Shown: one piece after another, positions 1-64,000 of the stretch | Position numbering within the stretch: the first letter of the stretch is position 1 | Layout of the letters: every line of letters begins with the position of its first letter | Assembly: GCF_030268085.1 (NCBI RefSeq) | Contig: NZ_BSDE01000006.1 | Location: forward strand, 186,491 to 250,490 | Origin: Geothrix limicola | GTDB lineage: Bacteria > Acidobacteriota > Holophagae > Holophagales > Holophagaceae | Direction: 5' to 3' | Length of the DNA stretch: 64,000 nt | Translations under genes and position numbers: made by a program | The notes under the pieces: model-generated | Database searches by the model: none | Seen by the model: the letters and a program-made list of their open reading frames with translations, nothing else | What the model was told of the DNA's origin: nothing

Positions 1-1313
1 GCGGTCTCGGGGCAGCCGTAGTCCTTCAACGTCTTCTTCAGCAGCTTCTCCTGATCCGCCCCCCAGCCCTCGATGCGGGAGATGCCCTTGGCGCTCTGGA
101 TGGTGGTGACCACCATCTTGCCGGGCTCCGCGGGGACCTTGTTGAAGTTGAGGCCGTTCTTGGTCAGGAAGTCGTTCACGCGATCCACTTCGGTGAACTT
201 GCTCCAGGGGCCGACGAAGAGGTTGAACGTGGTGTCCTTCGGATCGGAAGCCACGGTGACCACGCTGGAATTCTGGAAGGTCTCCAGGGCCGGGTTCACG
301 TAGTGGGTGAGCGCCTTGAACATCGGGAAGTAGGTCAGGGCCGCGATGAGGCAGCCGAAGAGGATGATCTTCAGGCGGCCGATCTTGTCCGACAACCAGC
401 CGAAGAAGATGAAGAAGGGGGTCCCCAGCAGCAGGGAGGCGCCGATCAGCATGTACGTGGTGAGGAAGTCCAGCTTCAACGTGATCTGAATGAAGAACAG
501 CGCGTAGAACTGGCCCGTGTACCACACGACGCCCTGGCCCATGGTGGCGCCCAGGAGGGAGAGCAGCGCGTACTTGTTGTTGGGATAGCGGAGGAAGCTG
601 TCGGTGAGCGGGGCCTTGGAGCCCTTGCCTTCGGACTTCATCTTCTGGAAGATGGGCGACTCATGGAGCTTCAGCCGGATCCAGACGGACACGCCGAGCA
701 GCACGATGGACAGCCAGAAGGGAATGCGCCAGCCCCAGGTGGAGAAGCTCTCCTTCGTCATGCCGATCCGGCACCCGCCGATGATCGCCAGGGCCAGGAA
801 GAAGCCCACGGTGGCCGTGGTCTGGATCCAGCTCGTGTTGTAGCCGCGGCGATTGGCCGCCGAATGCTCGGCCACATAGGTGGCCGCGCCGCCGTACTCT
901 CCGCCCAGGGCCAGGCCCTGGAGCAGGCGCAGGGTCACGAGGATGATGGGCGCCCACCACCCCATGACCGCGAAGGTGGGCATGAGGCCCACGCCAAAGG
1001 TCGAAAGGCCCATGACCATGATGGTCACGAGGAAGGTGTACTTCCGTCCGATGAGATCCCCGATGCGCCCGAAGACCAGGGCCCCGAAGGGCCGCACCAG
1101 GAAGCCCGCCGCGTAGGCCGCGAAGGCCGAGAGCAGGGCCGCCGTCTGGTTCCCCTTCGGGAAGAACAGCGCTGCAAAGAAGGGCGCCAGGGTGGCGTAG
1201 AGGTAGAAGTCGTACCACTCAAACACCGTGCCGACGGAGGATGCGACGATCACCATCCGTTCTTCACTCGTGAGTGGGGTTTTGGCAGCGACCTGCTCCG
1301 TTGCAATGGCCAT
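1..1313 (-). CDS. MFS transporter, metabolite:H+ symporter-like (3' part cut by window edge)
   Basis: This is an inner-membrane carrier of the major facilitator superfamily, probably a proton symporter for an organic acid or similar metabolite; the substrate cannot be read from the sequence. The reading frame is open from the ATG at 1313 to the window edge. That ATG has AGGAGG (1323-1328) nine bases upstream. The N-terminus has FEWYDFYLYA, typical of the metabolite:H+ symporter group. Motif A appears twice, as FGRIGDLIGRKY after TM2 and FGWLSDKIGRLK in the second half. After the second motif A and one more hydrophobic segment comes a hydrophilic stretch of over 100 residues that is still running at base 1. 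It is unusually long for this family and looks like an extracytoplasmic loop. The C-terminal helices lie outside the window. Confidence 0.85.
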   Translation of the reverse strand, partial: MAIATEQVAAKTPLTSEERMVIVASSVGTVFEWYDFYLYATLAPFFAALFFPKGNQTAALLSAFAAYAAGFLVRPFGALVFGRIGDLIGRKYTFLVTIMVMGLSTFGVGLMPTFAVMGWWAPIILVTLRLLQGLALGGEYGGAATYVAEHSAANRRGYNTSWIQTTATVGFFLALAIIGGCRIGMTKESFSTWGWRIPFWLSIVLLGVSVWIRLKLHESPIFQKMKSEGKGSKAPLTDSFLRYPNNKYALLSLLGATMGQGVVWYTGQFYALFFIQITLKLDFLTTYMLIGASLLLGTPFFIFFGWLSDKIGRLKIILFGCLIAALTYFPMFKALTHYVNPALETFQNSSVVTVASDPKDTTFNLFVGPWSKFTEVDRVNDFLTKNGLNFNKVPAEPGKMVVTTIQSAKGISRIEGWGADQEKLLKKTLKDYGCPET

Positions 1314-1779
1314 AGGGTGTTGCCTCCTGGGAAGTGGCTTCGACCGGTATGAATCGCCGGAAACGGGCTTCGTTTCCGGGTATGGCTGCATCCGCAAACT
1401 CGGAACCCGGGTTGCGGAGGGCGGGTGAACTATGAGAACCGGGATGGGCGCACCATCTCCGGGACACTATGGGTGGGGTTGGCTGCACATAGCTAACGCC
1501 TTCCCATGGGCCAGGTCAAGCGGGTTCCCATCCCAAATACGCTTTTCCTGAAGGTGTGAATTGCGGCACGAATTCCGGAAAGCAATGGATCTTCACATCG
1601 TTTTTAATGGTCTCTACCACGACAGACATACCCATGGCTGGGCGGGGACCCACGCCGCATGGCTTTTTCCGGCGCCAGTTCCTGTCAACCCCACGGCCAA
1701 AAGGATCGAGAGATCCGTGGATGCCGAAAACCGCGAACGCCTATCATTCTCAAGAGCCCCCCTCCTTTCGGGACCATTC
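1314..1779. other. Intergenic region between the divergent MFS and phosphoesterase genes
   Basis: These 466 bases separate two divergent genes. The stretch 1561-1779 is open in frame with the phosphoesterase, but its translation has no family-like sequence and the conserved phosphoesterase N-terminus begins at 1780. Apart from the candidate minus-strand promoter I see no RNA gene, repeat or convincing plus-strand promoter. Confidence 0.5.
1491..1519 (-). promoter_or_regulatory. Candidate sigma70 promoter for the MFS gene
   Basis: On the minus strand TTGACC (1514-1519) and TTAGCT (1491-1496) are separated by 17 bases. They lie about 180 bases upstream of the MFS start codon, leaving a long leader. 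The -10 match is weak, so this is a candidate only. Confidence 0.35.
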
Positions 1780-2520
1780 ATGCGCCTCGCCTTGCTGGCC
1801 GACATCCACGCCAATCTGCGCGCGCTGGAAGCCTGCCTGGACCACGCGCGTGGCGCCGGTGCGGATCGGTTCGTGTTCCTCGGCGACTACGTCGGCTACG
1901 GCCCCGAACCCGAGGAGGTGGTGGCGCGAGTCATGGATGAAGCCAGCCGCGGCGCCATCGCCGTGGCCGGCAACCACGATCAGGCCGTGGCCGAACTTCG
2001 CGAGACCATGACCTCCGATGCGGAGATCGCCATGGCCTGGACCCGCGGCCAACTGGGGCCGGCTGCGCGCGACTTCCTCGCCTGCCTTCCCATGCGCTTC
2101 GAGGACGACACCCGGCTCTATGTCCATGCCAGCCCCCAGACCTATCCCGCCTGGATCTACGTGAACGATGGGCCTGCCGCGAAGCGGGCCCTGGAGGCCA
2201 GCCGGGCCCAGACGGTCTATTGCGGACACACCCACATCGCCGCGCTGCACGGCATCACCGCGACGGGACAGTTGGTGTCCTTCCAACCCGTCCCATCCGT
2301 TCCCATCCCGCTCCCCCGGCACCGCCGCTGGCTTTCCGTGATCGGCGCCGTCGGTCAATCGCGCGACGGCAACCCGGCCGCCTCGTACGCCCTGCTCGAC
2401 ACGGACCGCAGCGAGATCACCCATCATCGCGTGCCCTACGACGTGGAGGGCACGGCCCTGGCCATTCTCCGCGCCGGTCTTCCCGCCTCCCTCGCAAACC
2501 GCCTCCGGAAGGGACGCTGA
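1780..2520 (+). CDS. Calcineurin-like metallophosphoesterase
   Basis: The 246-residue protein is a cytoplasmic two-metal phosphoesterase of the calcineurin-like superfamily. The ligand blocks appear in order: LLADIHANLRAL at the N-terminus (D-x-H), FLGDYVGYGP (GD), VAGNHDQ (GNHD) and YCGHTHI (GHTH). Length and motif order fit the YfcE and diadenosine-tetraphosphatase-like group, which includes small protein phosphatases. I chose the ATG at 1780 because the D-x-H motif starts six residues after it, as in the family; the longer in-frame extension to 1561 looks non-coding. No strong ribosome site precedes it. The gene ends two bases before the kinase-Usp gene, so the two are probably co-transcribed and may act as a phosphatase/kinase pair. 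That pairing is inference. Confidence 0.85.
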   Translation: MRLALLADIHANLRALEACLDHARGAGADRFVFLGDYVGYGPEPEEVVARVMDEASRGAIAVAGNHDQAVAELRETMTSDAEIAMAWTRGQLGPAARDFLACLPMRFEDDTRLYVHASPQTYPAWIYVNDGPAAKRALEASRAQTVYCGHTHIAALHGITATGQLVSFQPVPSVPIPLPRHRRWLSVIGAVGQSRDGNPAASYALLDTDRSEITHHRVPYDVEGTALAILRAGLPASLANRLRKGR

Positions 2521-2522
2521 GC

Positions 2523-3980
2523 ATGGAACCGCCGCGCATCCACACGGGCGCCGAACTGGACGGCTACCTCATCGGTGAGCGCATCCACCGTGGCGGCATG
2601 GCCTCCCTGTGGGAGGTGACGCATCCCGGGATCAGCGGCCCCCTGATGATGAAGGTGCCGAAGATGTCCGAAGGCGTGGATCCCGCGGCCATCGTCGGAT
2701 TCGAAATGGAACAGATGATCCTGCCGCGGCTCTCGGGCCCGCACGTTCCGCGCTTCGTGGCCCAGGGCGATTTCGGCGTCCAGCCTTACCTGGTGATGGA
2801 ACGGATCCCCAGCCCCTCCCTGCTGCCCACCCTGGAGCGCCTGCCCCTGCCTTGGCCCGAAGTCGTCGCGCTCGGGAGAAGCATCGCCAACGCCCTGGAC
2901 GACGTGCACCGGCAGCACCTCGTCCATCTCGACGTAAAGCCTTCCAATCTGCTCACGCGGCCCACCGGCGAGATCGTGCTCATCGATTTCGGGCTGTCCC
3001 ATCACGACGAGCTCCCCGACCTCATGGGCGAGGAATTCCGCCTGCCCTACGGCACGGCCCCCTACATGGCGCCCGAGCAGGTGCTCGGCCACCGGCGCGA
3101 CCCCCGCAGCGACCAGTTCGCCCTGGGCGTGCTCATGTATTTCTTCCTCACGGGGATGCGCCCCTTCGGCGATCCGCAGCGGCTCTCTGGCCTGAAGCGG
3201 CGGCTCTGGCGGGATCCCGTGCCCCCGCGCAAGCTCTGTCCGGACTGCCCACCCTGGCTTCAGGAAGTCATCCTGCGCTGCCTGGAAGTCCACCCCGCCT
3301 GGCGCTTCCCCACGGCGGCCCACCTGGCCGTGGCCCTCCAGCATCCCGACCAGGTCCGCCTGACGGCCCGTTCCGAGAAGCGGAAGCAGGACCCCTTCAT
3401 GACGGTGCTCAGGCGCCGCTTCGCGGACCACCAGCTGGCCCTCCCAAAATCCCAGGCGCCCGCCCTGCATGAGCGCGATGCGCCCATCCTCGCCGTGGCC
3501 ATCGACCTCTCATCCGAAGCCGCGCCCATCGCCGAACTGCTGCGCACCCTCGTCACGCGCATGCTCACCACCCTGCCGGGCGCGCGGGTGGCCTGCCTCA
3601 ACGTCCTCAAGCAGGGCCGCATCACGCTGGATCAGACCCTGGATGCGAAGGGGCGGAACATCCACCACCAGCGCCTCGTCGAGCTTCGTGGCTGGGCGAT
3701 GCCGTTGAACCTCGAGGAAAGTCGACTCACGTTCCACGTTCTCGAATCCCCCGATCCCGCCGCCGCCATCCTGCAGTACGTGAACGCGAACCACGTGGAC
3801 CACCTGGTGATCGGCGCCCGGGCCAGCTCGCTGAGGCGCTCCCTCCTGGGCAGCGTGTCCAGCCAGGTCGCCGCCCAGGCGCCCTGCACCGTGACCGTCG
3901 CGCGCGGGCGCCGCCTTCGCAAGGGCGACTTCCTCGAAGTTTCCGAGGACGACGAAGGCGGCTCCTGGACCGTGGGCTAA
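2523..3980 (+). CDS. Ser/Thr protein kinase fused to a universal stress protein (UspA) domain
   Basis: The 485-residue protein has an N-terminal Hanks-type kinase domain (about 14-280) and a C-terminal UspA domain (about 315-465). Kinase landmarks are a glycine-rich loop GERIHRGGMASLWE, the ATP lysine in MMKVPK, a catalytic loop HLDVKPSN, DFG in LIDFGLSH, and APE in YMAPEQV. HLD replaces the usual HRD, so it is a non-RD kinase that may not need activation-loop phosphorylation. The Usp part starts ILAVAIDLS and ends with VIGARASSL followed by LLGSVSSQV, matching the G-x2-G-x9-G(S/T) nucleotide-binding pattern of ATP-binding Usps. No membrane segment is visible. It follows the phosphoesterase by two bases. 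Kinase-Usp fusions are uncommon; a role in energy or stress sensing is inference. Confidence 0.85.
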   Translation: MEPPRIHTGAELDGYLIGERIHRGGMASLWEVTHPGISGPLMMKVPKMSEGVDPAAIVGFEMEQMILPRLSGPHVPRFVAQGDFGVQPYLVMERIPSPSLLPTLERLPLPWPEVVALGRSIANALDDVHRQHLVHLDVKPSNLLTRPTGEIVLIDFGLSHHDELPDLMGEEFRLPYGTAPYMAPEQVLGHRRDPRSDQFALGVLMYFFLTGMRPFGDPQRLSGLKRRLWRDPVPPRKLCPDCPPWLQEVILRCLEVHPAWRFPTAAHLAVALQHPDQVRLTARSEKRKQDPFMTVLRRRFADHQLALPKSQAPALHERDAPILAVAIDLSSEAAPIAELLRTLVTRMLTTLPGARVACLNVLKQGRITLDQTLDAKGRNIHHQRLVELRGWAMPLNLEESRLTFHVLESPDPAAAILQYVNANHVDHLVIGARASSLRRSLLGSVSSQVAAQAPCTVTVARGRRLRKGDFLEVSEDDEGGSWTVG

Positions 3981-4052
3981 ATTTCAACGAGGCGGCCCCT
4001 GCACAACGAGTCTCTGGTTCCTCACAACACCTGCGTCGCGAGGGAAACCTGA

Positions 4053-4085
4053 GAAAAAAAAGCGCCCCGGAACCCGGGGCGCTTT
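4053..4085 (-). terminator. Intrinsic terminator of the ribosomal protein/rpoA operon
   Basis: A perfect 12-bp stem (4059-4070 paired with 4074-4085) has a three-base loop. On the minus strand it is followed by a run of eight T residues. It sits 19 bases past the rplQ stop codon and closes the long translation operon. The kinase-Usp gene converges from the other side. Confidence 0.9.
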
Positions 4086-4103
4086 CATCTCTTACGCGGC
4101 AGT

Positions 4104-4496
4104 CTACTCGGCGTCCTCGGCCTTGGGCTCGGGGAGGGTGTAGTCCACGAACTCGATGAGGGCCATGTCGGCCGCGTCGCCGAGGCGATGGGCCATCTTC
4201 AGGATGCGGGTGTAGCCACCGGGGCGGCTTTCGAAACGCTTGCGGAAGTCGGCGCCGAAGAGCTTCTGGACGGCGTCCTTGCTTCCGAGGCGGGCCATCG
4301 CCAGGCGGCGGTTGGCCACGGTGTCTTCCTTCGCGAGGGTGATGAAGGGCTCCACATAGCTGCGGAGTTCCTTCGCCTTCACGAGGGTGGTTTCGATGCG
4401 CTCGCTCTCGATGAGAGCGGTCGCGAGGTTCTTCATCAGGGCCTTGCGCTGGTTGGTGGTGCGGCCCAGGCGCTTGCCGGAAACGTTGTGACGCAT
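4104..4496 (-). CDS. rplQ: Ribosomal protein L17
   Basis: This is the large-subunit protein near the exit tunnel; at 130 residues it is close to the usual length. The N-terminus [20 protein letters not shown] is the L17 signature. It is the last gene of the operon, nine bases after rpoA, and is followed directly by the terminator hairpin. The C-terminus is acidic (EPKAEDAE). Confidence 0.97.
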
Positions 4497-4505
4497 GGGG
4501 GCTCC

Positions 4506-5477
4506 TTACACTTCCTGCTCGAGCCGCATGCCGAGGGAGAGGCCGATACGAGCGAGCTCGTCCTTGATCTCCTGGAGCGACTTCTTGCCGAAGTTCTTGG
4601 TTTTCATCAGCTCGGCCTCGGTCCGCTGGACCAGCTCGCCGATGGTGGTGATGTTGGCGTTGCGCAGGCAGTTATTGGCCCGCACGGAGAGTTCCAGTTC
4701 CTCGACGGACTTGCCAAGCCAGGTGTTGGCGGCTTCGCTGCCGAGGGTGGCTCCGCCCATCTCCATCTCGGTGAAGTCCTCGTCCTGACGGGCGAACACG
4801 AGGAAGTGGTCGCGCAGGATGAGGGCCGCGTCGGAGACGGCTTCCTTGGGATTGACGGCGCCGTTGGTCCAGACCTGCAGCGTGAGCTTCTCGTAATCGG
4901 TGCTCTGGCCCACGCGGGCGGGTTCCACGATGTAGTTCACGCGGAGGATGGGGCTGTGGTTCGCGTCCATGGGGATGAAGCCCAGACCGAGGCTTTCGTC
5001 ATGGTTGCGGTCGGCGGTGACGAAACCGCGGCCCAGGCGGACCACCATTTCGATCTCCAGTTCGCCTTCCTCGCCCAGGGTGGCGATGTGGATGTTGGGA
5101 TCCACGACTTCCACGTTCTGGTTGCAGCGGATGGCGGCGGAGGTCACCGTGCCCTCGCCCTTGGCGGAGATGGTCACCGTCTGGGGCTCGCTGCTGTGCA
5201 GCTTGAAGGGCACTTCCTTGAGGTTCAGGAGGACGTGGGTGATGTCCTCCCAGACGCCGGGAAGGGTGGTGAATTCGTGCATCACGCCCTTGATGCGGAC
5301 GTTGGTGACGGCAGCGCCCTGGATGCTGCTGAGCAGCACCCGGCGGACACTGTGCCCGACGGTCGTGGCGAAGCCACGCTCGAAGGGGTAGGCCACGAAC
5401 TCGCCGTAGGAATCCGTGAGGGACCCAGGGGTGACTTCGGCGAAGCGCGGCCTCTGGAAATCGCTGAGATTCAGCAT
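4506..5477 (-). CDS. rpoA: DNA-directed RNA polymerase alpha subunit
   Basis: The 323-residue alpha subunit seeds RNA polymerase assembly and contacts activators and UP elements. The N-terminal domain (about 1-235) includes [20 protein letters not shown], the dimerisation signature. The C-terminal domain (about 250-320) has the helix-hairpin-helix segment [20 protein letters not shown]. It lies between rpsD and rplQ with gaps of nine bases on both sides, the usual alpha-operon order. Confidence 0.98.
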
Positions 5478-5486
5478 CCTGCCCCC

Positions 5487-6119
5487 TTACTTGGAATAGA
5501 GCTCAACGATCAGCTGCTCGTTGATGTCGAGGGTGATGTCCTCGCGGGTCGGTGCGGCAAGCACCTGGCCCTTGAAGGCGGTGGCATCGAGGGTGAGCCA
5601 CTTGGGGATGCCGCGACCAGCGGAGGTCTCGACGGAGGTCTTGACGCCGTCGTTCTCCTTGGCGCGAGCGCCCAGCTCCACCGCCTGGCCAGGTTTGACC
5701 TGGTAGGAGGGGATGTCCACCCGCTTGCCGTTGATCAGCACGTGGCCGTGCATGACCATCTGGCGCGCAGCCGACCGGCTGGGCGCGAAGCCCAGGCGGT
5801 AGATCACGTTGTCCAGGCGGCACTCGAGGAACCCGAGCAGGTTGTGACCCGTCACGCCCTTCTTGGCGTCGGCCTTCTCGAAGTAGTGGCGGAACTGCTT
5901 TTCAAGCACACCGTAGATGCGCTTCACCTTCTGCTTCTCGCGAAGCTGCAGGGCGTAGCCGGTGGGCTTCTTGATCTTGCCCGCGCCGTGCTGGCCGGGG
6001 ATCTTGCCCTTGCGGGTCTCGAAGGAGCACTTCTCCTTGAAGCAGCGCTCGCCCTTGAGATAAAGCTTCATGCCCTCGCGGCGGCAGAGGCGGCAAACGG
6101 CGTCTGTGTAACGTGCCAT
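5487..6119 (-). CDS. rpsD: Ribosomal protein S4 (zinc-ribbon form)
   Basis: This 210-residue primary 16S rRNA binder nucleates the 30S body and, in many bacteria, autoregulates the alpha operon. The N-terminal Cys4 set is intact (CRLC, then CFKEKC), so it is the zinc-binding form. The S4 RNA-binding domain around residues 98-160 contains LECRLDNVIYRLGFAPSRSA. It lies in the order rpsM-rpsK-rpsD-rpoA-rplQ. Confidence 0.98.
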   Translation of the reverse strand: MARYTDAVCRLCRREGMKLYLKGERCFKEKCSFETRKGKIPGQHGAGKIKKPTGYALQLREKQKVKRIYGVLEKQFRHYFEKADAKKGVTGHNLLGFLECRLDNVIYRLGFAPSRSAARQMVMHGHVLINGKRVDIPSYQVKPGQAVELGARAKENDGVKTSVETSAGRGIPKWLTLDATAFKGQVLAAPTREDITLDINEQLIVELYSK

Positions 6120-6134
6120 GTCTCTCCTCCTCTC

Positions 6135-6542
6135 TTAAACCCGGCGCCGCTTGGGCGGCCGGCAGCCGTTGTGGGGGATGGGGGTGACGTCGCGGATGCT
6201 GGTCACCTGGATACCGGCGGCGTTGATCGCGCGGATGGCGCTCTCACGACCGGCACCGGGGCCCTTGACGCGAACATCAACCGAACGGACGCCCTGCTCC
6301 TTGGCGGCTTCGGCGCAGATGCCGGCGGCCACCTGGGCGGCGAAGGGCGTGCCCTTGCGGGTGCCGCGGAAGTTCTGGTTGCCGCTGGAAGCCCAGCAGA
6401 GCATGTTCCCCATCGGATCAGAGATGGAGATGATCGTGTTGTTGAAGGACGCCTGGACGTGAGCCACGCCGTGGGGAACGTTCTTCTTCTCTTTCTTCTT
6501 GACCACCTTCTTACCGGCGGTCCGGGTCTGGGTCTTGGCCAT
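6135..6542 (-). CDS. rpsK: Ribosomal protein S11
   Basis: A 135-residue platform protein of the 30S subunit, near the mRNA exit site. It has a basic N-terminal tail ([11 protein letters not shown]) and the conserved core [19 protein letters not shown]. The C-terminus ends [11 protein letters not shown], as in the family. It is 12 bases downstream of rpsM. Confidence 0.98.
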
Positions 6543-6554
6543 GTGCTCCTCGCC

Positions 6555-6923
6555 TTACTTCTTCTTGCCGGCTACGGTGCGTCGCTTGCCCTTGCGGGTG
6601 CGGGCGTTGGTGTGCGTGCGCTGGCCACGGACGGGGAGGCCCTTCCGGTGACGCAGGCCGCGGTAGCAGCCGATGTCCATGAGCCGCTTGATGTCGAGGG
6701 AGATGTTCTTGCGGAGGTCGCCCTCAACAGTCTCCTCGGCGGTGATGACGCGGCGGATGCGACCGACCTCATCCTCGGTCAGATCGCGCACCTTGGTGCC
6801 GAAATCAACCTTGGCGCGGGTCAGGATGCTGTGCGCCTTGGCGCGTCCGATGCCGAAAATGTAGGTGAGCGCGATCTCGATGCGCTTGCCGATGGGCAGA
6901 TCAATACCTGCAATGCGTGCCAT
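6555..6923 (-). CDS. rpsM: Ribosomal protein S13
   Basis: A 122-residue 30S head protein that bridges to the 50S subunit and contacts the P-site tRNA. The N-terminus [20 protein letters not shown] and the C-terminal run [17 protein letters not shown] are diagnostic. It follows rpmJ by nine bases. Confidence 0.98.
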
Positions 6924-6932
6924 CGTGTCTCC

Positions 6933-7049
6933 TTAACCCTGACGCTGCTTGTGCTTGGGGTTCTTCTTGCAGATGATCCGGTTGATGCCTTCGCGGCGGA
7001 CCACTTTGCAGTGCTCGCAGAGCTTCTTGATGGAGGGCCGTACTTTCAT
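6933..7049 (-). CDS. rpmJ: Ribosomal protein L36 (zinc-binding form)
   Basis: This 38-residue protein is too short for most ORF callers. It reads [20 protein letters not shown] and ends PKHKQRQG, the classic L36 ends. The CEHC pair plus a later Cys and His give the zinc-binding (C+) form. It lies between infA and rpsM with gaps of 13 and nine bases. Confidence 0.97.
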
Positions 7050-7062
7050 GGTGTCCTCTCGT

Positions 7063-7281
7063 TTACTTGAATCGGTAGATGATGCGGCCACGGGTGAGGT
7101 CGTAGGGGGTCACCTCCACGAGCACCCGGTCACCGGGAAGGATGCGGATGAAGTTCTTGCGCATCTTTCCGCTGATGTGCGCCAGCACCTGGTGTTTGTT
7201 CTCCAGTTCGACCCGGAATACCGCGTTCGGCAAGGCCTCGACCACTGTGGCTTCGAGCTCAATGGCTTCTTCTTTGCTCAA
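7063..7281 (-). CDS. infA: Translation initiation factor IF-1 (TTG start)
   Basis: The 72-residue S1/OB-fold factor binds the ribosomal A site during initiation. The sequence runs from [20 protein letters not shown] to [13 protein letters not shown], full length. The start codon is TTG at 7281, overlapping the adk stop as TTGA, with GGAG upstream at a normal distance. No ATG in frame would keep the conserved N-terminus. The rare start codon plus overlap suggests translational coupling to adk. Confidence 0.96.
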
Positions 7282-7937
7282 GCGCGTTCTCCGAAGACGT
7301 GATGCAGCGATTCAAACACCAGCTCCGGCGAGCGATTGCCATCCACGCTCCGGAAATTCGGCCGATGCTTGTAGAAGCCCAGGAGGGGTTGAAAGGTCGA
7401 GTTGAACTCGCCCATCCGGCTCTGGAAGGCTTCAGAGGTGTCGTCGGAACGGTGCTTCAGGGGACTTCCGCACACATCGCAGACACCGGCTTGCTTGGAA
7501 GGCTTGGTTTCCAGGTGGTAGATGGCGCCGCAGGCGTTGTTGCTGCAGAGGCGTCGGCCCACCACGCGGGCTTCCAGCACTTCCTGGGGGACATCGACCA
7601 GAACCACGTGCCCGACCTTCATGCCCTTGGAGGAGAGGAAGTCTTCCAGAGCTTGAGCTTGCTGCAGGGTGCGCGGGTATCCGTCGAACAACACGTCAGA
7701 GGTCTCGTCCAGCAGCCGCGCGAAGACAAGGCCGTTGACGGTGTCGTCGTCCACCAGTTTTCCTTCGGCCATAATGGCTTTCGCCCTAAGGCCGATCTCC
7801 GTTCCTTTCGAAACGGCATCTCTCAGAATGTCACCGGTTGACAGGTGAGTCAAAGAGAATGTTTCCACCAGGCGCTTGGCCTGGGTGCCCTTCCCGGAGC
7901 CCGGGGCCCCGAGGAGGATGTTCGCCGTCAGACTCAT
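7278..7937 (-). CDS. adk: Adenylate kinase (zinc-lid type)
   Basis: The 219-residue enzyme converts ATP and AMP to two ADP in the cytoplasm. The P-loop is GAPGSGKGT near the N-terminus. The AMP-binding region has STGDILR and the DGYPRT motif follows. The lid carries four cysteines (CSNNAC and CDVC), so it binds structural zinc. It overlaps both secY and infA by four bases. The map gene often found between adk and infA is missing. Confidence 0.97.
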
Positions 7938-9289
7938 GCCTCACCCCTGCGGGTGGAACGACCGCGGATGCGGCCCTTCTCGAGGAATCCGTCGTAGCGG
8001 CGCATGACCAGCAGGCTTTCCAGCTGGGCCGCACTGTCCATGGCCACGCCCACCACGATCAGCAGGCTGGTGCCGCCGAAGTAGAAGTTGAGGCCCTGGA
8101 TGTTGTTGGTGATGAGCAGGGGCACCAGGGAGACGGCCGCCAGGTAGACGGCGCCCACGAAGGTCAGCTTGGACAGGATGCCGTCCATGAAGATGCTGGT
8201 TTCCTTGCCGGGACGGATGCCCGGGATGTAGCCCCCGGACCGCTTCATGTTCTCGGCGGTCTCATCGGGATTGAAGACGATGCTGGTGTAGAAGAACGAG
8301 AAGAACACAACCACGCCCACGAAGACCGGCGTGTAGGTCCAGAAGTGAGTCTGGGGGCTGATGTAGGCCGAAACCTTGGCCAGCCATTCCCACTTGAAGT
8401 ACTGGTTGATGGTCGCCGGGAAGAAGATCACCGAACTGGCGAAGATGACGGGCATCACGCCGGCGGTGTTCACCTTCAGGGGCATGTACGAGCTGCGCTG
8501 GCTGGACATGCCTGCCGAATCCGCACGGCGGGCGTAGTGGATGGGAATGCGCCGGTAGGCGTTTTCCACCATGACGACCGCCAGCAGCACCACGATCATG
8601 GCCGCGATGAGCAGGATGAAGATGCCGGGAGGCGGCACGTTGGGAGCGTTCTTCAGGGACTTGGTGATCAGCACCGTGAGGGTGGTCACGCCCTGGGGAA
8701 GTCCCGCGACGATGCCCGCGAAGATCAGCAGCGAAATGCCGTTGCCGATGCCGCGCTCGGTGATCTGTTCACCGATCCACATGACGAAGATGGTGCCCAC
8801 GGACAGCGTGAAGGCCGCCAGGAAGCGGAAGGCCGTCGGGGAGATGGCGGTGGTCACCACCTCAAGTCCGGGCGCATTCTGGCTCTGGGCCAGGGACGCG
8901 ATGCCCATGCCCTGGACAAAGGCCAGGAACACGGTCAGGTAGCGGGTCCACTGGTTGATCTTCTGCCTGCCGGCCTCGCCTTCCTTCTTCTGGAGGTTTT
9001 CCAGATAGGGCACCACGGCACCCATCAGCTGCAGCACGATGCTGGCCGTGATGTAGGGCGCGATGCCGAGGGCGAAGACGGAGAACTTCTTGAACGCACC
9101 ACCGGAGAACAGGTCAACGACGTCGAAAAGGCCGCCCGCGCCGCGCTTGAGCGCGGCGGACAGGTTCTCGGCGTTCACCCCGGGCACGCTGACGTGCACG
9201 CCCAGCCGGTAGATCGCCAGCAGGAGCAGGGTGAAGAGGAGCCGCTTGCGCAGCTCCGGGATGGCGAAGAGGTTCCTGAGGCGGTTCAT
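7934..9289 (-). CDS. secY: Protein translocase subunit SecY
   Basis: The 451-residue channel subunit of the Sec translocon should have ten transmembrane segments. Family marks include the start RLRNLFAIPELRKRLLFTLL, the plug region GGAFKKFSVFALGIAPYITA and the C-terminal cytoplasmic loop with IPGIRPGKET. It is coupled to rplO (six-base gap) and adk (ATGA overlap), the usual spc-operon position. Confidence 0.98.
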   Translation of the reverse strand: MNRLRNLFAIPELRKRLLFTLLLLAIYRLGVHVSVPGVNAENLSAALKRGAGGLFDVVDLFSGGAFKKFSVFALGIAPYITASIVLQLMGAVVPYLENLQKKEGEAGRQKINQWTRYLTVFLAFVQGMGIASLAQSQNAPGLEVVTTAISPTAFRFLAAFTLSVGTIFVMWIGEQITERGIGNGISLLIFAGIVAGLPQGVTTLTVLITKSLKNAPNVPPPGIFILLIAAMIVVLLAVVMVENAYRRIPIHYARRADSAGMSSQRSSYMPLKVNTAGVMPVIFASSVIFFPATINQYFKWEWLAKVSAYISPQTHFWTYTPVFVGVVVFFSFFYTSIVFNPDETAENMKRSGGYIPGIRPGKETSIFMDGILSKLTFVGAVYLAAVSLVPLLITNNIQGLNFYFGGTSLLIVVGVAMDSAAQLESLLVMRRYDGFLEKGRIRGRSTRRGEA

Positions 9290-9295
9290 CGGCCG

Positions 9296-9757
9296 TTACT
9301 CGGCAGACTTCGCAGCGGGCTCCTGAATGGTGCCGCCCTTGGCCAGGATGGCTTCGCGGGCGCCCTTGGTGATGCGATCGGCCACGACGGTCACCTTGGT
9401 GGTGAGTTCGCCGCTGGCCAGCACCACGATCTTCTCCACGCGGGAGTTGACGAGCTTCTTCTCGCGAAGGGCCTCGAGGGTCACGGACTCGCCATCCTTG
9501 AAGTGGATGGAGATGAGGCCGAGGGTGATCTCCTTGGTCTCGGGGGCGAAGATGTTGGTGAAGCCGCGCTTGGGCAGACGGCGGACGAGGGGCATCTGGC
9601 CGCCCTCGAAACCGCGCTTGCTGCGATAGCCGGAGCGGGACTTCTGGCCCTTTTCGCCGCGACCGGAGGTCTTGCCGAGGCCTGAGCCCTTACCACGGCC
9701 GAGGCGCTTGCGGGACTTGGTGGCGCCCTCTGCGGGGCGGAGTTCGTTGAGCTTCAT
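9296..9757 (-). CDS. rplO: Ribosomal protein L15
   Basis: A 153-residue late-assembly 50S protein. The glycine- and arginine-rich N-terminal half (GRGKGSGLGKTSGRGEKGQK) and the later GFEGGQMPLVRRLPKRGF are the L15 signatures. It starts three bases after the rpmD stop. Confidence 0.98.
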   Translation of the reverse strand: MKLNELRPAEGATKSRKRLGRGKGSGLGKTSGRGEKGQKSRSGYRSKRGFEGGQMPLVRRLPKRGFTNIFAPETKEITLGLISIHFKDGESVTLEALREKKLVNSRVEKIVVLASGELTTKVTVVADRITKGAREAILAKGGTIQEPAAKSAE

Positions 9758-9760
9758 GAC

Positions 9761-9958
9761 TTACCCCTTCACCTTGACGTCGATGAGATGGGGAACGAGC
9801 TTGACCATCCCGTGGACGTTGGGGGTGTATTCGCATTCGCGGGTATCGCCGGGACGCTTCAGGCAGAGGGTCTGCATGAAGGCGCGGTGCTTGGGAGTGG
9901 TGCAGATGATGGAGCGCTTGAGGGTCAGCACCACCTGCTTGCCGATGAACTGCGACAT
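9761..9958 (-). CDS. rpmD: Ribosomal protein L30
   Basis: The 65-residue protein has TLKRSIICTTPKHRAFMQTL, matching the short bacterial L30 fold. It is sandwiched between rpsE and rplO with gaps of one and three bases, its canonical place. The C-terminal part is slightly longer than the about 60 residues typical of the family. Confidence 0.93.
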   Translation of the reverse strand: MSQFIGKQVVLTLKRSIICTTPKHRAFMQTLCLKRPGDTRECEYTPNVHGMVKLVPHLIDVKVKG

Positions 9959-9959
9959 G

Positions 9960-10484
9960 TTAAACCTCCGCCTGATCCAGGCCCCGATTGGTCAGGACCG
10001 TGTAGGGATCCATGAGTTCCTTCAGTCCCTCGAAGGTGGCGCGAACCACGTTGTGGGGGTTGGAGGAGCCCAGGCTCTTCGTCATCACGTTATGGATGCC
10101 GGCGGCTTCCATGATCGCGCGGACCGCGGCGCCGGCGATGATGCCGGTGCCCTCGGGGGCGGGCTTCAGCAGCACGCTGCCGGAGCCGAAGATGCCCGTC
10201 ACCGGGTGCGGCAGGCTGCCGTTCGAGGTGAGGGGAACACGGATCATGTTGCGCTTGGCGCTCTCGATGCCCTTCTTGATGGCGCTAGGCACTTCGAGGG
10301 CCTTGCCGAGACCGAAGCCGACCTTGCCGTTGCCGTCGCCCACCACTACCAGCGCGGAGAAGGAGAAGTTCTTGCCCCCCTTCACCACCTTGGTGACGCG
10401 GCCGACGTAGATGACCTGGTCCTTGAATTCCCCGGCTTCGGGGTTGCGGGATTCTTTGTTCTCTTTGAGCTCTGCAGTCGCCAT
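9960..10484 (-). CDS. rpsE: Ribosomal protein S5
   Basis: This 174-residue 30S protein is involved in decoding fidelity and mRNA unwinding at the entry channel. The double-stranded RNA-binding part has [20 protein letters not shown] and the C-terminal domain has [20 protein letters not shown], both diagnostic. Gaps are nine bases to rplR and one base to rpmD. Confidence 0.98.
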
Positions 10485-10493
10485 GGTGATCCC

Positions 10494-10856
10494 CTAGAAC
10501 TGGAGCCCGGCTTCGCGGGCGCTGTCAGCCAGCGCCTTGACGCGGCCGTGATAAACGTAGCCGTTCCGGTCGAACACCACGGCTGTGATGCCCTTCTCCT
10601 TCAGGCGAGCGGCAATGCTGGCACCGACGGCCTTCGCGGCCTCGATGTTGGCGCCGTTCTTGAGCGAAGCGCGGAGATCCTTCTCCAGGCTGCTGGCGGA
10701 CGCGAGGGTGATGCCCTTGGTGTCGTCCACTGCCTGCACGTAGATGCGCTTCAGGCTCTTGTAGATGGTGAGCCGAGGCCGTTCGGGCGTGCCGCTCACG
10801 CGGCCGCGGATGCGGGCCTTGGTCTTATCGCGTCGAATTTGGATATCGTTCGCCAT
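10494..10856 (-). CDS. rplR: Ribosomal protein L18
   Basis: A 120-residue 5S rRNA-binding protein. The ends [20 protein letters not shown] and [20 protein letters not shown] match the family. It is nine bases downstream of rplF. Confidence 0.98.
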
Positions 10857-10865
10857 GAGTTCCCC

Positions 10866-11402
10866 TTACTTCCCGGTCTTGCCGGCCTTGCGGCGGATGA
10901 CTTCGCCGGTGTACATGACGCCCTTGCCCTTGTAAGGCTCGGGCTTGCGGAATTTCCGGATGTCGGCGGCGACCTGGCCCACCAGCTGCCGGTCAATGCC
11001 GGTCACGACGATGTGGGTCGTCTTTTCGACGGCCATCTGGATGCCCGCGGGGGCTTCGTAGTTGATGGGGTGGCTGTAGCCGAGCTCGAGCTTGAGCTTG
11101 GCGCCCTCCATGGCGGCCTTGTAACCGACGCCGACGATGTCCAGTTCCTTCTTCCAGCCTTCGGTCACGCCGGTGACGGCGTTGCCGAGGAGGGCGCGGG
11201 TCAGGCCGTGGTAGGCACGGTTCTGGGGCTCATCGTTGACACGGGAGAGGACGACGGAGTCGGCCTGCACATCCAGGGTGATCCCGGCAGGGATCGGGCA
11301 GCTGAGCTTGCCCTTGGCGCCCTCGACGACGGCCTCGGACCCGGTGACTGTGACCTTCACGCCCTTGGGCAGCGTCACGGGCTTCTTTCCGATTCGAGAC
11401 AT
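10866..11402 (-). CDS. rplF: Ribosomal protein L6
   Basis: The 178-residue protein of two repeated domains binds near the sarcin-ricin loop. It starts MSRIGKKPVTLPKGVKVTV and has the C-terminal signature PEPYKGKGVMYTGEVIRRKA. It lies 48 bases after rpsH. Confidence 0.98.
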   Translation of the reverse strand: MSRIGKKPVTLPKGVKVTVTGSEAVVEGAKGKLSCPIPAGITLDVQADSVVLSRVNDEPQNRAYHGLTRALLGNAVTGVTEGWKKELDIVGVGYKAAMEGAKLKLELGYSHPINYEAPAGIQMAVEKTTHIVVTGIDRQLVGQVAADIRKFRKPEPYKGKGVMYTGEVIRRKAGKTGK

Positions 11403-11450
11403 GGTGAATTCCTTAGATGAGGGCGGAGAATCCGCCCATTTCAGGATGGG

Positions 11451-11846
11451 TTACCAGACGTGGGCGAGGACTTCGCCGCCGACGTTCTGCTTCTTGGCGT
11501 CCTTGCCCGTCAGGAGACCCTTCGGGGTGGACAGGATGGCGATGCCGAGGCCCCCGTGGACTTCGGGGATCTCCTGCGCACCGGAGTAGATGCGGAGGCC
11601 GGGACGGGACACGCGGCGCAGGCCGTGGATCACGTTCTCCTTGTCCTTCACGTACTTGAGGTTGAGGATGAGGTACACACGGCCCTCATGCTCGACCTGC
11701 TTGAAGGAGTGGATGTAGCCTTCCTGCTTCAAGATGCCGCAGAGACCGGCCTTGATCTTGGAGGCGGGCACCACCACGGCATCGTGACCGGCCATGATGC
11801 CGTTGCGGATGCGGGTGAGGTAATCAGCGATGGGATCGGTATGCAT
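11451..11846 (-). CDS. rpsH: Ribosomal protein S8
   Basis: A 131-residue primary 16S rRNA binder; in Escherichia coli the equivalent protein represses the spc operon. I took the ATG at 11846 because MHTDPIADYLTRIRNGIMAG is the true S8 N-terminus; the frame stays open upstream through rpsN but that part is unrelated. The C-terminus has GLGIAILSTPKGLLTGKDAK. Confidence 0.97.
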   Translation of the reverse strand: MHTDPIADYLTRIRNGIMAGHDAVVVPASKIKAGLCGILKQEGYIHSFKQVEHEGRVYLILNLKYVKDKENVIHGLRRVSRPGLRIYSGAQEIPEVHGGLGIAILSTPKGLLTGKDAKKQNVGGEVLAHVW

Positions 11847-11857
11847 GGTCCCCTCTC

Positions 11858-12043
11858 CTACCAGCTGCTCTTCTGGACGCCCGGCAGTTCGCCATTCAGG
11901 GCGAACTTGCGGAAGCACAGACGGCAAAGTTCAAACTTGCGCATGAAGCCCCGGGGCCGGCCGCAGCACTTGCAACGGTTGCGGTGCTGGGTCGAGAACT
12001 TCGGCTTGCGCGAATCCTTGACGATTTTGGAAATCTTGGCCAT
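11858..12043 (-). CDS. rpsN: Ribosomal protein S14, zinc type (type Z)
   Basis: The 61-residue short S14 starts [19 protein letters not shown] and carries two Cys pairs (CKCC and CRLC) that bind zinc. The C-terminus [16 protein letters not shown] is the family signature. It lies 17 bases after rplE and 11 before rpsH. The longer zinc-free S14 paralogue is not in this window. Confidence 0.97.
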
Positions 12044-12060
12044 CGGTATGATCTCCTTGG

Positions 12061-12624
12061 CTATTTGCGGAAGGGCATACCGAGGTGGGCCAGAAGGGCC
12101 CGCGCTTCGGTGTCGTTTGCCGCGGTGGTCACGAAGGTGATGTTCATGCCCTTCATCTTGTCCACCTTGGAGTAGTCGATCTCCTGGAAGATCAACTGGT
12201 CCTTGAGGCCCAGGGTGTAGTTGCCACGGCCGTCGAAGGACTTGGTGGGCACGCCGCGGAAATCGCGGACACGGGGAAGCGACAGCGTCACGAGGCGGTC
12301 GAAGAACTCCCACATGCGCTCGCCACGCAGGGTCACCATGCAGGCGATGGGCATGCCGGCGCGCAGCTTGAACTGGGCGACGCTCTTCTTGGCCTTGCGG
12401 ACCACGGCCTTCTGCCCGGCGATGGCGGTCAGTTCGTCAACGGCCACATCCAGAACCTTGATGTTCTGAATGGCGTCGCCGACGCCCATGTTGATGACGA
12501 TCTTCTGCAGGCGGGGCACCTGCATGGCAGAGGAGAAGGCGAACTCCTCCGTGAGCTTCGACACCACCTCCTGGTGGTAGCGAGCCTTGACGCGGGGCTC
12601 CGCGTGGCCTTGCTTGGCAGTCAT
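12061..12624 (-). CDS. rplE: Ribosomal protein L5
   Basis: A 187-residue 5S rRNA-binding protein of the central protuberance. The ATG at 12624 is chosen because GGAGG precedes it at a normal distance; a longer frame upstream is not family-like. Signatures include [19 protein letters not shown] and [20 protein letters not shown]. It is the first gene after an unusual 374-base spacer that separates it from rplX. Confidence 0.97.
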
Positions 12625-12998
12625 GGATTCCTCCATTTCCGTGGGACGGCTATGCCCCAGGGGTTCGGGAGAGCGGGGGGGCTTGAGACGGCGGTCCGGC
12701 CCGTTTCCCCCCAACCTCAGTTGTCATGGCGCAGGATGCGCCGTGGAACTCCGTCCCGCGCACGGGACAGAATGATCATCTTCACACAGGACAAGGCCCC
12801 TGTGAAGCGGAATGCTTGAATTTCAAGTCAGAACAGAAGGTTCGGGCGTCCTGAACGCCTCGTCCCGGTAAGCCTGAGGAGGCTCAGCTTCCGAAGGCGC
12901 GGGGGACCGGGGGGAGGCTCCGGATCCGCGAGCTTGCGAGCGGGAGCAAGCAAGCTTGCGATATCCGGAGGCGCGCAGCGCGGAACCCCCGGAGAGAA
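12625..12998 (-). other. Repeat-bearing spacer between rplX and rplE
   Basis: These 374 bases lie inside an operon whose other gaps are mostly under 50 bases. No frame looks like a protein. An imperfect inverted repeat occurs at about 12917-12970, with TCCGGAT on one side and ATCCGGA on the other. The 20-base segment 12971-12990 is identical to one just after fusA (18946-18965). I see no clear terminator T-run or promoter. The spacer may alter expression of the distal genes or simply be a repeat insertion. Confidence 0.6.
12971..12990 (-). repeat. REP-like palindromic repeat, copy A
   Basis: The minus strand reads GGGGGTTCCGCGCTGCGCGC and begins eight bases after the rplX stop codon. All 20 bases are identical to copy B after fusA, and copies C and D after the response-regulator gene are close relatives. 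Confidence 0.7.
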
Positions 12999-13274
12999 CT
13001 ACACCCGCTTGCGCGTGCCCTTGCCGGTCTTGGGGTCGAGCATCATGACGTTGGAGGCGTGGAGCGGAGCCTCCTTCTCGATGATGCCGCCACCCTCGCC
13101 CGTCTGCGGGTTCGGCTTGGTGGCCTTCTTGATGATGTTCAGGCCGGCCACGGTCACGCTGTTCGTGCTCGGGCTGACCTTGGTGATCGTCCCCGTCTTG
13201 CCCTTTTCCTTGCCGGCAATGACGACGACCTGGTCGCCCTTCTTGAGCTTCATCTTGGTGGTGGTCGCTTCCAT
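12999..13274 (-). CDS. rplX: Ribosomal protein L24
   Basis: A 91-residue early-assembly 50S protein with a KOW motif ([20 protein letters not shown]). It is a little shorter than the about 105 residues common in bacteria. Its ATG overlaps the rplN stop (TAATG). An internal methionine at residue 8, just before KLKKGDQ, is an alternative start. Confidence 0.95.
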
Positions 13275-13642
13275 TACAGCACCTCAGGGGCGAGGGAGAC
13301 GATCTTCATGTACTTCCGCTCGCGCAGTTCGCGGGCCACGGGGCCGAACACGCGGGTTCCGACGGGTTCGCCATCCTTCTTGATGATGACGGCGGCGTTC
13401 TCGTCGAAGCGGATGTAGGATCCGTCCTTGCGGCGGTAGGCCTTGCGCTGGCGGACGATGACCGCCTGGACGACGGCCTTCTTCTTGACGGTGCCGCCGG
13501 GGATCGCTTCCTTGACGGAGGCGGTGATCACGTCGCCAAGCTGGGCGATCTTGCCCACACCGCCACCCAGGGGCAGGATGCAGCAGATCTTCTTGGCGCC
13601 GGAGTTGTCGGCGACGGTGAGCATGGTTCCCATCTGAATCAT
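13274..13642 (-). CDS. rplN: Ribosomal protein L14
   Basis: A 122-residue 50S interface protein, among the most conserved. It starts [20 protein letters not shown] and contains [20 protein letters not shown]. It overlaps rplX by one base and lies nine bases after rpsQ. Confidence 0.98.
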
Positions 13643-13651
13643 GTGAGCTCC

Positions 13652-13909
13652 TTACTCGCCGGCCTTCTGGACGATCTCGAGGACCATCCAGCGCTTGCGC
13701 TTGGAAAGGGGGCGGGTCTCCACGATCTTGACCACGTCGCCGATGGAGCAGGCGTTGGTCTCGTCGTGAGCCATGAACTTGGCAGTCTGCTTGACCGTGC
13801 GGTGGTAGAGCGGGTGCTGGAACTTGCGCTCCACCTTCACCACCACCGTCTTGTCGGCCTTGTTGGAGACCACGATGCCGTTACGAGTCATCTTGTTTTC
13901 GAGGCTCAT
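13652..13909 (-). CDS. rpsQ: Ribosomal protein S17
   Basis: An 85-residue OB-fold 16S rRNA binder. The core [20 protein letters not shown] and the later [15 protein letters not shown] are diagnostic. It follows rpmC by eight bases. Confidence 0.98.
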
Positions 13910-13917
13910 GGGATCTC

Positions 13918-14118
13918 CTAGGCCAGCTTGGTAGCCAGGGCGGTTTTGACGCGGGCGAGCTCACGGCGAGTCTTGCGGATCTCGGCGGTGTTCTCGACCT
14001 GGCCCACGGCGTGCTGGAAGCGGAGGGTGAAGCGCTTGGCGGCCAGTTCGGCCTCCAGCTGCGCCAGCTCCTCGACGCTCTTGCCGGTCAAATCGGAAAA
14101 GGGATTCTTCTTGGTCAT
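13918..14118 (-). CDS. rpmC: Ribosomal protein L29
   Basis: This 66-residue protein at the tunnel exit helps form the docking site for targeting factors. I chose the ATG at 14118 ([10 protein letters not shown]) because GGAGGAG lies eight bases upstream; an in-frame GTG at 14127 overlapping the rplP stop would sit directly against that site. The core [20 protein letters not shown] fits the family. Confidence 0.95.
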
Positions 14119-14123
14119 GGCTC

Positions 14124-14543
14124 TCACTCCTCCGGCGGCGTGCGGCTGACGAACTCGGACGCCACGGACAGCTTCATCTGGGCCAGGCGCAGGGCCTCGC
14201 GTGCGATTTCCTCGGTCACACCTTCCATCTCGAAGAGGATGCGTCCGGGGCGGATCACCGCCACCCAGCCGTCCGGAGCTCCCTTGCCCGAGCCCATGCG
14301 GGTTTCCGCGGGCTTGGAGGTGGTCGGACGATCGGGGAAGATGCGGATCCAGATCTTGCCGCCGCGCTTGATGTGGCGGGTCATGGCGATACGGGCCGCT
14401 TCGATCTCACGGTTGGTGAGCCAGCAGTGCTCCATCGCCTTGAGGCCGAAATCACCGAAGGCGAGATCGTTGCCGCGGGTGGCGACGCCGCGGGTGCGGC
14501 CTTTCTGGGTTTTACGGTTCTTGACCTTCTTGGGCATCAGCAT
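14124..14543 (-). CDS. rplP: Ribosomal protein L16
   Basis: A 139-residue 50S protein near the A site. It starts [20 protein letters not shown] and contains [20 protein letters not shown]. The C-terminal half has [18 protein letters not shown]. It lies nine bases after rpsC. Confidence 0.98.
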
Positions 14544-14552
14544 GGATTCACC

Positions 14553-15200
14553 TCAGCGCTTCACGGTCTCGGCAACCTGGTCGCCCAGGTTCACCCAAAC
14601 CTTGATGCCGATGATCCCGTAGGTCGTATGGGCCTCGGCGAAACCGTAGTCAACGCCCGCGCGGATGGTCTGCAGGGGCATCTGGCCGGAGAGGTAGTCC
14701 TCGGTCCGGGCGATCTCGGCGCCGTTCAGGCGGCCGGCGACCTTGATCTTGAAGCCCTTCGCGCCGAAGCGGATGGCGGCCTCTTCCGCCTTGCGCATGG
14801 CGCGGCGGAAGGCGATGCGGCGCTCGAGCTGCTGGGCGACGCCCTCGGCCACGAGCTGGGCATCGACCTCAGGCTTCTTGATCTCCTGGATGTCGACGGA
14901 CACGGGGCGGTTGAGACGCTTCTGCAGGTCCTCGCGCAGCTTGTCGATCTCAGCCCCCTTGCGGCCGATGACGATGCCGGGGCGGGCGGTGAAGATGCGC
15001 ACGGTGACCTTGTCGGCGGCGCGCTCGATGTCGATCTTCGAGATCATCGCGTTGAGGCTGTGCAGCTGCTTCTTGAGTTCGCGGCGGAGCTTGATGTCTT
15101 CGTGGAGCAGCGTGGCGTAGTCGCGCTTGGAGAACCACTTGCTGTGCCAGTTCTTCTGATAGATGAGGCGGAACCCGTACGGGTGAACCTTCTGACCCAT
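14553..15200 (-). CDS. rpsC: Ribosomal protein S3
   Basis: A 215-residue 30S protein with a type II KH domain at the mRNA entry tunnel. The ATG at 15200 gives the true N-terminus [20 protein letters not shown]. The KH signature [18 protein letters not shown] is intact. It starts two bases after the rplV stop. Confidence 0.98.
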
Positions 15201-15202
15201 GA

Positions 15203-15559
15203 CTACTCCTCCCCGGCCGCGGACGCGAGCTGGATGGTGATGTGGCAGGTGCGCTTCTGGACCCGGTAGGCGCGGCCCATGGGCGCAGGGCGGACGCGCT
15301 TCATGCGGAAGCCTTCGTCCACGAACGCGGCCTTCACGAGCAGCTGGTCCGGGTTCACCGAAGGATTCTTGTCGATGGCGTTGGCCACGGCGGAATCGAG
15401 GAGCTTGCGGATGGGGGCGGCGGCGTACTTCTTGGCCTGCGCGAGCACCCACTGGGCCTCGCCGACGTGCTTGCCGCGGATCAAGTCCACCACGAGGCGG
15501 GCCTTCTGGGCCGAACCGCGCAGGTGGCGAACGGTGGCGCTGGAAACGATCTCAGCCAT
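15203..15559 (-). CDS. rplV: Ribosomal protein L22
   Basis: A 118-residue protein whose long hairpin lines the exit tunnel, a known site of macrolide-resistance changes. The hairpin region [20 protein letters not shown] looks intact. It is tightly packed, two bases from both rpsS and rpsC. Confidence 0.98.
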
Positions 15560-15561
15560 CG

Positions 15562-15846
15562 CTACTTCCCCTTCGCCTTGGTGTCGGCCTTGCCAGCGTG
15601 ACCCTTGAAGGTGCGGGTCAGGGCGAATTCGCCCAGCTTGTGGCCGATCATGTTCTCGGTGACATACACAGGAATGAACTTGTTGCCGTTGTGCACGGCG
15701 AGGGTCAGTCCGATCATCTGCGGGACGACCGTCGACCGGCGCGACCAGGTCTTGATCACGCGCTTGTCGTTGGCGGCCGAGGCGACTTCCACCTTCTTCT
15801 GGAGGTGGGCGTCAATGAACGGGCCTTTTTTCAGGGATCGTGCCAT
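15562..15846 (-). CDS. rpsS: Ribosomal protein S19
   Basis: A 94-residue 30S head protein. It begins [20 protein letters not shown] and contains [20 protein letters not shown], both diagnostic. It is 11 bases after rplB. Confidence 0.98.
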
Positions 15847-15857
15847 TGTCGTGTCTC

Positions 15858-16679
15858 CTAGTTGATCCGCTTGACGATGAACTTGTCCGTGCGACGGTTG
15901 CCACGGGTCTTGTATCCGCGAGTCGGCTGGCCCCAGGGCGTCACAGGGTGACGGCCACCGGAGGTGCGACCCTCACCACCACCGTGCGGGTGGTCGACGG
16001 GGTTCATGACCACGCCGCGGACGGTCGGGCGGATGCCCTTCCAGCGGGTGCGGCCGGCCTTGCCGATCTGGATGTTCTCGTGCTGCAGGTTGCCGACGGT
16101 GCCGATGGTCGCGTAGCAGTCCAGGTGGATCTTGCGGATCTCGCCGGAGGGCATGCGGAGCTGGGCGTAGTCGTCTTCCTTGGCCACGAGCTGGGCGAAG
16201 GTGCCGGCGGCGCGGGCGATCTGGCCGCCCTTGCCGGGCTTCATCTCGATGTTGTGCAGGATGTTGCCCACGGGGATGTTCCGCAGGGGCAGCGCGTTGC
16301 CCACCAGGATGTCGGCGTTCTTGCCGGCCACCACGGTGCGGCCCACTTCCAGGCCATCGGGGGCCAGGATGTAGCGCTTCTCGCCGTCCGCGTAGACGAG
16401 GAGGGCGATGCGGGCGGTGCGGTTGGGGTCGTACTCGATGGTCGCGACCTTGGCGGGGACTTCGAGCTTGTTGCGCTTGAAGTCGATGATGCGGTACTGG
16501 CGCTTGTGGCCACCGCCGATGTGGCGGGTGGTGATCCGGCCGGTGTTGGAGCGACCTCCAGTGCGGTTCCTCTTGGCAATCAACGAACGCTCAGGCGTGT
16601 CCGTGGTGATTTCCTCGAAGCCGAACTTGGACATGCCGCGCTGACCGGGGGTCGTGGGCTTGAGCTGCTTGATGCTCAT
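15858..16679 (-). CDS. rplB: Ribosomal protein L2
   Basis: A 273-residue protein needed for subunit association and peptidyl transfer. The conserved [20 protein letters not shown] block with the functionally key histidine is present. An 85-base gap separates it from rplW. Confidence 0.98.
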
Positions 16680-16764
16680 GGTTGTCCTCTTGCCTCAGGG
16701 TTGAAAGGGGCGGGCGATAGTGGGCAAAGCTTTTCCGTCCGCCGTTGAGAATTCGTCGTTCGCC

Positions 16765-17040
16765 TTACTCGGACGCGGGCGCGCCCTCGGCGAGTTCGAC
16801 ATAGGCCTTCTTGCGGGGGCTGGAAGTGCCCACGAAGCGGCCCAGGCGCTTGGTCCGGCTGGGGATCCGCACGGTGCGGATGGCCTTCACCTTGGACTGG
16901 AGCAGGAGCTCCACAGCTTCCTGGATCTGGTGCTTGGTGGCCCAGGTGGCCACCTCGAACACCTGGATGTTCTTTTCGCGCAGGATCTGACCCTTCTCGG
17001 TGAGGAGGGGCTTGCGGATCACGTCAAAGATCTTGGTCAT
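16765..17040 (-). CDS. rplW: Ribosomal protein L23
   Basis: A 91-residue tunnel-exit protein and docking site for trigger factor and SRP. It has DVIRKPLLTEKGQILREKNI and VKAIRTVRIPSRTKRLGRF. Its ATG overlaps the rplD stop as ATGA. Confidence 0.97.
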   Translation of the reverse strand: MTKIFDVIRKPLLTEKGQILREKNIQVFEVATWATKHQIQEAVELLLQSKVKAIRTVRIPSRTKRLGRFVGTSSPRKKAYVELAEGAPASE

Positions 17041-17672
17041 GGCTTCACAACCTCCTGGAGGGCCAGGACGGCTTCCTTGGAGAAGATCACCTGGTCGTAC
17101 TTGAGGAGCTCATAGACGTTGACGCCCAGGCTCTCGACGGTCTGCAGCTTGGGGTTGTTGCCGGCGGCCTGCGTGAGCTTCTCGCTGGCCTCGGTGCCGA
17201 CCAGAAGGGCGGAACCGGTGACGCCGAGCTTGCCCAGCGTCTGAACCAGGGCCTTGGTCTTGTGGGATGCGACATCCCAGTTCTCGACCACGAGGATCTG
17301 GCCATTGGCGAGCTTGGCGGACAGCGCGTTGCGCAGGGCGGCGCGCCGGGCCTTCTTGGGGAAGGCGTAATCGTAGGAGCGGGGGTGGGGACCGTGGACC
17401 GTGCCACCGCCCTTCCACAGCGGGCTGCGGATGGAGCCGACGCGGGCGCGGCCGGTGCCCTTCTGCTTCCAGAGCTTCTTGCCGGAGCCGCTGACTTCCC
17501 ACTTGTCCTTGGTCTTGGCCGTGCCAGAGCGGCGCTTGGCCAGGAAGTGGCGGACCGCTTCCCAGATCAGGTGCTGGTTCAGCTCTTCGAGCTTGAAGAC
17601 CTCGGGCAGCAGGTCGACGGTGCCAGCGGGCTTGTTCTCGAGGTTGACGACGGGGTGCTGGAACGCTGCCAT
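17037..17672 (-). CDS. rplD: Ribosomal protein L4
   Basis: A 211-residue 50S protein; in Escherichia coli the equivalent represses the S10 operon. I chose the ATG at 17672 (MAAFQHPVVNLENKPAG), one base after the rplC stop; the upstream in-frame extension overlaps rplC and is not family-like. The tunnel loop KLWKQKGTGRARVGSIRSPL is intact. Confidence 0.97.
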   Translation of the reverse strand: MAAFQHPVVNLENKPAGTVDLLPEVFKLEELNQHLIWEAVRHFLAKRRSGTAKTKDKWEVSGSGKKLWKQKGTGRARVGSIRSPLWKGGGTVHGPHPRSYDYAFPKKARRAALRNALSAKLANGQILVVENWDVASHKTKALVQTLGKLGVTGSALLVGTEASEKLTQAAGNNPKLQTVESLGVNVYELLKYDQVIFSKEAVLALQEVVKP

Positions 17673-17673
17673 C

Positions 17674-18300
17674 TTAGGCCTCCTGCTTGATGACGATGTA
17701 CCCACCCTTGGGGCCGGGGACGGCGCCCTTGATGAGCAGCAGGTTGTTCTCGACATCCACCTTCGCGATTTCCAGGTTGCGCACCGTCACCTGGGCGTCG
17801 CCCATGTGGCCGGCCATGCGCATGCCCGGGAAGACGCGGCTGGGGTAGCTGGACTGGCCGATGGAGCCAGGCGCGCGGTGGAACATGGAGCCGTGGGTCG
17901 CGCGGCCGCCAGCGAAGTGGTGCCGCTTGATGACGCCCGCGAAGCCCTTGCCCTTGCTGATGCCAGTGACGTTGACCTTGGTCTTCGCCTCGAAGGCGCT
18001 GGCCAGGACGCTGTCGCCAGGCTTGGCGGCGTCGGAGGCATCCACCTTGATCTCGCGGAGCACGCGCACAGGCGCGACACCCTGCTTCTCGCAGTGGCCC
18101 TTTTCGGCCTTGGAGGCGCGCTTGCCGCCGTTGGGATCCACGAAGCCGATCTGCACGGCCTCGTAGCCGTCCTTGGCGGAGGTCTTGCGCTGCACGACCA
18201 CGCAGGGACCGGCCTGGATGACGGTCACGGGGACGATCTGTCCCTGTTCATTGAAGATCTGGGTCATCCCCAGCTTCTTGCCGATGATTCCTTTGGACAT
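17674..18300 (-). CDS. rplC: Ribosomal protein L3
   Basis: A 208-residue early-assembly protein reaching the peptidyl-transferase centre. It starts [20 protein letters not shown] and includes [20 protein letters not shown]. It is 14 bases after rpsJ. Confidence 0.98.
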
Positions 18301-18314
18301 GTTTTCTCCCCCCT

Positions 18315-18641
18315 CTACCGGTTGCCCTGACGGCTGAAGACCTTGATCTCCACGTCGACGCCAGCAGGCAGGTCGAGACGCATGAGCGTGTCCACGGTGT
18401 TCTGAGTCGGATTCAGGATGTCGAGCAGCCGCTTGTGCGTGCGGATCTCGAACTGGTCCCGGCTCTTCTTGTCCACGTGGGGGGAACGGTTCACGGTGTA
18501 CTTGTTCGTCCGGGTGGGCAAGGGAATCGGTCCCGCCACCTGGGCGCCCGTGCGCTTGGCGGTGTCCACGATCTCACGGGTGCTCTGATCGAGCAGACGG
18601 TGGTCGAAGGCACGCAAACGGATGCGGATGTTGTCTTTCAT
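18315..18641 (-). CDS. rpsJ: Ribosomal protein S10
   Basis: The 108-residue protein works in the 30S head and as NusE in antitermination complexes. I chose the ATG at 18641 ([20 protein letters not shown]), preceded by a GGAG; the longer upstream frame is not family-like. It is the first gene after a candidate promoter, so it heads the S10-spc-alpha run. tuf, often found just upstream, is absent. Confidence 0.97.
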
Positions 18642-18730
18642 GCTCACTCCATTGGGACGCTGAACGTCCATAGACGTGGGGCGCTGACCGCCCATGTAAA
18701 TCCGTCCCAACGACAGGGACAGGGCTGATC

Positions 18731-18758
18731 AGCATAACAAAAGCCGCTGGAAAATCAA
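18731..18758 (-). promoter_or_regulatory. Sigma70-type promoter of the S10 operon
   Basis: On the minus strand TTGATT (18753-18758) and TATGCT (18731-18736) are separated by 16 bases, about 90 bases upstream of rpsJ. The -35 box lies inside the terminator-like hairpin at 18736-18763. Confidence 0.6.
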
Positions 18759-18763
18759 CGGCT
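18736..18763 (-). terminator. Terminator-like hairpin at the end of the rpsL-rpsG-fusA operon
   Basis: An 8-bp stem with one G-T pair (18742-18749 with 18756-18763) has a six-base loop. On the minus strand it is followed by TTTTGTT. It lies about 210 bases after the fusA stop and overlaps the S10 promoter elements. Confidence 0.5.
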
Positions 18764-18971
18764 ATTTGAGAGAACGCACGACCTCCCGGAGGAGGAAGCG
18801 GTGGATCAGGAGGCCCGGCAACCCGAAGGTTCGAAGAACGGCCTCACCCCGAGAGGGGCTAGAAAAGCAGGTAAAGCAGAAATGACTGGTATTGCTTGCT
18901 GCGAGGACCGGCTTCGCCGGACCGAGCAGCGGGGGTGCGGGGTGTGCGCGCAGCGCGGAACCCCCGCTACG
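18764..18971 (-). other. Spacer after fusA with a REP-like repeat
   Basis: This stretch lies between the fusA stop and the S10 promoter, where tuf sits in many bacteria. It contains a short perfect hairpin (CCGGC-TTC-GCCGG, near 18908) and REP copy B. No frame resembles a protein, and no remnant of tuf is recognisable. Confidence 0.5.
18939..18965 (-). repeat. REP-like palindromic repeat, copy B
   Basis: On the minus strand this runs from GGGGGTTCCGCG to GCGCACACCCC, an imperfect hairpin starting six bases after the fusA stop codon. Its 20 bases at 18946-18965 are identical to copy A. Confidence 0.7.
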
Positions 18972-21080
<2,109 letters not shown>

Positions 21081-21140
21081 GGCGGCCTCCTGAAAGGGTC
21101 AAAACGGAATCGGAGTCGAGAATGCTTCAAAGACCTTCGC

Positions 21141-21171
21141 GGAAGGAGCCGCCCGGTCGGCGGCTCCTTCC
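21141..21171 (-). promoter_or_regulatory. Strong hairpin in the rpsG-fusA gap
   Basis: A perfect 13-bp stem (21141-21153 with 21159-21171) and five-base loop occupy the 105-base gap between rpsG and fusA. There is no T-run on the minus strand, so it is not a standard terminator. It could be an RNA-processing, attenuation or autoregulatory structure. Confidence 0.55.
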
Positions 21172-21185
21172 GGTCAGATGAACTG

Positions 21186-21659
<474 letters not shown>

Positions 21660-21668
21660 TTACCTCCC

Positions 21669-22067
21669 CTACTTCTTCTTGGCGGGCGCAGCGCCAGCCT
21701 TGGGGCGCTTGGCGCCGTACTTGGAACGGGACTGGTTGCGGCCCGCGACGCCGGTGGCGTCCAGGGTGCCGCGCACCACGTGATAGCGCACGCCCGGCAG
21801 ATCCTTCACACGGCCGCCGCGGATGAGCACGATGCTGTGCTCCTGCAGGTTGTGGCCGACGCCCGGGATGTAGGTCGTGCACTCGATGCCGTTGGTGAGG
21901 CGCACGCGGGCCACCTTGCGGAGGGCCGAGTTCGGCTTCTTCGGCGTGGTGGTGAACACGCGGGTGCACACGCCGCGCTTCTGCGGGCAGGCGTCGAGCG
22001 CGGGGCTCTTGGTCTTGTTCTGGAACGTCTTCCGCCCGTGGCGGATCAGCTGATTGATGGTAGGCAC
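21669..22067 (-). CDS. rpsL: Ribosomal protein S12 (GTG start)
   Basis: A 132-residue decoding-centre protein. The start is GTG at 22067, with GGAGG five bases upstream, giving [12 protein letters not shown] directly after it; no ATG in frame preserves this N-terminus. The streptomycin-related segments [15 protein letters not shown] and [13 protein letters not shown] carry the usual wild-type lysines. It is the first gene of the rpsL-rpsG-fusA operon. Confidence 0.97.
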
Positions 22068-22185
22068 ACCATCCTCCAAGGAAGGCGCCGGTGGATCCGG
22101 GCCTGGGCCCGAGAGGTTCCGTCGAGGCTTCGGGGAACATCGGACAGATGAAAACCTTCTCCGACCCACAGGGCCGGAACCATCT

Positions 22186-22213
22186 AGGCTATCGGAATGA
22201 CCCTGAAAGTCAA
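22186..22213 (-). promoter_or_regulatory. Sigma70-type promoter of the rpsL operon
   Basis: TTGACT (22208-22213) and TAGCCT (22186-22191) on the minus strand are spaced by 16 bases, about 120 bases before the rpsL start. The position suits a leader for the rpsL-rpsG-fusA operon. Confidence 0.5.
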
Positions 22214-22263
22214 CGCATCAAGTGCGAATTGAAGCGGAGGTCACGCCGCGCTCACCCGGCGCC

Positions 22264-22536
22264 TCACCCAGCAATGGGACATCCGCAGCCGCCGGCCGCG
22301 CAGCCGTGCCCGCCCTTGGGTGCCTCGGTCTTGGAAGACGCGGCCGCCGCGGGTTCGGAAGCCGCGCCCTTGTACCAGCCGCCGCCCGTCAGCGCGAAGG
22401 CGGACACGGAGACCTGGCGCTTCATGCCCTCGCCGGCGCCGCAGGCCGCGCAGGCGTGCGCCAGGGGCGCCGACAGGCTCTCCAGCTTCTCTTCAGACTG
22501 GCCGCAAGCTTCACAACGGTACTCGTAGAGGGGCAT
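22264..22536 (-). CDS. FmdB-family zinc-ribbon protein
   Basis: The 90-residue protein starts MPLYEYRCEACGQSEEKLES, the FmdB/CxxC-type zinc ribbon, and has a second pair CAAC that completes the Cys4 site. A low-complexity Ala-rich linker follows, then a Cys- and Gly-rich tail (GCAAGGCGC). FmdB-type proteins are often called putative regulators, but the function is not established. It diverges from rfaE2 with 55 bases between. Confidence 0.8.
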   Translation of the reverse strand: MPLYEYRCEACGQSEEKLESLSAPLAHACAACGAGEGMKRQVSVSAFALTGGGWYKGAASEPAAAASSKTEAPKGGHGCAAGGCGCPIAG

Positions 22537-22591
22537 GGCAGACTTCTCCTGGGAATCGTCCCCGAACCGATGATTTTATCCAGGTCCTTCG

Positions 22592-23080
22592 ATGCCGTCA
22601 CCGACCCGTTTCTTCCAAAGCCCTGAAGCTTTTCTCGCGGCCGTTCCCCGCCCGCGGGTCCTCTGCTTCACCAATGGCTGCTTCGACCTGATCCATCCCG
22701 GGCACGTGCAGTACCTGGCCGATGCCCGCGCCCTCGGCGATTTCCTCGTGGTTGGCCTCAACAGCGACGCTTCGGTGGCCCGCCTCAAGGGCCCCTCGCG
22801 GCCACTCCAGGACGAGGCGGCCCGGGCCGCCATCTTGCTGGGTCTGCGAAGCGTGGATGCCGTCGTGCGCTTCGACGAGGACACGCCCTTCGAACTCATC
22901 AGCGCCCTCCAGCCCGATGTGCTGGTGAAGGGCGGCGACTACACACCGGAAACCGTGGTGGGACGCGACCTCGTGGAAGCCCGCGGCGGCAGGCTCGTCC
23001 TCATCCCCTTCCTGCCCGGCCACAGCACCTCGCGCATCGAAGCGCGAATCCGCAGCGGGCGCGGCGTCACGCTGGAATAG
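22592..23080 (+). CDS. rfaE2: D-glycero-beta-D-manno-heptose 1-phosphate adenylyltransferase
   Basis: The 162-residue enzyme makes ADP-heptose for the LPS inner core. The cytidylyltransferase fold is marked by [17 protein letters not shown] (HxGH), VGLNSDASV near residue 50, and the C-terminal block KGGDYTPE with STSRIEARI. It is the stand-alone adenylyltransferase, not fused to the kinase half as in HldE, so a separate heptose kinase should exist elsewhere. It also supports a Gram-negative envelope. Confidence 0.93.
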
Positions 23081-23179
23081 CAGGGGAGCTAGACCCTTTG
23101 GATGACGCGGCGATGACGGGAATTCGCTAGCCTGGGCTGGGCTTGCTGTTCCATGAGCCCCGCTTTCTTCGGAGGTCCC

Positions 23180-23755
23180 ATGCGTATCGCACTCGCCATC
23201 ACCCTCGCCCTCACGGGCGCGGTCCTTCCCGCCCAGGACATCACGGGCGGCCTGCACACCGGCCTGTCCCTGCCCGTCGGCGATCTGAAGGACAAGACGG
23301 ATTTCGGCACCAACCAGTTCTTCGGCGCCCACATCGGCGGCCACCTGGACTTCAACATCACCTCCCACCACGAAGTCCGGGGCCAGCTGACCTACCACAA
23401 CCTGCCGGGCTCCGGCTGGGGCGGCCCCGACGACGTCAAGAACGACATCAAGATCCTGCAGATCGGCGCCGACTGGGTCTACCACTTCCAAAGCCCGAAC
23501 ATGGGCTGGTACACCATCGCCGGTGCGTCGCTGAACAGCGTCAAGGACGACTACAGCGCGAACAGCTTCAGCGGCAGCAGCTCCCAGAGCGGCAAGCTGG
23601 GCGTGCGCGGCGGGGGCGGCTTCACCTTCAACCGCACCTTCTCACTGGAAGGCACCCTGAACCAGGTCTTCGTGGACAAGCACGGCAGTGACGGCCTCGG
23701 CTTCGACACGGCCACCTGGGCCCAGGTGAGCGCGGTGTTCCGCTTCGGCCGATAA
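23180..23755 (+). CDS. Predicted outer-membrane beta-barrel protein
   Basis: The 191-residue protein has a signal peptide (MRIALAITLALTGAVLPAQ) and then alternating amphipathic strands rich in Gly, Tyr and Phe, ending in FRFGR with an aromatic residue close to the terminus, as in small outer-membrane barrels. GGAGG lies four bases before the ATG at 23180. It stands alone, followed by a bidirectional terminator. The substrate or role is unknown. Confidence 0.7.
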   Translation: MRIALAITLALTGAVLPAQDITGGLHTGLSLPVGDLKDKTDFGTNQFFGAHIGGHLDFNITSHHEVRGQLTYHNLPGSGWGGPDDVKNDIKILQIGADWVYHFQSPNMGWYTIAGASLNSVKDDYSANSFSGSSSQSGKLGVRGGGGFTFNRTFSLEGTLNQVFVDKHGSDGLGFDTATWAQVSAVFRFGR

Positions 23756-23769
23756 GGCCTGCTTCACCC

Positions 23770-23803
23770 ATGAAAACGGGCCGCGAACGCGGCCCGTTTT
23801 CAT
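23770..23803. terminator. Bidirectional intrinsic terminator
   Basis: A perfect 16-bp stem (23770-23785 with 23788-23803) has a two-base loop and A/T runs (AAAA and TTTT) at its base. It lies between the barrel gene and the converging glutamine synthetase gene and can serve both. Confidence 0.85.
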
Positions 23804-23817
23804 GCAACAGGAAAAGA

Positions 23818-25977
23818 CTAGAGCAGGGGAGACAGCAGCTGCCAGTACTTGGGCAGGGGCCAGAGGTCGGCGTCGCAGGCCTCTTCGAGGCGGTCCAGCA
23901 CTTCGCGGAGCGCGTGCTTGGACTCGTTCACCTGGTTGCCGAAGGCCTCCGTGCGGGCGTGGTTGTCCTCCATGGCCTCGGCGGCGAGGAGAGCCTCCTT
24001 CATCGCAGCCAGGCGCACCTGCGCTTCGCCGGCCAGGGTGGCCTGGGCCTGCAGCGCGGCCTTCAGGGGCTCGGGCACAGTCACGCCGGCGGCGGCCAGC
24101 TTGGCCAGGCTGTTGGCGCGGGCGCCGAGATCCGCCGTGATGGAGGGCAGGATCTGGGTTTCCGCCATCTGGCGCAGCACCTGGGTCTCGATGGCGATGG
24201 CCTTCTGGTACTGCTCGTGGCGGATGTGGAGGCGGGATTCCAGCTCGCCTTCGGACAGGATGCCCGCCTTCGAGAAGACGGCCTTGGCGGCGGCGCCCTC
24301 CCAGATGTGCAGCGCGGCCACGGTGTCCTTGGCGTGGGGCAGCCCGCGGCGCTCGGCCTCCTGCTTCCACTCATCGGAGTAGCCGTTGCCCTCGAAACGG
24401 ATGGCCTTGGTTTCGATGATGGCCTGACGCACGACGGCCATGACGGCGGCCTTGTGCTCCTTGCCCGACTTGATCTCCGCATCCAGCTTGGCGTTGAGGC
24501 CTTCGAGCGCCTCGGCCACGGCGGCGTTGATCACCGTCAGCGGCAGGGCGATGGGCTGGCTGGAGCCCACGGCGCGGAACTCGAACTTGTTGCCCGTGAA
24601 GGCGAAGGGGCTCGTGCGGTTGCGGTCCGTGGCGTCCTTCTCGATGCGCGGCAGGTTGCCGATGCCCAGATCGAGGATGCGCTGGGTGGAGGCGTCCGCG
24701 GCGTCGCCCTTTTCGATGGCGTCGAGGATGTGGTTCAGCTGGGCGCCGAGGAAGGCCGACATGATGGCGGGCGGCGCCTCGTTCGCGCCGAGGCGGTGGT
24801 CGTTGCCGGCGCTGGCGATGGCGGCGCGCAGCAGGCCGCCGTGGGTGTGGATGGCTTTCAGCGTGGCGCTGAGGAAGTAGAGGAACTGCAGGTTCTCCTC
24901 GGGCGTCTGGCCGGGCTCCAGCAGGTTCTGGCCCTCGTCGGTCGCCAGGCTCCAGTTCACGTGCTTGCCGCTGCCGTTGACGCCGGCGAAGGGCTTCTCG
25001 TGCAGGAGGATGGCGAGGCTGTGGCGCTCGCCCACGGACTTGAGGATCTCCATGAGCAGCTGGTTGTGGTCGCTGGCCAGGTTCGCGGCCTCATAGATGG
25101 GCGCGATCTCGAACTGGTTGGGCGCCACTTCGTTGTGGCGGGTCTTGGCGGGAATGCCCAGCTTGAAGCACTCCAGCTCGACTTCCTGCATGAAGCCGAG
25201 GACGCGCTCCTTGATGCTGCCGAAGTAGTGGTCCTCCAGCTCCTGGCCCTTGGGGGGCTTGGCGCCCTGCAGGGTGCGGTTGGCGAACATGAGGTCGGGG
25301 CGCTGCTGGGCCAGGTCCAGATCCACCGCGAAGTATTCCTGCTCGGGGCCGCACTGGGCCACGACGGCCTCGGCGTTCACGCCGAAGTGCTTGAGGGCGT
25401 CCTTGGCGCGTTCCGACAGCACGCCCATGGAGCGCAGGAGGGGCACCTTGTGGTCCAGCGCCTCGCCGTGGTAGCCCACGAAGGCGGTGGGGATGCAAAG
25501 CGTCTTGCCCAGGGGACCTTCCATCAGGAAGGCCGGGCTGGCGGGATCCCAGGCCGTGTAGCCGCGGGCCTCGAAGGTGGCGCGCAGGCCGCCGCTGGGG
25601 AAGGAACTGGCGTCGGGCTCACCCTGGATGAGCTGGCTGCCGCTGAAGCGCTCGATGACGGTGCCGGGCTCGTCCCAGGTGATGAAGGCGTCATGCTTTT
25701 CGGCGGTGGCGCCGGTCATGGGCAGGAACCAGTGGGTGAAATGGGTGCAACCCTGCTCGAGGGCCCATTCCTTCATGGCGAGCGCCACGCTCCGCGCCAC
25801 TTCGGGGGACAGGGCCTCGCCGCGCTTCAGCGCCTGGCGGTAGGCCTTGTAGACATCTTTCTGCAGCCGTTCGCGCATGGTGCGCTCGCTGAACGTGTTG
25901 CAGCCGAAGTACTGGCTGATCTTGATCTGATCCAGCCGTGAGATGCTGGATGTGTCTGGCGCCTGCGCCTTGGCCAT
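23818..25977 (-). CDS. glnN: Glutamine synthetase, type III
   Basis: The 719-residue cytoplasmic enzyme makes glutamine from glutamate, ammonia and ATP. Length and motifs fit the GSIII family: an N-terminal THWFLPMTGATAEKHDAF block, CGPEQEYFAVD, KTRHNEVAPNQFEIAPIYE and VNGSGKHVNW. An in-frame ATG at 26004 would add nine residues; I chose 25977 because AGGGGGG lies four bases upstream. GSIII is typical of Bacteroidetes, cyanobacteria and some Acidobacteriota. No PII gene is adjacent. Confidence 0.95.
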   Translation of the reverse strand: MAKAQAPDTSSISRLDQIKISQYFGCNTFSERTMRERLQKDVYKAYRQALKRGEALSPEVARSVALAMKEWALEQGCTHFTHWFLPMTGATAEKHDAFITWDEPGTVIERFSGSQLIQGEPDASSFPSGGLRATFEARGYTAWDPASPAFLMEGPLGKTLCIPTAFVGYHGEALDHKVPLLRSMGVLSERAKDALKHFGVNAEAVVAQCGPEQEYFAVDLDLAQQRPDLMFANRTLQGAKPPKGQELEDHYFGSIKERVLGFMQEVELECFKLGIPAKTRHNEVAPNQFEIAPIYEAANLASDHNQLLMEILKSVGERHSLAILLHEKPFAGVNGSGKHVNWSLATDEGQNLLEPGQTPEENLQFLYFLSATLKAIHTHGGLLRAAIASAGNDHRLGANEAPPAIMSAFLGAQLNHILDAIEKGDAADASTQRILDLGIGNLPRIEKDATDRNRTSPFAFTGNKFEFRAVGSSQPIALPLTVINAAVAEALEGLNAKLDAEIKSGKEHKAAVMAVVRQAIIETKAIRFEGNGYSDEWKQEAERRGLPHAKDTVAALHIWEGAAAKAVFSKAGILSEGELESRLHIRHEQYQKAIAIETQVLRQMAETQILPSITADLGARANSLAKLAAAGVTVPEPLKAALQAQATLAGEAQVRLAAMKEALLAAEAMEDNHARTEAFGNQVNESKHALREVLDRLEEACDADLWPLPKYWQLLSPLL

Positions 25978-26107
25978 GAGTCCCCCCTGAGGATGAGAAA
26001 GCATGAATCCAGATACACGAGTGCCGATGTCCGCCCCTGGGGGGCAGCCATCGGATTCCCATGTCCTGGACCCTGTGATCCGTCCCCAGGATAACGCAAA
26101 GCCGCTT

Positions 26108-26284
26108 GTGGCGACAGGATTTGATGCTTGTCAACGGGCCCTTTTCCTTCTCGGAAACCTCCAACGTCACCAGCAAGGCCTGCCGCGGGCCGCGGCCCTG
26201 GCCTGGGAGCGGGCGGCCTTCTGCGAGGTCTTCGATCACCCCGAGCCGGGACAGCGCATCCGCCGCTTTCTGGAGAAGGCATAG
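26108..26284 (+). pseudogene. Possible C-terminal remnant of a crotonase-family gene
   Basis: A frame ending at 26284 codes for a segment resembling the C-terminal helix region of enoyl-CoA hydratases: CQRALFLLGN, then ALAWERAAFCEVF, ending GQRIRRFLEKA. The rest of the crotonase fold, including the oxyanion-hole GG and the catalytic Glu, is missing. It stops three bases before the nadA start, so it could also be a small translated leader ORF. An ATG at 26003 opens the frame further but adds no family-like sequence. Confidence 0.35.
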
Positions 26285-26287
26285 ACT

Positions 26288-27262
26288 ATGAGCATGGATT
26301 TGACCGCCCCCTACGTCCCCGACCTTGAAAGCATTCCCGCCGGCATCGATCTGGTGGCCGAGATCCGGCGCCTCAAAGCCGAACGGAAGGCCGTGCTGCT
26401 CGCCCACTACTACCAGGAGCCCGAGATCCAGGATCTGGCGGACTTCGTGGGCGACAGCCTGCAGCTCAGCCAGCAGGCCGCCAAGGCCGACGCCGATGTC
26501 ATTGCCTTCTGCGGTGTCCATTTCATGGCCGAGACCGCCAAGATCCTCAATCCGACGAAGACCGTCGTCATCCCCGACATGGACGCCGGCTGCAGCCTCG
26601 CGGACCGCTGCCCCGCGGATTATTTCGCCGAGTGGCTGAAGCAGTACCCCGATCACGACGTGGTGAGCTACATCAACTGCTCAGCTGGCGTGAAGGCGCT
26701 GAGCACCGTCATCTGCACCAGCAGCAACGCCGTGCGCGTGGTGGAGAGCCTGCCGAAGGATCGCAAGATCGTCTTCGCCCCCGACCGCCACCTGGGCAAG
26801 TGGGTGATGAAGCAGACGGGCCGGGACATGGTGCTCTTCCCGGGTTTCTGCATCGTGCACGAGCAGTTCACGGCCAAGCGCCTGGCGGCCCTCAAGGCCC
26901 AGCACCCTGAGGCCAAGCTCATCGCCCACCCCGAATGCGACGCCACCGTGAGCCAGTTGGCGGATTTCGTGGGATCCACGGCGGCCCTGCTGAACTACGT
27001 CGCCAAGGACAGCGCCAAGGCCTTCATCGTGGCGACAGAAGCCGGCATCCTCCACCAGATGCACCAGCGGCGCCCCGAGGCCGAGCTCATCCCCGCGCCA
27101 GCCGACAGCGGCTGCAACTGCAGCCTCTGCCCCTACATGAAGCTGAACAGCCTGGAGAAGCTCTACCTGAGCCTGCGCGACCTGAAGCCCGAGATCCGCC
27201 TGGACGAGGCGACGCGGCTGCGGGCCCTCAAGCCCCTGGAGCGCATGCTGGCCCTGGGCTGA
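26288..27262 (+). CDS. nadA: Quinolinate synthase
   Basis: The 324-residue iron-sulfur enzyme condenses iminoaspartate with dihydroxyacetone phosphate in de novo NAD synthesis. It has [20 protein letters not shown] near the N-terminus and three well-spaced cysteines for the [4Fe-4S] cluster, in [19 protein letters not shown] and the C-terminal [17 protein letters not shown] precedes the ATG by eight bases. nadB and nadC are not adjacent. Confidence 0.96.
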
Positions 27263-27319
27263 TCTCCTCTTCCCAGATCGGACGCGGACGTTAAGCTGGC
27301 AGGATCCCTCCGAGCTGCC

Positions 27320-28894
27320 ATGTACCGCCATCGCACGTCCCGATACCGAATCCTGCGTCCGGGCTCCCGCGGCCCTGGCCGATGGCTGCGCCTGGAGCAG
27401 CGGGGCGGCCTGCTGCTGCTGGGCCTGGCCGGCCTGGTGATGGCGGCCCTGCTGGTCATGGCCCCCACCATCTACCGGCGCGAATTCCTCCTCAATTCCA
27501 GCCAGGAATTCATGAACACCCACTGGGCGGACTTCGAGGCCGTCGAGCGGCACTGGAAGAGCCTGCCCATCCTCCAGACCGTCAAGACGGGCGAAGAACC
27601 GGACGTGCGTCGCTTCCTCGCCAACCAGCCCCTGGTGGTGGCCCTCCTGGACCGCTTCGAAGGCCGCCGGCTCTGGCTTCGCCGCGGGGATCGTCTGGTG
27701 CCGCCCGAGGATCCCGCCCTGTCCCAGCTCTACCTCGGCTGGCTCTCCCACGCGGAGATGGCCCAGCGCTTCGAGTGGAACCCCTCCAAGAACCTGGATC
27801 CGGATTACGGCCGCGTCGCCACCATCGTCCTCCTCTCGGATCGCTGGCTCGTCATCAAGCGCTGGAAGCCCGGATCGCCCGAGGTTGAGCAGGAGCTCAA
27901 CCTGGCGGCGAACCCGCCCCTTAGCCTGAGGGTGGGACTGATGCGGGAGGACGACGCAGGGCGCTCGGACCTGCAGGCCCAGGACTGGGGCAAGGCGCCC
28001 CACCTTCAGGCCGATCCGGCCCGCCTGGTGGATTACGGCCTGTCCAGCGTCGTGAAGACCAACGCCTTCGGCGATGGCTGGAACCTCGCGGGCATCGCCT
28101 TCGTGGACCAGGAGAAGGCCTACCGCACCAACCTCAAGCTCCGGATGCGGACTGCCAACGCCATCTCCGTCGTGGTCGGGCTGGCCATCGCGCTGGGGCT
28201 GTGGATGCGCTACCGCTCGCGGAAGCGAGCCATCCTTGATGCGGACCGCCTGGCCGCCATGACCCACAGCCTGAAGACGCCCCTCGCCATCCTGAAGTTC
28301 CGCTGCGACTCCCTGCGCCTGGGCCGGCTCAGTCCGGACCGGGCCGACGAGGAGCTGCTGAAGATCGGCGAAGAGGTGGACCATCTCACCACCCTCATCG
28401 AAAGCAGCCTGCGGGTCATCCGTGGCGGCGGGCCCTCGGGGCCGCGCGGCCAGGCCACCCAGGCCTGGTTCCAGGAAGTGGCCGAGGACCTGCGGCCGGG
28501 CTTCGAACTGGAGAACCGCGACCTGGACCTCCGCCTTGCCGCCGAGGCCGGCCACGCGCCCCTTTCCTCCCTGCGCTCGGCGGTGCTCACCCTCCTGGAA
28601 AACGCCCTAGGCCACGGCCGGGGCCGGGTCACCCTGGAGACCTGGCGGAACCGGCGGCGCTTCTGCATCCAGGTGAGCGACGAAGGCGAGGGCCTGGAGC
28701 CCCACCAGCTCAAGGCCCTGGGCAAGCCCTTCCAGCGCCTGCGTGAAGTGGGCAAGGAGGGCTTCCAGCGGGAGGGGCTGGGCCTCGGCCTGAGCCTGCT
28801 CATCCAGGTGGCCGAACAGGAGGGCTGGGGCCTCAGCTTCGCCTCCGCGCCCGGAGAAGGTTTCTCGGCCCGGCTCGAAATCCCCGCGGCCTAG
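27320..28894 (+). CDS. Membrane sensor histidine kinase
   Basis: The 524-residue protein has TM1 around residues 31-50, an extracytoplasmic domain of about 225 residues with no family I recognise, and TM2 around 276-295. The HisKA H-box is AAMTHSLKTPLAIL (His316). The ATPase domain has LLENALGHGRG (N box), VSDEGEGLEP (G1) and GLGLGLSLL (G2). It is followed by an OmpR-type regulator gene 105 bases downstream, most likely its partner. The signal is unknown. Confidence 0.88.
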   Translation: MYRHRTSRYRILRPGSRGPGRWLRLEQRGGLLLLGLAGLVMAALLVMAPTIYRREFLLNSSQEFMNTHWADFEAVERHWKSLPILQTVKTGEEPDVRRFLANQPLVVALLDRFEGRRLWLRRGDRLVPPEDPALSQLYLGWLSHAEMAQRFEWNPSKNLDPDYGRVATIVLLSDRWLVIKRWKPGSPEVEQELNLAANPPLSLRVGLMREDDAGRSDLQAQDWGKAPHLQADPARLVDYGLSSVVKTNAFGDGWNLAGIAFVDQEKAYRTNLKLRMRTANAISVVVGLAIALGLWMRYRSRKRAILDADRLAAMTHSLKTPLAILKFRCDSLRLGRLSPDRADEELLKIGEEVDHLTTLIESSLRVIRGGGPSGPRGQATQAWFQEVAEDLRPGFELENRDLDLRLAAEAGHAPLSSLRSAVLTLLENALGHGRGRVTLETWRNRRRFCIQVSDEGEGLEPHQLKALGKPFQRLREVGKEGFQREGLGLGLSLLIQVAEQEGWGLSFASAPGEGFSARLEIPAA

Positions 28895-28999
28895 GGCGAT
28901 GACCCCACAGGGCCACGCCGCCTGGAAATAGCCGCGAACCCCGTTCCAGGCTTGGGAACAATTCGAAAAATAATCTTGTATTCCCAAGTTAAGGTCGCC

Positions 29000-29728
29000 A
29001 TGGTGAACCAACTGATCCTTGAGCGAGATTCCGTGACCCACATCCTCGTGGTGGAGGATGAGCCTTCCCTCTGCCAGCTCCTCGTCAACAATCTGAGTTT
29101 CGAAGGCTACTCGGTGGAGGCGGCGGGTGATGGTGTGCCGGCCCTGGCGGCCCACGGCGCGCACCGCGCGGACCTGATCGTGCTGGACCTGATGCTGCCC
29201 CAAATGGACGGCTTCGAAGTGCTTCGCATCCTGCGGGAGGGCAAGGACGAGGTGCCCGTGCTCATGCTCACGGCCCGCGGCGATGAGGCGGATCGCGTGC
29301 AGGGGCTGAGCCTGGGAGCCGATGACTACCTCGTCAAGCCATTCTCGGTGCTCGAACTCATCGCCCGCGTGAAGGCGATCCTCCGCCGCACGCGCCCCGT
29401 GGACCGCCCGCCCCTGCTGCGTTCGGGGCCCTTCCGGTTCGACCTGCCCAGGCTCGAGGCGCGCCGCGACGGCCGCCCGCTGGAACTCACCCCCCGGGAG
29501 TTCCGCCTGCTGGAGATCCTCATCACCCACCCGGGCCGCACCCACAGCCGCAAGGAACTGCTGCAGCTGGCCTGGGAGCAGGATGCCCGCCCCAGCGCGC
29601 GCACGGTGGACGTCCACATCGCCAACCTGCGCCGCAAGCTCGGCGAGGAGTTGGGCTCGCCCTGGATCGCCACCGTGGGCGGCGAAGGCTACCGCTGGAT
29701 CACGCAGGTCGAACCCGCGTCCAAATGA
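29000..29728 (+). CDS. OmpR/PhoB-family response regulator
   Basis: The 242-residue protein has a receiver domain (acidic pocket in VVEDEP, phospho-acceptor Asp63 in VLDLMLPQMDG, Lys in YLVKPF) and a C-terminal winged helix (ELTPREFRLLEILITHPGRT to GGEGYRWI). I chose the ATG at 29000 with AAGG just upstream; a GTG 11 codons later is an alternative that would start directly at the receiver fold. It pairs with the kinase before it. REP-like repeats and a palindrome follow. Confidence 0.9.
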   Translation: MVNQLILERDSVTHILVVEDEPSLCQLLVNNLSFEGYSVEAAGDGVPALAAHGAHRADLIVLDLMLPQMDGFEVLRILREGKDEVPVLMLTARGDEADRVQGLSLGADDYLVKPFSVLELIARVKAILRRTRPVDRPPLLRSGPFRFDLPRLEARRDGRPLELTPREFRLLEILITHPGRTHSRKELLQLAWEQDARPSARTVDVHIANLRRKLGEELGSPWIATVGGEGYRWITQVEPASK

Positions 29729-29743
29729 TTATCCGGGGGTCCC

Positions 29744-29767
29744 CCTCGAAACGCATGCGTTTCGAGG
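29744..29767. repeat. Perfect 24-base palindrome
   Basis: Two 12-base halves (29744-29755 and 29756-29767) are exact reverse complements with no loop bases. It lies 15 bases after the response-regulator stop codon, next to REP copies C and D. It could form a hairpin in RNA or bind a dimeric protein. Confidence 0.6.
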
Positions 29768-29771
29768 ATCT

Positions 29772-29796
29772 AGGGTCGCGCTTCGCGCACACCCCC
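29772..29796 (+). repeat. REP-like palindromic repeat, copy C
   Basis: The plus strand has AGGGTCGCGCTTCGCGCACA followed by CCCCC. It matches the minus-strand sense of copies A and B and lies downstream of the response-regulator gene. Confidence 0.6.
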
Positions 29797-29850
29797 GGAG
29801 CCCCCGCGCGGGTCCTGGCGGAGCCACGATCCGCTTCCAAACGACAATCC

Positions 29851-29878
29851 GGGAGTCCCGCGCTTCACGCACACCCCC
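29851..29878 (+). repeat. REP-like palindromic repeat, copy D
   Basis: This copy runs GGGAGTCCCGCGCTTCACGC then ACACCCCC, in the same orientation as copy C and 54 bases after it. It ends about 50 bases before the DAHP synthase start. Confidence 0.6.
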
Positions 29879-29929
29879 AGAACCCGCTCGAAGTTCGCCC
29901 CGAGGTCGGTTCCAGGCCAGAATGGGATC

Positions 29930-31258
29930 ATGACGCCCTGGAACCCCCACAGCTGGCAGCGCTTCCCGGCCCAACAGCAGCCGGTCTACGACAACCCTTC
30001 GGAACTCGAAGGCTTTCTCGCGCGCCTGCGCCGCATGCCCCCGCTCGTGGTGCCCGAAGAAGTCGTCCGTCTCCGCTCGCTGCTCGCCGAAGCCGCGGCG
30101 GGCCGACGTTTCCTCCTCCAGGGCGGCGACTGCGCCGAGCAGTTCAAGGACTGCACGCCGGAGGCCATCGAAGGCAAGCTGCGGGTGCTCCTGCAGATGT
30201 CCGTGGCCCTCACCCACGGGGGGCGCAAGCCCGTCGTGCGCGTGGGACGGATCGCCGGCCAGTTCGCCAAGCCCCGCAGCAAGCCGACGGAGATGGTGCG
30301 CGGCCAGGAGCTGCCGAGCTACCGCGGCGACCTCGTCAACGGCCTGGAGGCCGATCCCGCCGCAAGGCGCCCCGATCCGGGCCGCATGCTGGAGGCCTAC
30401 TTCCACGCCTCGGCCACGTTGAACCACCTGCGAGCCCTCACGGCCGGCGGGTTCGCGGACCTGCACCACCCCGAGCGCTGGGAACTGCCCGGCGGTAGCG
30501 GCGAGGTGCCCGCCTACCGCCGCACCCTCGATCAGGTGCGGGAATCCCTCGATTTCCTGGAGGCCCTCGGCGGCGTCCAGCGGGACGTGCTCGAGCGCAT
30601 CGACTTCTTCACCAGCCACGAGGCCCTGCTGCTGCCCTACGAAGAGGCCCTCACCCGCTGGATCGGCGAGGACGCCAGCTACTACAACCTGGGGGCCCAC
30701 ACCCTTTGGGTGGGCGAGCGCACCCGCCAGCTGGACGGCGCCCACGTCGAATACCTGCGCGGCATCCGCAATCCCATCGGCGTGAAGGTCGGCCCCAGCG
30801 CCAACCCCGACCACCTGGCCCAACTGCTGGATCGCCTCGATCCCCAGCGGGAGCCCGGGCGCATCACCCTCATCTCGCGCTTCGGCGCCGCGAAGATCCG
30901 CGAGGCCCTGCCGCCCCTTCTGAAGGCCGTCCAGGCCACGGATCACCCGGTGCTGTGGAGCTGCGACCCCATGCACGGCAACGGCACGGAAAGCGCCGCG
31001 GGCCTGAAGACCCGCGAGTTCGGCGCCATCCTTTCGGAACTGCGCCAGGCCTTCGAGATCCACCGCGCCCACGGATCCCACCTCGGCGGTGTCCACATCG
31101 AACTCACGGGGGAGGCCGTCACCGAATGCACCGGCGGCACCGAAGGGCTGTCCGAGGAGGATCTCGCCAAGGCCTACGAAACCGGCTGCGATCCGCGCCT
31201 CAACGGCACCCAAAGCCTGGAGATGGCCTTCCTGATCGCCGAGATGATGCGGGGCTGA
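29930..31258 (+). CDS. Class II 3-deoxy-7-phosphoheptulonate (DAHP) synthase
   Basis: The 442-residue enzyme condenses PEP with erythrose 4-phosphate, the first step of aromatic amino-acid synthesis. It belongs to the class II (plant and mycobacterial) family: LLQGGDCAEQFKDC, VVRVGRIAGQFAKPRSKPTE, and the C-terminal WSCDPMHGNGTESAAGLKTR and GGVHIELTGEAVTECTGG. These carry the metal ligands and phosphate-binding arginines. No other aro gene is adjacent, and feedback behaviour cannot be read. Confidence 0.95.
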   Translation: MTPWNPHSWQRFPAQQQPVYDNPSELEGFLARLRRMPPLVVPEEVVRLRSLLAEAAAGRRFLLQGGDCAEQFKDCTPEAIEGKLRVLLQMSVALTHGGRKPVVRVGRIAGQFAKPRSKPTEMVRGQELPSYRGDLVNGLEADPAARRPDPGRMLEAYFHASATLNHLRALTAGGFADLHHPERWELPGGSGEVPAYRRTLDQVRESLDFLEALGGVQRDVLERIDFFTSHEALLLPYEEALTRWIGEDASYYNLGAHTLWVGERTRQLDGAHVEYLRGIRNPIGVKVGPSANPDHLAQLLDRLDPQREPGRITLISRFGAAKIREALPPLLKAVQATDHPVLWSCDPMHGNGTESAAGLKTREFGAILSELRQAFEIHRAHGSHLGGVHIELTGEAVTECTGGTEGLSEEDLAKAYETGCDPRLNGTQSLEMAFLIAEMMRG

Positions 31259-31316
31259 AACCGGTTTTAAACCAAACGACCCGTTGGCGGATCGATTGAT
31301 GCGTTGTGGAGGTCTC

Positions 31317-32444
31317 ATGCGTCGATGGATCACGGCCCTCAGCCTGGTGTGCCTCGCAGCCTGTGGCGGGGGGGGCGGCAGCTCCTCCACCCCGCCTCCC
31401 CCGCCGCCCTCGGATCCCTGGGCCACCGTGACATCGGCCATCCAAACCGCCCAAAGCCAGTTTCCCAACGGATTGTGTGTGGAGGTCGCCAGCCCCGCCG
31501 GGGTGGTCTACTCCCGGGGCTTCGGCGGATTCACCAACCAGGATTCGGTGCTCGTCGCCTCAGCCTCGAAATGGGTCAGCAGCACGGTGATCCTGCGTCT
31601 GGTGCATGCGGGCGCCTTCCCCCACGGCCTGGACACCCAGACCAAGGAACTGCTCGTGGATGGCAACGGCGCCCCCTGGACCGGCAACATGGGCGAGATC
31701 TCCCTGCGCCACCTGCTCAGCTTTACGTCGGGCATCAGCGGGGACGACAACGCTTCGGAAAACGTGCTCATCACCCTCGATGCGGCCGTGAAGCGCATCT
31801 ACGCCGACTTCGCCGCCTCGGCCTCGGTGCCGGGCAGCTACTTCTACTACGGCAACACCCACCTGCGCATCGCCGCCCGCATGGCCGAGGTGGCCACGGG
31901 GAAGAAGTGGGCGCAGATCTTCGCCGAGCAGCTGCACGATCCCCTCGGCTGGTCCGCCACGAGCATCTACAGCGGCGGCGGCCCCAATCCCAACCCGGCC
32001 GGTGGCCTGAAGTGCACGGGCCTCGAGTACATGCGCTTCGTGATGATGCAGCTGCGGGGCGGATTGGACGGCACCCAGGTGATCCTCACGCCGGACATGG
32101 TGGCGGCCCAGCGCACCGATGGATACGATGCCGGCACCACCCTCGCCTACAGCCCCTACTACGACAAGATCGGGAAGACCTACCACTACGCCCTGGGCAA
32201 CTGGCTGGAGACCGCCGGTGGCGGCGGCCCCACGGCCAGCGATCCCGTCATCCGCTACTCCAGCACCGGCACCTTCGGATGGGCCCCCTGGGTGACGGCC
32301 GACAGCGCTTACGGCGGCATCATCATGACTCAGCAGCCCCTCGAGGGCGACACGGTGCCCTCGGAGAACCTGAAGAACCAGCTGGACCCCCTCATCCGGG
32401 CCGCCCTGGCCCAGCATCCGCCGGTGATCCGCACTGTTCCCTGA
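31317..32444 (+). CDS. Lipoprotein serine hydrolase, beta-lactamase/class C-like (family S12)
   Basis: The 375-residue protein has a lipoprotein signal (LSLVCLAAC, lipid Cys about residue 17) and a Gly/Ser/Pro-rich linker before a catalytic domain. The SxxK motif is in LVASASKWVSS and the YxN motif in FYYGNTHL, so the Ser-Lys-Tyr set of penicillin-binding-protein-like esterases is present. The start at 31317 has GGAGG five bases upstream. It may be an esterase, peptidase or peptidoglycan-active enzyme; true beta-lactamase activity is not implied. Confidence 0.82.
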   Translation: MRRWITALSLVCLAACGGGGGSSSTPPPPPPSDPWATVTSAIQTAQSQFPNGLCVEVASPAGVVYSRGFGGFTNQDSVLVASASKWVSSTVILRLVHAGAFPHGLDTQTKELLVDGNGAPWTGNMGEISLRHLLSFTSGISGDDNASENVLITLDAAVKRIYADFAASASVPGSYFYYGNTHLRIAARMAEVATGKKWAQIFAEQLHDPLGWSATSIYSGGGPNPNPAGGLKCTGLEYMRFVMMQLRGGLDGTQVILTPDMVAAQRTDGYDAGTTLAYSPYYDKIGKTYHYALGNWLETAGGGGPTASDPVIRYSSTGTFGWAPWVTADSAYGGIIMTQQPLEGDTVPSENLKNQLDPLIRAALAQHPPVIRTVP

Positions 32445-32465
32445 GACCGTCTACTGCACGGCCAT

Positions 32466-33209
32466 TCATTGCACGGTCGGATGCACGCCCTCCGGACCCA
32501 GCCGCAGCACCAGCTGATCGAAATCGGCGCCGAGGCGCAACTCGGCGCCCGGAAGGAGGTCGGGCAGGGGCTTCAGCCTCGGCGGCGGCAGCAGAAGCAC
32601 TTCGCCGGCCCGCAACGGTGGCAGCTCCAGGCCCTCCCAGGCCTTCAGGGGCACGGCGCGGCGCGTGCCACCGACTCTGAGTTCCAGGTTTCCCGAAGGC
32701 CAGACGTCGCTCATCCAGGCGCCGAGAATGGCCGAGTCCGCGTCTTCCAGTGCCAAGCAGAACCCCGCGGCGCCGCCCCCGGCCAGGCCCACCACCGCCA
32801 GGCTGGGCTGGGGCGGGCCCGAGAGCTCCGCCCCCGAACCGCGCACCTCGAAGCGCCCGAGACCCAGGCCCTCCAGGCGGCGCAGCGAGGCCGGGCGGGG
32901 CAGGCAGGGCAGCAGGTCCGCCGTCTCCGGCGCCAGGTGGGGCGGCAGGGTCCCGCGGCGATCCCACTTCTCGGCGTAGGCGAGGGTCTGCCTCAGGCGG
33001 GCCAGGGCGCGGGGACCGCCCTCCAGGGCCCTGCGCAGACTCGCCGGCGCGAGCACCTCAGCCAGGCGTTCGGGATCGCCCTCGCCGAGCTTGCGCAGGC
33101 GAACGGCCTCGATGCGGTTCAGGTCCGCCAGGCGGCCCGAGGCCAGCCGGCCCACCAGGGCGCGACGTTCGAGGGGCCCCTCGGCCCAGACCGCAGTGCC
33201 GAGCAGCAT
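32466..33209 (-). CDS. Hypothetical protein, probably exported
   Basis: The 247-residue protein is not one I recognise. Its ATG overlaps the thioesterase stop codon (TGATG), so the two are coupled. A short hydrophobic start (MLLGTAVWAEG) could be a brief signal peptide. The middle is Arg- and Leu-rich, and the C-terminal half (about 120-247) looks beta-rich, with repeated PLK-GLELP-like segments. The frame continues upstream through the thioesterase gene, but that part is a shadow. Confidence 0.6.
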   Translation of the reverse strand: MLLGTAVWAEGPLERRALVGRLASGRLADLNRIEAVRLRKLGEGDPERLAEVLAPASLRRALEGGPRALARLRQTLAYAEKWDRRGTLPPHLAPETADLLPCLPRPASLRRLEGLGLGRFEVRGSGAELSGPPQPSLAVVGLAGGGAAGFCLALEDADSAILGAWMSDVWPSGNLELRVGGTRRAVPLKAWEGLELPPLRAGEVLLLPPPRLKPLPDLLPGAELRLGADFDQLVLRLGPEGVHPTVQ

Positions 33210-33604
33210 CAGGCCTGCGCCTCCAGCCACTCGCGGGTGGAGGGTAGGAGGGGCACTGGGCGGTTGGTGCCGAAATCCAGCATCACCTGCACGGTCTTGC
33301 CTTCGGCGAACAGCTCGCCCCCCAGCCCCTTGGTGATGCGGTAGCTCAGCTCGAAGGAGCTGTTGCCCACCTTGCTGCAGTGCAGTTCCACCCGCACGTC
33401 GTCGCCCAGCAGGATCGGCATGCGGTAGTCCACCTCGGCCCGGGCGATGAGAAAGCCCTCCTCCTGGAATTTCCGCCCGCCCAGGAAGCTGCGCCACCAC
33501 TGGAACCGGGCCTGCTCCATGAAGCTCACCACCACGGCGTTGTTCACGTGGCCCATGGCGTCCAGATCGCTGAACCGCACTTCGATGGGATGGGAGAAGG
33601 GCAT
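33209..33604 (-). CDS. Acyl-CoA thioesterase, 4HBT hot-dog family (YbgC-like)
   Basis: The 131-residue single hot-dog-fold protein should hydrolyse acyl-CoA or related thioesters. The N-terminal EVRFSDLDAMGHVNNAV carries the catalytic Asp and the HVNN motif, and ARAEVDYRMPILLGDDVRVE follows. It is the first gene of a two-gene minus-strand unit with the hypothetical protein at 32466. The natural substrate is unknown. Confidence 0.9.
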   Translation of the reverse strand: MPFSHPIEVRFSDLDAMGHVNNAVVVSFMEQARFQWWRSFLGGRKFQEEGFLIARAEVDYRMPILLGDDVRVELHCSKVGNSSFELSYRITKGLGGELFAEGKTVQVMLDFGTNRPVPLLPSTREWLEAQA

Positions 33605-33728
33605 GGGGCCTCCGTGATACCAACCGGGCCGGCCTGGGGCCGCGGCGTGTGATCGGGGTTTTCCAGAGCATAAGGCCGAACCCGCCCGGGACGCGAATGG
33701 CGCACGCCACCTGTGGCATCATGCGCCC

Positions 33729-34097
33729 ATGCCAGCGCCCCTTCTGCTCGCCTACGACCCCGCCTGCACGCTCTGCTGCCGCATGGCCCTCTGGCTGGCC
33801 CGGCGCGACCGCCGGGGCCTGCTGATGATCTGCTCCGTGCGCGACCCGGACCTGCTCGCCCTCGCCCCCGAACTGGGCGGCAAACCCGTCGAGAAGGAGA
33901 TCCACGGGCTGGACATGGCCACCCGGGAGATCCGCGCCGGCGCCGACCTGCTGCGGCCCATCGCCCGCCGCCTGCCAGGCTGGCGCTGGATCTCGCCGCT
34001 GCTGGCCCTGCCCGGGCTGACGAACCTGCTGAACCGGATCTACCTGCGCTGGGCCGCCTGGCGTTTCCGAAAGACGGGGCGCCAGCCCTTCGCCTAA
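33729..34097 (+). CDS. DCC1-like thiol-disulfide oxidoreductase family protein (DUF393)
   Basis: The 122-residue protein begins LLLAYDPACTLCCRMALWLA, the Y-D-x-x-C-x-x-C start of the DUF393/DCC1 family with a thioredoxin-like CxxC. EIHGLDMATREIRAGADLL and the later WRFRKTGR fit the rest of the family. A C-terminal hydrophobic stretch may touch the membrane. Its 3' end runs into a short tandem repeat that fills the gap to the CPBP gene. The biochemical role is not established for the family. Confidence 0.75.
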   Translation: MPAPLLLAYDPACTLCCRMALWLARRDRRGLLMICSVRDPDLLALAPELGGKPVEKEIHGLDMATREIRAGADLLRPIARRLPGWRWISPLLALPGLTNLLNRIYLRWAAWRFRKTGRQPFA

Positions 34098-34133
34098 GCG
34101 CAAGCCCTTCGCCTGGCGCAAGCCCTTCGCGTA
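34079..34133. repeat. Three-copy tandem repeat of about 18 bases
   Basis: The units are at 34079-34097, 34098-34115 and 34116-34133, each containing AGCCCTTCGC. They span the stop codon of the DCC1-like gene and most of the 46-base gap to the next gene. Replication slippage is the simplest origin. Confidence 0.7.
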
Positions 34134-34143
34134 GCCTGGATCC

Positions 34144-35508
34144 ATGCAGCCCGACGCCATGCCGCCCGAAGCCATGCCGCCCGAACCCGGCGCCTCCTGG
34201 CATCCCCACCGCAGCTGGGCCGATCCGCTCATCGCCCTGCTCGCGCTCCTCGCGCTGATGGCGGCGGGCGTCGCCCTCAGCGTGCGCCACGAGCGGGCCA
34301 CGCGCCCCCTCGAACGCGCCGGACTGCACGGCCGGATCCTCGAGGTGAGCCTCGCGGGACCCAAGGTGCTGACCGGCCGCGAGGTGTCCGACAAGGACTG
34401 GACGAAGGCCGGGGCCCAGCTGAAGGAACCCTGGGACCGGGCCCTCCTGGCCGTGCTGAAGGCCGAGCTGAAGGCCCGGGGAAAGGATGGGAAGAACCTC
34501 CCGGATGAACCAACCGGGGCGGGCCGCGAGGGCTTCCTGCGGGCCTGGGAGGCGGCCTACGGGGCGGGCCCCCTGCCCGACCGGGCCACCCGCGACGACG
34601 TGCACAGCCGCCTCGGCGGCGGCTACGCGGCCGACCTGCTGGAGGCCCGCCTCCGGGACCGCGAGACCGGCGGCGAGCCCCTGCGGGCCCAGGCGCGAAA
34701 GGCCCTCCTGATCCGCCTTGCCGAACTGGGCCTGCTCGGCACGGCTGTGATGCTGCTGGGCGTGGGCGGCCTCGCCGTGGGGATCTACCTCCTGGGCACC
34801 TGGGGAAGGCCGGCCCCGCGCCCCCTGCCCGCCTGGTCCCTGTCGGGACGGGCCGCCGCCCTGATCCTCCTCGTCTGGTTCCTGGCCTTCTTCCTTTCCG
34901 GCCACGTGGCCGCCATCGTCCTGCTGCCCTTCCCGGGCCTGCGCTGGCTGGCCGTGCCCCTGAGCTACCTGCTGCACGCCGCCTTCGGCCTGCATCTGCT
35001 GTGTTCGGCCGAGGGCCTTTCCTACGGCGCCCTCTGGCGGCGCGTGGCGCCCGGCCGGGTGGGCCGCGACCTGGCCTGGGGCGGGGCCTTTCTCAGTCTC
35101 GCCGTCCTGATGGTCATGACCGTGGCCCTCGTGTCGAACCTGATCCTGAAGCCCGATCAAAGCCCCCAGCGGGACCTGCAGGAGATGCTCCGCAGCCTCT
35201 CGGGCTGGGGTCCCAATCTGGCGCTGTTCCTGACGGTGGCGGGCCTGGCGCCCTTCTTCGAAGAGCTGATGTTCCGCGGGTTCCTGCTCCCCGTCTTGGC
35301 GCGGCGGCAGCCCATGGCCCTGGCCCTGCTCCTGTCGGCCCTGCTCTTCGGGGCGATCCATCTGCAGCCCGCGGGCCTGCCCACCCTCGGCACCCTGGGC
35401 TGGGTGATGGGCCTGGCCATGCGCCAGACCGGCAGCCTGCGCGCGCCCATCCTCGTCCATGCCTGCTGGAACGGCAGCCTCTTCCTGCTGCTGCGGGCCT
35501 TCGCCTGA
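34144..35508 (+). CDS. CPBP-family intramembrane metalloprotease (Rce1/CAAX-like)
   Basis: The 454-residue membrane protein has one N-terminal TM (about 27-47), a hydrophilic extracytoplasmic region (about 50-185) and then a multi-helix domain. The protease motifs are FFEELMFRGFLLPVL (EExxxR) and LFGAIHLQPAG (conserved His), as in Rce1-type enzymes. The N-terminus has a short Asp/Glu-Ala-Met-Pro-Pro repeat. The added soluble domain is unusual for the family. Substrates are unknown; bacterial relatives include bacteriocin-immunity proteins. Confidence 0.82.
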   Translation: MQPDAMPPEAMPPEPGASWHPHRSWADPLIALLALLALMAAGVALSVRHERATRPLERAGLHGRILEVSLAGPKVLTGREVSDKDWTKAGAQLKEPWDRALLAVLKAELKARGKDGKNLPDEPTGAGREGFLRAWEAAYGAGPLPDRATRDDVHSRLGGGYAADLLEARLRDRETGGEPLRAQARKALLIRLAELGLLGTAVMLLGVGGLAVGIYLLGTWGRPAPRPLPAWSLSGRAAALILLVWFLAFFLSGHVAAIVLLPFPGLRWLAVPLSYLLHAAFGLHLLCSAEGLSYGALWRRVAPGRVGRDLAWGGAFLSLAVLMVMTVALVSNLILKPDQSPQRDLQEMLRSLSGWGPNLALFLTVAGLAPFFEELMFRGFLLPVLARRQPMALALLLSALLFGAIHLQPAGLPTLGTLGWVMGLAMRQTGSLRAPILVHACWNGSLFLLLRAFA

Positions 35509-35515
35509 GATCCCG

Positions 35516-36751
35516 TCAGGGCTTGATCTGGGCCTTGGACAGCGCCGGCAGCAGCCACCAGAAGAGCTGGAGCAGCAGGAAGACGAGGGCCGCCCACTTG
35601 AGGATCGCGACCCAATCCGTGCCTTCGGGCCTGGATTGGCCCGTCGTCGTCTTCCGGGAGGCGAGGTAGGTTTCGACCGGATCCTCCGCCAGGCTGATCT
35701 TCACGGGCTGGCTCTGCCTTGAGCGGGAATCCGTCGGATGCGAGCCGCTGTCCATCGGGGCACCGGCCGCCAGTTCCGCAGGGATGCGGAAGCGCGCCGT
35801 CGAGACGCTGCTCGCGTCCTCGTCCTGGCCCATGAAGGCGAAGAGGCGGGCGCGCATGTGGACCGGCCCGGGGAGCGCGTCGATGAGCTCCTCCATGAAT
35901 TCCGGCAGGGTCGGATAGCGGTCGTCGGGATCGATGGACAGGGCCCGCTGGAACACGGCGCCCAGGCGGGGCGGCATGTCCGGCGGCAGGGCCACCGGCT
36001 CCTGCAGGATGTGGATGATGATCTGGGTCAGCCCGCTCCCGGGATGCGGCAGCTGGCCCGTCAGCAGCTCGAAGGCCGTGGCGGCGAAGCTGTAGCGGTC
36101 CGAGGCCGGCGTGCCTTCGCTGCCCCTGAGCACTTCGGGCGGGGCGTAGGCCGGTGAGCCGAGGAAGTCGCCCGTCACGGTCAGGCGCAGGGCCAGGGTC
36201 TGGGCGTAGCCGCCCTGGGAGGGGTCATCCAGCAGGGGCGCGTCCGGATCCTGCTCGGGATTCAGGCTCATGTGGCCCATGGTGCGGGCGATGCCGAAGT
36301 CCATGAGCTTGGCCCGGCCCTCCTCACTCAGCAGGATGTTGTCCGGCTTCACGTCGCGGTGAACGATGGCGCTCCGGTGCGCGGCCCTCAGGGCCCGCAT
36401 GGCCTGGATGAGCACCTTGGCCGAGGCTTCCGTATCGAGGCTCTTCTCCTTGATGTGCTTGCCGAGGCTCTTGCCTTCGACGTACTCCATGGTCAGGAAG
36501 GGCCCCAGGTCCTCCTCGACGCCCACGTCGTAGATGGTCACCAGGTTCGGGTGGTTGAGCTGGGCGCTGATCTCGGCTTCGCGACGGAAGCGCAGCATGG
36601 CCTGGTGCCGCGCATTGCCGGTGACCCGCACCACCTTGATGGCCACGCGTCGCTTGAGCAGCGGATCTTCGGCGAGGTAGACGGTTCCCATGCCGCCCTG
36701 TCCGATGGGTCGCAGGATCTGGTATCTCCCGATCGTTTTGGGGTCTGCCAT
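35516..36751 (-). CDS. Membrane-anchored Ser/Thr protein kinase (PknB-type catalytic domain)
   Basis: The 411-residue protein has a complete Hanks kinase domain (about 8-285): GQGGMGTVYLAED, the ATP lysine in VAIKVV, HRDVKPDNIL, DFG in LMDFGIAR, and the activation segment ending SPAYAPPEVL. About 45 residues are inserted between DFG and APE. A polar linker follows, with a single TM at the C-terminus (AALVFLLLQLFWWLLPAL) and almost nothing beyond it. The kinase would face the cytoplasm without an external sensor. I chose the ATG at 36751. It converges on the CPBP gene with seven bases between. Confidence 0.9.
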   Translation of the reverse strand: MADPKTIGRYQILRPIGQGGMGTVYLAEDPLLKRRVAIKVVRVTGNARHQAMLRFRREAEISAQLNHPNLVTIYDVGVEEDLGPFLTMEYVEGKSLGKHIKEKSLDTEASAKVLIQAMRALRAAHRSAIVHRDVKPDNILLSEEGRAKLMDFGIARTMGHMSLNPEQDPDAPLLDDPSQGGYAQTLALRLTVTGDFLGSPAYAPPEVLRGSEGTPASDRYSFAATAFELLTGQLPHPGSGLTQIIIHILQEPVALPPDMPPRLGAVFQRALSIDPDDRYPTLPEFMEELIDALPGPVHMRARLFAFMGQDEDASSVSTARFRIPAELAAGAPMDSGSHPTDSRSRQSQPVKISLAEDPVETYLASRKTTTGQSRPEGTDWVAILKWAALVFLLLQLFWWLLPALSKAQIKP

Positions 36752-36826
36752 GGAATTCAAATTCTAACCAGGAGACCCCCTTCCAAAGTCAAGATAGAAT
36801 GGAGGATTCGACATTCCGGAGATCCC

Positions 36827-37402
36827 ATGGCCGCCCTTCTCGAAGCCATCGAAATCAAACGCAAGATGTTCTTCGAGCTGGAGGACGTCCCCTACCACTG
36901 CCTGGACGTGGAGATCTCCACGCCCACGGCCCGCGGCGGCCAGACACTGGTGCGCATCAAGATGCGGAACCTGCTCACCCGCGCCGTCTTCGACAAGACC
37001 TTCAAGGCCGGCGACAAGTTCAAGGAGCCCGACCTCGTCCTCACCCCCGCCAGCTACCTCTACAGCGATGGCGAGGGCTCCCACTTCATGGATCAGGAGA
37101 CCTACGAGACGCACACCCTCGGTGAATCACTCATGGGCGACGCCCTCAGCTACCTGACCGAAGGCCTCATCGTCCAGATCCAGAAGTTCAACGGCAACCC
37201 CATCGGCCTCCAGATGCCCACCACGGTAGAGCTGGAAGTCACCTACACCGAGCCCGGCGCCCGCGGCGACACGGCCAGCGGCAACGTCACCAAGCCCGCC
37301 AAGCTGGAGACCGGCATCGAGATCAAGGTGCCCCTCTTCATCAAGGAGGGCGAGAAGGTGAAGGTCAGCACCGAGACCGGCGAATTCGGCGGCCGGGCCT
37401 AA
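36827..37402 (+). CDS. efp: Elongation factor P family protein, arginine-type (YeiP/EfpL-like loop)
   Basis: The 191-residue three-domain protein should bind between the P and E sites to rescue polyproline stalling. The loop that carries the modified lysine in classic EF-P (KPGKGG) reads STPTARGGQTL here, with Arg36 at the tip. This resembles the SPTARGA loop I recall for YeiP/EfpL and the arginine type of rhamnosylated EF-P. The C-terminal OB domain has KPAKLETGIEIKVPLFIKEG. CGGAG lies a few bases before the ATG. No modification enzyme is adjacent. An inverted-repeat element follows directly. Confidence 0.88.
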   Translation: MAALLEAIEIKRKMFFELEDVPYHCLDVEISTPTARGGQTLVRIKMRNLLTRAVFDKTFKAGDKFKEPDLVLTPASYLYSDGEGSHFMDQETYETHTLGESLMGDALSYLTEGLIVQIQKFNGNPIGLQMPTTVELEVTYTEPGARGDTASGNVTKPAKLETGIEIKVPLFIKEGEKVKVSTETGEFGGRA

Positions 37403-37408
37403 ATCCAC

Positions 37409-37535
37409 CACGGAGACACGGAGCGCACGGAGGTTTCACTGAGAAAAGCAGGAGAAAGAAAACCGTCGGCCTCCCGCAGAGGTGTTGACTCTTTTGCCTC
37501 CGTGTTCCTTTCTCCGTGCCCTCCGTGCCTCCGTG
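37409..37535. mobile_element. Gene-less inverted-repeat element (MITE-like)
   Basis: The 24-base end at 37409-37432 and the reverse complement of 37512-37535 match at 22 of 24 positions. Each end is three copies of CACGGAG spaced by one or two bases, and a further inverted copy lies at 37498-37504. The 79 bases between the ends have no protein-like frame. The element sits between efp and rsgA. Its tripled 7-base design parallels the ends of the GxxExxY element at 44835-45279. Confidence 0.6.
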
Positions 37536-37557
37536 ATGAATCCTTCCTGGCGGCGCG

Positions 37558-38694
37558 ATGAAGAAATACCGCCTCGGCCAGAGCCGGGAGGCCCAGGACC
37601 TGGACCACCGCGAGGCCTACTCGCGGGAGCGGACGGCGGAGAGCAAGCGGCGGCAGCGCCACGCCGAGCGGCTGGAGACCGGCATCGAATCCCACGATGC
37701 CGAGGCCCTGCTGCGTCTGCCCGACCCCGGGCCCTGGATGCACCTGCCCGAAGCCACCCTCATCCAGCGCCACAGCCAGTGGGTGGATCTGGAGCGGGAG
37801 GACCGCACGGTGCTGCGGGCCACCCTCGGCGGCAAGCTCAAGGGCGTGCGCCTCGTCTGCGGGGATCGCGTCCGCTATTCGGCCGTTCCCGTGGAGGCCG
37901 AGGATCCTTCCCTGCCCCCGCCGCCGCCCGTGCGGGGCGATGGTGGGTCCCCCGAGGCCCAGGTGGTGGCCGTCATGCCGCGCAAGAGCCTGCTCAAACG
38001 GGGCGGCGGGGATGATCGCGAACCCTGGCAGCTCATCTGCGCCAATGCCGATGAACTCTGGGTCTGCGCGGCGGTGGTGGATCCCCCCCTGCGGCCGGGC
38101 CTGCTGGAGCGCGCCCAGGTGCTCGCGCTCGACGCAGGCCTCGGCTTCCGCGTGCTCGTCACCAAGCGCGACCGGGCCTCGAAGAAGGACACACTGCCCG
38201 AGCTCGACCCCCTGCGGGAGCAGGGCGTGGCCATCCACGAGACCTCGGCGCTCAAGGGCGAAGGCGTTGAGCCGCTGCACGCGCTGCTGAAGGGCAAGGT
38301 CGTCGTGCTGCTGGGCCACAGCGGTGTGGGCAAGAGCACGCTCGTGAACGCCCTGCACCCCGAAGCCGCGCTGAAGACCGGCGGCCTGACGAAATTCGGC
38401 ACGGGCAAGCAGACCACCACCGCCGCCCGCTGGCTGCCTCTCAGCACCGGCGGAACCCTGGTGGATACGCCGGGCATCCGCAGCCTCAGCGTCCGCGGCT
38501 TCGACCGGGCCCTTCTGGCCCAGGTCTTCCCCGAGTTCCCCGCCGAGGTGCTGGAGGATCCCCTCGCCTTCGACGCCGACGACGAGGCGACCCTCGACCG
38601 CCTCGACCTGGCCTACCCCGAGCGCCTGCAGAGCCTGCAGCGCCTCTGGCAGGAGATGGAAGACCGGAACCCCAACCAGAACGTGTGGCGTTGA
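37558..38694 (+). CDS. rsgA: Ribosome small-subunit GTPase RsgA (zinc-knuckle absent)
   Basis: The 378-residue circularly permuted GTPase helps mature the 30S subunit. An OB-like N-terminal region is preceded by a basic, charged extension (about 1-60). G motifs follow the permuted order: TKRD (G4), TSALKGEG (G5), GHSGVGKSTLVNAL (G1), the Thr-rich switch (GKQTTTAARW) and DTPGIRSL (G3). The usual C-terminal zinc knuckle (C-x5-C-x-H-x5-C) is missing; the tail after residue 320 has no Cys. It may therefore be a divergent RsgA. Confidence 0.85.
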   Translation: MKKYRLGQSREAQDLDHREAYSRERTAESKRRQRHAERLETGIESHDAEALLRLPDPGPWMHLPEATLIQRHSQWVDLEREDRTVLRATLGGKLKGVRLVCGDRVRYSAVPVEAEDPSLPPPPPVRGDGGSPEAQVVAVMPRKSLLKRGGGDDREPWQLICANADELWVCAAVVDPPLRPGLLERAQVLALDAGLGFRVLVTKRDRASKKDTLPELDPLREQGVAIHETSALKGEGVEPLHALLKGKVVVLLGHSGVGKSTLVNALHPEAALKTGGLTKFGTGKQTTTAARWLPLSTGGTLVDTPGIRSLSVRGFDRALLAQVFPEFPAEVLEDPLAFDADDEATLDRLDLAYPERLQSLQRLWQEMEDRNPNQNVWR

Positions 38695-39641
38695 TGCAGG
38701 ACCGGATGCAGAGCGATTCCCGCCTGCTCGGCCTCGTCTACGGGGCCGTGTTCGGCTCGCTGTTCCCGCTCTTCCATTTCGCCGCGCGCTCCTTCGCGCG
38801 GCGCGAGCGGGGCCATGACATCGCCGATCAGATCGCCAACGCCTTCATGGATCTGCGCCCCAAGTACCTCGAGGCCATCCTGGGCAACACGGCCCAGGTG
38901 CTGGGTTTGAAGCCCACCCACCCGGCCGTCGAGCGCACGGCGCGCGACATGGTGCGCCAGCACGCGCGGGCCTGGGTGGATTTCTTCTTCTACGGCCAGC
39001 GCCCCGCCGAAGAGGCCATGGCCCAGTTCGCGAGCCTCGAGGGCATGGAGGGTTTCGACGCCGTGCTCGCCGAGGGCCGGGGCGCCATCCTCCTCACGGC
39101 CCACGCGGGCAACTACGAACTGGGCGGCGTGCTGCTCAAGGCCCGGAACCTCAAGGTCCACGCGGTCTACAAGCCCGACCGCTTCGAGGCGGTGGAGCGG
39201 CTCCGCGAAAGCCTGCGCGCCCAGGGCGGCGTCGTCGGCATTCCCGTGGATGGCGTGGGTTTTTCGACCCTGCCCCTCGTGAAGCTGCTGCGGGAGGGCG
39301 CCCTCGTGGGCATGCAGGGGGACCGCGACTTCAGCCTCAACGGCGTGCCCATACCCTTCTTCGGGCGGGAGGTCCCCTTCCCCCGCGGGCCCTGGGAGCT
39401 GGCGGCCATGACCGGCGCGCCCATCATCACGAGCTTCTTCTACACGGACGAGGACCGCCGCTTCCATGCCCACTTCGGCAAACCCATCCGCGTCCAGGGG
39501 GGCCGAGGCGAACGCGGAGCCGCCATCGAGGCGGGCATGCGGGCCTATGTGGCGGAGCTGGAGGCCCTGATCCGCCGCCATCCCAGCCAGTGGTACTGCT
39601 TCTACCCCTTCTGGGATGACCCGGCGCGGCAGGCCCCCTGA
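38694..39641 (+). CDS. Lysophospholipid/lipid A acyltransferase, LpxL (HtrB)-like
   Basis: The 315-residue membrane-associated enzyme probably adds a secondary acyl chain to lipid A or a related lipid. The HX4E catalytic motif is in LLTAHAGNYELGG, with GMQGDRDFSLNGVPIPFFG further on. A hydrophobic N-terminal helix (about 12-28) should anchor it to the inner membrane. I chose the ATG at 38694, which overlaps the rsgA stop (TGATG). An in-frame ATG at 38706 is an alternative. Confidence 0.82.
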   Translation: MQDRMQSDSRLLGLVYGAVFGSLFPLFHFAARSFARRERGHDIADQIANAFMDLRPKYLEAILGNTAQVLGLKPTHPAVERTARDMVRQHARAWVDFFFYGQRPAEEAMAQFASLEGMEGFDAVLAEGRGAILLTAHAGNYELGGVLLKARNLKVHAVYKPDRFEAVERLRESLRAQGGVVGIPVDGVGFSTLPLVKLLREGALVGMQGDRDFSLNGVPIPFFGREVPFPRGPWELAAMTGAPIITSFFYTDEDRRFHAHFGKPIRVQGGRGERGAAIEAGMRAYVAELEALIRRHPSQWYCFYPFWDDPARQAP

Positions 39642-39733
39642 GCCACCCCCGCGCACCTTGTCGCCCGTCATAGATTATTTGCCGTAGGCTAAGGTTTTCC
39701 GGTCTGCCTTCGACCCTTCAAGGAGTCCCTTCC

Positions 39734-40510
39734 ATGCGCGGCGCCCTCCCCCTCTCCCTCCTCCTCGCGGCGGCCCTCGGCTGCCAGTCCAAGAAGTCCG
39801 AGGCCGTCGTGGCCGCCCCGACGACGGGCGCTCTGCCCACGGCCCCCGCCGCCGCCGCGGGCCAGGGCCTCAGCGGCAAGGTGCTCGAGCGCATCGAAGC
39901 CTCCCCCTACTGCTACCTGCGCATCCAGACCGTGCGGGGCGAGGTCTGGGCCGCCGTGCCCGAGGCCAAGGTCGAGAAGGGCACGGAGGTCACCATCGCC
40001 AATCCCATGCTCATGCGCGACTTCGAATCCAAGACCCTGAACCGCACCTTCGCGGAAGTCTACTTCGGCACCCTGGCCCCGGCCGGTGGCGCCATGCCCG
40101 CGCCCGGTGCGGCCCCCCAGATGGCCATGCCCGCCCCGGGTGCCGCTCCGGCGGGGACTCCCGCCTCCGCTCCGGTGGAGGTCGGCAAGATCGACAAGGC
40201 CGCAGGCGCCGACGGCAAGACCGTGGCCGAGGTGTGGGCCCAGAAGGCCGGTCTCAAGGAGAAGACCGTCAGCATCCGCGGCAAGGTCGTGAAGTACAAC
40301 CCCGGGGTGATGGGCAAGAACTGGATGCACCTGCAGGATGGCAGCGGCGACGCCGCCAAGGGCACCCACGACATCACCGTCACCAGCCAGGACACGGTGA
40401 CCAAGGGTGACGTCGTCACGGTCAAGGGCGTCCTGCGCCTCGACAAGGATTTCGGCGCGGGCTACACCTACGCCGCCATCGTCGAGGAAGCCAAGGTCCA
40501 GAAGAAGTAA
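39734..40510 (+). CDS. Lipoprotein with C-terminal OB-fold-like domain
   Basis: The 258-residue protein has a lipoprotein signal (SLLLAAALGCQSKK, lipid Cys about residue 17). A first beta-rich segment (about 45-115) and a Pro/Ala/Met-rich linker (about 118-155) follow. The C-terminal domain (VSIRGKVVKYNPGVMGKNWM, LQDGSGD, GDVVTVKGVLRLDKDFGAGY) resembles OB-fold domains of exported nucleotide- or nucleic-acid-binding-like proteins in delta-proteobacteria and Acidobacteriota. The function is unknown. The gene ends directly against the converging peptidase gene. Confidence 0.7.
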   Translation: MRGALPLSLLLAAALGCQSKKSEAVVAAPTTGALPTAPAAAAGQGLSGKVLERIEASPYCYLRIQTVRGEVWAAVPEAKVEKGTEVTIANPMLMRDFESKTLNRTFAEVYFGTLAPAGGAMPAPGAAPQMAMPAPGAAPAGTPASAPVEVGKIDKAAGADGKTVAEVWAQKAGLKEKTVSIRGKVVKYNPGVMGKNWMHLQDGSGDAAKGTHDITVTSQDTVTKGDVVTVKGVLRLDKDFGAGYTYAAIVEEAKVQKK

Positions 40511-41302
40511 TCAGACCGAATTCTTGAGCGCGCGGGCGTCTTCGGGCGCCCGCGCGTGCGTCTGGGCGAGCGTCGGCGCCAGGTGGAGCTTCAGCACCTC
40601 GAAGTTGGCGCTCAGGTCGAAGTCCCTCGGCATGATGTAGCTGGGGTGCCGGGCGATGACCGTGCGCCGCCCGGCGCCCTGGGCCGCCACCAGAGGCTGC
40701 ACCGGAAAGCCCACCTGGTAGAAGGCCTTGGCGATGAGGGCCGAGCAGATCACCTCGCGGCTGCTGGAGCTGCCCAGGTAGAGCGGGCGCCGTCGCCAGC
40801 GCACGGGCAGCAGGTTGAAGGGCGTGAGGTAGCGGCCCAGGTCGAAGATGTTGCGGCGGTCGTAGCGCAGGCCCAGGTGGCGCAGCATCTCGGCCACCAC
40901 CCGCTCCAGATCCGCCGCGCCGAGGTTCTTGGGGCGGCAGATGCGCAGGTTGTAGTCCCCATACCAGGCCACGGGCTTCACCCGCACGCCTTCGGCCATG
41001 TCGCTTTCCAGGATCAGGTGGGCGGCCTCGGAACCGAACTGGCTCAGGGATTCTTCGGCGTGGGGCCCGCCCCAGCGCAGCAGTGCGTCGCCGATGTACA
41101 TGCCCGCGTGGCTCCAGGAGCTCTGGGTGAGGGTCATGATGATGCGGCTGATGCGGGACTTGCCCTCCACCAGCACCACGTCGCCGGGGCGCAGCTCGGC
41201 GCGCATGCGGTCCAGATCGTTGGGCACGCGCCGCTGGTAGGTCGGAAGCTCGGTCGTCAGGTAGCGGACCAGGCCCCGGTTCAGCGCGTCGTGGAGGAAC
41301 AT
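40511..41302 (-). CDS. Permuted papain-like hydrolase (YiiX/NlpC-P60 superfamily)
   Basis: The 263-residue protein has the circularly permuted NlpC/P60 arrangement: LRPGDVVLVEGKSRISRII, then the His in SSWSHAGMYIGD, and later the nucleophile Cys in EVICSALIAKAFYQVG. Family members act on cell-wall peptides or amide/lipid bonds. No signal peptide is evident, so it is probably cytoplasmic or membrane-associated. A 10-bp GC-rich hairpin (40529-40556) is encoded within its last codons. Confidence 0.8.
   Translation of the reverse strand: MFLHDALNRGLVRYLTTELPTYQRRVPNDLDRMRAELRPGDVVLVEGKSRISRIIMTLTQSSWSHAGMYIGDALLRWGGPHAEESLSQFGSEAAHLILESDMAEGVRVKPVAWYGDYNLRICRPKNLGAADLERVVAEMLRHLGLRYDRRNIFDLGRYLTPFNLLPVRWRRRPLYLGSSSSREVICSALIAKAFYQVGFPVQPLVAAQGAGRRTVIARHPSYIMPRDFDLSANFEVLKLHLAPTLAQTHARAPEDARALKNSV
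40529..40556. terminator. Hairpin inside the 3' end of the peptidase gene
   Basis: A perfect 10-bp GC-rich stem (40529-40538 with 40547-40556) has an eight-base loop and no T-run. It starts 19 bases past the lipoprotein gene stop, where that transcript needs an end, although it is also coding on the other strand. A termination role is uncertain. Confidence 0.35.
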
Positions 41303-41320
41303 GGTCCCTCCTTCCCCGAA

Positions 41321-42781
41321 TTAGACAGTCGCGGGAACGCCGGCCAGGTCCTTCACCCAGGCGGGCACGGTGCGGACGCCCTTGGGCGCCTGCAGGGCCT
41401 TCTGGTAGCGGCGCAGCTCCCCGTCGTGGTTGATGATGAAGTCGCTCTCCTCGGCGAAGGAGGTGATGGGCAGCCAGGCCGTGGCGGCGCGGCCCAGGGC
41501 CGAGGCCTCGGTTTCCAGCGCCAGGCTGAAGGCGGCGGCCTTGAGGATCTGGCCCAGCAACTCGCTTTCCTTGTCGCTGGTGAAGGCGACATCGTGCAGG
41601 AGCACCACGGCCTTCACGGCACCTGACTGCACCTTGGCGAGCAGCTCCTCGAGGGCGCCGAAGCGGAAGCCCCGCTCCGTGAAGCCACGGCGGTTCAGGA
41701 TGCCGTCGGCGCTGGTCTGGTACTTGGGCAGCACCACGGGGATGGTCTTGTCGCCGCTGCCGAAGCGCAGGTCCGCCGAGGTGGCGAGTTCACCCAGGCG
41801 CTGGGCCGCGTCGCAGCCGAAGGTGCCCTGGCCGATGACCGCCGTAGTACCGGACATGGGACCGGCGGCCTGCAGGGCCTCGCGGATGGCGTCCAGCGAT
41901 GCCGGCACGCCCTTCAGCGTGGGCACGGGGGCCTGGCCCGCGCGGTTGTAGCGCTTGTAGGCGTAGCGCTCCTCGTCGCTGATGAAGTGGGTCGTCTCCT
42001 TGCCCTCGAGGGGCCGGGGACGGAAGCGGTGGATCTCGTTGCCTTCGTGATCGATCCAGATGGGGCTGCCCAGGGCCGAGTGGCGGCTGATGGAGGGCAC
42101 GCTCTTGAGGTACCAGACCCGCTTCTTGAAGCGGAAGTCGCGGCTCGTCAGGGCGCCCACCGGGCAGAGGTCCACCACGTTGCCGGCATAGGGGTTCTGA
42201 TCCATGCTCTTGCCCGCGAAGGTGGTGACTTCCAGGTGCGAACCGCGGGAGGCCACGGTCAGCTCGGAACCGCCACTGATCTCCTTCGTGAAGCGCACGC
42301 AGCGGGTGCAGTGGATGCAGCGGTTCTTGTCGATGACGATCTTGGCGCCCAGGTCCTCGTAGCGGTAGCGCCGCTTCACCTCGGCCATGCGGGAGTCGCC
42401 GCTGCCGTAGCTGTACGAGTAGTCCTGCAGCTTGCATTCGCCGGCCTGGTCGCAGATGGGGCAGTCCAGGGGGTGGTTGATGAGCAGGAATTCCATCACG
42501 CCGGCCCGGGCATCGGCCACGGCGGGCGTGTTGGTGAAGACCTCCATCACCACCGCGTCCGGATTGTCCTTGGGCGCGGGCGGCACCGTGGTGGTGCAAC
42601 TGGTGGCGAGCTTGGGCTGGCCCTTGATCTCCACCAGGCACATGCGGCAGGTGGCCACGGGACTGAGGGCCGGGTGGTAGCAGTAGTGGGGGATGTCGAT
42701 GCCGACGGTGCGGCAGGCGTCCAGCACGAGGGTGCCGGGGTTCACGCTCATTTCAACGTCGTTGATCTTGATCGTCGGCAT
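41321..42781 (-). CDS. NuoG-like NADH-quinone oxidoreductase iron-sulfur subunit, shortened
   Basis: The 486-residue protein carries the electron-input part of complex I subunit G. It has a [2Fe-2S] ferredoxin domain (HYCYHPALS, CRMCLVEI, SC), the His-Cys3 [4Fe-4S] site (HPLDCPICDQAGEC) and a [4Fe-4S] site (CIHCTRC with DLCPVGAL). A molybdopterin-oxidoreductase-like remainder runs from about 220 to 486. Full NuoG is about 680-900 residues, so most of that domain is lost. No other nuo gene is adjacent in this window. It may serve complex I encoded elsewhere or another oxidoreductase. Confidence 0.85.
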   Translation of the reverse strand: MPTIKINDVEMSVNPGTLVLDACRTVGIDIPHYCYHPALSPVATCRMCLVEIKGQPKLATSCTTTVPPAPKDNPDAVVMEVFTNTPAVADARAGVMEFLLINHPLDCPICDQAGECKLQDYSYSYGSGDSRMAEVKRRYRYEDLGAKIVIDKNRCIHCTRCVRFTKEISGGSELTVASRGSHLEVTTFAGKSMDQNPYAGNVVDLCPVGALTSRDFRFKKRVWYLKSVPSISRHSALGSPIWIDHEGNEIHRFRPRPLEGKETTHFISDEERYAYKRYNRAGQAPVPTLKGVPASLDAIREALQAAGPMSGTTAVIGQGTFGCDAAQRLGELATSADLRFGSGDKTIPVVLPKYQTSADGILNRRGFTERGFRFGALEELLAKVQSGAVKAVVLLHDVAFTSDKESELLGQILKAAAFSLALETEASALGRAATAWLPITSFAEESDFIINHDGELRRYQKALQAPKGVRTVPAWVKDLAGVPATV

Positions 42782-42840
42782 GGGCCCACTCCAGGCCTAT
42801 CAGAATGAGGCTTGGCGCCTGGAAGGTAAAGGTGGGGGCT

Positions 42841-43170
42841 TCAGACGGCCCCGACCATGCACCGCCGGCAGAAATCCAGGAAATCCTCCAGATCCGGGAT
42901 ATCCACGTTCACTGTGGCGGGAATCACATTCGGAATGACCACCCGCTTGCGCAACTCGCCCGTGGCCTCCAGGGAGAAGACGAACCAGGCGGCCCGGTCC
43001 TTTTCCGAGGACAGGGTGAGGCTCACCAGCTTGGTCTCGAAGAACAGGTCCGGGGCGCCGCCATCCTCGGGCGTGTGCCAGTCGGGGATGTGGCCCCGCT
43101 TCACGAACTCGGCCTTCAGCTGCTCCAGGGTGTGCTGGACCGTGAACTGCACTTCGACCTGGACATCCAT
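42841..43170 (-). CDS. Hypothetical protein
   Basis: The 109-residue soluble protein is not one I recognise. GGAGG lies five bases before the ATG at 43170. It has KRGHIPDWHTPEDGGAPDLF, a beta-rich middle (SLTLSSEKDRAAWFVFSLEA) and a CRRC pair near the C-terminus (residues about 102-105). It lies 59 bases upstream of the nuoG-like gene in the same direction, so they may share a transcript. Confidence 0.6.
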   Translation of the reverse strand: MDVQVEVQFTVQHTLEQLKAEFVKRGHIPDWHTPEDGGAPDLFFETKLVSLTLSSEKDRAAWFVFSLEATGELRKRVVIPNVIPATVNVDIPDLEDFLDFCRRCMVGAV

Positions 43171-43285
43171 GCGGGCCTCCCTCGATCCCCTCTTCGGCCG
43201 GCTTCGTTCCGAACCCAAACCTGGACATCCTGCCCTTCCGGAAGGGCGGAGAGCGTGGGAAAATCAAGGGTTCAGGGGGCGGACC

Positions 43286-44830
43286 ATGCCGACGGCATTG
43301 ATCTCGGTGTATGACAAGACGGGGCTCATCCCCCTGGCGGAAGGCCTGCTGGCCCAGGGGTGGCGGCTGCTCGCCACGGGCGGCACATTGCGCACCCTGC
43401 AGGAGGCCAAGCTCGAAGCCCTGGAGGTCGCCGCCTACACCGGCGCCCCCGAATGCTTCGATGGCCGAGTGAAGACCCTGCACCCCCGCATCCACGGCGG
43501 CCTGCTCTTCCGCCGCGACCTGGCGGACCACGTGGCCGACGCCAAGGCCCAGGGTATCGAGCCCATCGATCTCGTCGTGATCAACCTCTATCCCTTCGAA
43601 GCCACCATCGCCCGCGAAGGCGTCACCGCCGCCGAGGCCATCGAGCAGATCGACATCGGCGGCCCGAGCATGATCCGTAGCGCCTCCAAGAACCACGCCT
43701 CGGTCACGGTGCTGACCGATCCGGACCAGTACGCCCCCTTCCTGGAGAAGCTGCAGTCGGGCACCTGGAGCCTGGAGGATCGCCGCCGCTGCGCCCTGGA
43801 GGCCTTCCGCCGGACAGCCGCCTACGACGCCGCCATCTCGGGCTGGATGGAGCGGGAACTGATCTCGAAGAAGGGCGCCGACCTGCCCCACCACCTCTGC
43901 CTGAACCTGGTGCAGAAGCAGGGCCTCCGCTACGGCGAAAACCCCCACCAGCCCGCGGCCTTCTACGTCGAGCCCGGGCGTCCGGCCCAGGGCATGGCCT
44001 CCTGCATCCAGCACCAGGGCAAGGAGCTGAGCTTCAACAACCTGCTGGACGCTGACGCCTGCGCCCGCCTGGTCTGGCAGTTCCCGGCCCCGGCCTGCGT
44101 CATCGTCAAGCACAACAACCCCTGCGGCGTGGGCCAGGGCCCCCACGCCCTGGAAGCCTTCATGCGCGCCCAGGCCGGCGATCCCGTCAGCGCCTTCGGC
44201 GGCATCGTCGCCTTCAATCGCCCCATCGGCGCCGAAGTGGCCCAGGTCATGGCCCAGAACTTCTGGGAAGTCATCCTCGCCCCCGCCTTCACCGGCGAGG
44301 CGCTGGAAGTCTTTGCCGCCAAGAAGCAGCTGCGTCTCCTGCAGACGCCCGACCACTGGCCCCAGAGCGCCGAGGGCCTGGACACCCGCTCCATCGGCGG
44401 CGGCTACTTGGTGCAGCGGGCCGATGACGCCTTCGTGCCCTTCGAGGCCTGGGAGGTCAAGGCCAGCGGCCCCGGCGCCAAGCCCCGAGCCGAGGACCTC
44501 ATGCTGGCCCAGCGCGTGGCCAAGGCCGTGAAGTCCAACGCCATCGTGCTCGTGAAAGACGGCGCCACCGTGGGCATCGGCGCGGGCCAGATGAGCCGCG
44601 TGGATTCCGTGGAGATCGCCTGCCGCAAGGCCGGGGACCGCGCCAAGGGCGCCGTGCTGGGCAGCGACGCCTTCTTCCCCTTCGCCGATGGCCTCGAAGT
44701 GGCCGCCCGCCACGGCGTCACCGCCTTCGTCGAACCCGGCGGCAGCCTGCGCGACAAGGAGGTCATCGAAGCCGCCCAGAAGCTCGGCGTCTGGCTCTTC
44801 TTCACCGGCATGCGCCACTTCCGTCATTGA
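43286..44830 (+). CDS. purH: Bifunctional AICAR formyltransferase / IMP cyclohydrolase
   Basis: The 514-residue enzyme performs the last two steps of IMP synthesis. The N-terminal IMP cyclohydrolase domain (about 1-190) starts ALISVYDKTGLIPLAEGL and includes FDGRVKTLHPRIHGGLL. The transformylase domain has RYGENPHQPAAFY, the catalytic KHNNPCG, and GIGAGQMSRVDSVEIA. I chose the ATG at 43286 with a GGGGGCGG just upstream; the frame stays open further 5' but is not family-like. The GxxExxY element begins four bases after its stop. Confidence 0.96.
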   Translation: MPTALISVYDKTGLIPLAEGLLAQGWRLLATGGTLRTLQEAKLEALEVAAYTGAPECFDGRVKTLHPRIHGGLLFRRDLADHVADAKAQGIEPIDLVVINLYPFEATIAREGVTAAEAIEQIDIGGPSMIRSASKNHASVTVLTDPDQYAPFLEKLQSGTWSLEDRRRCALEAFRRTAAYDAAISGWMERELISKKGADLPHHLCLNLVQKQGLRYGENPHQPAAFYVEPGRPAQGMASCIQHQGKELSFNNLLDADACARLVWQFPAPACVIVKHNNPCGVGQGPHALEAFMRAQAGDPVSAFGGIVAFNRPIGAEVAQVMAQNFWEVILAPAFTGEALEVFAAKKQLRLLQTPDHWPQSAEGLDTRSIGGGYLVQRADDAFVPFEAWEVKASGPGAKPRAEDLMLAQRVAKAVKSNAIVLVKDGATVGIGAGQMSRVDSVEIACRKAGDRAKGAVLGSDAFFPFADGLEVAARHGVTAFVEPGGSLRDKEVIEAAQKLGVWLFFTGMRHFRH

Positions 44831-44834
44831 TTGG

Positions 44835-44864
44835 AACCGCGAATGACGCGAATGGGCGCGAATG
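44835..44864 (+). repeat. Left terminal inverted repeat
   Basis: The repeat starts AACCGCGAATG and continues with two more CGCGAATG units. It contains the likely start codons of the enclosed gene. Confidence 0.75.
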
Positions 44865-45238
44865 ACGGTTTGGTCTTTGGCGAAGAAGCCTATGCCATCG
44901 TCGGTGCGGCCATGGAGGTCCATTCTGCGCTCGGCTCCGGATTTCTAGAGGCCGTCTACGCCGATGCGTTGGCGATCGAATTCTCGGCTCGAGGCATTCC
45001 TTTCAAACGGGAAGCCGCCATCGCGATCAGCTACAAGGGACAACGCCTCAGCCATGACTATCGTGCGGACTTCATTGCCTACGAGAGCATCATTGTTGAA
45101 TTGAAAGCCATCAAGAAACTCGGAGACATCGAACGTGCCCAGGCGACGCACTACCTCAAAGCCACGACCCATCCCCTGGCTATTCTGCTGAATTTCGGTG
45201 CACCCAAGCTAGATTGGACGCGCATCGTCCTCTCGTGA
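44843..45238 (+). CDS. GxxExxY family protein (PDDEXK-like nuclease fold)
   Basis: The protein has about 131 residues. The naming motif G-x-x-E-x-x-Y is in GSGFLEAVYADAL, after the helix AYAIVGAAMEVHSALG. The PDDEXK-type site is in the second half: Asp in YRADFIAYES and E-x-K in IIVELKAIKKL, followed by QATHYLKAT and ILLNFG. The family is small, cytoplasmic and widespread in environmental bacteria, without a proven function. All in-frame starts (TTG 44831, ATG 44843, ATG 44852) lie in or at the edge of the left inverted repeat. It is the only gene between the repeats. Confidence 0.85.
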   Translation: MTRMGANDGLVFGEEAYAIVGAAMEVHSALGSGFLEAVYADALAIEFSARGIPFKREAAIAISYKGQRLSHDYRADFIAYESIIVELKAIKKLGDIERAQATHYLKATTHPLAILLNFGAPKLDWTRIVLS

Positions 45239-45249
45239 CATCTCCTTTT

Positions 45250-45279
45250 CATTCGCGCCCATTCGCGCCATTCGCGGTT
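45250..45279 (-). repeat. Right terminal inverted repeat
   Basis: This is the reverse complement of the left repeat with one mismatch. It starts 11 bases after the GxxExxY stop codon and ends five bases before the alaS ATG, so it fills the alaS ribosome-binding region. Confidence 0.75.
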
Positions 45280-45284
45280 AAAAC

Positions 45285-47906
<2,622 letters not shown>

Positions 47907-47956
47907 AACTACAAATAAGGATCAACCGACGACGTGGCCTCAATCCCGAGACCACC

Positions 47957-48931
47957 TTACTTCGTCGCCGCGCCGCCCTTTTCGTGGCAGCCGAGGCAGG
48001 TGGCCAGCTTGGGATCGGGGCTGCGCCAGTAGACGCTGTCGCCGCCGAAATCCTTCTGCAGGGCCTCGGGTACCCGGGGCCAGTAGAAGGCGAAGGCCGT
48101 GGTGCCGTCGCCCTTGGTCTCCTTCATGTAGAGGGGCCCGGGCTCGGTGCTGGGCTTGCCCTTATCGTCCGTGAAGGTGGACATGACGGCATAGGCGCCC
48201 GGCGGCAGGGGCTTGCCGGCCTTGTAGGCGTCAATACCCGAGGCCGTCACCCAGATGCGCCGCCAGCGATCGCCGTGGGCCTTGCTGCGGCTGGGCGCGG
48301 TGTCGGCCGGTTCGAGGCTGGCGTAGTCGAGAGCCCGGATGGGCAGGTCGGCCTCGGCGTCATTGCGCTTGGCCGCGTCGGCCTCGGCGGCGGCCTTGTT
48401 GGTGGCCTCGTTGCCGAAGACCATGATGCCGCCGAGCTTGCCGCTGAAACCCCAACAGCCCAGCCAGATCACGGCCATGAGCAGCGCGGGCGCGCCCACG
48501 CCCCGCTCCCAGAAACGGCGACCGGCGTGGCGGTGATCAGAGCTCGCGTCGGAACTGAAGTTCTGCCGCCAGACTCGCCACAGGAGGAACACGCAGACGC
48601 CGCCCACGAGGAAGCCCGAGACCGCCGCCAGGATATGCACCTGGAGGATGCGCTGCAGCACCTGCTTCTCGCTGGCCACCACGGGCAGGTAGCCCGAAGG
48701 AGCGATGAGGTTGATCTGGCGCCCCCACACGAGCCCGCTGAACAGGGCCAGGCTGCTGGCCAGCCAGCCGATCCCCGCGAGGAAGAAGGAGGTGCCCGTC
48801 AGCACCCGGCCGTGCCGGGCGTTGAAGGAGGCCAGCATGGCCAGGGGCAGCACGGCCACGAGCCCCAGGGGGATGTGGACGAAGGCGGGATGTTCCCGTG
48901 CGATGAGCTCGATCAGGGGAGAGGCGATCAT
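47957..48931 (-). CDS. DUF2231-type membrane domain fused to a cytochrome P460-like heme domain
   Basis: The 324-residue protein begins with four predicted TM segments (residues about 14-38, 48-70, 92-118 and 147-175) resembling DUF2231 membrane proteins, with His residues (EHPAFVHIPLG) that could bind heme. A charged linker follows. The C-terminal exported domain has WVTASGIDAYKAGKPLPPGA, FTDDKGK, FYWPR, and a final CLGCH heme-c motif, as in cytochrome P460-like proteins. It is the last gene of the minus-strand cytochrome cluster and its only obvious inner-membrane component. A quinol-side electron donor role is inference. Confidence 0.72.
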   Translation of the reverse strand: MIASPLIELIAREHPAFVHIPLGLVAVLPLAMLASFNARHGRVLTGTSFFLAGIGWLASSLALFSGLVWGRQINLIAPSGYLPVVASEKQVLQRILQVHILAAVSGFLVGGVCVFLLWRVWRQNFSSDASSDHRHAGRRFWERGVGAPALLMAVIWLGCWGFSGKLGGIMVFGNEATNKAAAEADAAKRNDAEADLPIRALDYASLEPADTAPSRSKAHGDRWRRIWVTASGIDAYKAGKPLPPGAYAVMSTFTDDKGKPSTEPGPLYMKETKGDGTTAFAFYWPRVPEALQKDFGGDSVYWRSPDPKLATCLGCHEKGGAATK

Positions 48932-48948
48932 AGGAATCCTGGATCAGA

Positions 48949-49030
48949 CCTGATGGCCGGGCTTGGCCCGGACACCAGGTGGGGGTGCACGTGGGGGGAC
49001 GCAGAGGGCGCTAGCCCGGGCGGTCCCCCC
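48949..49030 (-). other. Hairpin-rich spacer between the barrel and DUF2231-P460 genes
   Basis: One hairpin has a perfect CCGGGC stem with a three-base loop (48957-48971) extended by shorter outer pairing. A second has GGGGGGAC (48993-49000) pairing with GTCCCCCC (49023-49030) and a nested GGGC/GCCC. There is no T-run. They may end most transcripts or protect the upstream messages, separating the last gene from the first three. Confidence 0.5.
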
Positions 49031-49039
49031 TCGTTCATG

Positions 49040-49909
49040 TCAGAAGACGCGAGCCACATTGAAACCGATGGACCAGTTCGACGAGGACCGGGGTCCGCCG
49101 CCGTAGTCGCCGCTCATCACCTGGTTGGCGGTGGTGCCGCTGGCGTTGGTGCCGACCACGGTGAAGCGGTGCTTGAAGGTCTTGTACGAGAAGCCCGCCG
49201 CGAAACCGTTCTGGTACGTGGTGCCATCCGTAATGCCGCCCGGGGCCGCCTTGGCGAGCTTCGAAGGCCGCGGGTAGTACTCGCTGACGAAGGAGAACTT
49301 CTCGGTGAAGCCGATGCGCAGGCCGAGGCCCACATTGAACACGCCGCCCCTGTTCGGCGTCGTCTTGGGCGGCTCGCCCGGGGCCGCGATGAGCACGGTG
49401 TCAGTGGTCGTCGTCCGCGTGATGTAGGTGGGCACGAGCGAAAAGATGATGTCGTCGGTGATGAAGATCTCGGTGGGCACCTGGAACGCGGCGCCGCTGA
49501 TGCCCACCTTGCCGAGGGGCGTCAGGGTCTGCTTCACCACCTCGTCGAAGCGCTCGCCTCGCACGGCCATCCGCACCCGCTCTCCGTTCAGGACCTGCTG
49601 CTGCAAGCCGACGGTGAAGGTCTTGTTGTCCGCCGTGCGGTAGATGAAGGCGTTCAGCCCGGGCACGGGCTTGATTCCGAAGGTGAGGCCCAGGCCCGCG
49701 TAGGTGTAGCCATCCAGGCCGTAGACATCCTTGCCGTGATCCTTCACGGGCTGGATGAAGCGGTGGGTGAAGGCCACGCCAAAGTCCCAGTACTGCATCC
49801 GCTCGGCGGAAGGCAGGTTGATCACGAGCGGATACTCGGACGATTCGGCGTGAAGCGCTCCCCCGGCCAGCAGGGCACAGGCGAGCAGGGGAGCGTGTTT
49901 CCGTGTCAT
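49040..49909 (-). CDS. Predicted outer-membrane beta-barrel protein (DUF5777-like)
   Basis: The 289-residue protein has a signal peptide (MTRKHAPLLACALLAGGALHA) and a series of amphipathic strands typical of an outer-membrane barrel, ending NWSIGFNVARVF with a terminal Phe. Segments such as FTHRFIQPVKDHGKDVYGLDG and VGLGLRIGFTEKFSFVSEYYP fit DUF5777-type barrels. It lies between the small cytochrome c and the DUF2231-P460 gene. Its place suggests a pore or scaffold for the cytochromes, but no classical Geobacter-type porin sequence is recognisable. Confidence 0.7.
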   Translation of the reverse strand: MTRKHAPLLACALLAGGALHAESSEYPLVINLPSAERMQYWDFGVAFTHRFIQPVKDHGKDVYGLDGYTYAGLGLTFGIKPVPGLNAFIYRTADNKTFTVGLQQQVLNGERVRMAVRGERFDEVVKQTLTPLGKVGISGAAFQVPTEIFITDDIIFSLVPTYITRTTTTDTVLIAAPGEPPKTTPNRGGVFNVGLGLRIGFTEKFSFVSEYYPRPSKLAKAAPGGITDGTTYQNGFAAGFSYKTFKHRFTVVGTNASGTTANQVMSGDYGGGPRSSSNWSIGFNVARVF

Positions 49910-49922
49910 CGCGGCTCCCGGC

Positions 49923-50273
49923 CTACTTGGCGGAGAACTTGCGCAGGATGGCGATCATCTTCTCGGCATCCGCCTGGGCCATCTTGTCCTTGAAGGCCGG
50001 CATCTTGTCCTTGCCCTCCATGGTGACCTTCACCCAGTCGGCGTCCTTCTTCTTGTTGGCCTTGCGGCTGTCCGTGAAGTCGAAGCCCGCGTCCGGAAGC
50101 TGCTTGCCACTGTTGTCGCGGCCGTTGCCGTTGACGCCGTGGCAGCGGGCACAGGCATCCATCCAGTATTTCTGCAGATCGCCGCCCTGGAACTTGGGCA
50201 GGTCCTTGGCGGGATCGCCGGCGATCAGGGTGGCCCCGGCGAGAACGAGAGAGGAAAGGAGAATGCGGCGCAT
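49923..50273 (-). CDS. Small periplasmic cytochrome c
   Basis: The 116-residue protein has a signal peptide (MRRILLSSLVLAGATLIAG) and one class I cytochrome c domain: heme motif CARCHGVNGNGRD and a likely Met ligand in KDKMPAFKDKM. It lies 13 bases before the barrel gene and 39 bases after the multiheme gene, in one transcription unit. It could shuttle electrons between the inner-membrane P460 protein and the outer-membrane cytochrome. Confidence 0.88.
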   Translation of the reverse strand: MRRILLSSLVLAGATLIAGDPAKDLPKFQGGDLQKYWMDACARCHGVNGNGRDNSGKQLPDAGFDFTDSRKANKKKDADWVKVTMEGKDKMPAFKDKMAQADAEKMIAILRKFSAK

Positions 50274-50312
50274 GAGGCCTCCGATAGGGGTGGTGAGAGA
50301 GCTGGGTAGGAC

Positions 50313-53300
50313 TTAGTTCCAGGTGTTGCCCGAGGTCGTGTGGGTCTGCGAGTGGCAGGTCAGCGCGCAGCCGCCGCGGCCCTGGGTGCTGCTGGTCACG
50401 GTGTAGGTGCGTGCGCCGGTGACATTGGGTCCGAACAGGATGGTGTCGCTCGGGTACTGATCCGAAGGCGTGCCGCTGACCCCGCTGACAGCCGTCGTGT
50501 CGAGGTACTTGAAGTGGTTCTGGGCCCCGGGCTTGGCCTGGGTCATGTCGTGGCAGTAGTCGCAAGTCTGCTTGTGCTCGGTCGGATTGTTGTGGCGCCC
50601 CGTCGGCGCGTTGTACTGCGCCGCACCGACCACGTGGCAGGCGTTGCAGTAGGTCGTGGCGTTCTTGGTGATGGTTCCCGTCTGCCATCCCGGCGTCGTC
50701 TGGCCGCCGTGGCAGCTGACGTTGGAGCAGGTGAAGGCCGTGGCGCTGGCCGTCGTGCCCGCGGTGCCAGACTGGGCGTTGAAGGTGGGCACGATGGCCA
50801 CGGAGGCAGGGCCCGAACTGATGGGCGTGGTCACCCGCTTGTTGGCGTTGCTGTAGTGGGTCTGAGCGGTATCCCCCGGCACGGAGCCCACGTGGCAGGC
50901 TTCACAAACTGGATACGCCGAGACCGTCAGCGTGGACGGAAGCGCGGGCGAGGTGCGAGTGAAGGTCGAGAGCGCCAGGTGCTTGGGATGGGCACCCTGC
51001 AGGCTGGGCCAGGCGCCGCCCGTGGGCCCCTGGGTACCAAAGCTGGCGCCCACGTGGCAGGACAGGCAGGTGCCGGCGCCCGTGGCCGGGGCCGTGGGAT
51101 CGGCCAGGGTGTGGCAGATGGAGCAGACGGGCCCGGTCTTGGTGGAAGCGGAGCCGCTCAGGTCATGGCAGTTGATGCATTCGCCGTTGAACTGGGCGAG
51201 GGTGAGGGTCTGGTGATGGTTCCCGCCGGTGCTGGTGTCCGTGCTCAGGAAGGGTACCGGATGCGCGACACCCGAACCCTTGGGCGCGGCCCAGTGGTTG
51301 GTGGCGGGCACGTGGTTCTGGTTGTGGCAGGTGAGCGCGCAGCCGCCATCCCCTTCGGTGAAGGGCGAGGTCGTCACGTCGTAGGTCGCCGCCCCGGTGA
51401 TGGGGTAGGTGCTGTTGGTGAGCTTGAACTTGATGGTGCCGCTGGGCAGCTTGTTGGTGCTGCTGACGGCCGGCGTGTTCAGTTCCGCGAAGTGGTTCAC
51501 GGCGCCGTTGCTGGTGTTCGCGCTGCTCATGTCATGGCAGATGGTGCAGTCGAGCGTGGCGGCGCTGGAGTGGGTGCCCCAGGCGTGGCGGCCGACGGCA
51601 TCGTTGAACTGGGCGGTGGTGGTGCCCCCGTTGATCGCGTGGCAAAGCGCGCACTGGGAAGTCGAGGTGATGGTGCCGGTCCGCCAGTTGGGCGTCGTCT
51701 GGCCCCCGTGGCAGCTCGAGGCCGAGCAGGTCATGGAGGAGGCGTTGAAGCCCGCCGTGCCGCCGCTCTGGGCGTTGTAGGTCGCATCGATGCTCACGGT
51801 GGCGGGTCCCGTCGGTACCGTCACCCGGGCGTTGGCGTTGTTGTAGTGGGTGGTGGTGCCGGTGCCCGCATTGGCGTGGCAGGTGTCGCAGCTCAGGGTC
51901 GTCGGTAGGCCCATGTGCTTGGCGTGGGCGCCCGCGATGCTGGGGAAGGCCGTGCCCGTGGGGCCGGCGGGAATGCCGCTGGGGCCCGCGTGGCAGGAGA
52001 GGCAGGTGCCGGTGCCTGTAGCGGCGACGGTGGGATCCGCCAGGGTGTGGCAGACCGAACAGAGCGGCGCGCCGGCGATGGGCGAGGCGCCCGAATAGGC
52101 GTGGCAGGTGGCGCAGTCCGCGGCAAAGGCCGTGGCGGTCACCGTCAGGTGGCCATTGCCCTGCGTATCCGTATTGCCCGCCAGGAAGGGCACGGGATGG
52201 GGCGCGCCACTGGAGGTCCACGTGTCGAGCGGCGCGCCGTTGTGGATGTGCGTATGGCAGGTCAGGGCGCAGCTGCCGTTGCCCTGGGTGGCGCTCGTCA
52301 CGGTGTACGTGCCCGGCGCGGACACGATGGCCGGATCGAAGACGATGGTGCCGCTGGGCAGCTGATCGGCGGGCGTGCCGGTGGCGACGCCATCCACCGC
52401 CTGGGTGTTGAGGTACTTGAAGTGAGCCAGGGCGCCGGGTGAGCCGTTGGCCATGTTGTGGCAGGTGGTGCAGGCGATGGCGTTGGCTGGGACGGTGGCG
52501 TTGTGGGTGCCGATGCTGTGGCGCCCGAAGGCGTCGTTGTACTGGGTGGTGGTTCCTGCGCTGGCGGCCACGGCGTGGCAGGCGGTGCATTGGGTGCTGG
52601 TGTTGAGGGTGCCGCCCTGCCAAGCCGGCGTGGCCTGGCCCCCATGGCAGCTCACGTTGGAGCAGGTGAGCGAGGCCGGCGTGAACGCCGGGTTTCCGCC
52701 GGTCTTCGCCGTGAAGGTCGTATCGATCGACACGGAGGCCGGGCCCGCCGGAGTCCCCAGGCGGGCGTTGGCATTGGTGTAGTGGGTGGTCGTGCCCGTG
52801 CCGCTGCCCGCGTGGCAGGTGTCGCAGGTGAGGGCCGTGGCGAGGGCCATGTGCTTCGCGTGGGCCCCGGCCTGGCTGGGGAAGGCCGAACCGCCGGGCC
52901 CGCTGGGCAGCCCTGAGGCGCCCGTGTGGCAGGAGAGGCAGGTGCCGGCCTGGGTGCCCGCGGCCGTGGGATCGGCCAGCTGGTGGCAGACGTTGCAGAG
53001 CGGAGCCGAGGCCAAGGGCGCCGTACCGGAATAGGCGTGGCAGGTGGCGCAGTCCGAGGCGAAGGCCGCCGCGGTGACCGTCAGGTGGCCGTTCGCCTTG
53101 GAATCGGTCTGCCCGGCCAGGAAGGGCACGGGGTGCGGCGCGGTGTTGGTCCCGTGGCAGAGGGTCGCGTTGTAGCAGCCCGGCTGGGTACCCGCCGGGG
53201 CCGGCGTGGCGGGATGTCCCGCGGGGTTGTTGGGTGAACCGGCATAGTGGCACTGCGCGCAGACGGCGGCGTTGGAGGGATCGGTCGTGCTGTGCGTGTA

Positions 53301-53783
53301 GGCGGATCCGCCGGAACTGCGCCACGGCTTGGGCGGGTGCGGCGCGCTCACGCCGTGGCAGCTGCTGCAGGCATTGGCGGAAGCGCCGCCCGTGAAGTCC
53401 TTGGCGTGGCAGATCTGGCAGGAGACGAGGCTGCCGCCCGTGGTGGCGTCGGCGGCCATCTTGGCGCGCACGCCGTGAATGGCGGGATCGGCGAATCCCG
53501 GCGTGGCCTGGTGATGACAGCCCGTCGTCATGCAGGTGGGCACGCCACTGCCCACCTTCAGGATGGAGATCTCATGGCAGCGGCGGCACGCGTCGATGCC
53601 CGCCACCGCTTGGCCCGCGTGGGCATTGATCCAGCCCGCAGGGTGGTAGTCGCCGTAATACTGCGCGGGACTGGAAGCCGCCTTCCCGCTTCCGCAGCCC
53701 GTGAAAGCGAAGGCCGCGAACAAGGCCACGGCCATCGCACCGAGGAGTCCCGATAGCCCGTTTCGATTCCAAGACCTGTTCAT
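50313..53783 (-). CDS. 30-motif multiheme c-type cytochrome lipoprotein (CX4CH/CX2CH repeat type)
   Basis: The 1156-residue exported protein has a signal peptide ending AFAFTGCGSGK, giving a lipid-anchored Cys30. I count 30 heme-c-like motifs: 22 CX2CH, four CX4CH (for example CSNVSCH), three CX3CH (CALTCH) and one CX5CH (CYNATLCH). An N-terminal part holds six. Three homologous modules (about 213-520, 527-826, 840-1156) hold eight each in the same order, ending in CALTCH. The CX4CH...CX2CH pattern is that of Geobacter-type proteins. It is probably on the outer membrane and active in electron transfer. Whether all odd-spaced motifs bind heme is unknown. Confidence 0.88.
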   Translation of the reverse strand: MNRSWNRNGLSGLLGAMAVALFAAFAFTGCGSGKAASSPAQYYGDYHPAGWINAHAGQAVAGIDACRRCHEISILKVGSGVPTCMTTGCHHQATPGFADPAIHGVRAKMAADATTGGSLVSCQICHAKDFTGGASANACSSCHGVSAPHPPKPWRSSGGSAYTHSTTDPSNAAVCAQCHYAGSPNNPAGHPATPAPAGTQPGCYNATLCHGTNTAPHPVPFLAGQTDSKANGHLTVTAAAFASDCATCHAYSGTAPLASAPLCNVCHQLADPTAAGTQAGTCLSCHTGASGLPSGPGGSAFPSQAGAHAKHMALATALTCDTCHAGSGTGTTTHYTNANARLGTPAGPASVSIDTTFTAKTGGNPAFTPASLTCSNVSCHGGQATPAWQGGTLNTSTQCTACHAVAASAGTTTQYNDAFGRHSIGTHNATVPANAIACTTCHNMANGSPGALAHFKYLNTQAVDGVATGTPADQLPSGTIVFDPAIVSAPGTYTVTSATQGNGSCALTCHTHIHNGAPLDTWTSSGAPHPVPFLAGNTDTQGNGHLTVTATAFAADCATCHAYSGASPIAGAPLCSVCHTLADPTVAATGTGTCLSCHAGPSGIPAGPTGTAFPSIAGAHAKHMGLPTTLSCDTCHANAGTGTTTHYNNANARVTVPTGPATVSIDATYNAQSGGTAGFNASSMTCSASSCHGGQTTPNWRTGTITSTSQCALCHAINGGTTTAQFNDAVGRHAWGTHSSAATLDCTICHDMSSANTSNGAVNHFAELNTPAVSSTNKLPSGTIKFKLTNSTYPITGAATYDVTTSPFTEGDGGCALTCHNQNHVPATNHWAAPKGSGVAHPVPFLSTDTSTGGNHHQTLTLAQFNGECINCHDLSGSASTKTGPVCSICHTLADPTAPATGAGTCLSCHVGASFGTQGPTGGAWPSLQGAHPKHLALSTFTRTSPALPSTLTVSAYPVCEACHVGSVPGDTAQTHYSNANKRVTTPISSGPASVAIVPTFNAQSGTAGTTASATAFTCSNVSCHGGQTTPGWQTGTITKNATTYCNACHVVGAAQYNAPTGRHNNPTEHKQTCDYCHDMTQAKPGAQNHFKYLDTTAVSGVSGTPSDQYPSDTILFGPNVTGARTYTVTSSTQGRGGCALTCHSQTHTTSGNTWN

Positions 53784-54109
53784 GGCGACACCCGGTAAGA
53801 CATGCGGCAGCGAAACCTTCGCTGCCAGGTAAGAACGGGAAGAAAACGACGGATTTACCCTTTGTCATCGGTTTGCAACGGAAAAACTGAAGTCTGGGAA
53901 GGCCTTTTGTCTCATCTTCAAAAAAGCCAAGAAGGATGAGGCATCGAGGATGCCTTCGCGAAACCAACGGGCTCAAACAAGTGAGTGACCCAAGTATCAC
54001 GCGTTCGCCACGCCTTGCCCATATCCTGATTGGAATCTTATTGTTAGATCTTTCGGACTAATCCCTTTCCATTGCTCCGGGAACGGCGATGGCCTAATCT
54101 GCAGCTTCC
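53784..54109. promoter_or_regulatory. Divergent regulatory region between the cytochrome cluster and the propeller kinase
   Basis: This 326-base stretch is A/T-richer than its surroundings and has no protein-like frame. It holds three inverted repeats: a 9-bp stem with a three-base loop (53806-53826) in the cytochrome leader, a 7-bp stem (53939-53955), and a looser pair with CTCATC and GGATGAG near 53911-53940. These may be operators or leader structures. I could not fix a -10/-35 pair with confidence on either strand. Confidence 0.5.
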
Positions 54110-57079
54110 ATGCGCGCACGAGTGGCAAGCAAACGCCCTTCCCCCTGGGGATTCCTGAGAGGCCTGGTCATCGTCCTGTCATGGCTGGGAGGTTCCGTCA
54201 CGGCTTCCGCCCTGGATCCGGCGCGACCCCTCGCCACCCTGGCCCAGCACACCTGGCGCAGCGAGGACGGCCTGCTCCAGGACACGGCCTCGGCCCTGCT
54301 CGAATCACGGGACGGCTTCCTGTGGATCGGCACCGGGGCGGGCCTGGTCCGCTTCGATGGCGCGACCTTCGATCATTATTCCCGCCTCAACCTGCCGGGC
54401 TTCGAACACAACGCCGTCCAGGGCCTGGCCGAAGGGGCCGACGGCGCCCTCTGGATCGGCACCTCCGAACCGGGTCTCTACCGCCTGGTCCACGGCGAGA
54501 TCCGCGTGTTCGGCGTGGCCGAAGGCCTGCCCGGGCACCCTATCCTGCGCCTGCTCCGGGACCGCAATGGCACCCTGTGGGCCGCGCCCACCGAGGGCCC
54601 CCTGCTGCGCTTCGACGGCACCCGGTTCCAGTCCGTGCCTTCGGATGCCGTCCACCTGCGCATCCGCGCCCTGGCCACGGATGCCGATGGCACCCTCTGG
54701 GCGGGCACGGCCGGATCAGGCCTCTGGCGCCTCCGGGAGGGCCGGCTCGTGCTCGCCGCCCTGACGGCGGCGGACATCACGGCCGTGGAAACCCCCAAGG
54801 AGGGCGGCATCCTCGTGGGAACCCGCTCCCAGGGCCTGCTCACGTTATCCGATGGCCGGCTGGAACCGCCCGCCTGGGCGCGGAGCCTCCCACGAAAGGC
54901 CGTCAGTTCCCTGCTGTTGGATCGGGAGGGCAGTCTCTGGGTCGGCCTCGAACAGGGCGGGCTGTTCCGCCGCAATCCTGAGGGACGTTGGGAAGCTTCG
55001 CCCAGAGGCCGCGCCGCGCCGCGAACGCCGCTCGCCTTGCTGGAGGACAGTTCGGGCGCCCTCTGGTCCGGCAGCGAGGAGCGCGGCCTGGAGGTCCTGT
55101 TCCCGGTGCCCTTCCAGGCCATGCCCATCCTCGGCGCCGATCCCGAGGAACCCGCGCGCATGGTCTGCCAGGACACCGAAGGCACCGTGTGGTGTCTCAC
55201 CGGAAACCAGAGCCTGGGCCGGGTGCGGGACGGGCGTCTCGAACGGATGCGGCCCGCGAATCCCGGCGCTCCGATCACGTCCATCTGGCCCCGGGCCGCC
55301 GGCGGCCTGTGGGTGGGAACCCAGAACGGCGAGCTGCACGTGCTGGAGCAGGGGCGCTTCCGGCGCTTCCGACCGGCGGATGGGCTCAGCACCGACGCGA
55401 TCCTTTCGCTTTACGAAGCTCCCGATCAGATCCTGTGGGTGGCCACCTCGCGGCGCGGCCTCCTCAAACTGGCCCCGGGCGCGGCGCCTCTCCTGTTTCC
55501 CGCGGTCTCCGGCGTGCTGGCCCTGGCGGGAGGCGGTCCGGACCCCCTGTACCTGGCGAGCCGGACCCAGGGCCTGGGCCTGCTCGAAGAGGGCCAGATC
55601 CGCTGGCTGGGGCGGGCCGAAGGCCTGGGGTCCAGCGGCGTCCTCTCGCTTCATCTGGATCGGAACGGCTCCCTTTGGATCGGGACCGTCGATGGCCTGC
55701 GGCGCTACGGGAACGGCCAGTTCCAGACCTTCGGCGAGGGTCTCGGCCCCCTGCGCCTGGCCATCCACGCCATCCTCGAAGACACCGCCCACCGCCTGTG
55801 GCTGAGCACGGTCCAGGGCGTGTACCAGATCCCCCGCGACGTCCTCCTGAACGGTCTCGATCAGCCGGGCGCCATGCCCGCCGTCGTCTTCGATCACCAC
55901 GACGGCATGCCCTCCCGGGAAACCGCCGGGGGCGCCCAGCCCGCCGCCTGGCTCGTCCGCGAGGGGGATCTGTACTTCCCCACCACCCGGGGCCTGGCGC
56001 GCCTGGATGGCCGAGCCGCCGCGCCCCAGGGACCGCCGCTGCGCCTCCATTTCCTGAAGGCCGAAAGCGATGAGACCGTGCTCCCGGACCTGCGCCCCAT
56101 CCGCGTTCCGGCGGGCACCCACCGCTTCGAGGTCTACTACACCGCCACCTCCCTGACGCGGGCCGACAAGGTCCGCTTCCGCTACCGGCTCGAGGGCTGG
56201 GAACGCACCTGGAACGACGTGGGGGATCGCCGCTTCTCCGCCTACTCCAACCTTCCCCCGGGCTCGTACCGCTTCGTGCTGCAGGCCTGGCGTCTCGACG
56301 AGGCCGGCTCCGCCCAGGAAGGCGCCATCGATGTCATCGTCCAGCCCTTCCTCTACCAGCGCCCCGTCTTCTGGGTCCTCTGCGGCCTGGTCATCCTCGC
56401 CTTCGGAGGCTGGCTGCACCACCTCCGGCTGCAGCAGCTGGAGGCGCGGTCGGCGGTGCTGTCGGAGCGGAATCGCATGGCCCGCGAGATCCACGATCAC
56501 CTGGCCCAGGGCTTCACCGGCGTGCTGCTCCAGCTGGAGGCCGCCGAGGCCAAGCTGGCCCGCCTGCAGGGGGACGCGACGCCTGTGCTCACGCGCATCG
56601 AGCATGCACGCAACCTGGCCGTCAGCAGCCTGCAGGAGGCCCGGCGCTCCGTCATGGCCCTCCGTCCCCGCAAACCCGAAGGGACCGACCTCCTGGGCGC
56701 CATCCGCCTGCTCTCGGATCGGCTGCTGGCGGGCACGGACATCCAGGTGGAGTTGGCGGTCACGGGCCAGCCGCGGCGCCTCCGCGAACGCCTCGAGGAA
56801 GAGCTTCTGCGCATGGCCCAGGAACTGCTCACCAATGCCCTGCGCCACGGCAAGGCACGCTGGGTGCGCGCGGTGCTGCAGTTCGAGCCCCACCAGGTGA
56901 GCCTCAGCGTCGAGGACGACGGCAAGGGCTTCGATCCCTCGGCCGACGTGGCAGGCTACGGCATGCGCAGCATCCGCGAGGGCATCAAGCAGCTGCGTGG
57001 CCGCCTGGATATCGACACCAGCCAAGGCCTCGGTTCCCGCATTACCATCACCCTGCCCACCCGGAGGTGGCGACCATGA
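54110..57079 (+). CDS. Two-component propeller sensor histidine kinase
   Basis: The 989-residue protein has a signal or anchor helix (about 17-35). About 14 repeats of the Reg_prop type follow (for example GFLWIGTGAGLVRFDG, LWIGTSEPGLYR, SLWIGTVDGLRRYG), forming two predicted beta-propellers. Next come a Y_Y_Y domain (about 650-735, RFRYRLEGWERTWNDVGDR), one TM (about 750-770), a HisKA_3 domain with phospho-acceptor His795 (MAREIHDHLAQGF), and an HATPase domain (GYGMRSIREGIKQLRGRL). It is coupled to the NarL-type regulator (ATGA overlap) and diverges from the cytochrome cluster, so it probably regulates it. The ligand is unknown. Confidence 0.9.
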   Translation: MRARVASKRPSPWGFLRGLVIVLSWLGGSVTASALDPARPLATLAQHTWRSEDGLLQDTASALLESRDGFLWIGTGAGLVRFDGATFDHYSRLNLPGFEHNAVQGLAEGADGALWIGTSEPGLYRLVHGEIRVFGVAEGLPGHPILRLLRDRNGTLWAAPTEGPLLRFDGTRFQSVPSDAVHLRIRALATDADGTLWAGTAGSGLWRLREGRLVLAALTAADITAVETPKEGGILVGTRSQGLLTLSDGRLEPPAWARSLPRKAVSSLLLDREGSLWVGLEQGGLFRRNPEGRWEASPRGRAAPRTPLALLEDSSGALWSGSEERGLEVLFPVPFQAMPILGADPEEPARMVCQDTEGTVWCLTGNQSLGRVRDGRLERMRPANPGAPITSIWPRAAGGLWVGTQNGELHVLEQGRFRRFRPADGLSTDAILSLYEAPDQILWVATSRRGLLKLAPGAAPLLFPAVSGVLALAGGGPDPLYLASRTQGLGLLEEGQIRWLGRAEGLGSSGVLSLHLDRNGSLWIGTVDGLRRYGNGQFQTFGEGLGPLRLAIHAILEDTAHRLWLSTVQGVYQIPRDVLLNGLDQPGAMPAVVFDHHDGMPSRETAGGAQPAAWLVREGDLYFPTTRGLARLDGRAAAPQGPPLRLHFLKAESDETVLPDLRPIRVPAGTHRFEVYYTATSLTRADKVRFRYRLEGWERTWNDVGDRRFSAYSNLPPGSYRFVLQAWRLDEAGSAQEGAIDVIVQPFLYQRPVFWVLCGLVILAFGGWLHHLRLQQLEARSAVLSERNRMAREIHDHLAQGFTGVLLQLEAAEAKLARLQGDATPVLTRIEHARNLAVSSLQEARRSVMALRPRKPEGTDLLGAIRLLSDRLLAGTDIQVELAVTGQPRRLRERLEEELLRMAQELLTNALRHGKARWVRAVLQFEPHQVSLSVEDDGKGFDPSADVAGYGMRSIREGIKQLRGRLDIDTSQGLGSRITITLPTRRWRP

Positions 57080-57720
57080 CCACAAACCCATCCGACCGCA
57101 TCCGACTCCTCATCGTGGATGACCACCCGGTGGTGCGCGACGGCCTCGTATCCATCCTTCACGAAGGCGAGCCCGACCTCGAAGTGGTGGGCGAGGCCGG
57201 GGACGGCAAGGAGGCCGTGGAAGCCTGGCGGAACCTGCGACCCACCGTCGTCATCATGGATCTTCAGCTGCCGGGCCAGACCGGCGTGGAGGCCATCCAG
57301 GCCATCCGCCGCGAGGATCCCGAGGCCGCCATCCTCGTGCTGACCACCTTCGACGGCGACGCGGACATCCAGCGGGCCCTGGAGGCCGGGGCCCGCGGCT
57401 ACCTGCTCAAGAGCGTGCGCCGGGCCATCCTCATCGAGGCCGTGCGCGCCGTGGCCTCGGGCCAGCGCTACCTGCCTCCCGCCACCGCAGCCCGCTTGCT
57501 GGAGGGCATCGAGGCCGAGCGGCTGACCCCCCGCGAACTCGACGTCTTGAAGCTGCTCGCCGAAGGGCAGCGCAACCGCGAGATCGCCGACATCCTCGGC
57601 CTGGCCGAACCCACGGTGAAGATCCACGTGAACAACCTGCTGCGGAAGCTCCAGGCCAAGGACCGCACCGAGGCCGCCGTCATCGCCTTCAAGCGCGGGC
57701 TCATCCACCTGCCCAACTGA
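57076..57720 (+). CDS. NarL/FixJ-family response regulator
   Basis: The 214-residue DNA-binding regulator has a receiver domain (LLIVDDHPVVRDGL, phospho-acceptor Asp62 in VIMDLQLPGQTG, Lys in YLLKSVR) and a C-terminal LuxR-type helix-turn-helix (LTPRELDVLKLLAEGQRNRE, TVKIHVNNLLRKL). I chose the ATG at 57076, overlapping the kinase stop, with GGAGG eight bases upstream; a GTG at 57067 is closer to that site. It is the partner of the propeller kinase. Confidence 0.94.
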   Translation: MTTNPSDRIRLLIVDDHPVVRDGLVSILHEGEPDLEVVGEAGDGKEAVEAWRNLRPTVVIMDLQLPGQTGVEAIQAIRREDPEAAILVLTTFDGDADIQRALEAGARGYLLKSVRRAILIEAVRAVASGQRYLPPATAARLLEGIEAERLTPRELDVLKLLAEGQRNREIADILGLAEPTVKIHVNNLLRKLQAKDRTEAAVIAFKRGLIHLPN

Positions 57721-57837
57721 TTCGCCCTTGCGCGCAGAGGCCTCCAAAAAAACATCCGCTCCAGCGAACCAATGAAGGCGGGCCCGCGTTCTTCTCCCTA
57801 GGCGCGGACCAGCGGCGCCGCATTCCCTGGAGGTTCC

Positions 57838-58638
57838 ATGACGTCCCTGCGATCCCTCGCCGCCCTCCGGCCGGCGGGGTGGCTCTTCCTCGCCCAGGCG
57901 GGCCTGCTGCTCGCCACTACCGCGCAAGCCCATGCGCAAACAACGCCGACCCGCGCGCAAAGCGCGCCGGCTCCGCCTTCGGCGCTGCGGCGATGGTGGC
58001 ATTCCCTCGGCCGCCCCGGCATCTACATCACCTCGGATGACCACGGCACCCGCCTGATGGAATCCGGCGGCGGCGGTCCCGAACGCGTCTACCACCTGTG
58101 GAAGGACACCGCGGGCGGAAGCCACGAAAGCTACTGGGAGAACGGCGTGGCCAAACCCGTGGACCAGGCGGTGCAGCAGTGGGCCCAGGCGCGGATCCGG
58201 GAATCCCAAGCGGTCCCGCCGCCTCCGACACCCCCGGCTCCTCCAACGCCTCCGGATCCCCCGGCACCACCCGCTCCTCCCGCACCGCCGCCGCCCAGGG
58301 CCTTCGCGCCCGGGGAGGCCGGTGAAACCGCCTTCCGCCAGGCGCTGGGCGATGCCCGCCTGCGAGCCTTGCTGGGCGACCCCGTGGTGCTCTCCCCAGA
58401 GGCGAAGGGATCCTTCCAGGCTTGGGGAGTCGGCGAACCGAAGGGGTGGATGCATCACACGCTCCACGCGGGCGCGGCGGCGGATCTCACGTTGCGACTC
58501 TCCGGCCCCAAGGGCACGGCCCACCTGCATGTGAAGGGCGAGCGCCGAGGCGAGGGCCAGGGCAGGACCTGGACCTTCTCCGTGCTGGACCTGCAGCCCG
58601 ACAACTGCCCGGACACGCTGAACCTGCTCAAACCCTAG
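57838..58638 (+). CDS. Exported protein with proline-rich linker and Coa1/Tim21-like C-terminus
   Basis: The 266-residue protein has a hydrophobic N-terminus (about 13-32) ending in a likely signal-cleavage Ala-x-Ala. A basic segment and a long Pro/Ala run (about 127-155) follow. The C-terminal domain (about 160-266) has FRQALGDARLRALLGDPVVL and LRLSGPKGTAHLHVKGERR, resembling Coa1/Tim21-like small alpha-beta domains. The resemblance is weak and the function unknown. CTGGAGG precedes the ATG. Confidence 0.6.
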   Translation: MTSLRSLAALRPAGWLFLAQAGLLLATTAQAHAQTTPTRAQSAPAPPSALRRWWHSLGRPGIYITSDDHGTRLMESGGGGPERVYHLWKDTAGGSHESYWENGVAKPVDQAVQQWAQARIRESQAVPPPPTPPAPPTPPDPPAPPAPPAPPPPRAFAPGEAGETAFRQALGDARLRALLGDPVVLSPEAKGSFQAWGVGEPKGWMHHTLHAGAAADLTLRLSGPKGTAHLHVKGERRGEGQGRTWTFSVLDLQPDNCPDTLNLLKP

Positions 58639-58723
58639 CATCCCCGCGCCCTGCGCGCCGGGCCTTCCCCCCCACTGCCACCTCCACGGGTGGTCCACCT
58701 TCCATACCCTTTTTGGAGTCCCC

Positions 58724-59239
58724 ATGGCCCTCCGCCACCTTCTCGTTCCCGCCGCCCTCGTCGCGGCCCTCCACCCCGCCGCCCAGGCCCACGGACGCGG
58801 CCCCTCCACGCCCGAAGAACGCGCCCACGTACTGAAGCTGGCCGCGGACGCCGACAAGGATCCCCTCGCCGCCATGGCCGCCGAAGGCCGCTGGTTCGAC
58901 AAATGGGTCGACGAGGTGCCCGACATCATGTTCGGAGGCGAGGCCCCGGCCCGGTGGTGCGAAGGCGCCGCCAAGGGTGACCTGCGCAAGGTGCTCCGGT
59001 TCCAGTACCAGCTCAGTGGCATCGCCTACCAGATCGAACACCAGCTCCTCGAACCCAAGACGCTCGAGCACAAGCTCGCCATCCATCAAGCCGCGCTGGA
59101 AGGCGTGCTTCGCGCCTATGAAACCCTGCGATCCAAGGCGCCCGAGAACCGCTCCGAGAAGATGGAAGAAGCGCTGGCCCTGCGCGCCAAGGGAGAGTTG
59201 CCCGCCTTCGTGAAGTCGCTCTTCGCCGCCAGGCGCTGA
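58724..59239 (+). CDS. Hypothetical exported helical protein
   Basis: The 171-residue protein has a signal peptide (ending HPAAQA) and a mainly helical mature part with conserved-looking PLAAMAAEGRWFDKWVDEVP and HKLAIHQAALEGVLRAYETL. It may belong to a DUF6448-like family, which I cannot confirm from sequence alone. GGAG lies shortly before the ATG at 58724. It is followed by the M28 peptidase gene 56 bases on, in the same direction. Confidence 0.6.
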   Translation: MALRHLLVPAALVAALHPAAQAHGRGPSTPEERAHVLKLAADADKDPLAAMAAEGRWFDKWVDEVPDIMFGGEAPARWCEGAAKGDLRKVLRFQYQLSGIAYQIEHQLLEPKTLEHKLAIHQAALEGVLRAYETLRSKAPENRSEKMEEALALRAKGELPAFVKSLFAARR

Positions 59240-59295
59240 GCGCCACCTCGCGGCGCGACCGAAGCTCCCGTTCACTCTTTCGACCCAGGATTCCC

Positions 59296-60681
59296 ATGTC
59301 CCTTCACGCCGCCCTGCCCTTCTGTTTGGCCTCCACCCTCCTGGTGGCTCAGGCCCCCGCCCAGCCGGAGGGTGCTGCGCCCGCGCGGCTGATCCAGGAG
59401 ATCGGAACCCGTTCCGAACTGATGGCGAACCTCGAAGCACTCTGCGATGACATCGGCCCGCGACTCACGGGATCCCCATCCCTGCGGAAGGCCCAGGCCT
59501 GGGCCATGGCCAAGCTCCGGGCCTACGGCGCCACGAACGTCCACGAAGAAACCTACGACCTGGGCCGGCCCTGGCACCGCGGGGTGGCCCAGGCCCGGCT
59601 GCTCAACGCCAATGGGCTCTCCCTCGACGTCGCTCAGGTGGGCTGGACCGAAGGCACGAAGGGCGTCCTCCGCGCCGACGTCGCGCTGCTGAACGTGAAG
59701 ACCCTCGCGGAGTTCAGGGCCCAGGCCCCGCGACTAGCCGGCAAGGTGGTGCTCGTCCTCTCCCGCCCGCGGGCCGCGAACGAGGGGCGGGAGGACGTGA
59801 AGGCCTACGAGGCCGAACTCGCCAAGGCCTGGCGCGAGGCCCGCATCGCCCTGGCCCTCCTGCCCTCCCGGAAGGATTACGGCCTCCAGGACATGGCCGG
59901 CGGTCCCAGCTTCTTCTATCAGGCCCGCGCGGCCTTCATCACGCGGGAGCACGCGAACCTGCTCCAGCGCCTGGTGGCCCGGGGTCTCACGCCTCGCGTG
60001 GAGGCGGAACTGGGCGGCGGCTTCGGCCACACGCGCGTCCAGGCCAGCAACGTCGTGGCGGACCTCCCGGGCACCGATCATCCCGAGGAGGTGGTGATCC
60101 TGGGCGCCCATCAGGATTCCTGGGATCTCGGTTCCGGCGCCACCGACAACGGCACGGGCACCGTGGTGGCCCTGGAGGTGCTGCGGGCCCTGCACGCCGC
60201 GAACCTGCGGCCCAGGCGCACCCTGCGGGTGGTGCTCTTCTCCGGCGAGGAGCAGGACCTGCTGGGCAGTCGCGCCTACGTAGCGCGCCACGCGGCGGAC
60301 CTTTCGAAGATCCAGGCCGTGCTCATCGAGGACAGCGGATCGGGCCGCATCAGCGGGTTTCCCGACATGAAGGTGGAGGCCTGGTACGCCCCCCTCGTCG
60401 CGGCCCTGGCGCCCGCCAAAAGCCTCGGCGCCACGGAGGTGCCCTACGGCATCATCGGCGGCAGTGACCAGACCGCCTTTTTCGAACGCGGCATCCCCGC
60501 CTTCGCCCCCATTCAGGATCCGCTGGACTACGCCTCCCACACCCAGCACAGCCAGGTCGATGCCTTCGACCATGTGGTGAAGGAGGACCTCGTCCAGGGG
60601 GCCCAGGTCATGGCCGTCACCGCCTGGGGCCTCCTCCAATGCGAGCGGCTTCCCCATCAGGCGCCGAAGGCGGAGCCCTGA
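59296..60681 (+). CDS. Exported M28-family zinc metallopeptidase
   Basis: The 461-residue exported aminopeptidase or carboxypeptidase-like enzyme has a signal peptide (about 1-22). A PA-like insert (about 120-225) precedes the catalytic domain. Di-zinc ligands are visible in order: His and Asp in GAHQDSWDLGSGATDNGTG, the Glu pair in FSGEEQDLLGS, Asp in LIEDSGSGR, and the final His in ASHTQHSQVDAFD. It resembles the glutamate carboxypeptidase II/Q group. Substrate specificity cannot be read. Confidence 0.9.
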   Translation: MSLHAALPFCLASTLLVAQAPAQPEGAAPARLIQEIGTRSELMANLEALCDDIGPRLTGSPSLRKAQAWAMAKLRAYGATNVHEETYDLGRPWHRGVAQARLLNANGLSLDVAQVGWTEGTKGVLRADVALLNVKTLAEFRAQAPRLAGKVVLVLSRPRAANEGREDVKAYEAELAKAWREARIALALLPSRKDYGLQDMAGGPSFFYQARAAFITREHANLLQRLVARGLTPRVEAELGGGFGHTRVQASNVVADLPGTDHPEEVVILGAHQDSWDLGSGATDNGTGTVVALEVLRALHAANLRPRRTLRVVLFSGEEQDLLGSRAYVARHAADLSKIQAVLIEDSGSGRISGFPDMKVEAWYAPLVAALAPAKSLGATEVPYGIIGGSDQTAFFERGIPAFAPIQDPLDYASHTQHSQVDAFDHVVKEDLVQGAQVMAVTAWGLLQCERLPHQAPKAEP

Positions 60682-60708
60682 AGGGCCGCGCGAAAATCCT
60701 GGCTCGCC

Positions 60709-61038
60709 TCAGCGCCGGAAGGTGAAGAACACGGCGCCCACGAGGCAGAGCCCGGCCCAGAGGTGGTTGAGGTGCAGGCGCTCACGCATCCAGGCCACGG
60801 TGAACACGGCGAAGACGAGCAGGGTCACCACCTCCTGGATCACCTTGAGCTGGGGCAGGCTGAAGCGGCCGTATCCCACGCGGTTCGCGGGAACCATCAG
60901 GCAGTACTCGAAGAAGGCGATGCCCCAGCTCGCCAGGATGGCCAGCCAGAGCGGGCTGTCTCGGTGGTGCTTCAGGTGCCCGTACCAGGCGAAGGTCATG
61001 AAGATATTGCTGAGAACGAGCAGGACGACCGTTCGCAC
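60709..61038 (-). CDS. DUF486 family small membrane protein
   Basis: The 109-residue protein has four predicted TM helices. It begins VLLVLSNIFMTFAWYGHLKH and contains WGIAFFEYCLMVPANRVGY and FSLPQLKVIQEVVTL, matching the DUF486 family, which is related to small drug/metabolite transporters. The function is not established. It starts two bases after the stop of the hybrid kinase gene, so they are probably co-transcribed. Confidence 0.85.
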   Translation of the reverse strand: MRTVVLLVLSNIFMTFAWYGHLKHHRDSPLWLAILASWGIAFFEYCLMVPANRVGYGRFSLPQLKVIQEVVTLLVFAVFTVAWMRERLHLNHLWAGLCLVGAVFFTFRR

Positions 61039-61040
61039 CT

Positions 61041-64000
61041 TCAGGCCTCCAGCGCCTTCTGGACCTTGGCGATCAGGTCCCGGGGCCCATAGGGTTTCTG
61101 CAGGAAACCCCTCAGACCCTTGCCCCGGAAGCGGCCCATGGCCTCGGTTTCGTTATATCCGGAGCTGAGGATCACCCGGAGTTCCGGCTGGTGTGCGCGC
61201 ATTTCCCGGAAGGCCTCTTCGCCGCCCATGTGGGGCATGGTCATGTCGAGCAGCACGAGGCTGATGGCCCCGCCCTGCGCCTGCACCAGGTCCACCGCCA
61301 CGCGCCCATCGTGCGCATCCAGCACGTGGAAACCCTTGAGCTCCAGGGCCTGCCGCGCCACGGCGCGCACGGTCTCGTCGTCATCCACCACCAGCACGGT
61401 GCCCTTGCCGGCCCAGGCGGGCTCGGGCGCCGGCGCGACCTGCGCCTCCGAGCAGGCGCCCCGGGCCGGGAGGAACACCCGGAAGGTCGTGCCCTGGCCC
61501 GGCTCTGAATCCACGCGTAGCGCGCCGCGATGGCCGCGGACGATGCCCATGATGGCCGAGAGGCCGAGGCCACGTCCCGTGAACTTGGTGGTGAAGAAGG
61601 GTTCGAAGATCCGGCACAGCGTGTCGGCGTCCATGCCACAGCCCGAGTCCGCCACTTCCAGGGACACGAAGAGGCCCGGAGCCATGTCCTGGCCCACGAG
61701 CATCCGGCCCATGGCCGTCGCGTCGAGGTACTGGGCGCCCGTGGCCAACGTGATGGTGCCCGAAACCTCGCCGATGGCCTCGGCGGCATTGATCACCAGG
61801 TTCATGATCACCTGCTGGATCTGGGAGGCGTCCGCGGACACGGCCGGAAGCCCCTGCTGCAGGTCCAGGCGCAGCAGCACCGTCTTCGGGAGGCTGACCT
61901 CTAGCAGGTGCAGCATCTCCTCCACCTGGGCGGTGAGGTCCAGGTGCTTGACGATGAACTGCCCGCGGCCCGAATAGGCGAGCATCTGCCGGGTGAGGTC
62001 CGCGGCCCGCTGGCCGGCCTTCTGGATGGCCTCCAGATTCTTCCGGATCGGATGCAGCGGATTCAGCTGCTCCAGGGCCAGGCCGGCATGCCCCAACACG
62101 CCCATGAGCAGGTTGTTGAAATCGTGGGCGATGCCTCCCGCCAGCACGCCCAGGCTTTCCATTTTCTGCGCCTGGAAGAGCTGCCTTTCGAGCGCCACAC
62201 GCTCGGCCTCGGCCCGCTTCTGGGCCGTGAGATCCCGCACGATGGCATGGATGATGGGCTGGTCGCCGTGCTCCAGCCGGGTGAGGTCCACCTGGCAGAC
62301 GGCCTCCCTCGCCTCGGCACACAGGAAGGTCCACTCGAAGCGCTGGTGCACACCCGAAAGGGCCGCCTCCATGTGTCGCGCGCAACCGCTGACGCTGAAT
62401 TCGCCGTCGGGCTGGTGCTCCGGCGTCAGGATCGACATCGGCGCGGCGAGCAGCGCGCCGCGCTCCAGGCCGAACAGCTCCACCGCCGCGGCATTCACAT
62501 CCGCGATGCGGCCTTCCGACACCAGCAGGATGGGATCGGGCGACTGTTCGAAAAGCAGGCGGAAGCGGGCCTCCTCGGCTTCCAGCGCGGCGCGGGCATG
62601 GACGCGGTTCATCACGAGCCCTGCGGCCTCGGCGAGGCTTTCCAGCGCTTCGAAGCGGTCGTCGGAGACGTGGACGTGCCCCTGGGCACCGAAGGAACCG
62701 CCGCTGAGGCTACCGACCACCTGGCCTTCATGGACCAGGGGCAGGCCGACCAAGGTGCGGAAGGGCCAGAGCTCCTGATCGGGCAGGTCCGGATGCCCCT
62801 CGCAACGGGGGATGTGGATGCAGCGATGCTTCAGGTGCACGCCTTCGACCATCGGGCTGTCGTGGACCGAGATCGGGCGGCGGATCTCCTCGGCCGTGCC
62901 GTAGGCTTCCAGTCCCGGCGTCCAGTGGGTGGTGCTCGTCGTGCGGGAGGCGACATCGAAGCGGTTGAACCACCACTCGGGCAGGGGCGCGAGTTTCGCG
63001 GCCCAGCGGAAGAGGCAGGCCACCAGCGCATCCTCGTCGGGGGCTCCGGCCAGCTCCTTCACGGCGGCGGCCAGGTTCCGGGCCAGCCCCGCCGAGGCCT
63101 CAAGGCGGGCCTCGGCCTGGATGCGCTCCAACGCCAGGGCGGCGATGCGCGTCAGGTTCTGCAGGCTCGCGAACTGGGATTCCCGGGGCGCGATGGGCGT
63201 TTCGTCCTGGAATCCCACGCCGAAGAGCACGCCCGTGATGCGGCCCTCGAAGACGAGGGGCGCGCCCAGCAGGCTGCGCACCCCGTAGGTTGCCGTGACG
63301 GAGGGCTGCACCATGTCCGGCGAGGCGACGGCATCGGCCACGAAGCAGAGACGGCGATGATCGCAGACTTCGCGTGCGAAGCCCGTGTCGGCGATGGGGA
63401 AGCCCAGCCCCTGGATCTTCGACCCGAGCCGCTCCCGCAGGGAGGGGCTCCAGTCCGACAGCGTCATCATGCGCTGCGCTTCCTCCGGTTCGATGCGGCC
63501 CAGGAACCAGTGGGGACCCGGCAGGATGGCCGCCGCCCGGCCCATCAACACCTGGAAGACCTCCTCCCGCGTCCGCGTGAGGCTGAGAGCATAGATTCCT
63601 TCGGCCAGGTGGCGCTGGTGGCCCGCGCTTTCCATGAGGCGGTCGAGCACCAGCTTCTCGCCGCTGTGATCGCGCCCCCAGATCAGCAGCCGATCGCCGA
63701 CCTCGGTGCGCAGGCCCACCACGGTCATGCGAATGGGGAGTTCGCTGCCGTCCTCGTGCAGCCAGATCCCGGCCTCGGAGGCCTCACCGGGCCGATCGAA
63801 GGCGTCGCGAAACCAGGCCCGGGCCTGGGAGGGCGGCAGGTCGTGGCGGAGTCGCTCGATCGCGAAGTCTTCCAGATCTTCCGGCCCCAGGCCGAGGCAA
63901 TCCATGAACCGCTCGTCGGCCCGCAGCAGCCGGCCTTCCCCGTCCATCACGCAGAAGGCCAGCGAAGCCCGCTCCAGGAGGCCGATGATGGCCTCCACCG
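61041..64000 (-). CDS. Hybrid sensor histidine kinase with PAS, GAF and receiver domains (5' end cut by window edge)
   Basis: At least 985 residues are present. The order from the N-terminal side is a PAS domain (LAFCVMDGEGRLLRADERFM), a PAC-like segment, two GAF-like domains (around residues 140-290 and 320-460), another PAS (LLFEQSPDPILLVSEGRIAD), HisKA (GGIAHDFNNLLMGVLGHAGL), HATPase (IMNLVINAAEA, GRGLGLSAIMGIV) and a C-terminal receiver (VLVVDDDETV, VLLDMTMP, QKPYG). No TM is visible, so it is probably cytoplasmic. A GTG at 63998 is in frame, but the true start may lie beyond the window. Confidence 0.9.
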   Translation of the reverse strand, partial: VEAIIGLLERASLAFCVMDGEGRLLRADERFMDCLGLGPEDLEDFAIERLRHDLPPSQARAWFRDAFDRPGEASEAGIWLHEDGSELPIRMTVVGLRTEVGDRLLIWGRDHSGEKLVLDRLMESAGHQRHLAEGIYALSLTRTREEVFQVLMGRAAAILPGPHWFLGRIEPEEAQRMMTLSDWSPSLRERLGSKIQGLGFPIADTGFAREVCDHRRLCFVADAVASPDMVQPSVTATYGVRSLLGAPLVFEGRITGVLFGVGFQDETPIAPRESQFASLQNLTRIAALALERIQAEARLEASAGLARNLAAAVKELAGAPDEDALVACLFRWAAKLAPLPEWWFNRFDVASRTTSTTHWTPGLEAYGTAEEIRRPISVHDSPMVEGVHLKHRCIHIPRCEGHPDLPDQELWPFRTLVGLPLVHEGQVVGSLSGGSFGAQGHVHVSDDRFEALESLAEAAGLVMNRVHARAALEAEEARFRLLFEQSPDPILLVSEGRIADVNAAAVELFGLERGALLAAPMSILTPEHQPDGEFSVSGCARHMEAALSGVHQRFEWTFLCAEAREAVCQVDLTRLEHGDQPIIHAIVRDLTAQKRAEAERVALERQLFQAQKMESLGVLAGGIAHDFNNLLMGVLGHAGLALEQLNPLHPIRKNLEAIQKAGQRAADLTRQMLAYSGRGQFIVKHLDLTAQVEEMLHLLEVSLPKTVLLRLDLQQGLPAVSADASQIQQVIMNLVINAAEAIGEVSGTITLATGAQYLDATAMGRMLVGQDMAPGLFVSLEVADSGCGMDADTLCRIFEPFFTTKFTGRGLGLSAIMGIVRGHRGALRVDSEPGQGTTFRVFLPARGACSEAQVAPAPEPAWAGKGTVLVVDDDETVRAVARQALELKGFHVLDAHDGRVAVDLVQAQGGAISLVLLDMTMPHMGGEEAFREMRAHQPELRVILSSGYNETEAMGRFRGKGLRGFLQKPYGPRDLIAKVQKALEA

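Follow-up and report, generated by a model that had tools for sequence, protein, structure and literature searches.

The window analysed here, a 64,000-nt stretch of a Geothrix genome, carries between purH and alaS an intergenic unit of about 445 bp in which one gene of the GxxExxY family is enclosed by inverted arms built from tandem copies of a short word, and this unit is probably a one-gene, word-specific, homing-like selfish element. Comparison of sequences indicates that gene and arms form one heritable unit, that one such unit has been replaced by another between species independently of the flanking DNA, and that gene-less elements with the same words populate the genomes that bear the gene.

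The element in the window

A repeat search of the window recovered inverted arms of 31 nt, 97% complementary and spaced by 383 nt, which confirms the matched ends predicted at 44835 and 45279 and makes them one base longer than the 30 originally claimed. The features concerned are as follows.

44835..44865, plus strand: left arm, AACC followed by three tandem GCGAATG units with unit spacings of 9 and 10 bp
44831..45238, plus strand: GxxExxY / PDDEXK_3 gene, longest open reading frame 135 aa from TTG 44831, domain from near 44885
45249..45279, minus strand: right arm, the inverted copy of the left arm, with three GCGAATG units
37407..37534, unstranded: gene-less ACGGAG element with inverted arms at 37407-37432 and 37512-37534

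The arm can be written as AACC-GCGAATG-a-CGCGAATG-gg-CGCGAATG-a, that is, as three tandem words, and the right arm differs from the left by a g replacing the first a. The reading frame at 44831-45238 is the sole gene recognised between the arms, in keeping with the claim that a GxxExxY gene lies there alone, and its true start is uncertain because the in-frame ATGs at 44843 and 44852 fall inside the left arm. Its product is a clear member of the GxxExxY family (TIGR04256; 137.7 bits against a cut-off of 35 in an NCBIfam profile search) and matches PF13366 (PDDEXK_3), and no other family, in a Pfam profile search. The lower G+C content ascribed to the unit is also borne out, at 56% for the element, 71% for the last 500 b of purH, 65% for the first 500 b of alaS and 67% for the window. 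An Rfam search of 44500-45600 returned no RNA family match. The gene-less element at 37407-37534 carries ACGGAG, which is also the word of another GxxExxY gene in this genome (G000:C2:441098).

The protein as a predicted nuclease

The AlphaFold model of the protein is confident (pLDDT 95.5, pTM 0.88), and its best fold matches in the PDB are SSO0001 (E 7.6e-4), which we take to be a Cas4, LHK-Exo and lambda exonuclease, only one match having E below 0.001; RecE, MGME1 and AdnAB/AddAB rank lower. By sequence no convincing solved homologue was found, the only match being 2f8l at E 0.42. In domain numbering, residues E21, D61, E71, K73, Q85 and Y89 are conserved in no fewer than 191 of 196-197 aligned rows; they make up near-invariant motifs, a catalytic E, a D, E-x-K and Q-x-x-x-Y, presumably the motif set of RecB and Cas4. 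Because the catalytic residues are kept almost without exception, the gene appears to be under selection. The protein is not a Cas4, since no alignment column holds Cys in more than 30% of 198 rows; as modelled, it is a minimal PD-(D/E)XK nuclease whose nearest folds are those of Cas4 and lambda exonuclease. The TIGR04256 and PF13366 family models that were consulted give no role. A known defence or phage protein was considered and rejected, with no PADLOC (0 families) or PHROG match for the two proteins scanned.

Related genes and gene-less elements in the same genome

In the window's own genome (G000; 4.23 Mb in 20 contigs) the GxxExxY family comprises five full genes and a fragment, and four of these full genes are enclosed by inverted arms that share a design and differ in word:

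Window gene: word GCGAATG, arms of 31 nt, 97%
L009: word ACGGAG, arms of 31 nt, 90%
L010: word GTGATG, arms of 44 nt, 93%
L013: word GCGGAG, arms of 37 nt, 86%
L014: gene fragment, 16-nt arm pair retained
L012: full gene, no clear arm pair around it

The unit had been thought to stand by itself, and in this the original prediction was mistaken: the GCGAATG word pair, sought with the pattern GCGAATGN{1,3}CGCGAATG, has 52 matches in G000 (a control pattern has 0), mostly in gene-less hairpin elements. Among 36 GCGAATG locus rows inspected by eye, in which some places appear twice, most are gene-less inverted pairs with a short loop and a few show a single clear arm. Searching the host for the end sequence had been meant to tell a repeat tied to GxxExxY genes from one that is abundant genome-wide and has no such link. 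The repeat is abundant, and it is linked: other GxxExxY genes of the genome do have arms, with words that differ from gene to gene. Many of the GCGAATG elements contain, between two word units of either arm, a short inserted cgcccttcgggcg-type hairpin (L015, L020, L025, L030, L038-L040, L043 and L044, at about position 1500).

Arms around GxxExxY genes across phyla

The wider comparison drew on 80 named loci from many phyla, which are the best 80 of 561 confirmed candidates and so are biased to near relatives; most of these loci share the armed anatomy, with many different words. Arms were scored by local alignment of a gene's two flanks, leaving out domains shorter than 90 profile positions, duplicate places and genes with a flank shorter than 80 b (one diverse, one genus). 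By this score, 54 of 81 genes from diverse phyla have flanking inverted arms above the 99th percentile of 1236 displaced windows from the same loci, as do 92 of 111 genes of the genus when set against 195 displaced windows. Gene and repeats thus go together in most cases and not in all: 46 of 192 genes (27 of the 81 and 19 of the 111) fall below the threshold, and some whole site groups, the cluster with L260 for the most part and the cluster with L245, are without two-sided arms in the windows used. One of the two archaeal loci in the diverse set has clear arms (L128) and the other is without them (L151). Loci L264-L295 entered the test of word presence against arm count and the site and tree analyses, and are absent from the arm scores, unit counts, word-protein coupling, residue conservation and same-genome pairs. 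At L077 and L095 the gene seems to have a whole hairpin element to its left and another to its right, in place of single arms.

The anatomy is regular among the 149 genes with an arm score above 18. Three units per arm are typical, with exactly 3+3 in 81 of them; the median element measures 494 bp, with median gaps of 35 bp between left arm and domain and of 5 bp between stop and right arm, and the open reading frame extends into the left arm in 125. A generic arm pattern has 1101 matches in 50 diverse genomes against 9 for its control, with at least one match in 38 of the 50 and 314 in Herpetosiphon giganteus; these counts speak of abundance and not of dependence, because the 50 genomes were picked for having the gene. 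That the arms are plain terminators or chance, as the whole story, can be rejected, as they recur across phyla and above controls.

Coupling between word and protein

Word and protein clade are coupled. Among the 149 genes with an arm score above 18 (92 from the genus), to which the coupling and same-genome pair tests were restricted, the arm similarity of non-syntenic pairs grows with protein identity (Mantel rho 0.268 for all genes, null maximum 0.074 in 500 permutations), both within the genus (rho 0.197, null maximum 0.081) and in diverse phyla (rho 0.285, null maximum 0.208). Alike arms are seen in a fraction of 0.00 of the pairs at 30-40% protein identity, of 0.11 at 50-60% and of 0.29 at 60-80%, and in six of six pairs above 80%. 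For three of four words, arms are more numerous in genomes whose GxxExxY genes include one with that word, by a test that ignores relatedness and in which gene presence was judged with mismatches allowed, among the matches listed: GCGAATG (p 1.4e-4, or 0.008 with the gene's own arms removed), ACGGAG (p 4.7e-5, or 0.001) and GCCAAG (p 0.002, or 0.004). GCGAAA shows no such excess (p 0.1, or 0.87), and the genomes richest in GCGAAA arms (G032, G043 and G026) have no GCGAAA-word gene among the matches listed. In G008, eight GCGAATG arm matches stand with no GxxExxY gene among the matches listed, and arms may outlive their gene.

Within a genome, alike arms are rare. They are shared by only 4 of 110 same-genome gene pairs, so that a genome nearly always has a single gene for a given word, though this is no strict rule, and because these four pairs are only 49-67% identical in protein they are not recent duplicates. 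An element that multiplies as a transposon can be discarded, no recent within-genome duplicate of the gene having been found in the 110 pairs.

Sites in the genus and exchange between species

The family is present in at least 40 of the 47 Geothrix genomes, among the matches listed. As the original prediction had envisaged, relatives with an empty purH-alaS junction exist: of 19 plus-strand junctions compared, four hold the gene and 15 hold only 45-174 bp. The word at the gene-bearing junctions is GCGAATG in G000 and G027 and GCGAAAG in G020 and G021, partly degenerate in the last, and 4 of the 15 gene-less junctions are ACCAAG hairpins. Contents of the junction vary by species (L047-L074), including ACCAAG arms, CTCCAAAAACGGGC hairpins and GC-rich blocks, and the junction has the look of a hot spot of intergenic turnover. 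Units related to that of the window, about 445-463 bp long and with both arms, lie at another site in three other species (G014, G033 and G001), at 69-70% DNA identity.

When 147 genes were grouped by synteny of both flanks (duplicates and the fragment, L171, L187 and L014, being set aside), 19 sites of at least three genes resulted. Mapped onto the protein tree, the site labels change 18 times, the fewest possible for 19 sites, against a mean of 93.6 when shuffled, on a quick tree of few columns in which rows outside the 19 sites are uncounted. Seventeen of the sites are single gene clades and the other two hold nested genes of other sites. Nested in the clade of the window's site are the GCGAATG genes of the second site (G001, G033 and G014); nested in site S16, whose loci include L162, L175 and L177 and of which one member has clear ACCGAT arms, are site S04, with ACCGAT words, and site S14, where such words stand on one side. 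Both cases look like moves between sites with the word kept.

At least five sites have two words, and four of them were tested, with word labels assigned by eye before the trees and with some arms at S02 and S03 mixing words. At the first, where 12 species carry either ACCAAG or GCCAAG, the gene tree contains a single word split (support 97/97), whereas the flanks, whose trees stand in for the species tree, need four changes and reject the word split (p-AU 0.0004); the gene for its part rejects a pairing of G035 with G037, which are sisters in the flanks (p-AU 0.002). Measured from G035, G037 is closer than the word-mates G022 and G010 in the left flank (0.886 vs 0.854 and 0.826) and the right flank (0.948 vs 0.919 and 0.915), whereas inside the element the word-mates are closer (0.704 and 0.698 vs 0.645), on a windowed profile that is uneven, G022 equalling or beating G037 in several flank windows. 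At the other three sites the word split of the gene has support of 100/100 each, and the flanks reject it with p-AU of 0.039 (S01, marginal), 3.6e-5 and 4e-7, so that the history of the gene differs from that of its flanks at all four sites tested, one of them marginally. The splits do not reflect convergence of the protein towards the word, because third codon positions alone give the same ones (support 86/91 to 99/97), and that explanation was dropped.

Since the gene tree follows the word and the flanks reject this grouping, gene and arms were exchanged together: at a fixed site, gene and word travel as a single unit whose ends lie close to the arms. Ordinary interspecies recombination at the locus, without any action of the nuclease, could also account for the disagreement between gene and flank trees.

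Turnover of gene-less sites

For eight GCCAAG elements of G035, the comparison took in relatives of which the nearest are 97-98% identical where measured. At L312 the outer ends are shared, and between them lie GCCAAG in G035, ACGAAG in G042 and ACCAAG/ACGAAG in G037; at L308 G042 has ACCAAG/ACGAAG, G040 an ACCAAG remnant, G037 a GCAGAG-type hairpin and G000 a GC-rich block. A GCAGAG-type hairpin replaces the GCCAAG element in three relatives at L314 and in two at L330. The element is absent at L310 in G042 and G013 (with other sequence in G037), at L330 in G013, and at L320 in G040, where some neighbouring bases are missing with it. The word of L318 is kept in G013 and G037, and G042 has an unrelated 1.8 kb there; G042 has full-length matches to L320 and L330, and at L323 several other words are found in G042. 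No target-site duplication or clean insertion boundary was seen among the few vacant sites compared, where neighbouring bases differ as well.

By eye, the gene-less elements of G035 fall into size classes of about 61 and about 222 bp between arm matches. The loops of the elements viewed are unlike each other, which would not be expected under copying of whole elements, and we regard such copying as doubtful. Two GCCAAG elements of the larger class that were viewed (L320 and L328, at about 1500-1740) have in their loops a GC-rich palindromic repeat of about 165 bp, beginning ATCCCGGGGGCGCC and oppositely oriented in the two, a case of one repeat family lying inside another.

A proposed mechanism and its alternatives

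In the homing-like reading that we favour, the nuclease would recognise the word, probably as three units per arm and possibly as a hairpin or single strand, and would cut or resect DNA at an arm-bearing or vacant site, after which recombinational repair would copy the whole unit in, as it does for homing genes. Gene-less elements would be relatives that have been mobilised in trans or overwritten, standing to the gene-bearing unit as REPINs stand to RAYTs. We infer that the arms are the target of the nuclease, which fits the coupling of word and protein, and that cleavage and movement are its doing. The original notion that the unit is minimal and mobile or homing-like is well supported by the gene-arm association, the vacant junctions, the second-site unit and exchange at fixed sites; the prediction as a whole is upheld in part, falling short in that the unit is not solitary. 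A broader claim, put forward tentatively as having somewhat less than an even chance, is that word-programmed homing elements are a new class of bacterial, perhaps archaeal, selfish DNA, in which the Cas4/lambda-exonuclease-like protein would read a word repeated three times in tandem in its own arms, rival words would displace each other at fixed sites and the gene of each word would drive gene-less hairpin elements across the genome.

A REPIN/RAYT-like arrangement, in which the gene is mainly vertical at its site, copies gene-less hairpins of the same word in trans and is not selfish, seems unlikely as the full account, and yet much of the evidence suits it. A genome has close to a single gene for each word, none of the four alike-armed pairs being a recent duplicate; 17 of the 19 sites are site-specific clades; gene-less arms far outnumber genes; and single-strand DNA folding of four example elements, compared with shuffles, gave z of -6.3, -6.1, -3.1 and -8.7, which shows a potential for hairpins. 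Against it, gene and word have been exchanged at sites independently of the flanks, and the window's gene clade occurs with its arms at two sites, from which it follows that the gene is mobile to a degree; nor is the protein a RAYT by its profile and fold matches. Such a reading accounts both for the populations of gene-less elements and for there being almost one gene per word, and it may be true together with the homing-like one.

Ordinary interspecies recombination at fast-evolving intergenic loci, acting on a long-inactive transposon with terminal inverted repeats (TIRs) whose gene-less derivatives are MITEs, would produce exchange without the nuclease. We consider this improbable: the TIR-and-MITE anatomy and the two size classes in G035 are what it would lead one to see, but the catalytic residues are nearly always kept, the gene does not multiply within genomes, word and gene clade remain coupled and the loops viewed are dissimilar. 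That the hairpins are useful 3'-end structures (transcription terminators), with the nuclease a host factor that maintains or edits them, is very improbable, for although 35 G000 rows (two of them the window's own element and some places counted twice, by a rough gene caller) comprise 18 convergent and 17 tandem gene contexts with none divergent and none intragenic, the patchy presence of the family in the genus, the different words per gene and the turnover between genomes 97-98% identical run counter to it, and these fit promoter-avoiding selfish DNA as well.

The homing-like reading would have consequences beyond this locus. GxxExxY, an orphan family found in many phyla, gains a concrete and directly testable role as selfish DNA, and intergenic repeats with ACAGAG-, ACGAAT-, GCCAAG-type and other words become parts of a single system. 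Should the protein read the word, a new DNA-recognition code could be worked out from the word-protein pairs that nature already supplies, and the replacement of one unit by another at site after site amounts to an experiment of nature in how selfish elements compete.

Comparison with known systems

Free-standing homing endonuclease genes place one nuclease gene at each site, undergo allelic exchange uncoupled from the phylogeny of the flanks, occasionally move ectopically and occur patchily. The GxxExxY genes resemble them in that their history at sites departs from that of the flanks. Unlike them, the window's gene is intergenic, between purH and alaS, and not in an intron, intein or conserved gene, and the GxxExxY unit carries its own word-repeat arms, the same words being found in many gene-less copies. 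TIR transposons have terminal inverted repeats around one gene and gene-less derivatives (MITEs), an anatomy that the GxxExxY unit shares with its inverted arms, single gene and gene-less derivatives; it differs in that its protein has no recognised DDE, HUH or recombinase transposase and in that there are no recent duplicates within genomes. With the Cas4/lambda-exonuclease/RecB family the predicted GxxExxY protein shares fold and catalytic residues, but it is stand-alone, of about 120 residues, repeat-associated and without conserved cysteines, whereas Cas4, in the portion of the literature drawn on here, has four conserved cysteines of an Fe-S cluster (PMC5704561).

In the REPIN-RAYT system, as described in the sections consulted of two papers, the repeats on either side of a nuclease gene recur elsewhere, outside genes, as inverted pairs that form hairpins, there is close to one gene per repeat family, and RAYTs are HUH tyrosine transposases with GTAG-tagged palindromes (Bertels and Rainey 2011, PMC3116915; a 2013 paper on GTAG/CGTC repeats, PMC3733652). 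The GxxExxY gene is likewise flanked by repeats dispersed as inverted hairpin pairs. It differs in that the protein is a PD-(D/E)XK protein and no HUH/Y1 transposase and the arms are made of three tandem words; the window's arms, the only ones scanned for it, are without the GTAG tag. A further difference is that several words occur per genome and that gene and arms are exchanged at fixed sites. The open-access literature searched yielded no published description of the association of GxxExxY genes with arms. Because it fails a defining test of both homing genes and REPIN-RAYT, the system is placed in neither, and within that literature the new part is the tie between arms, words and exchange and the known GxxExxY family.
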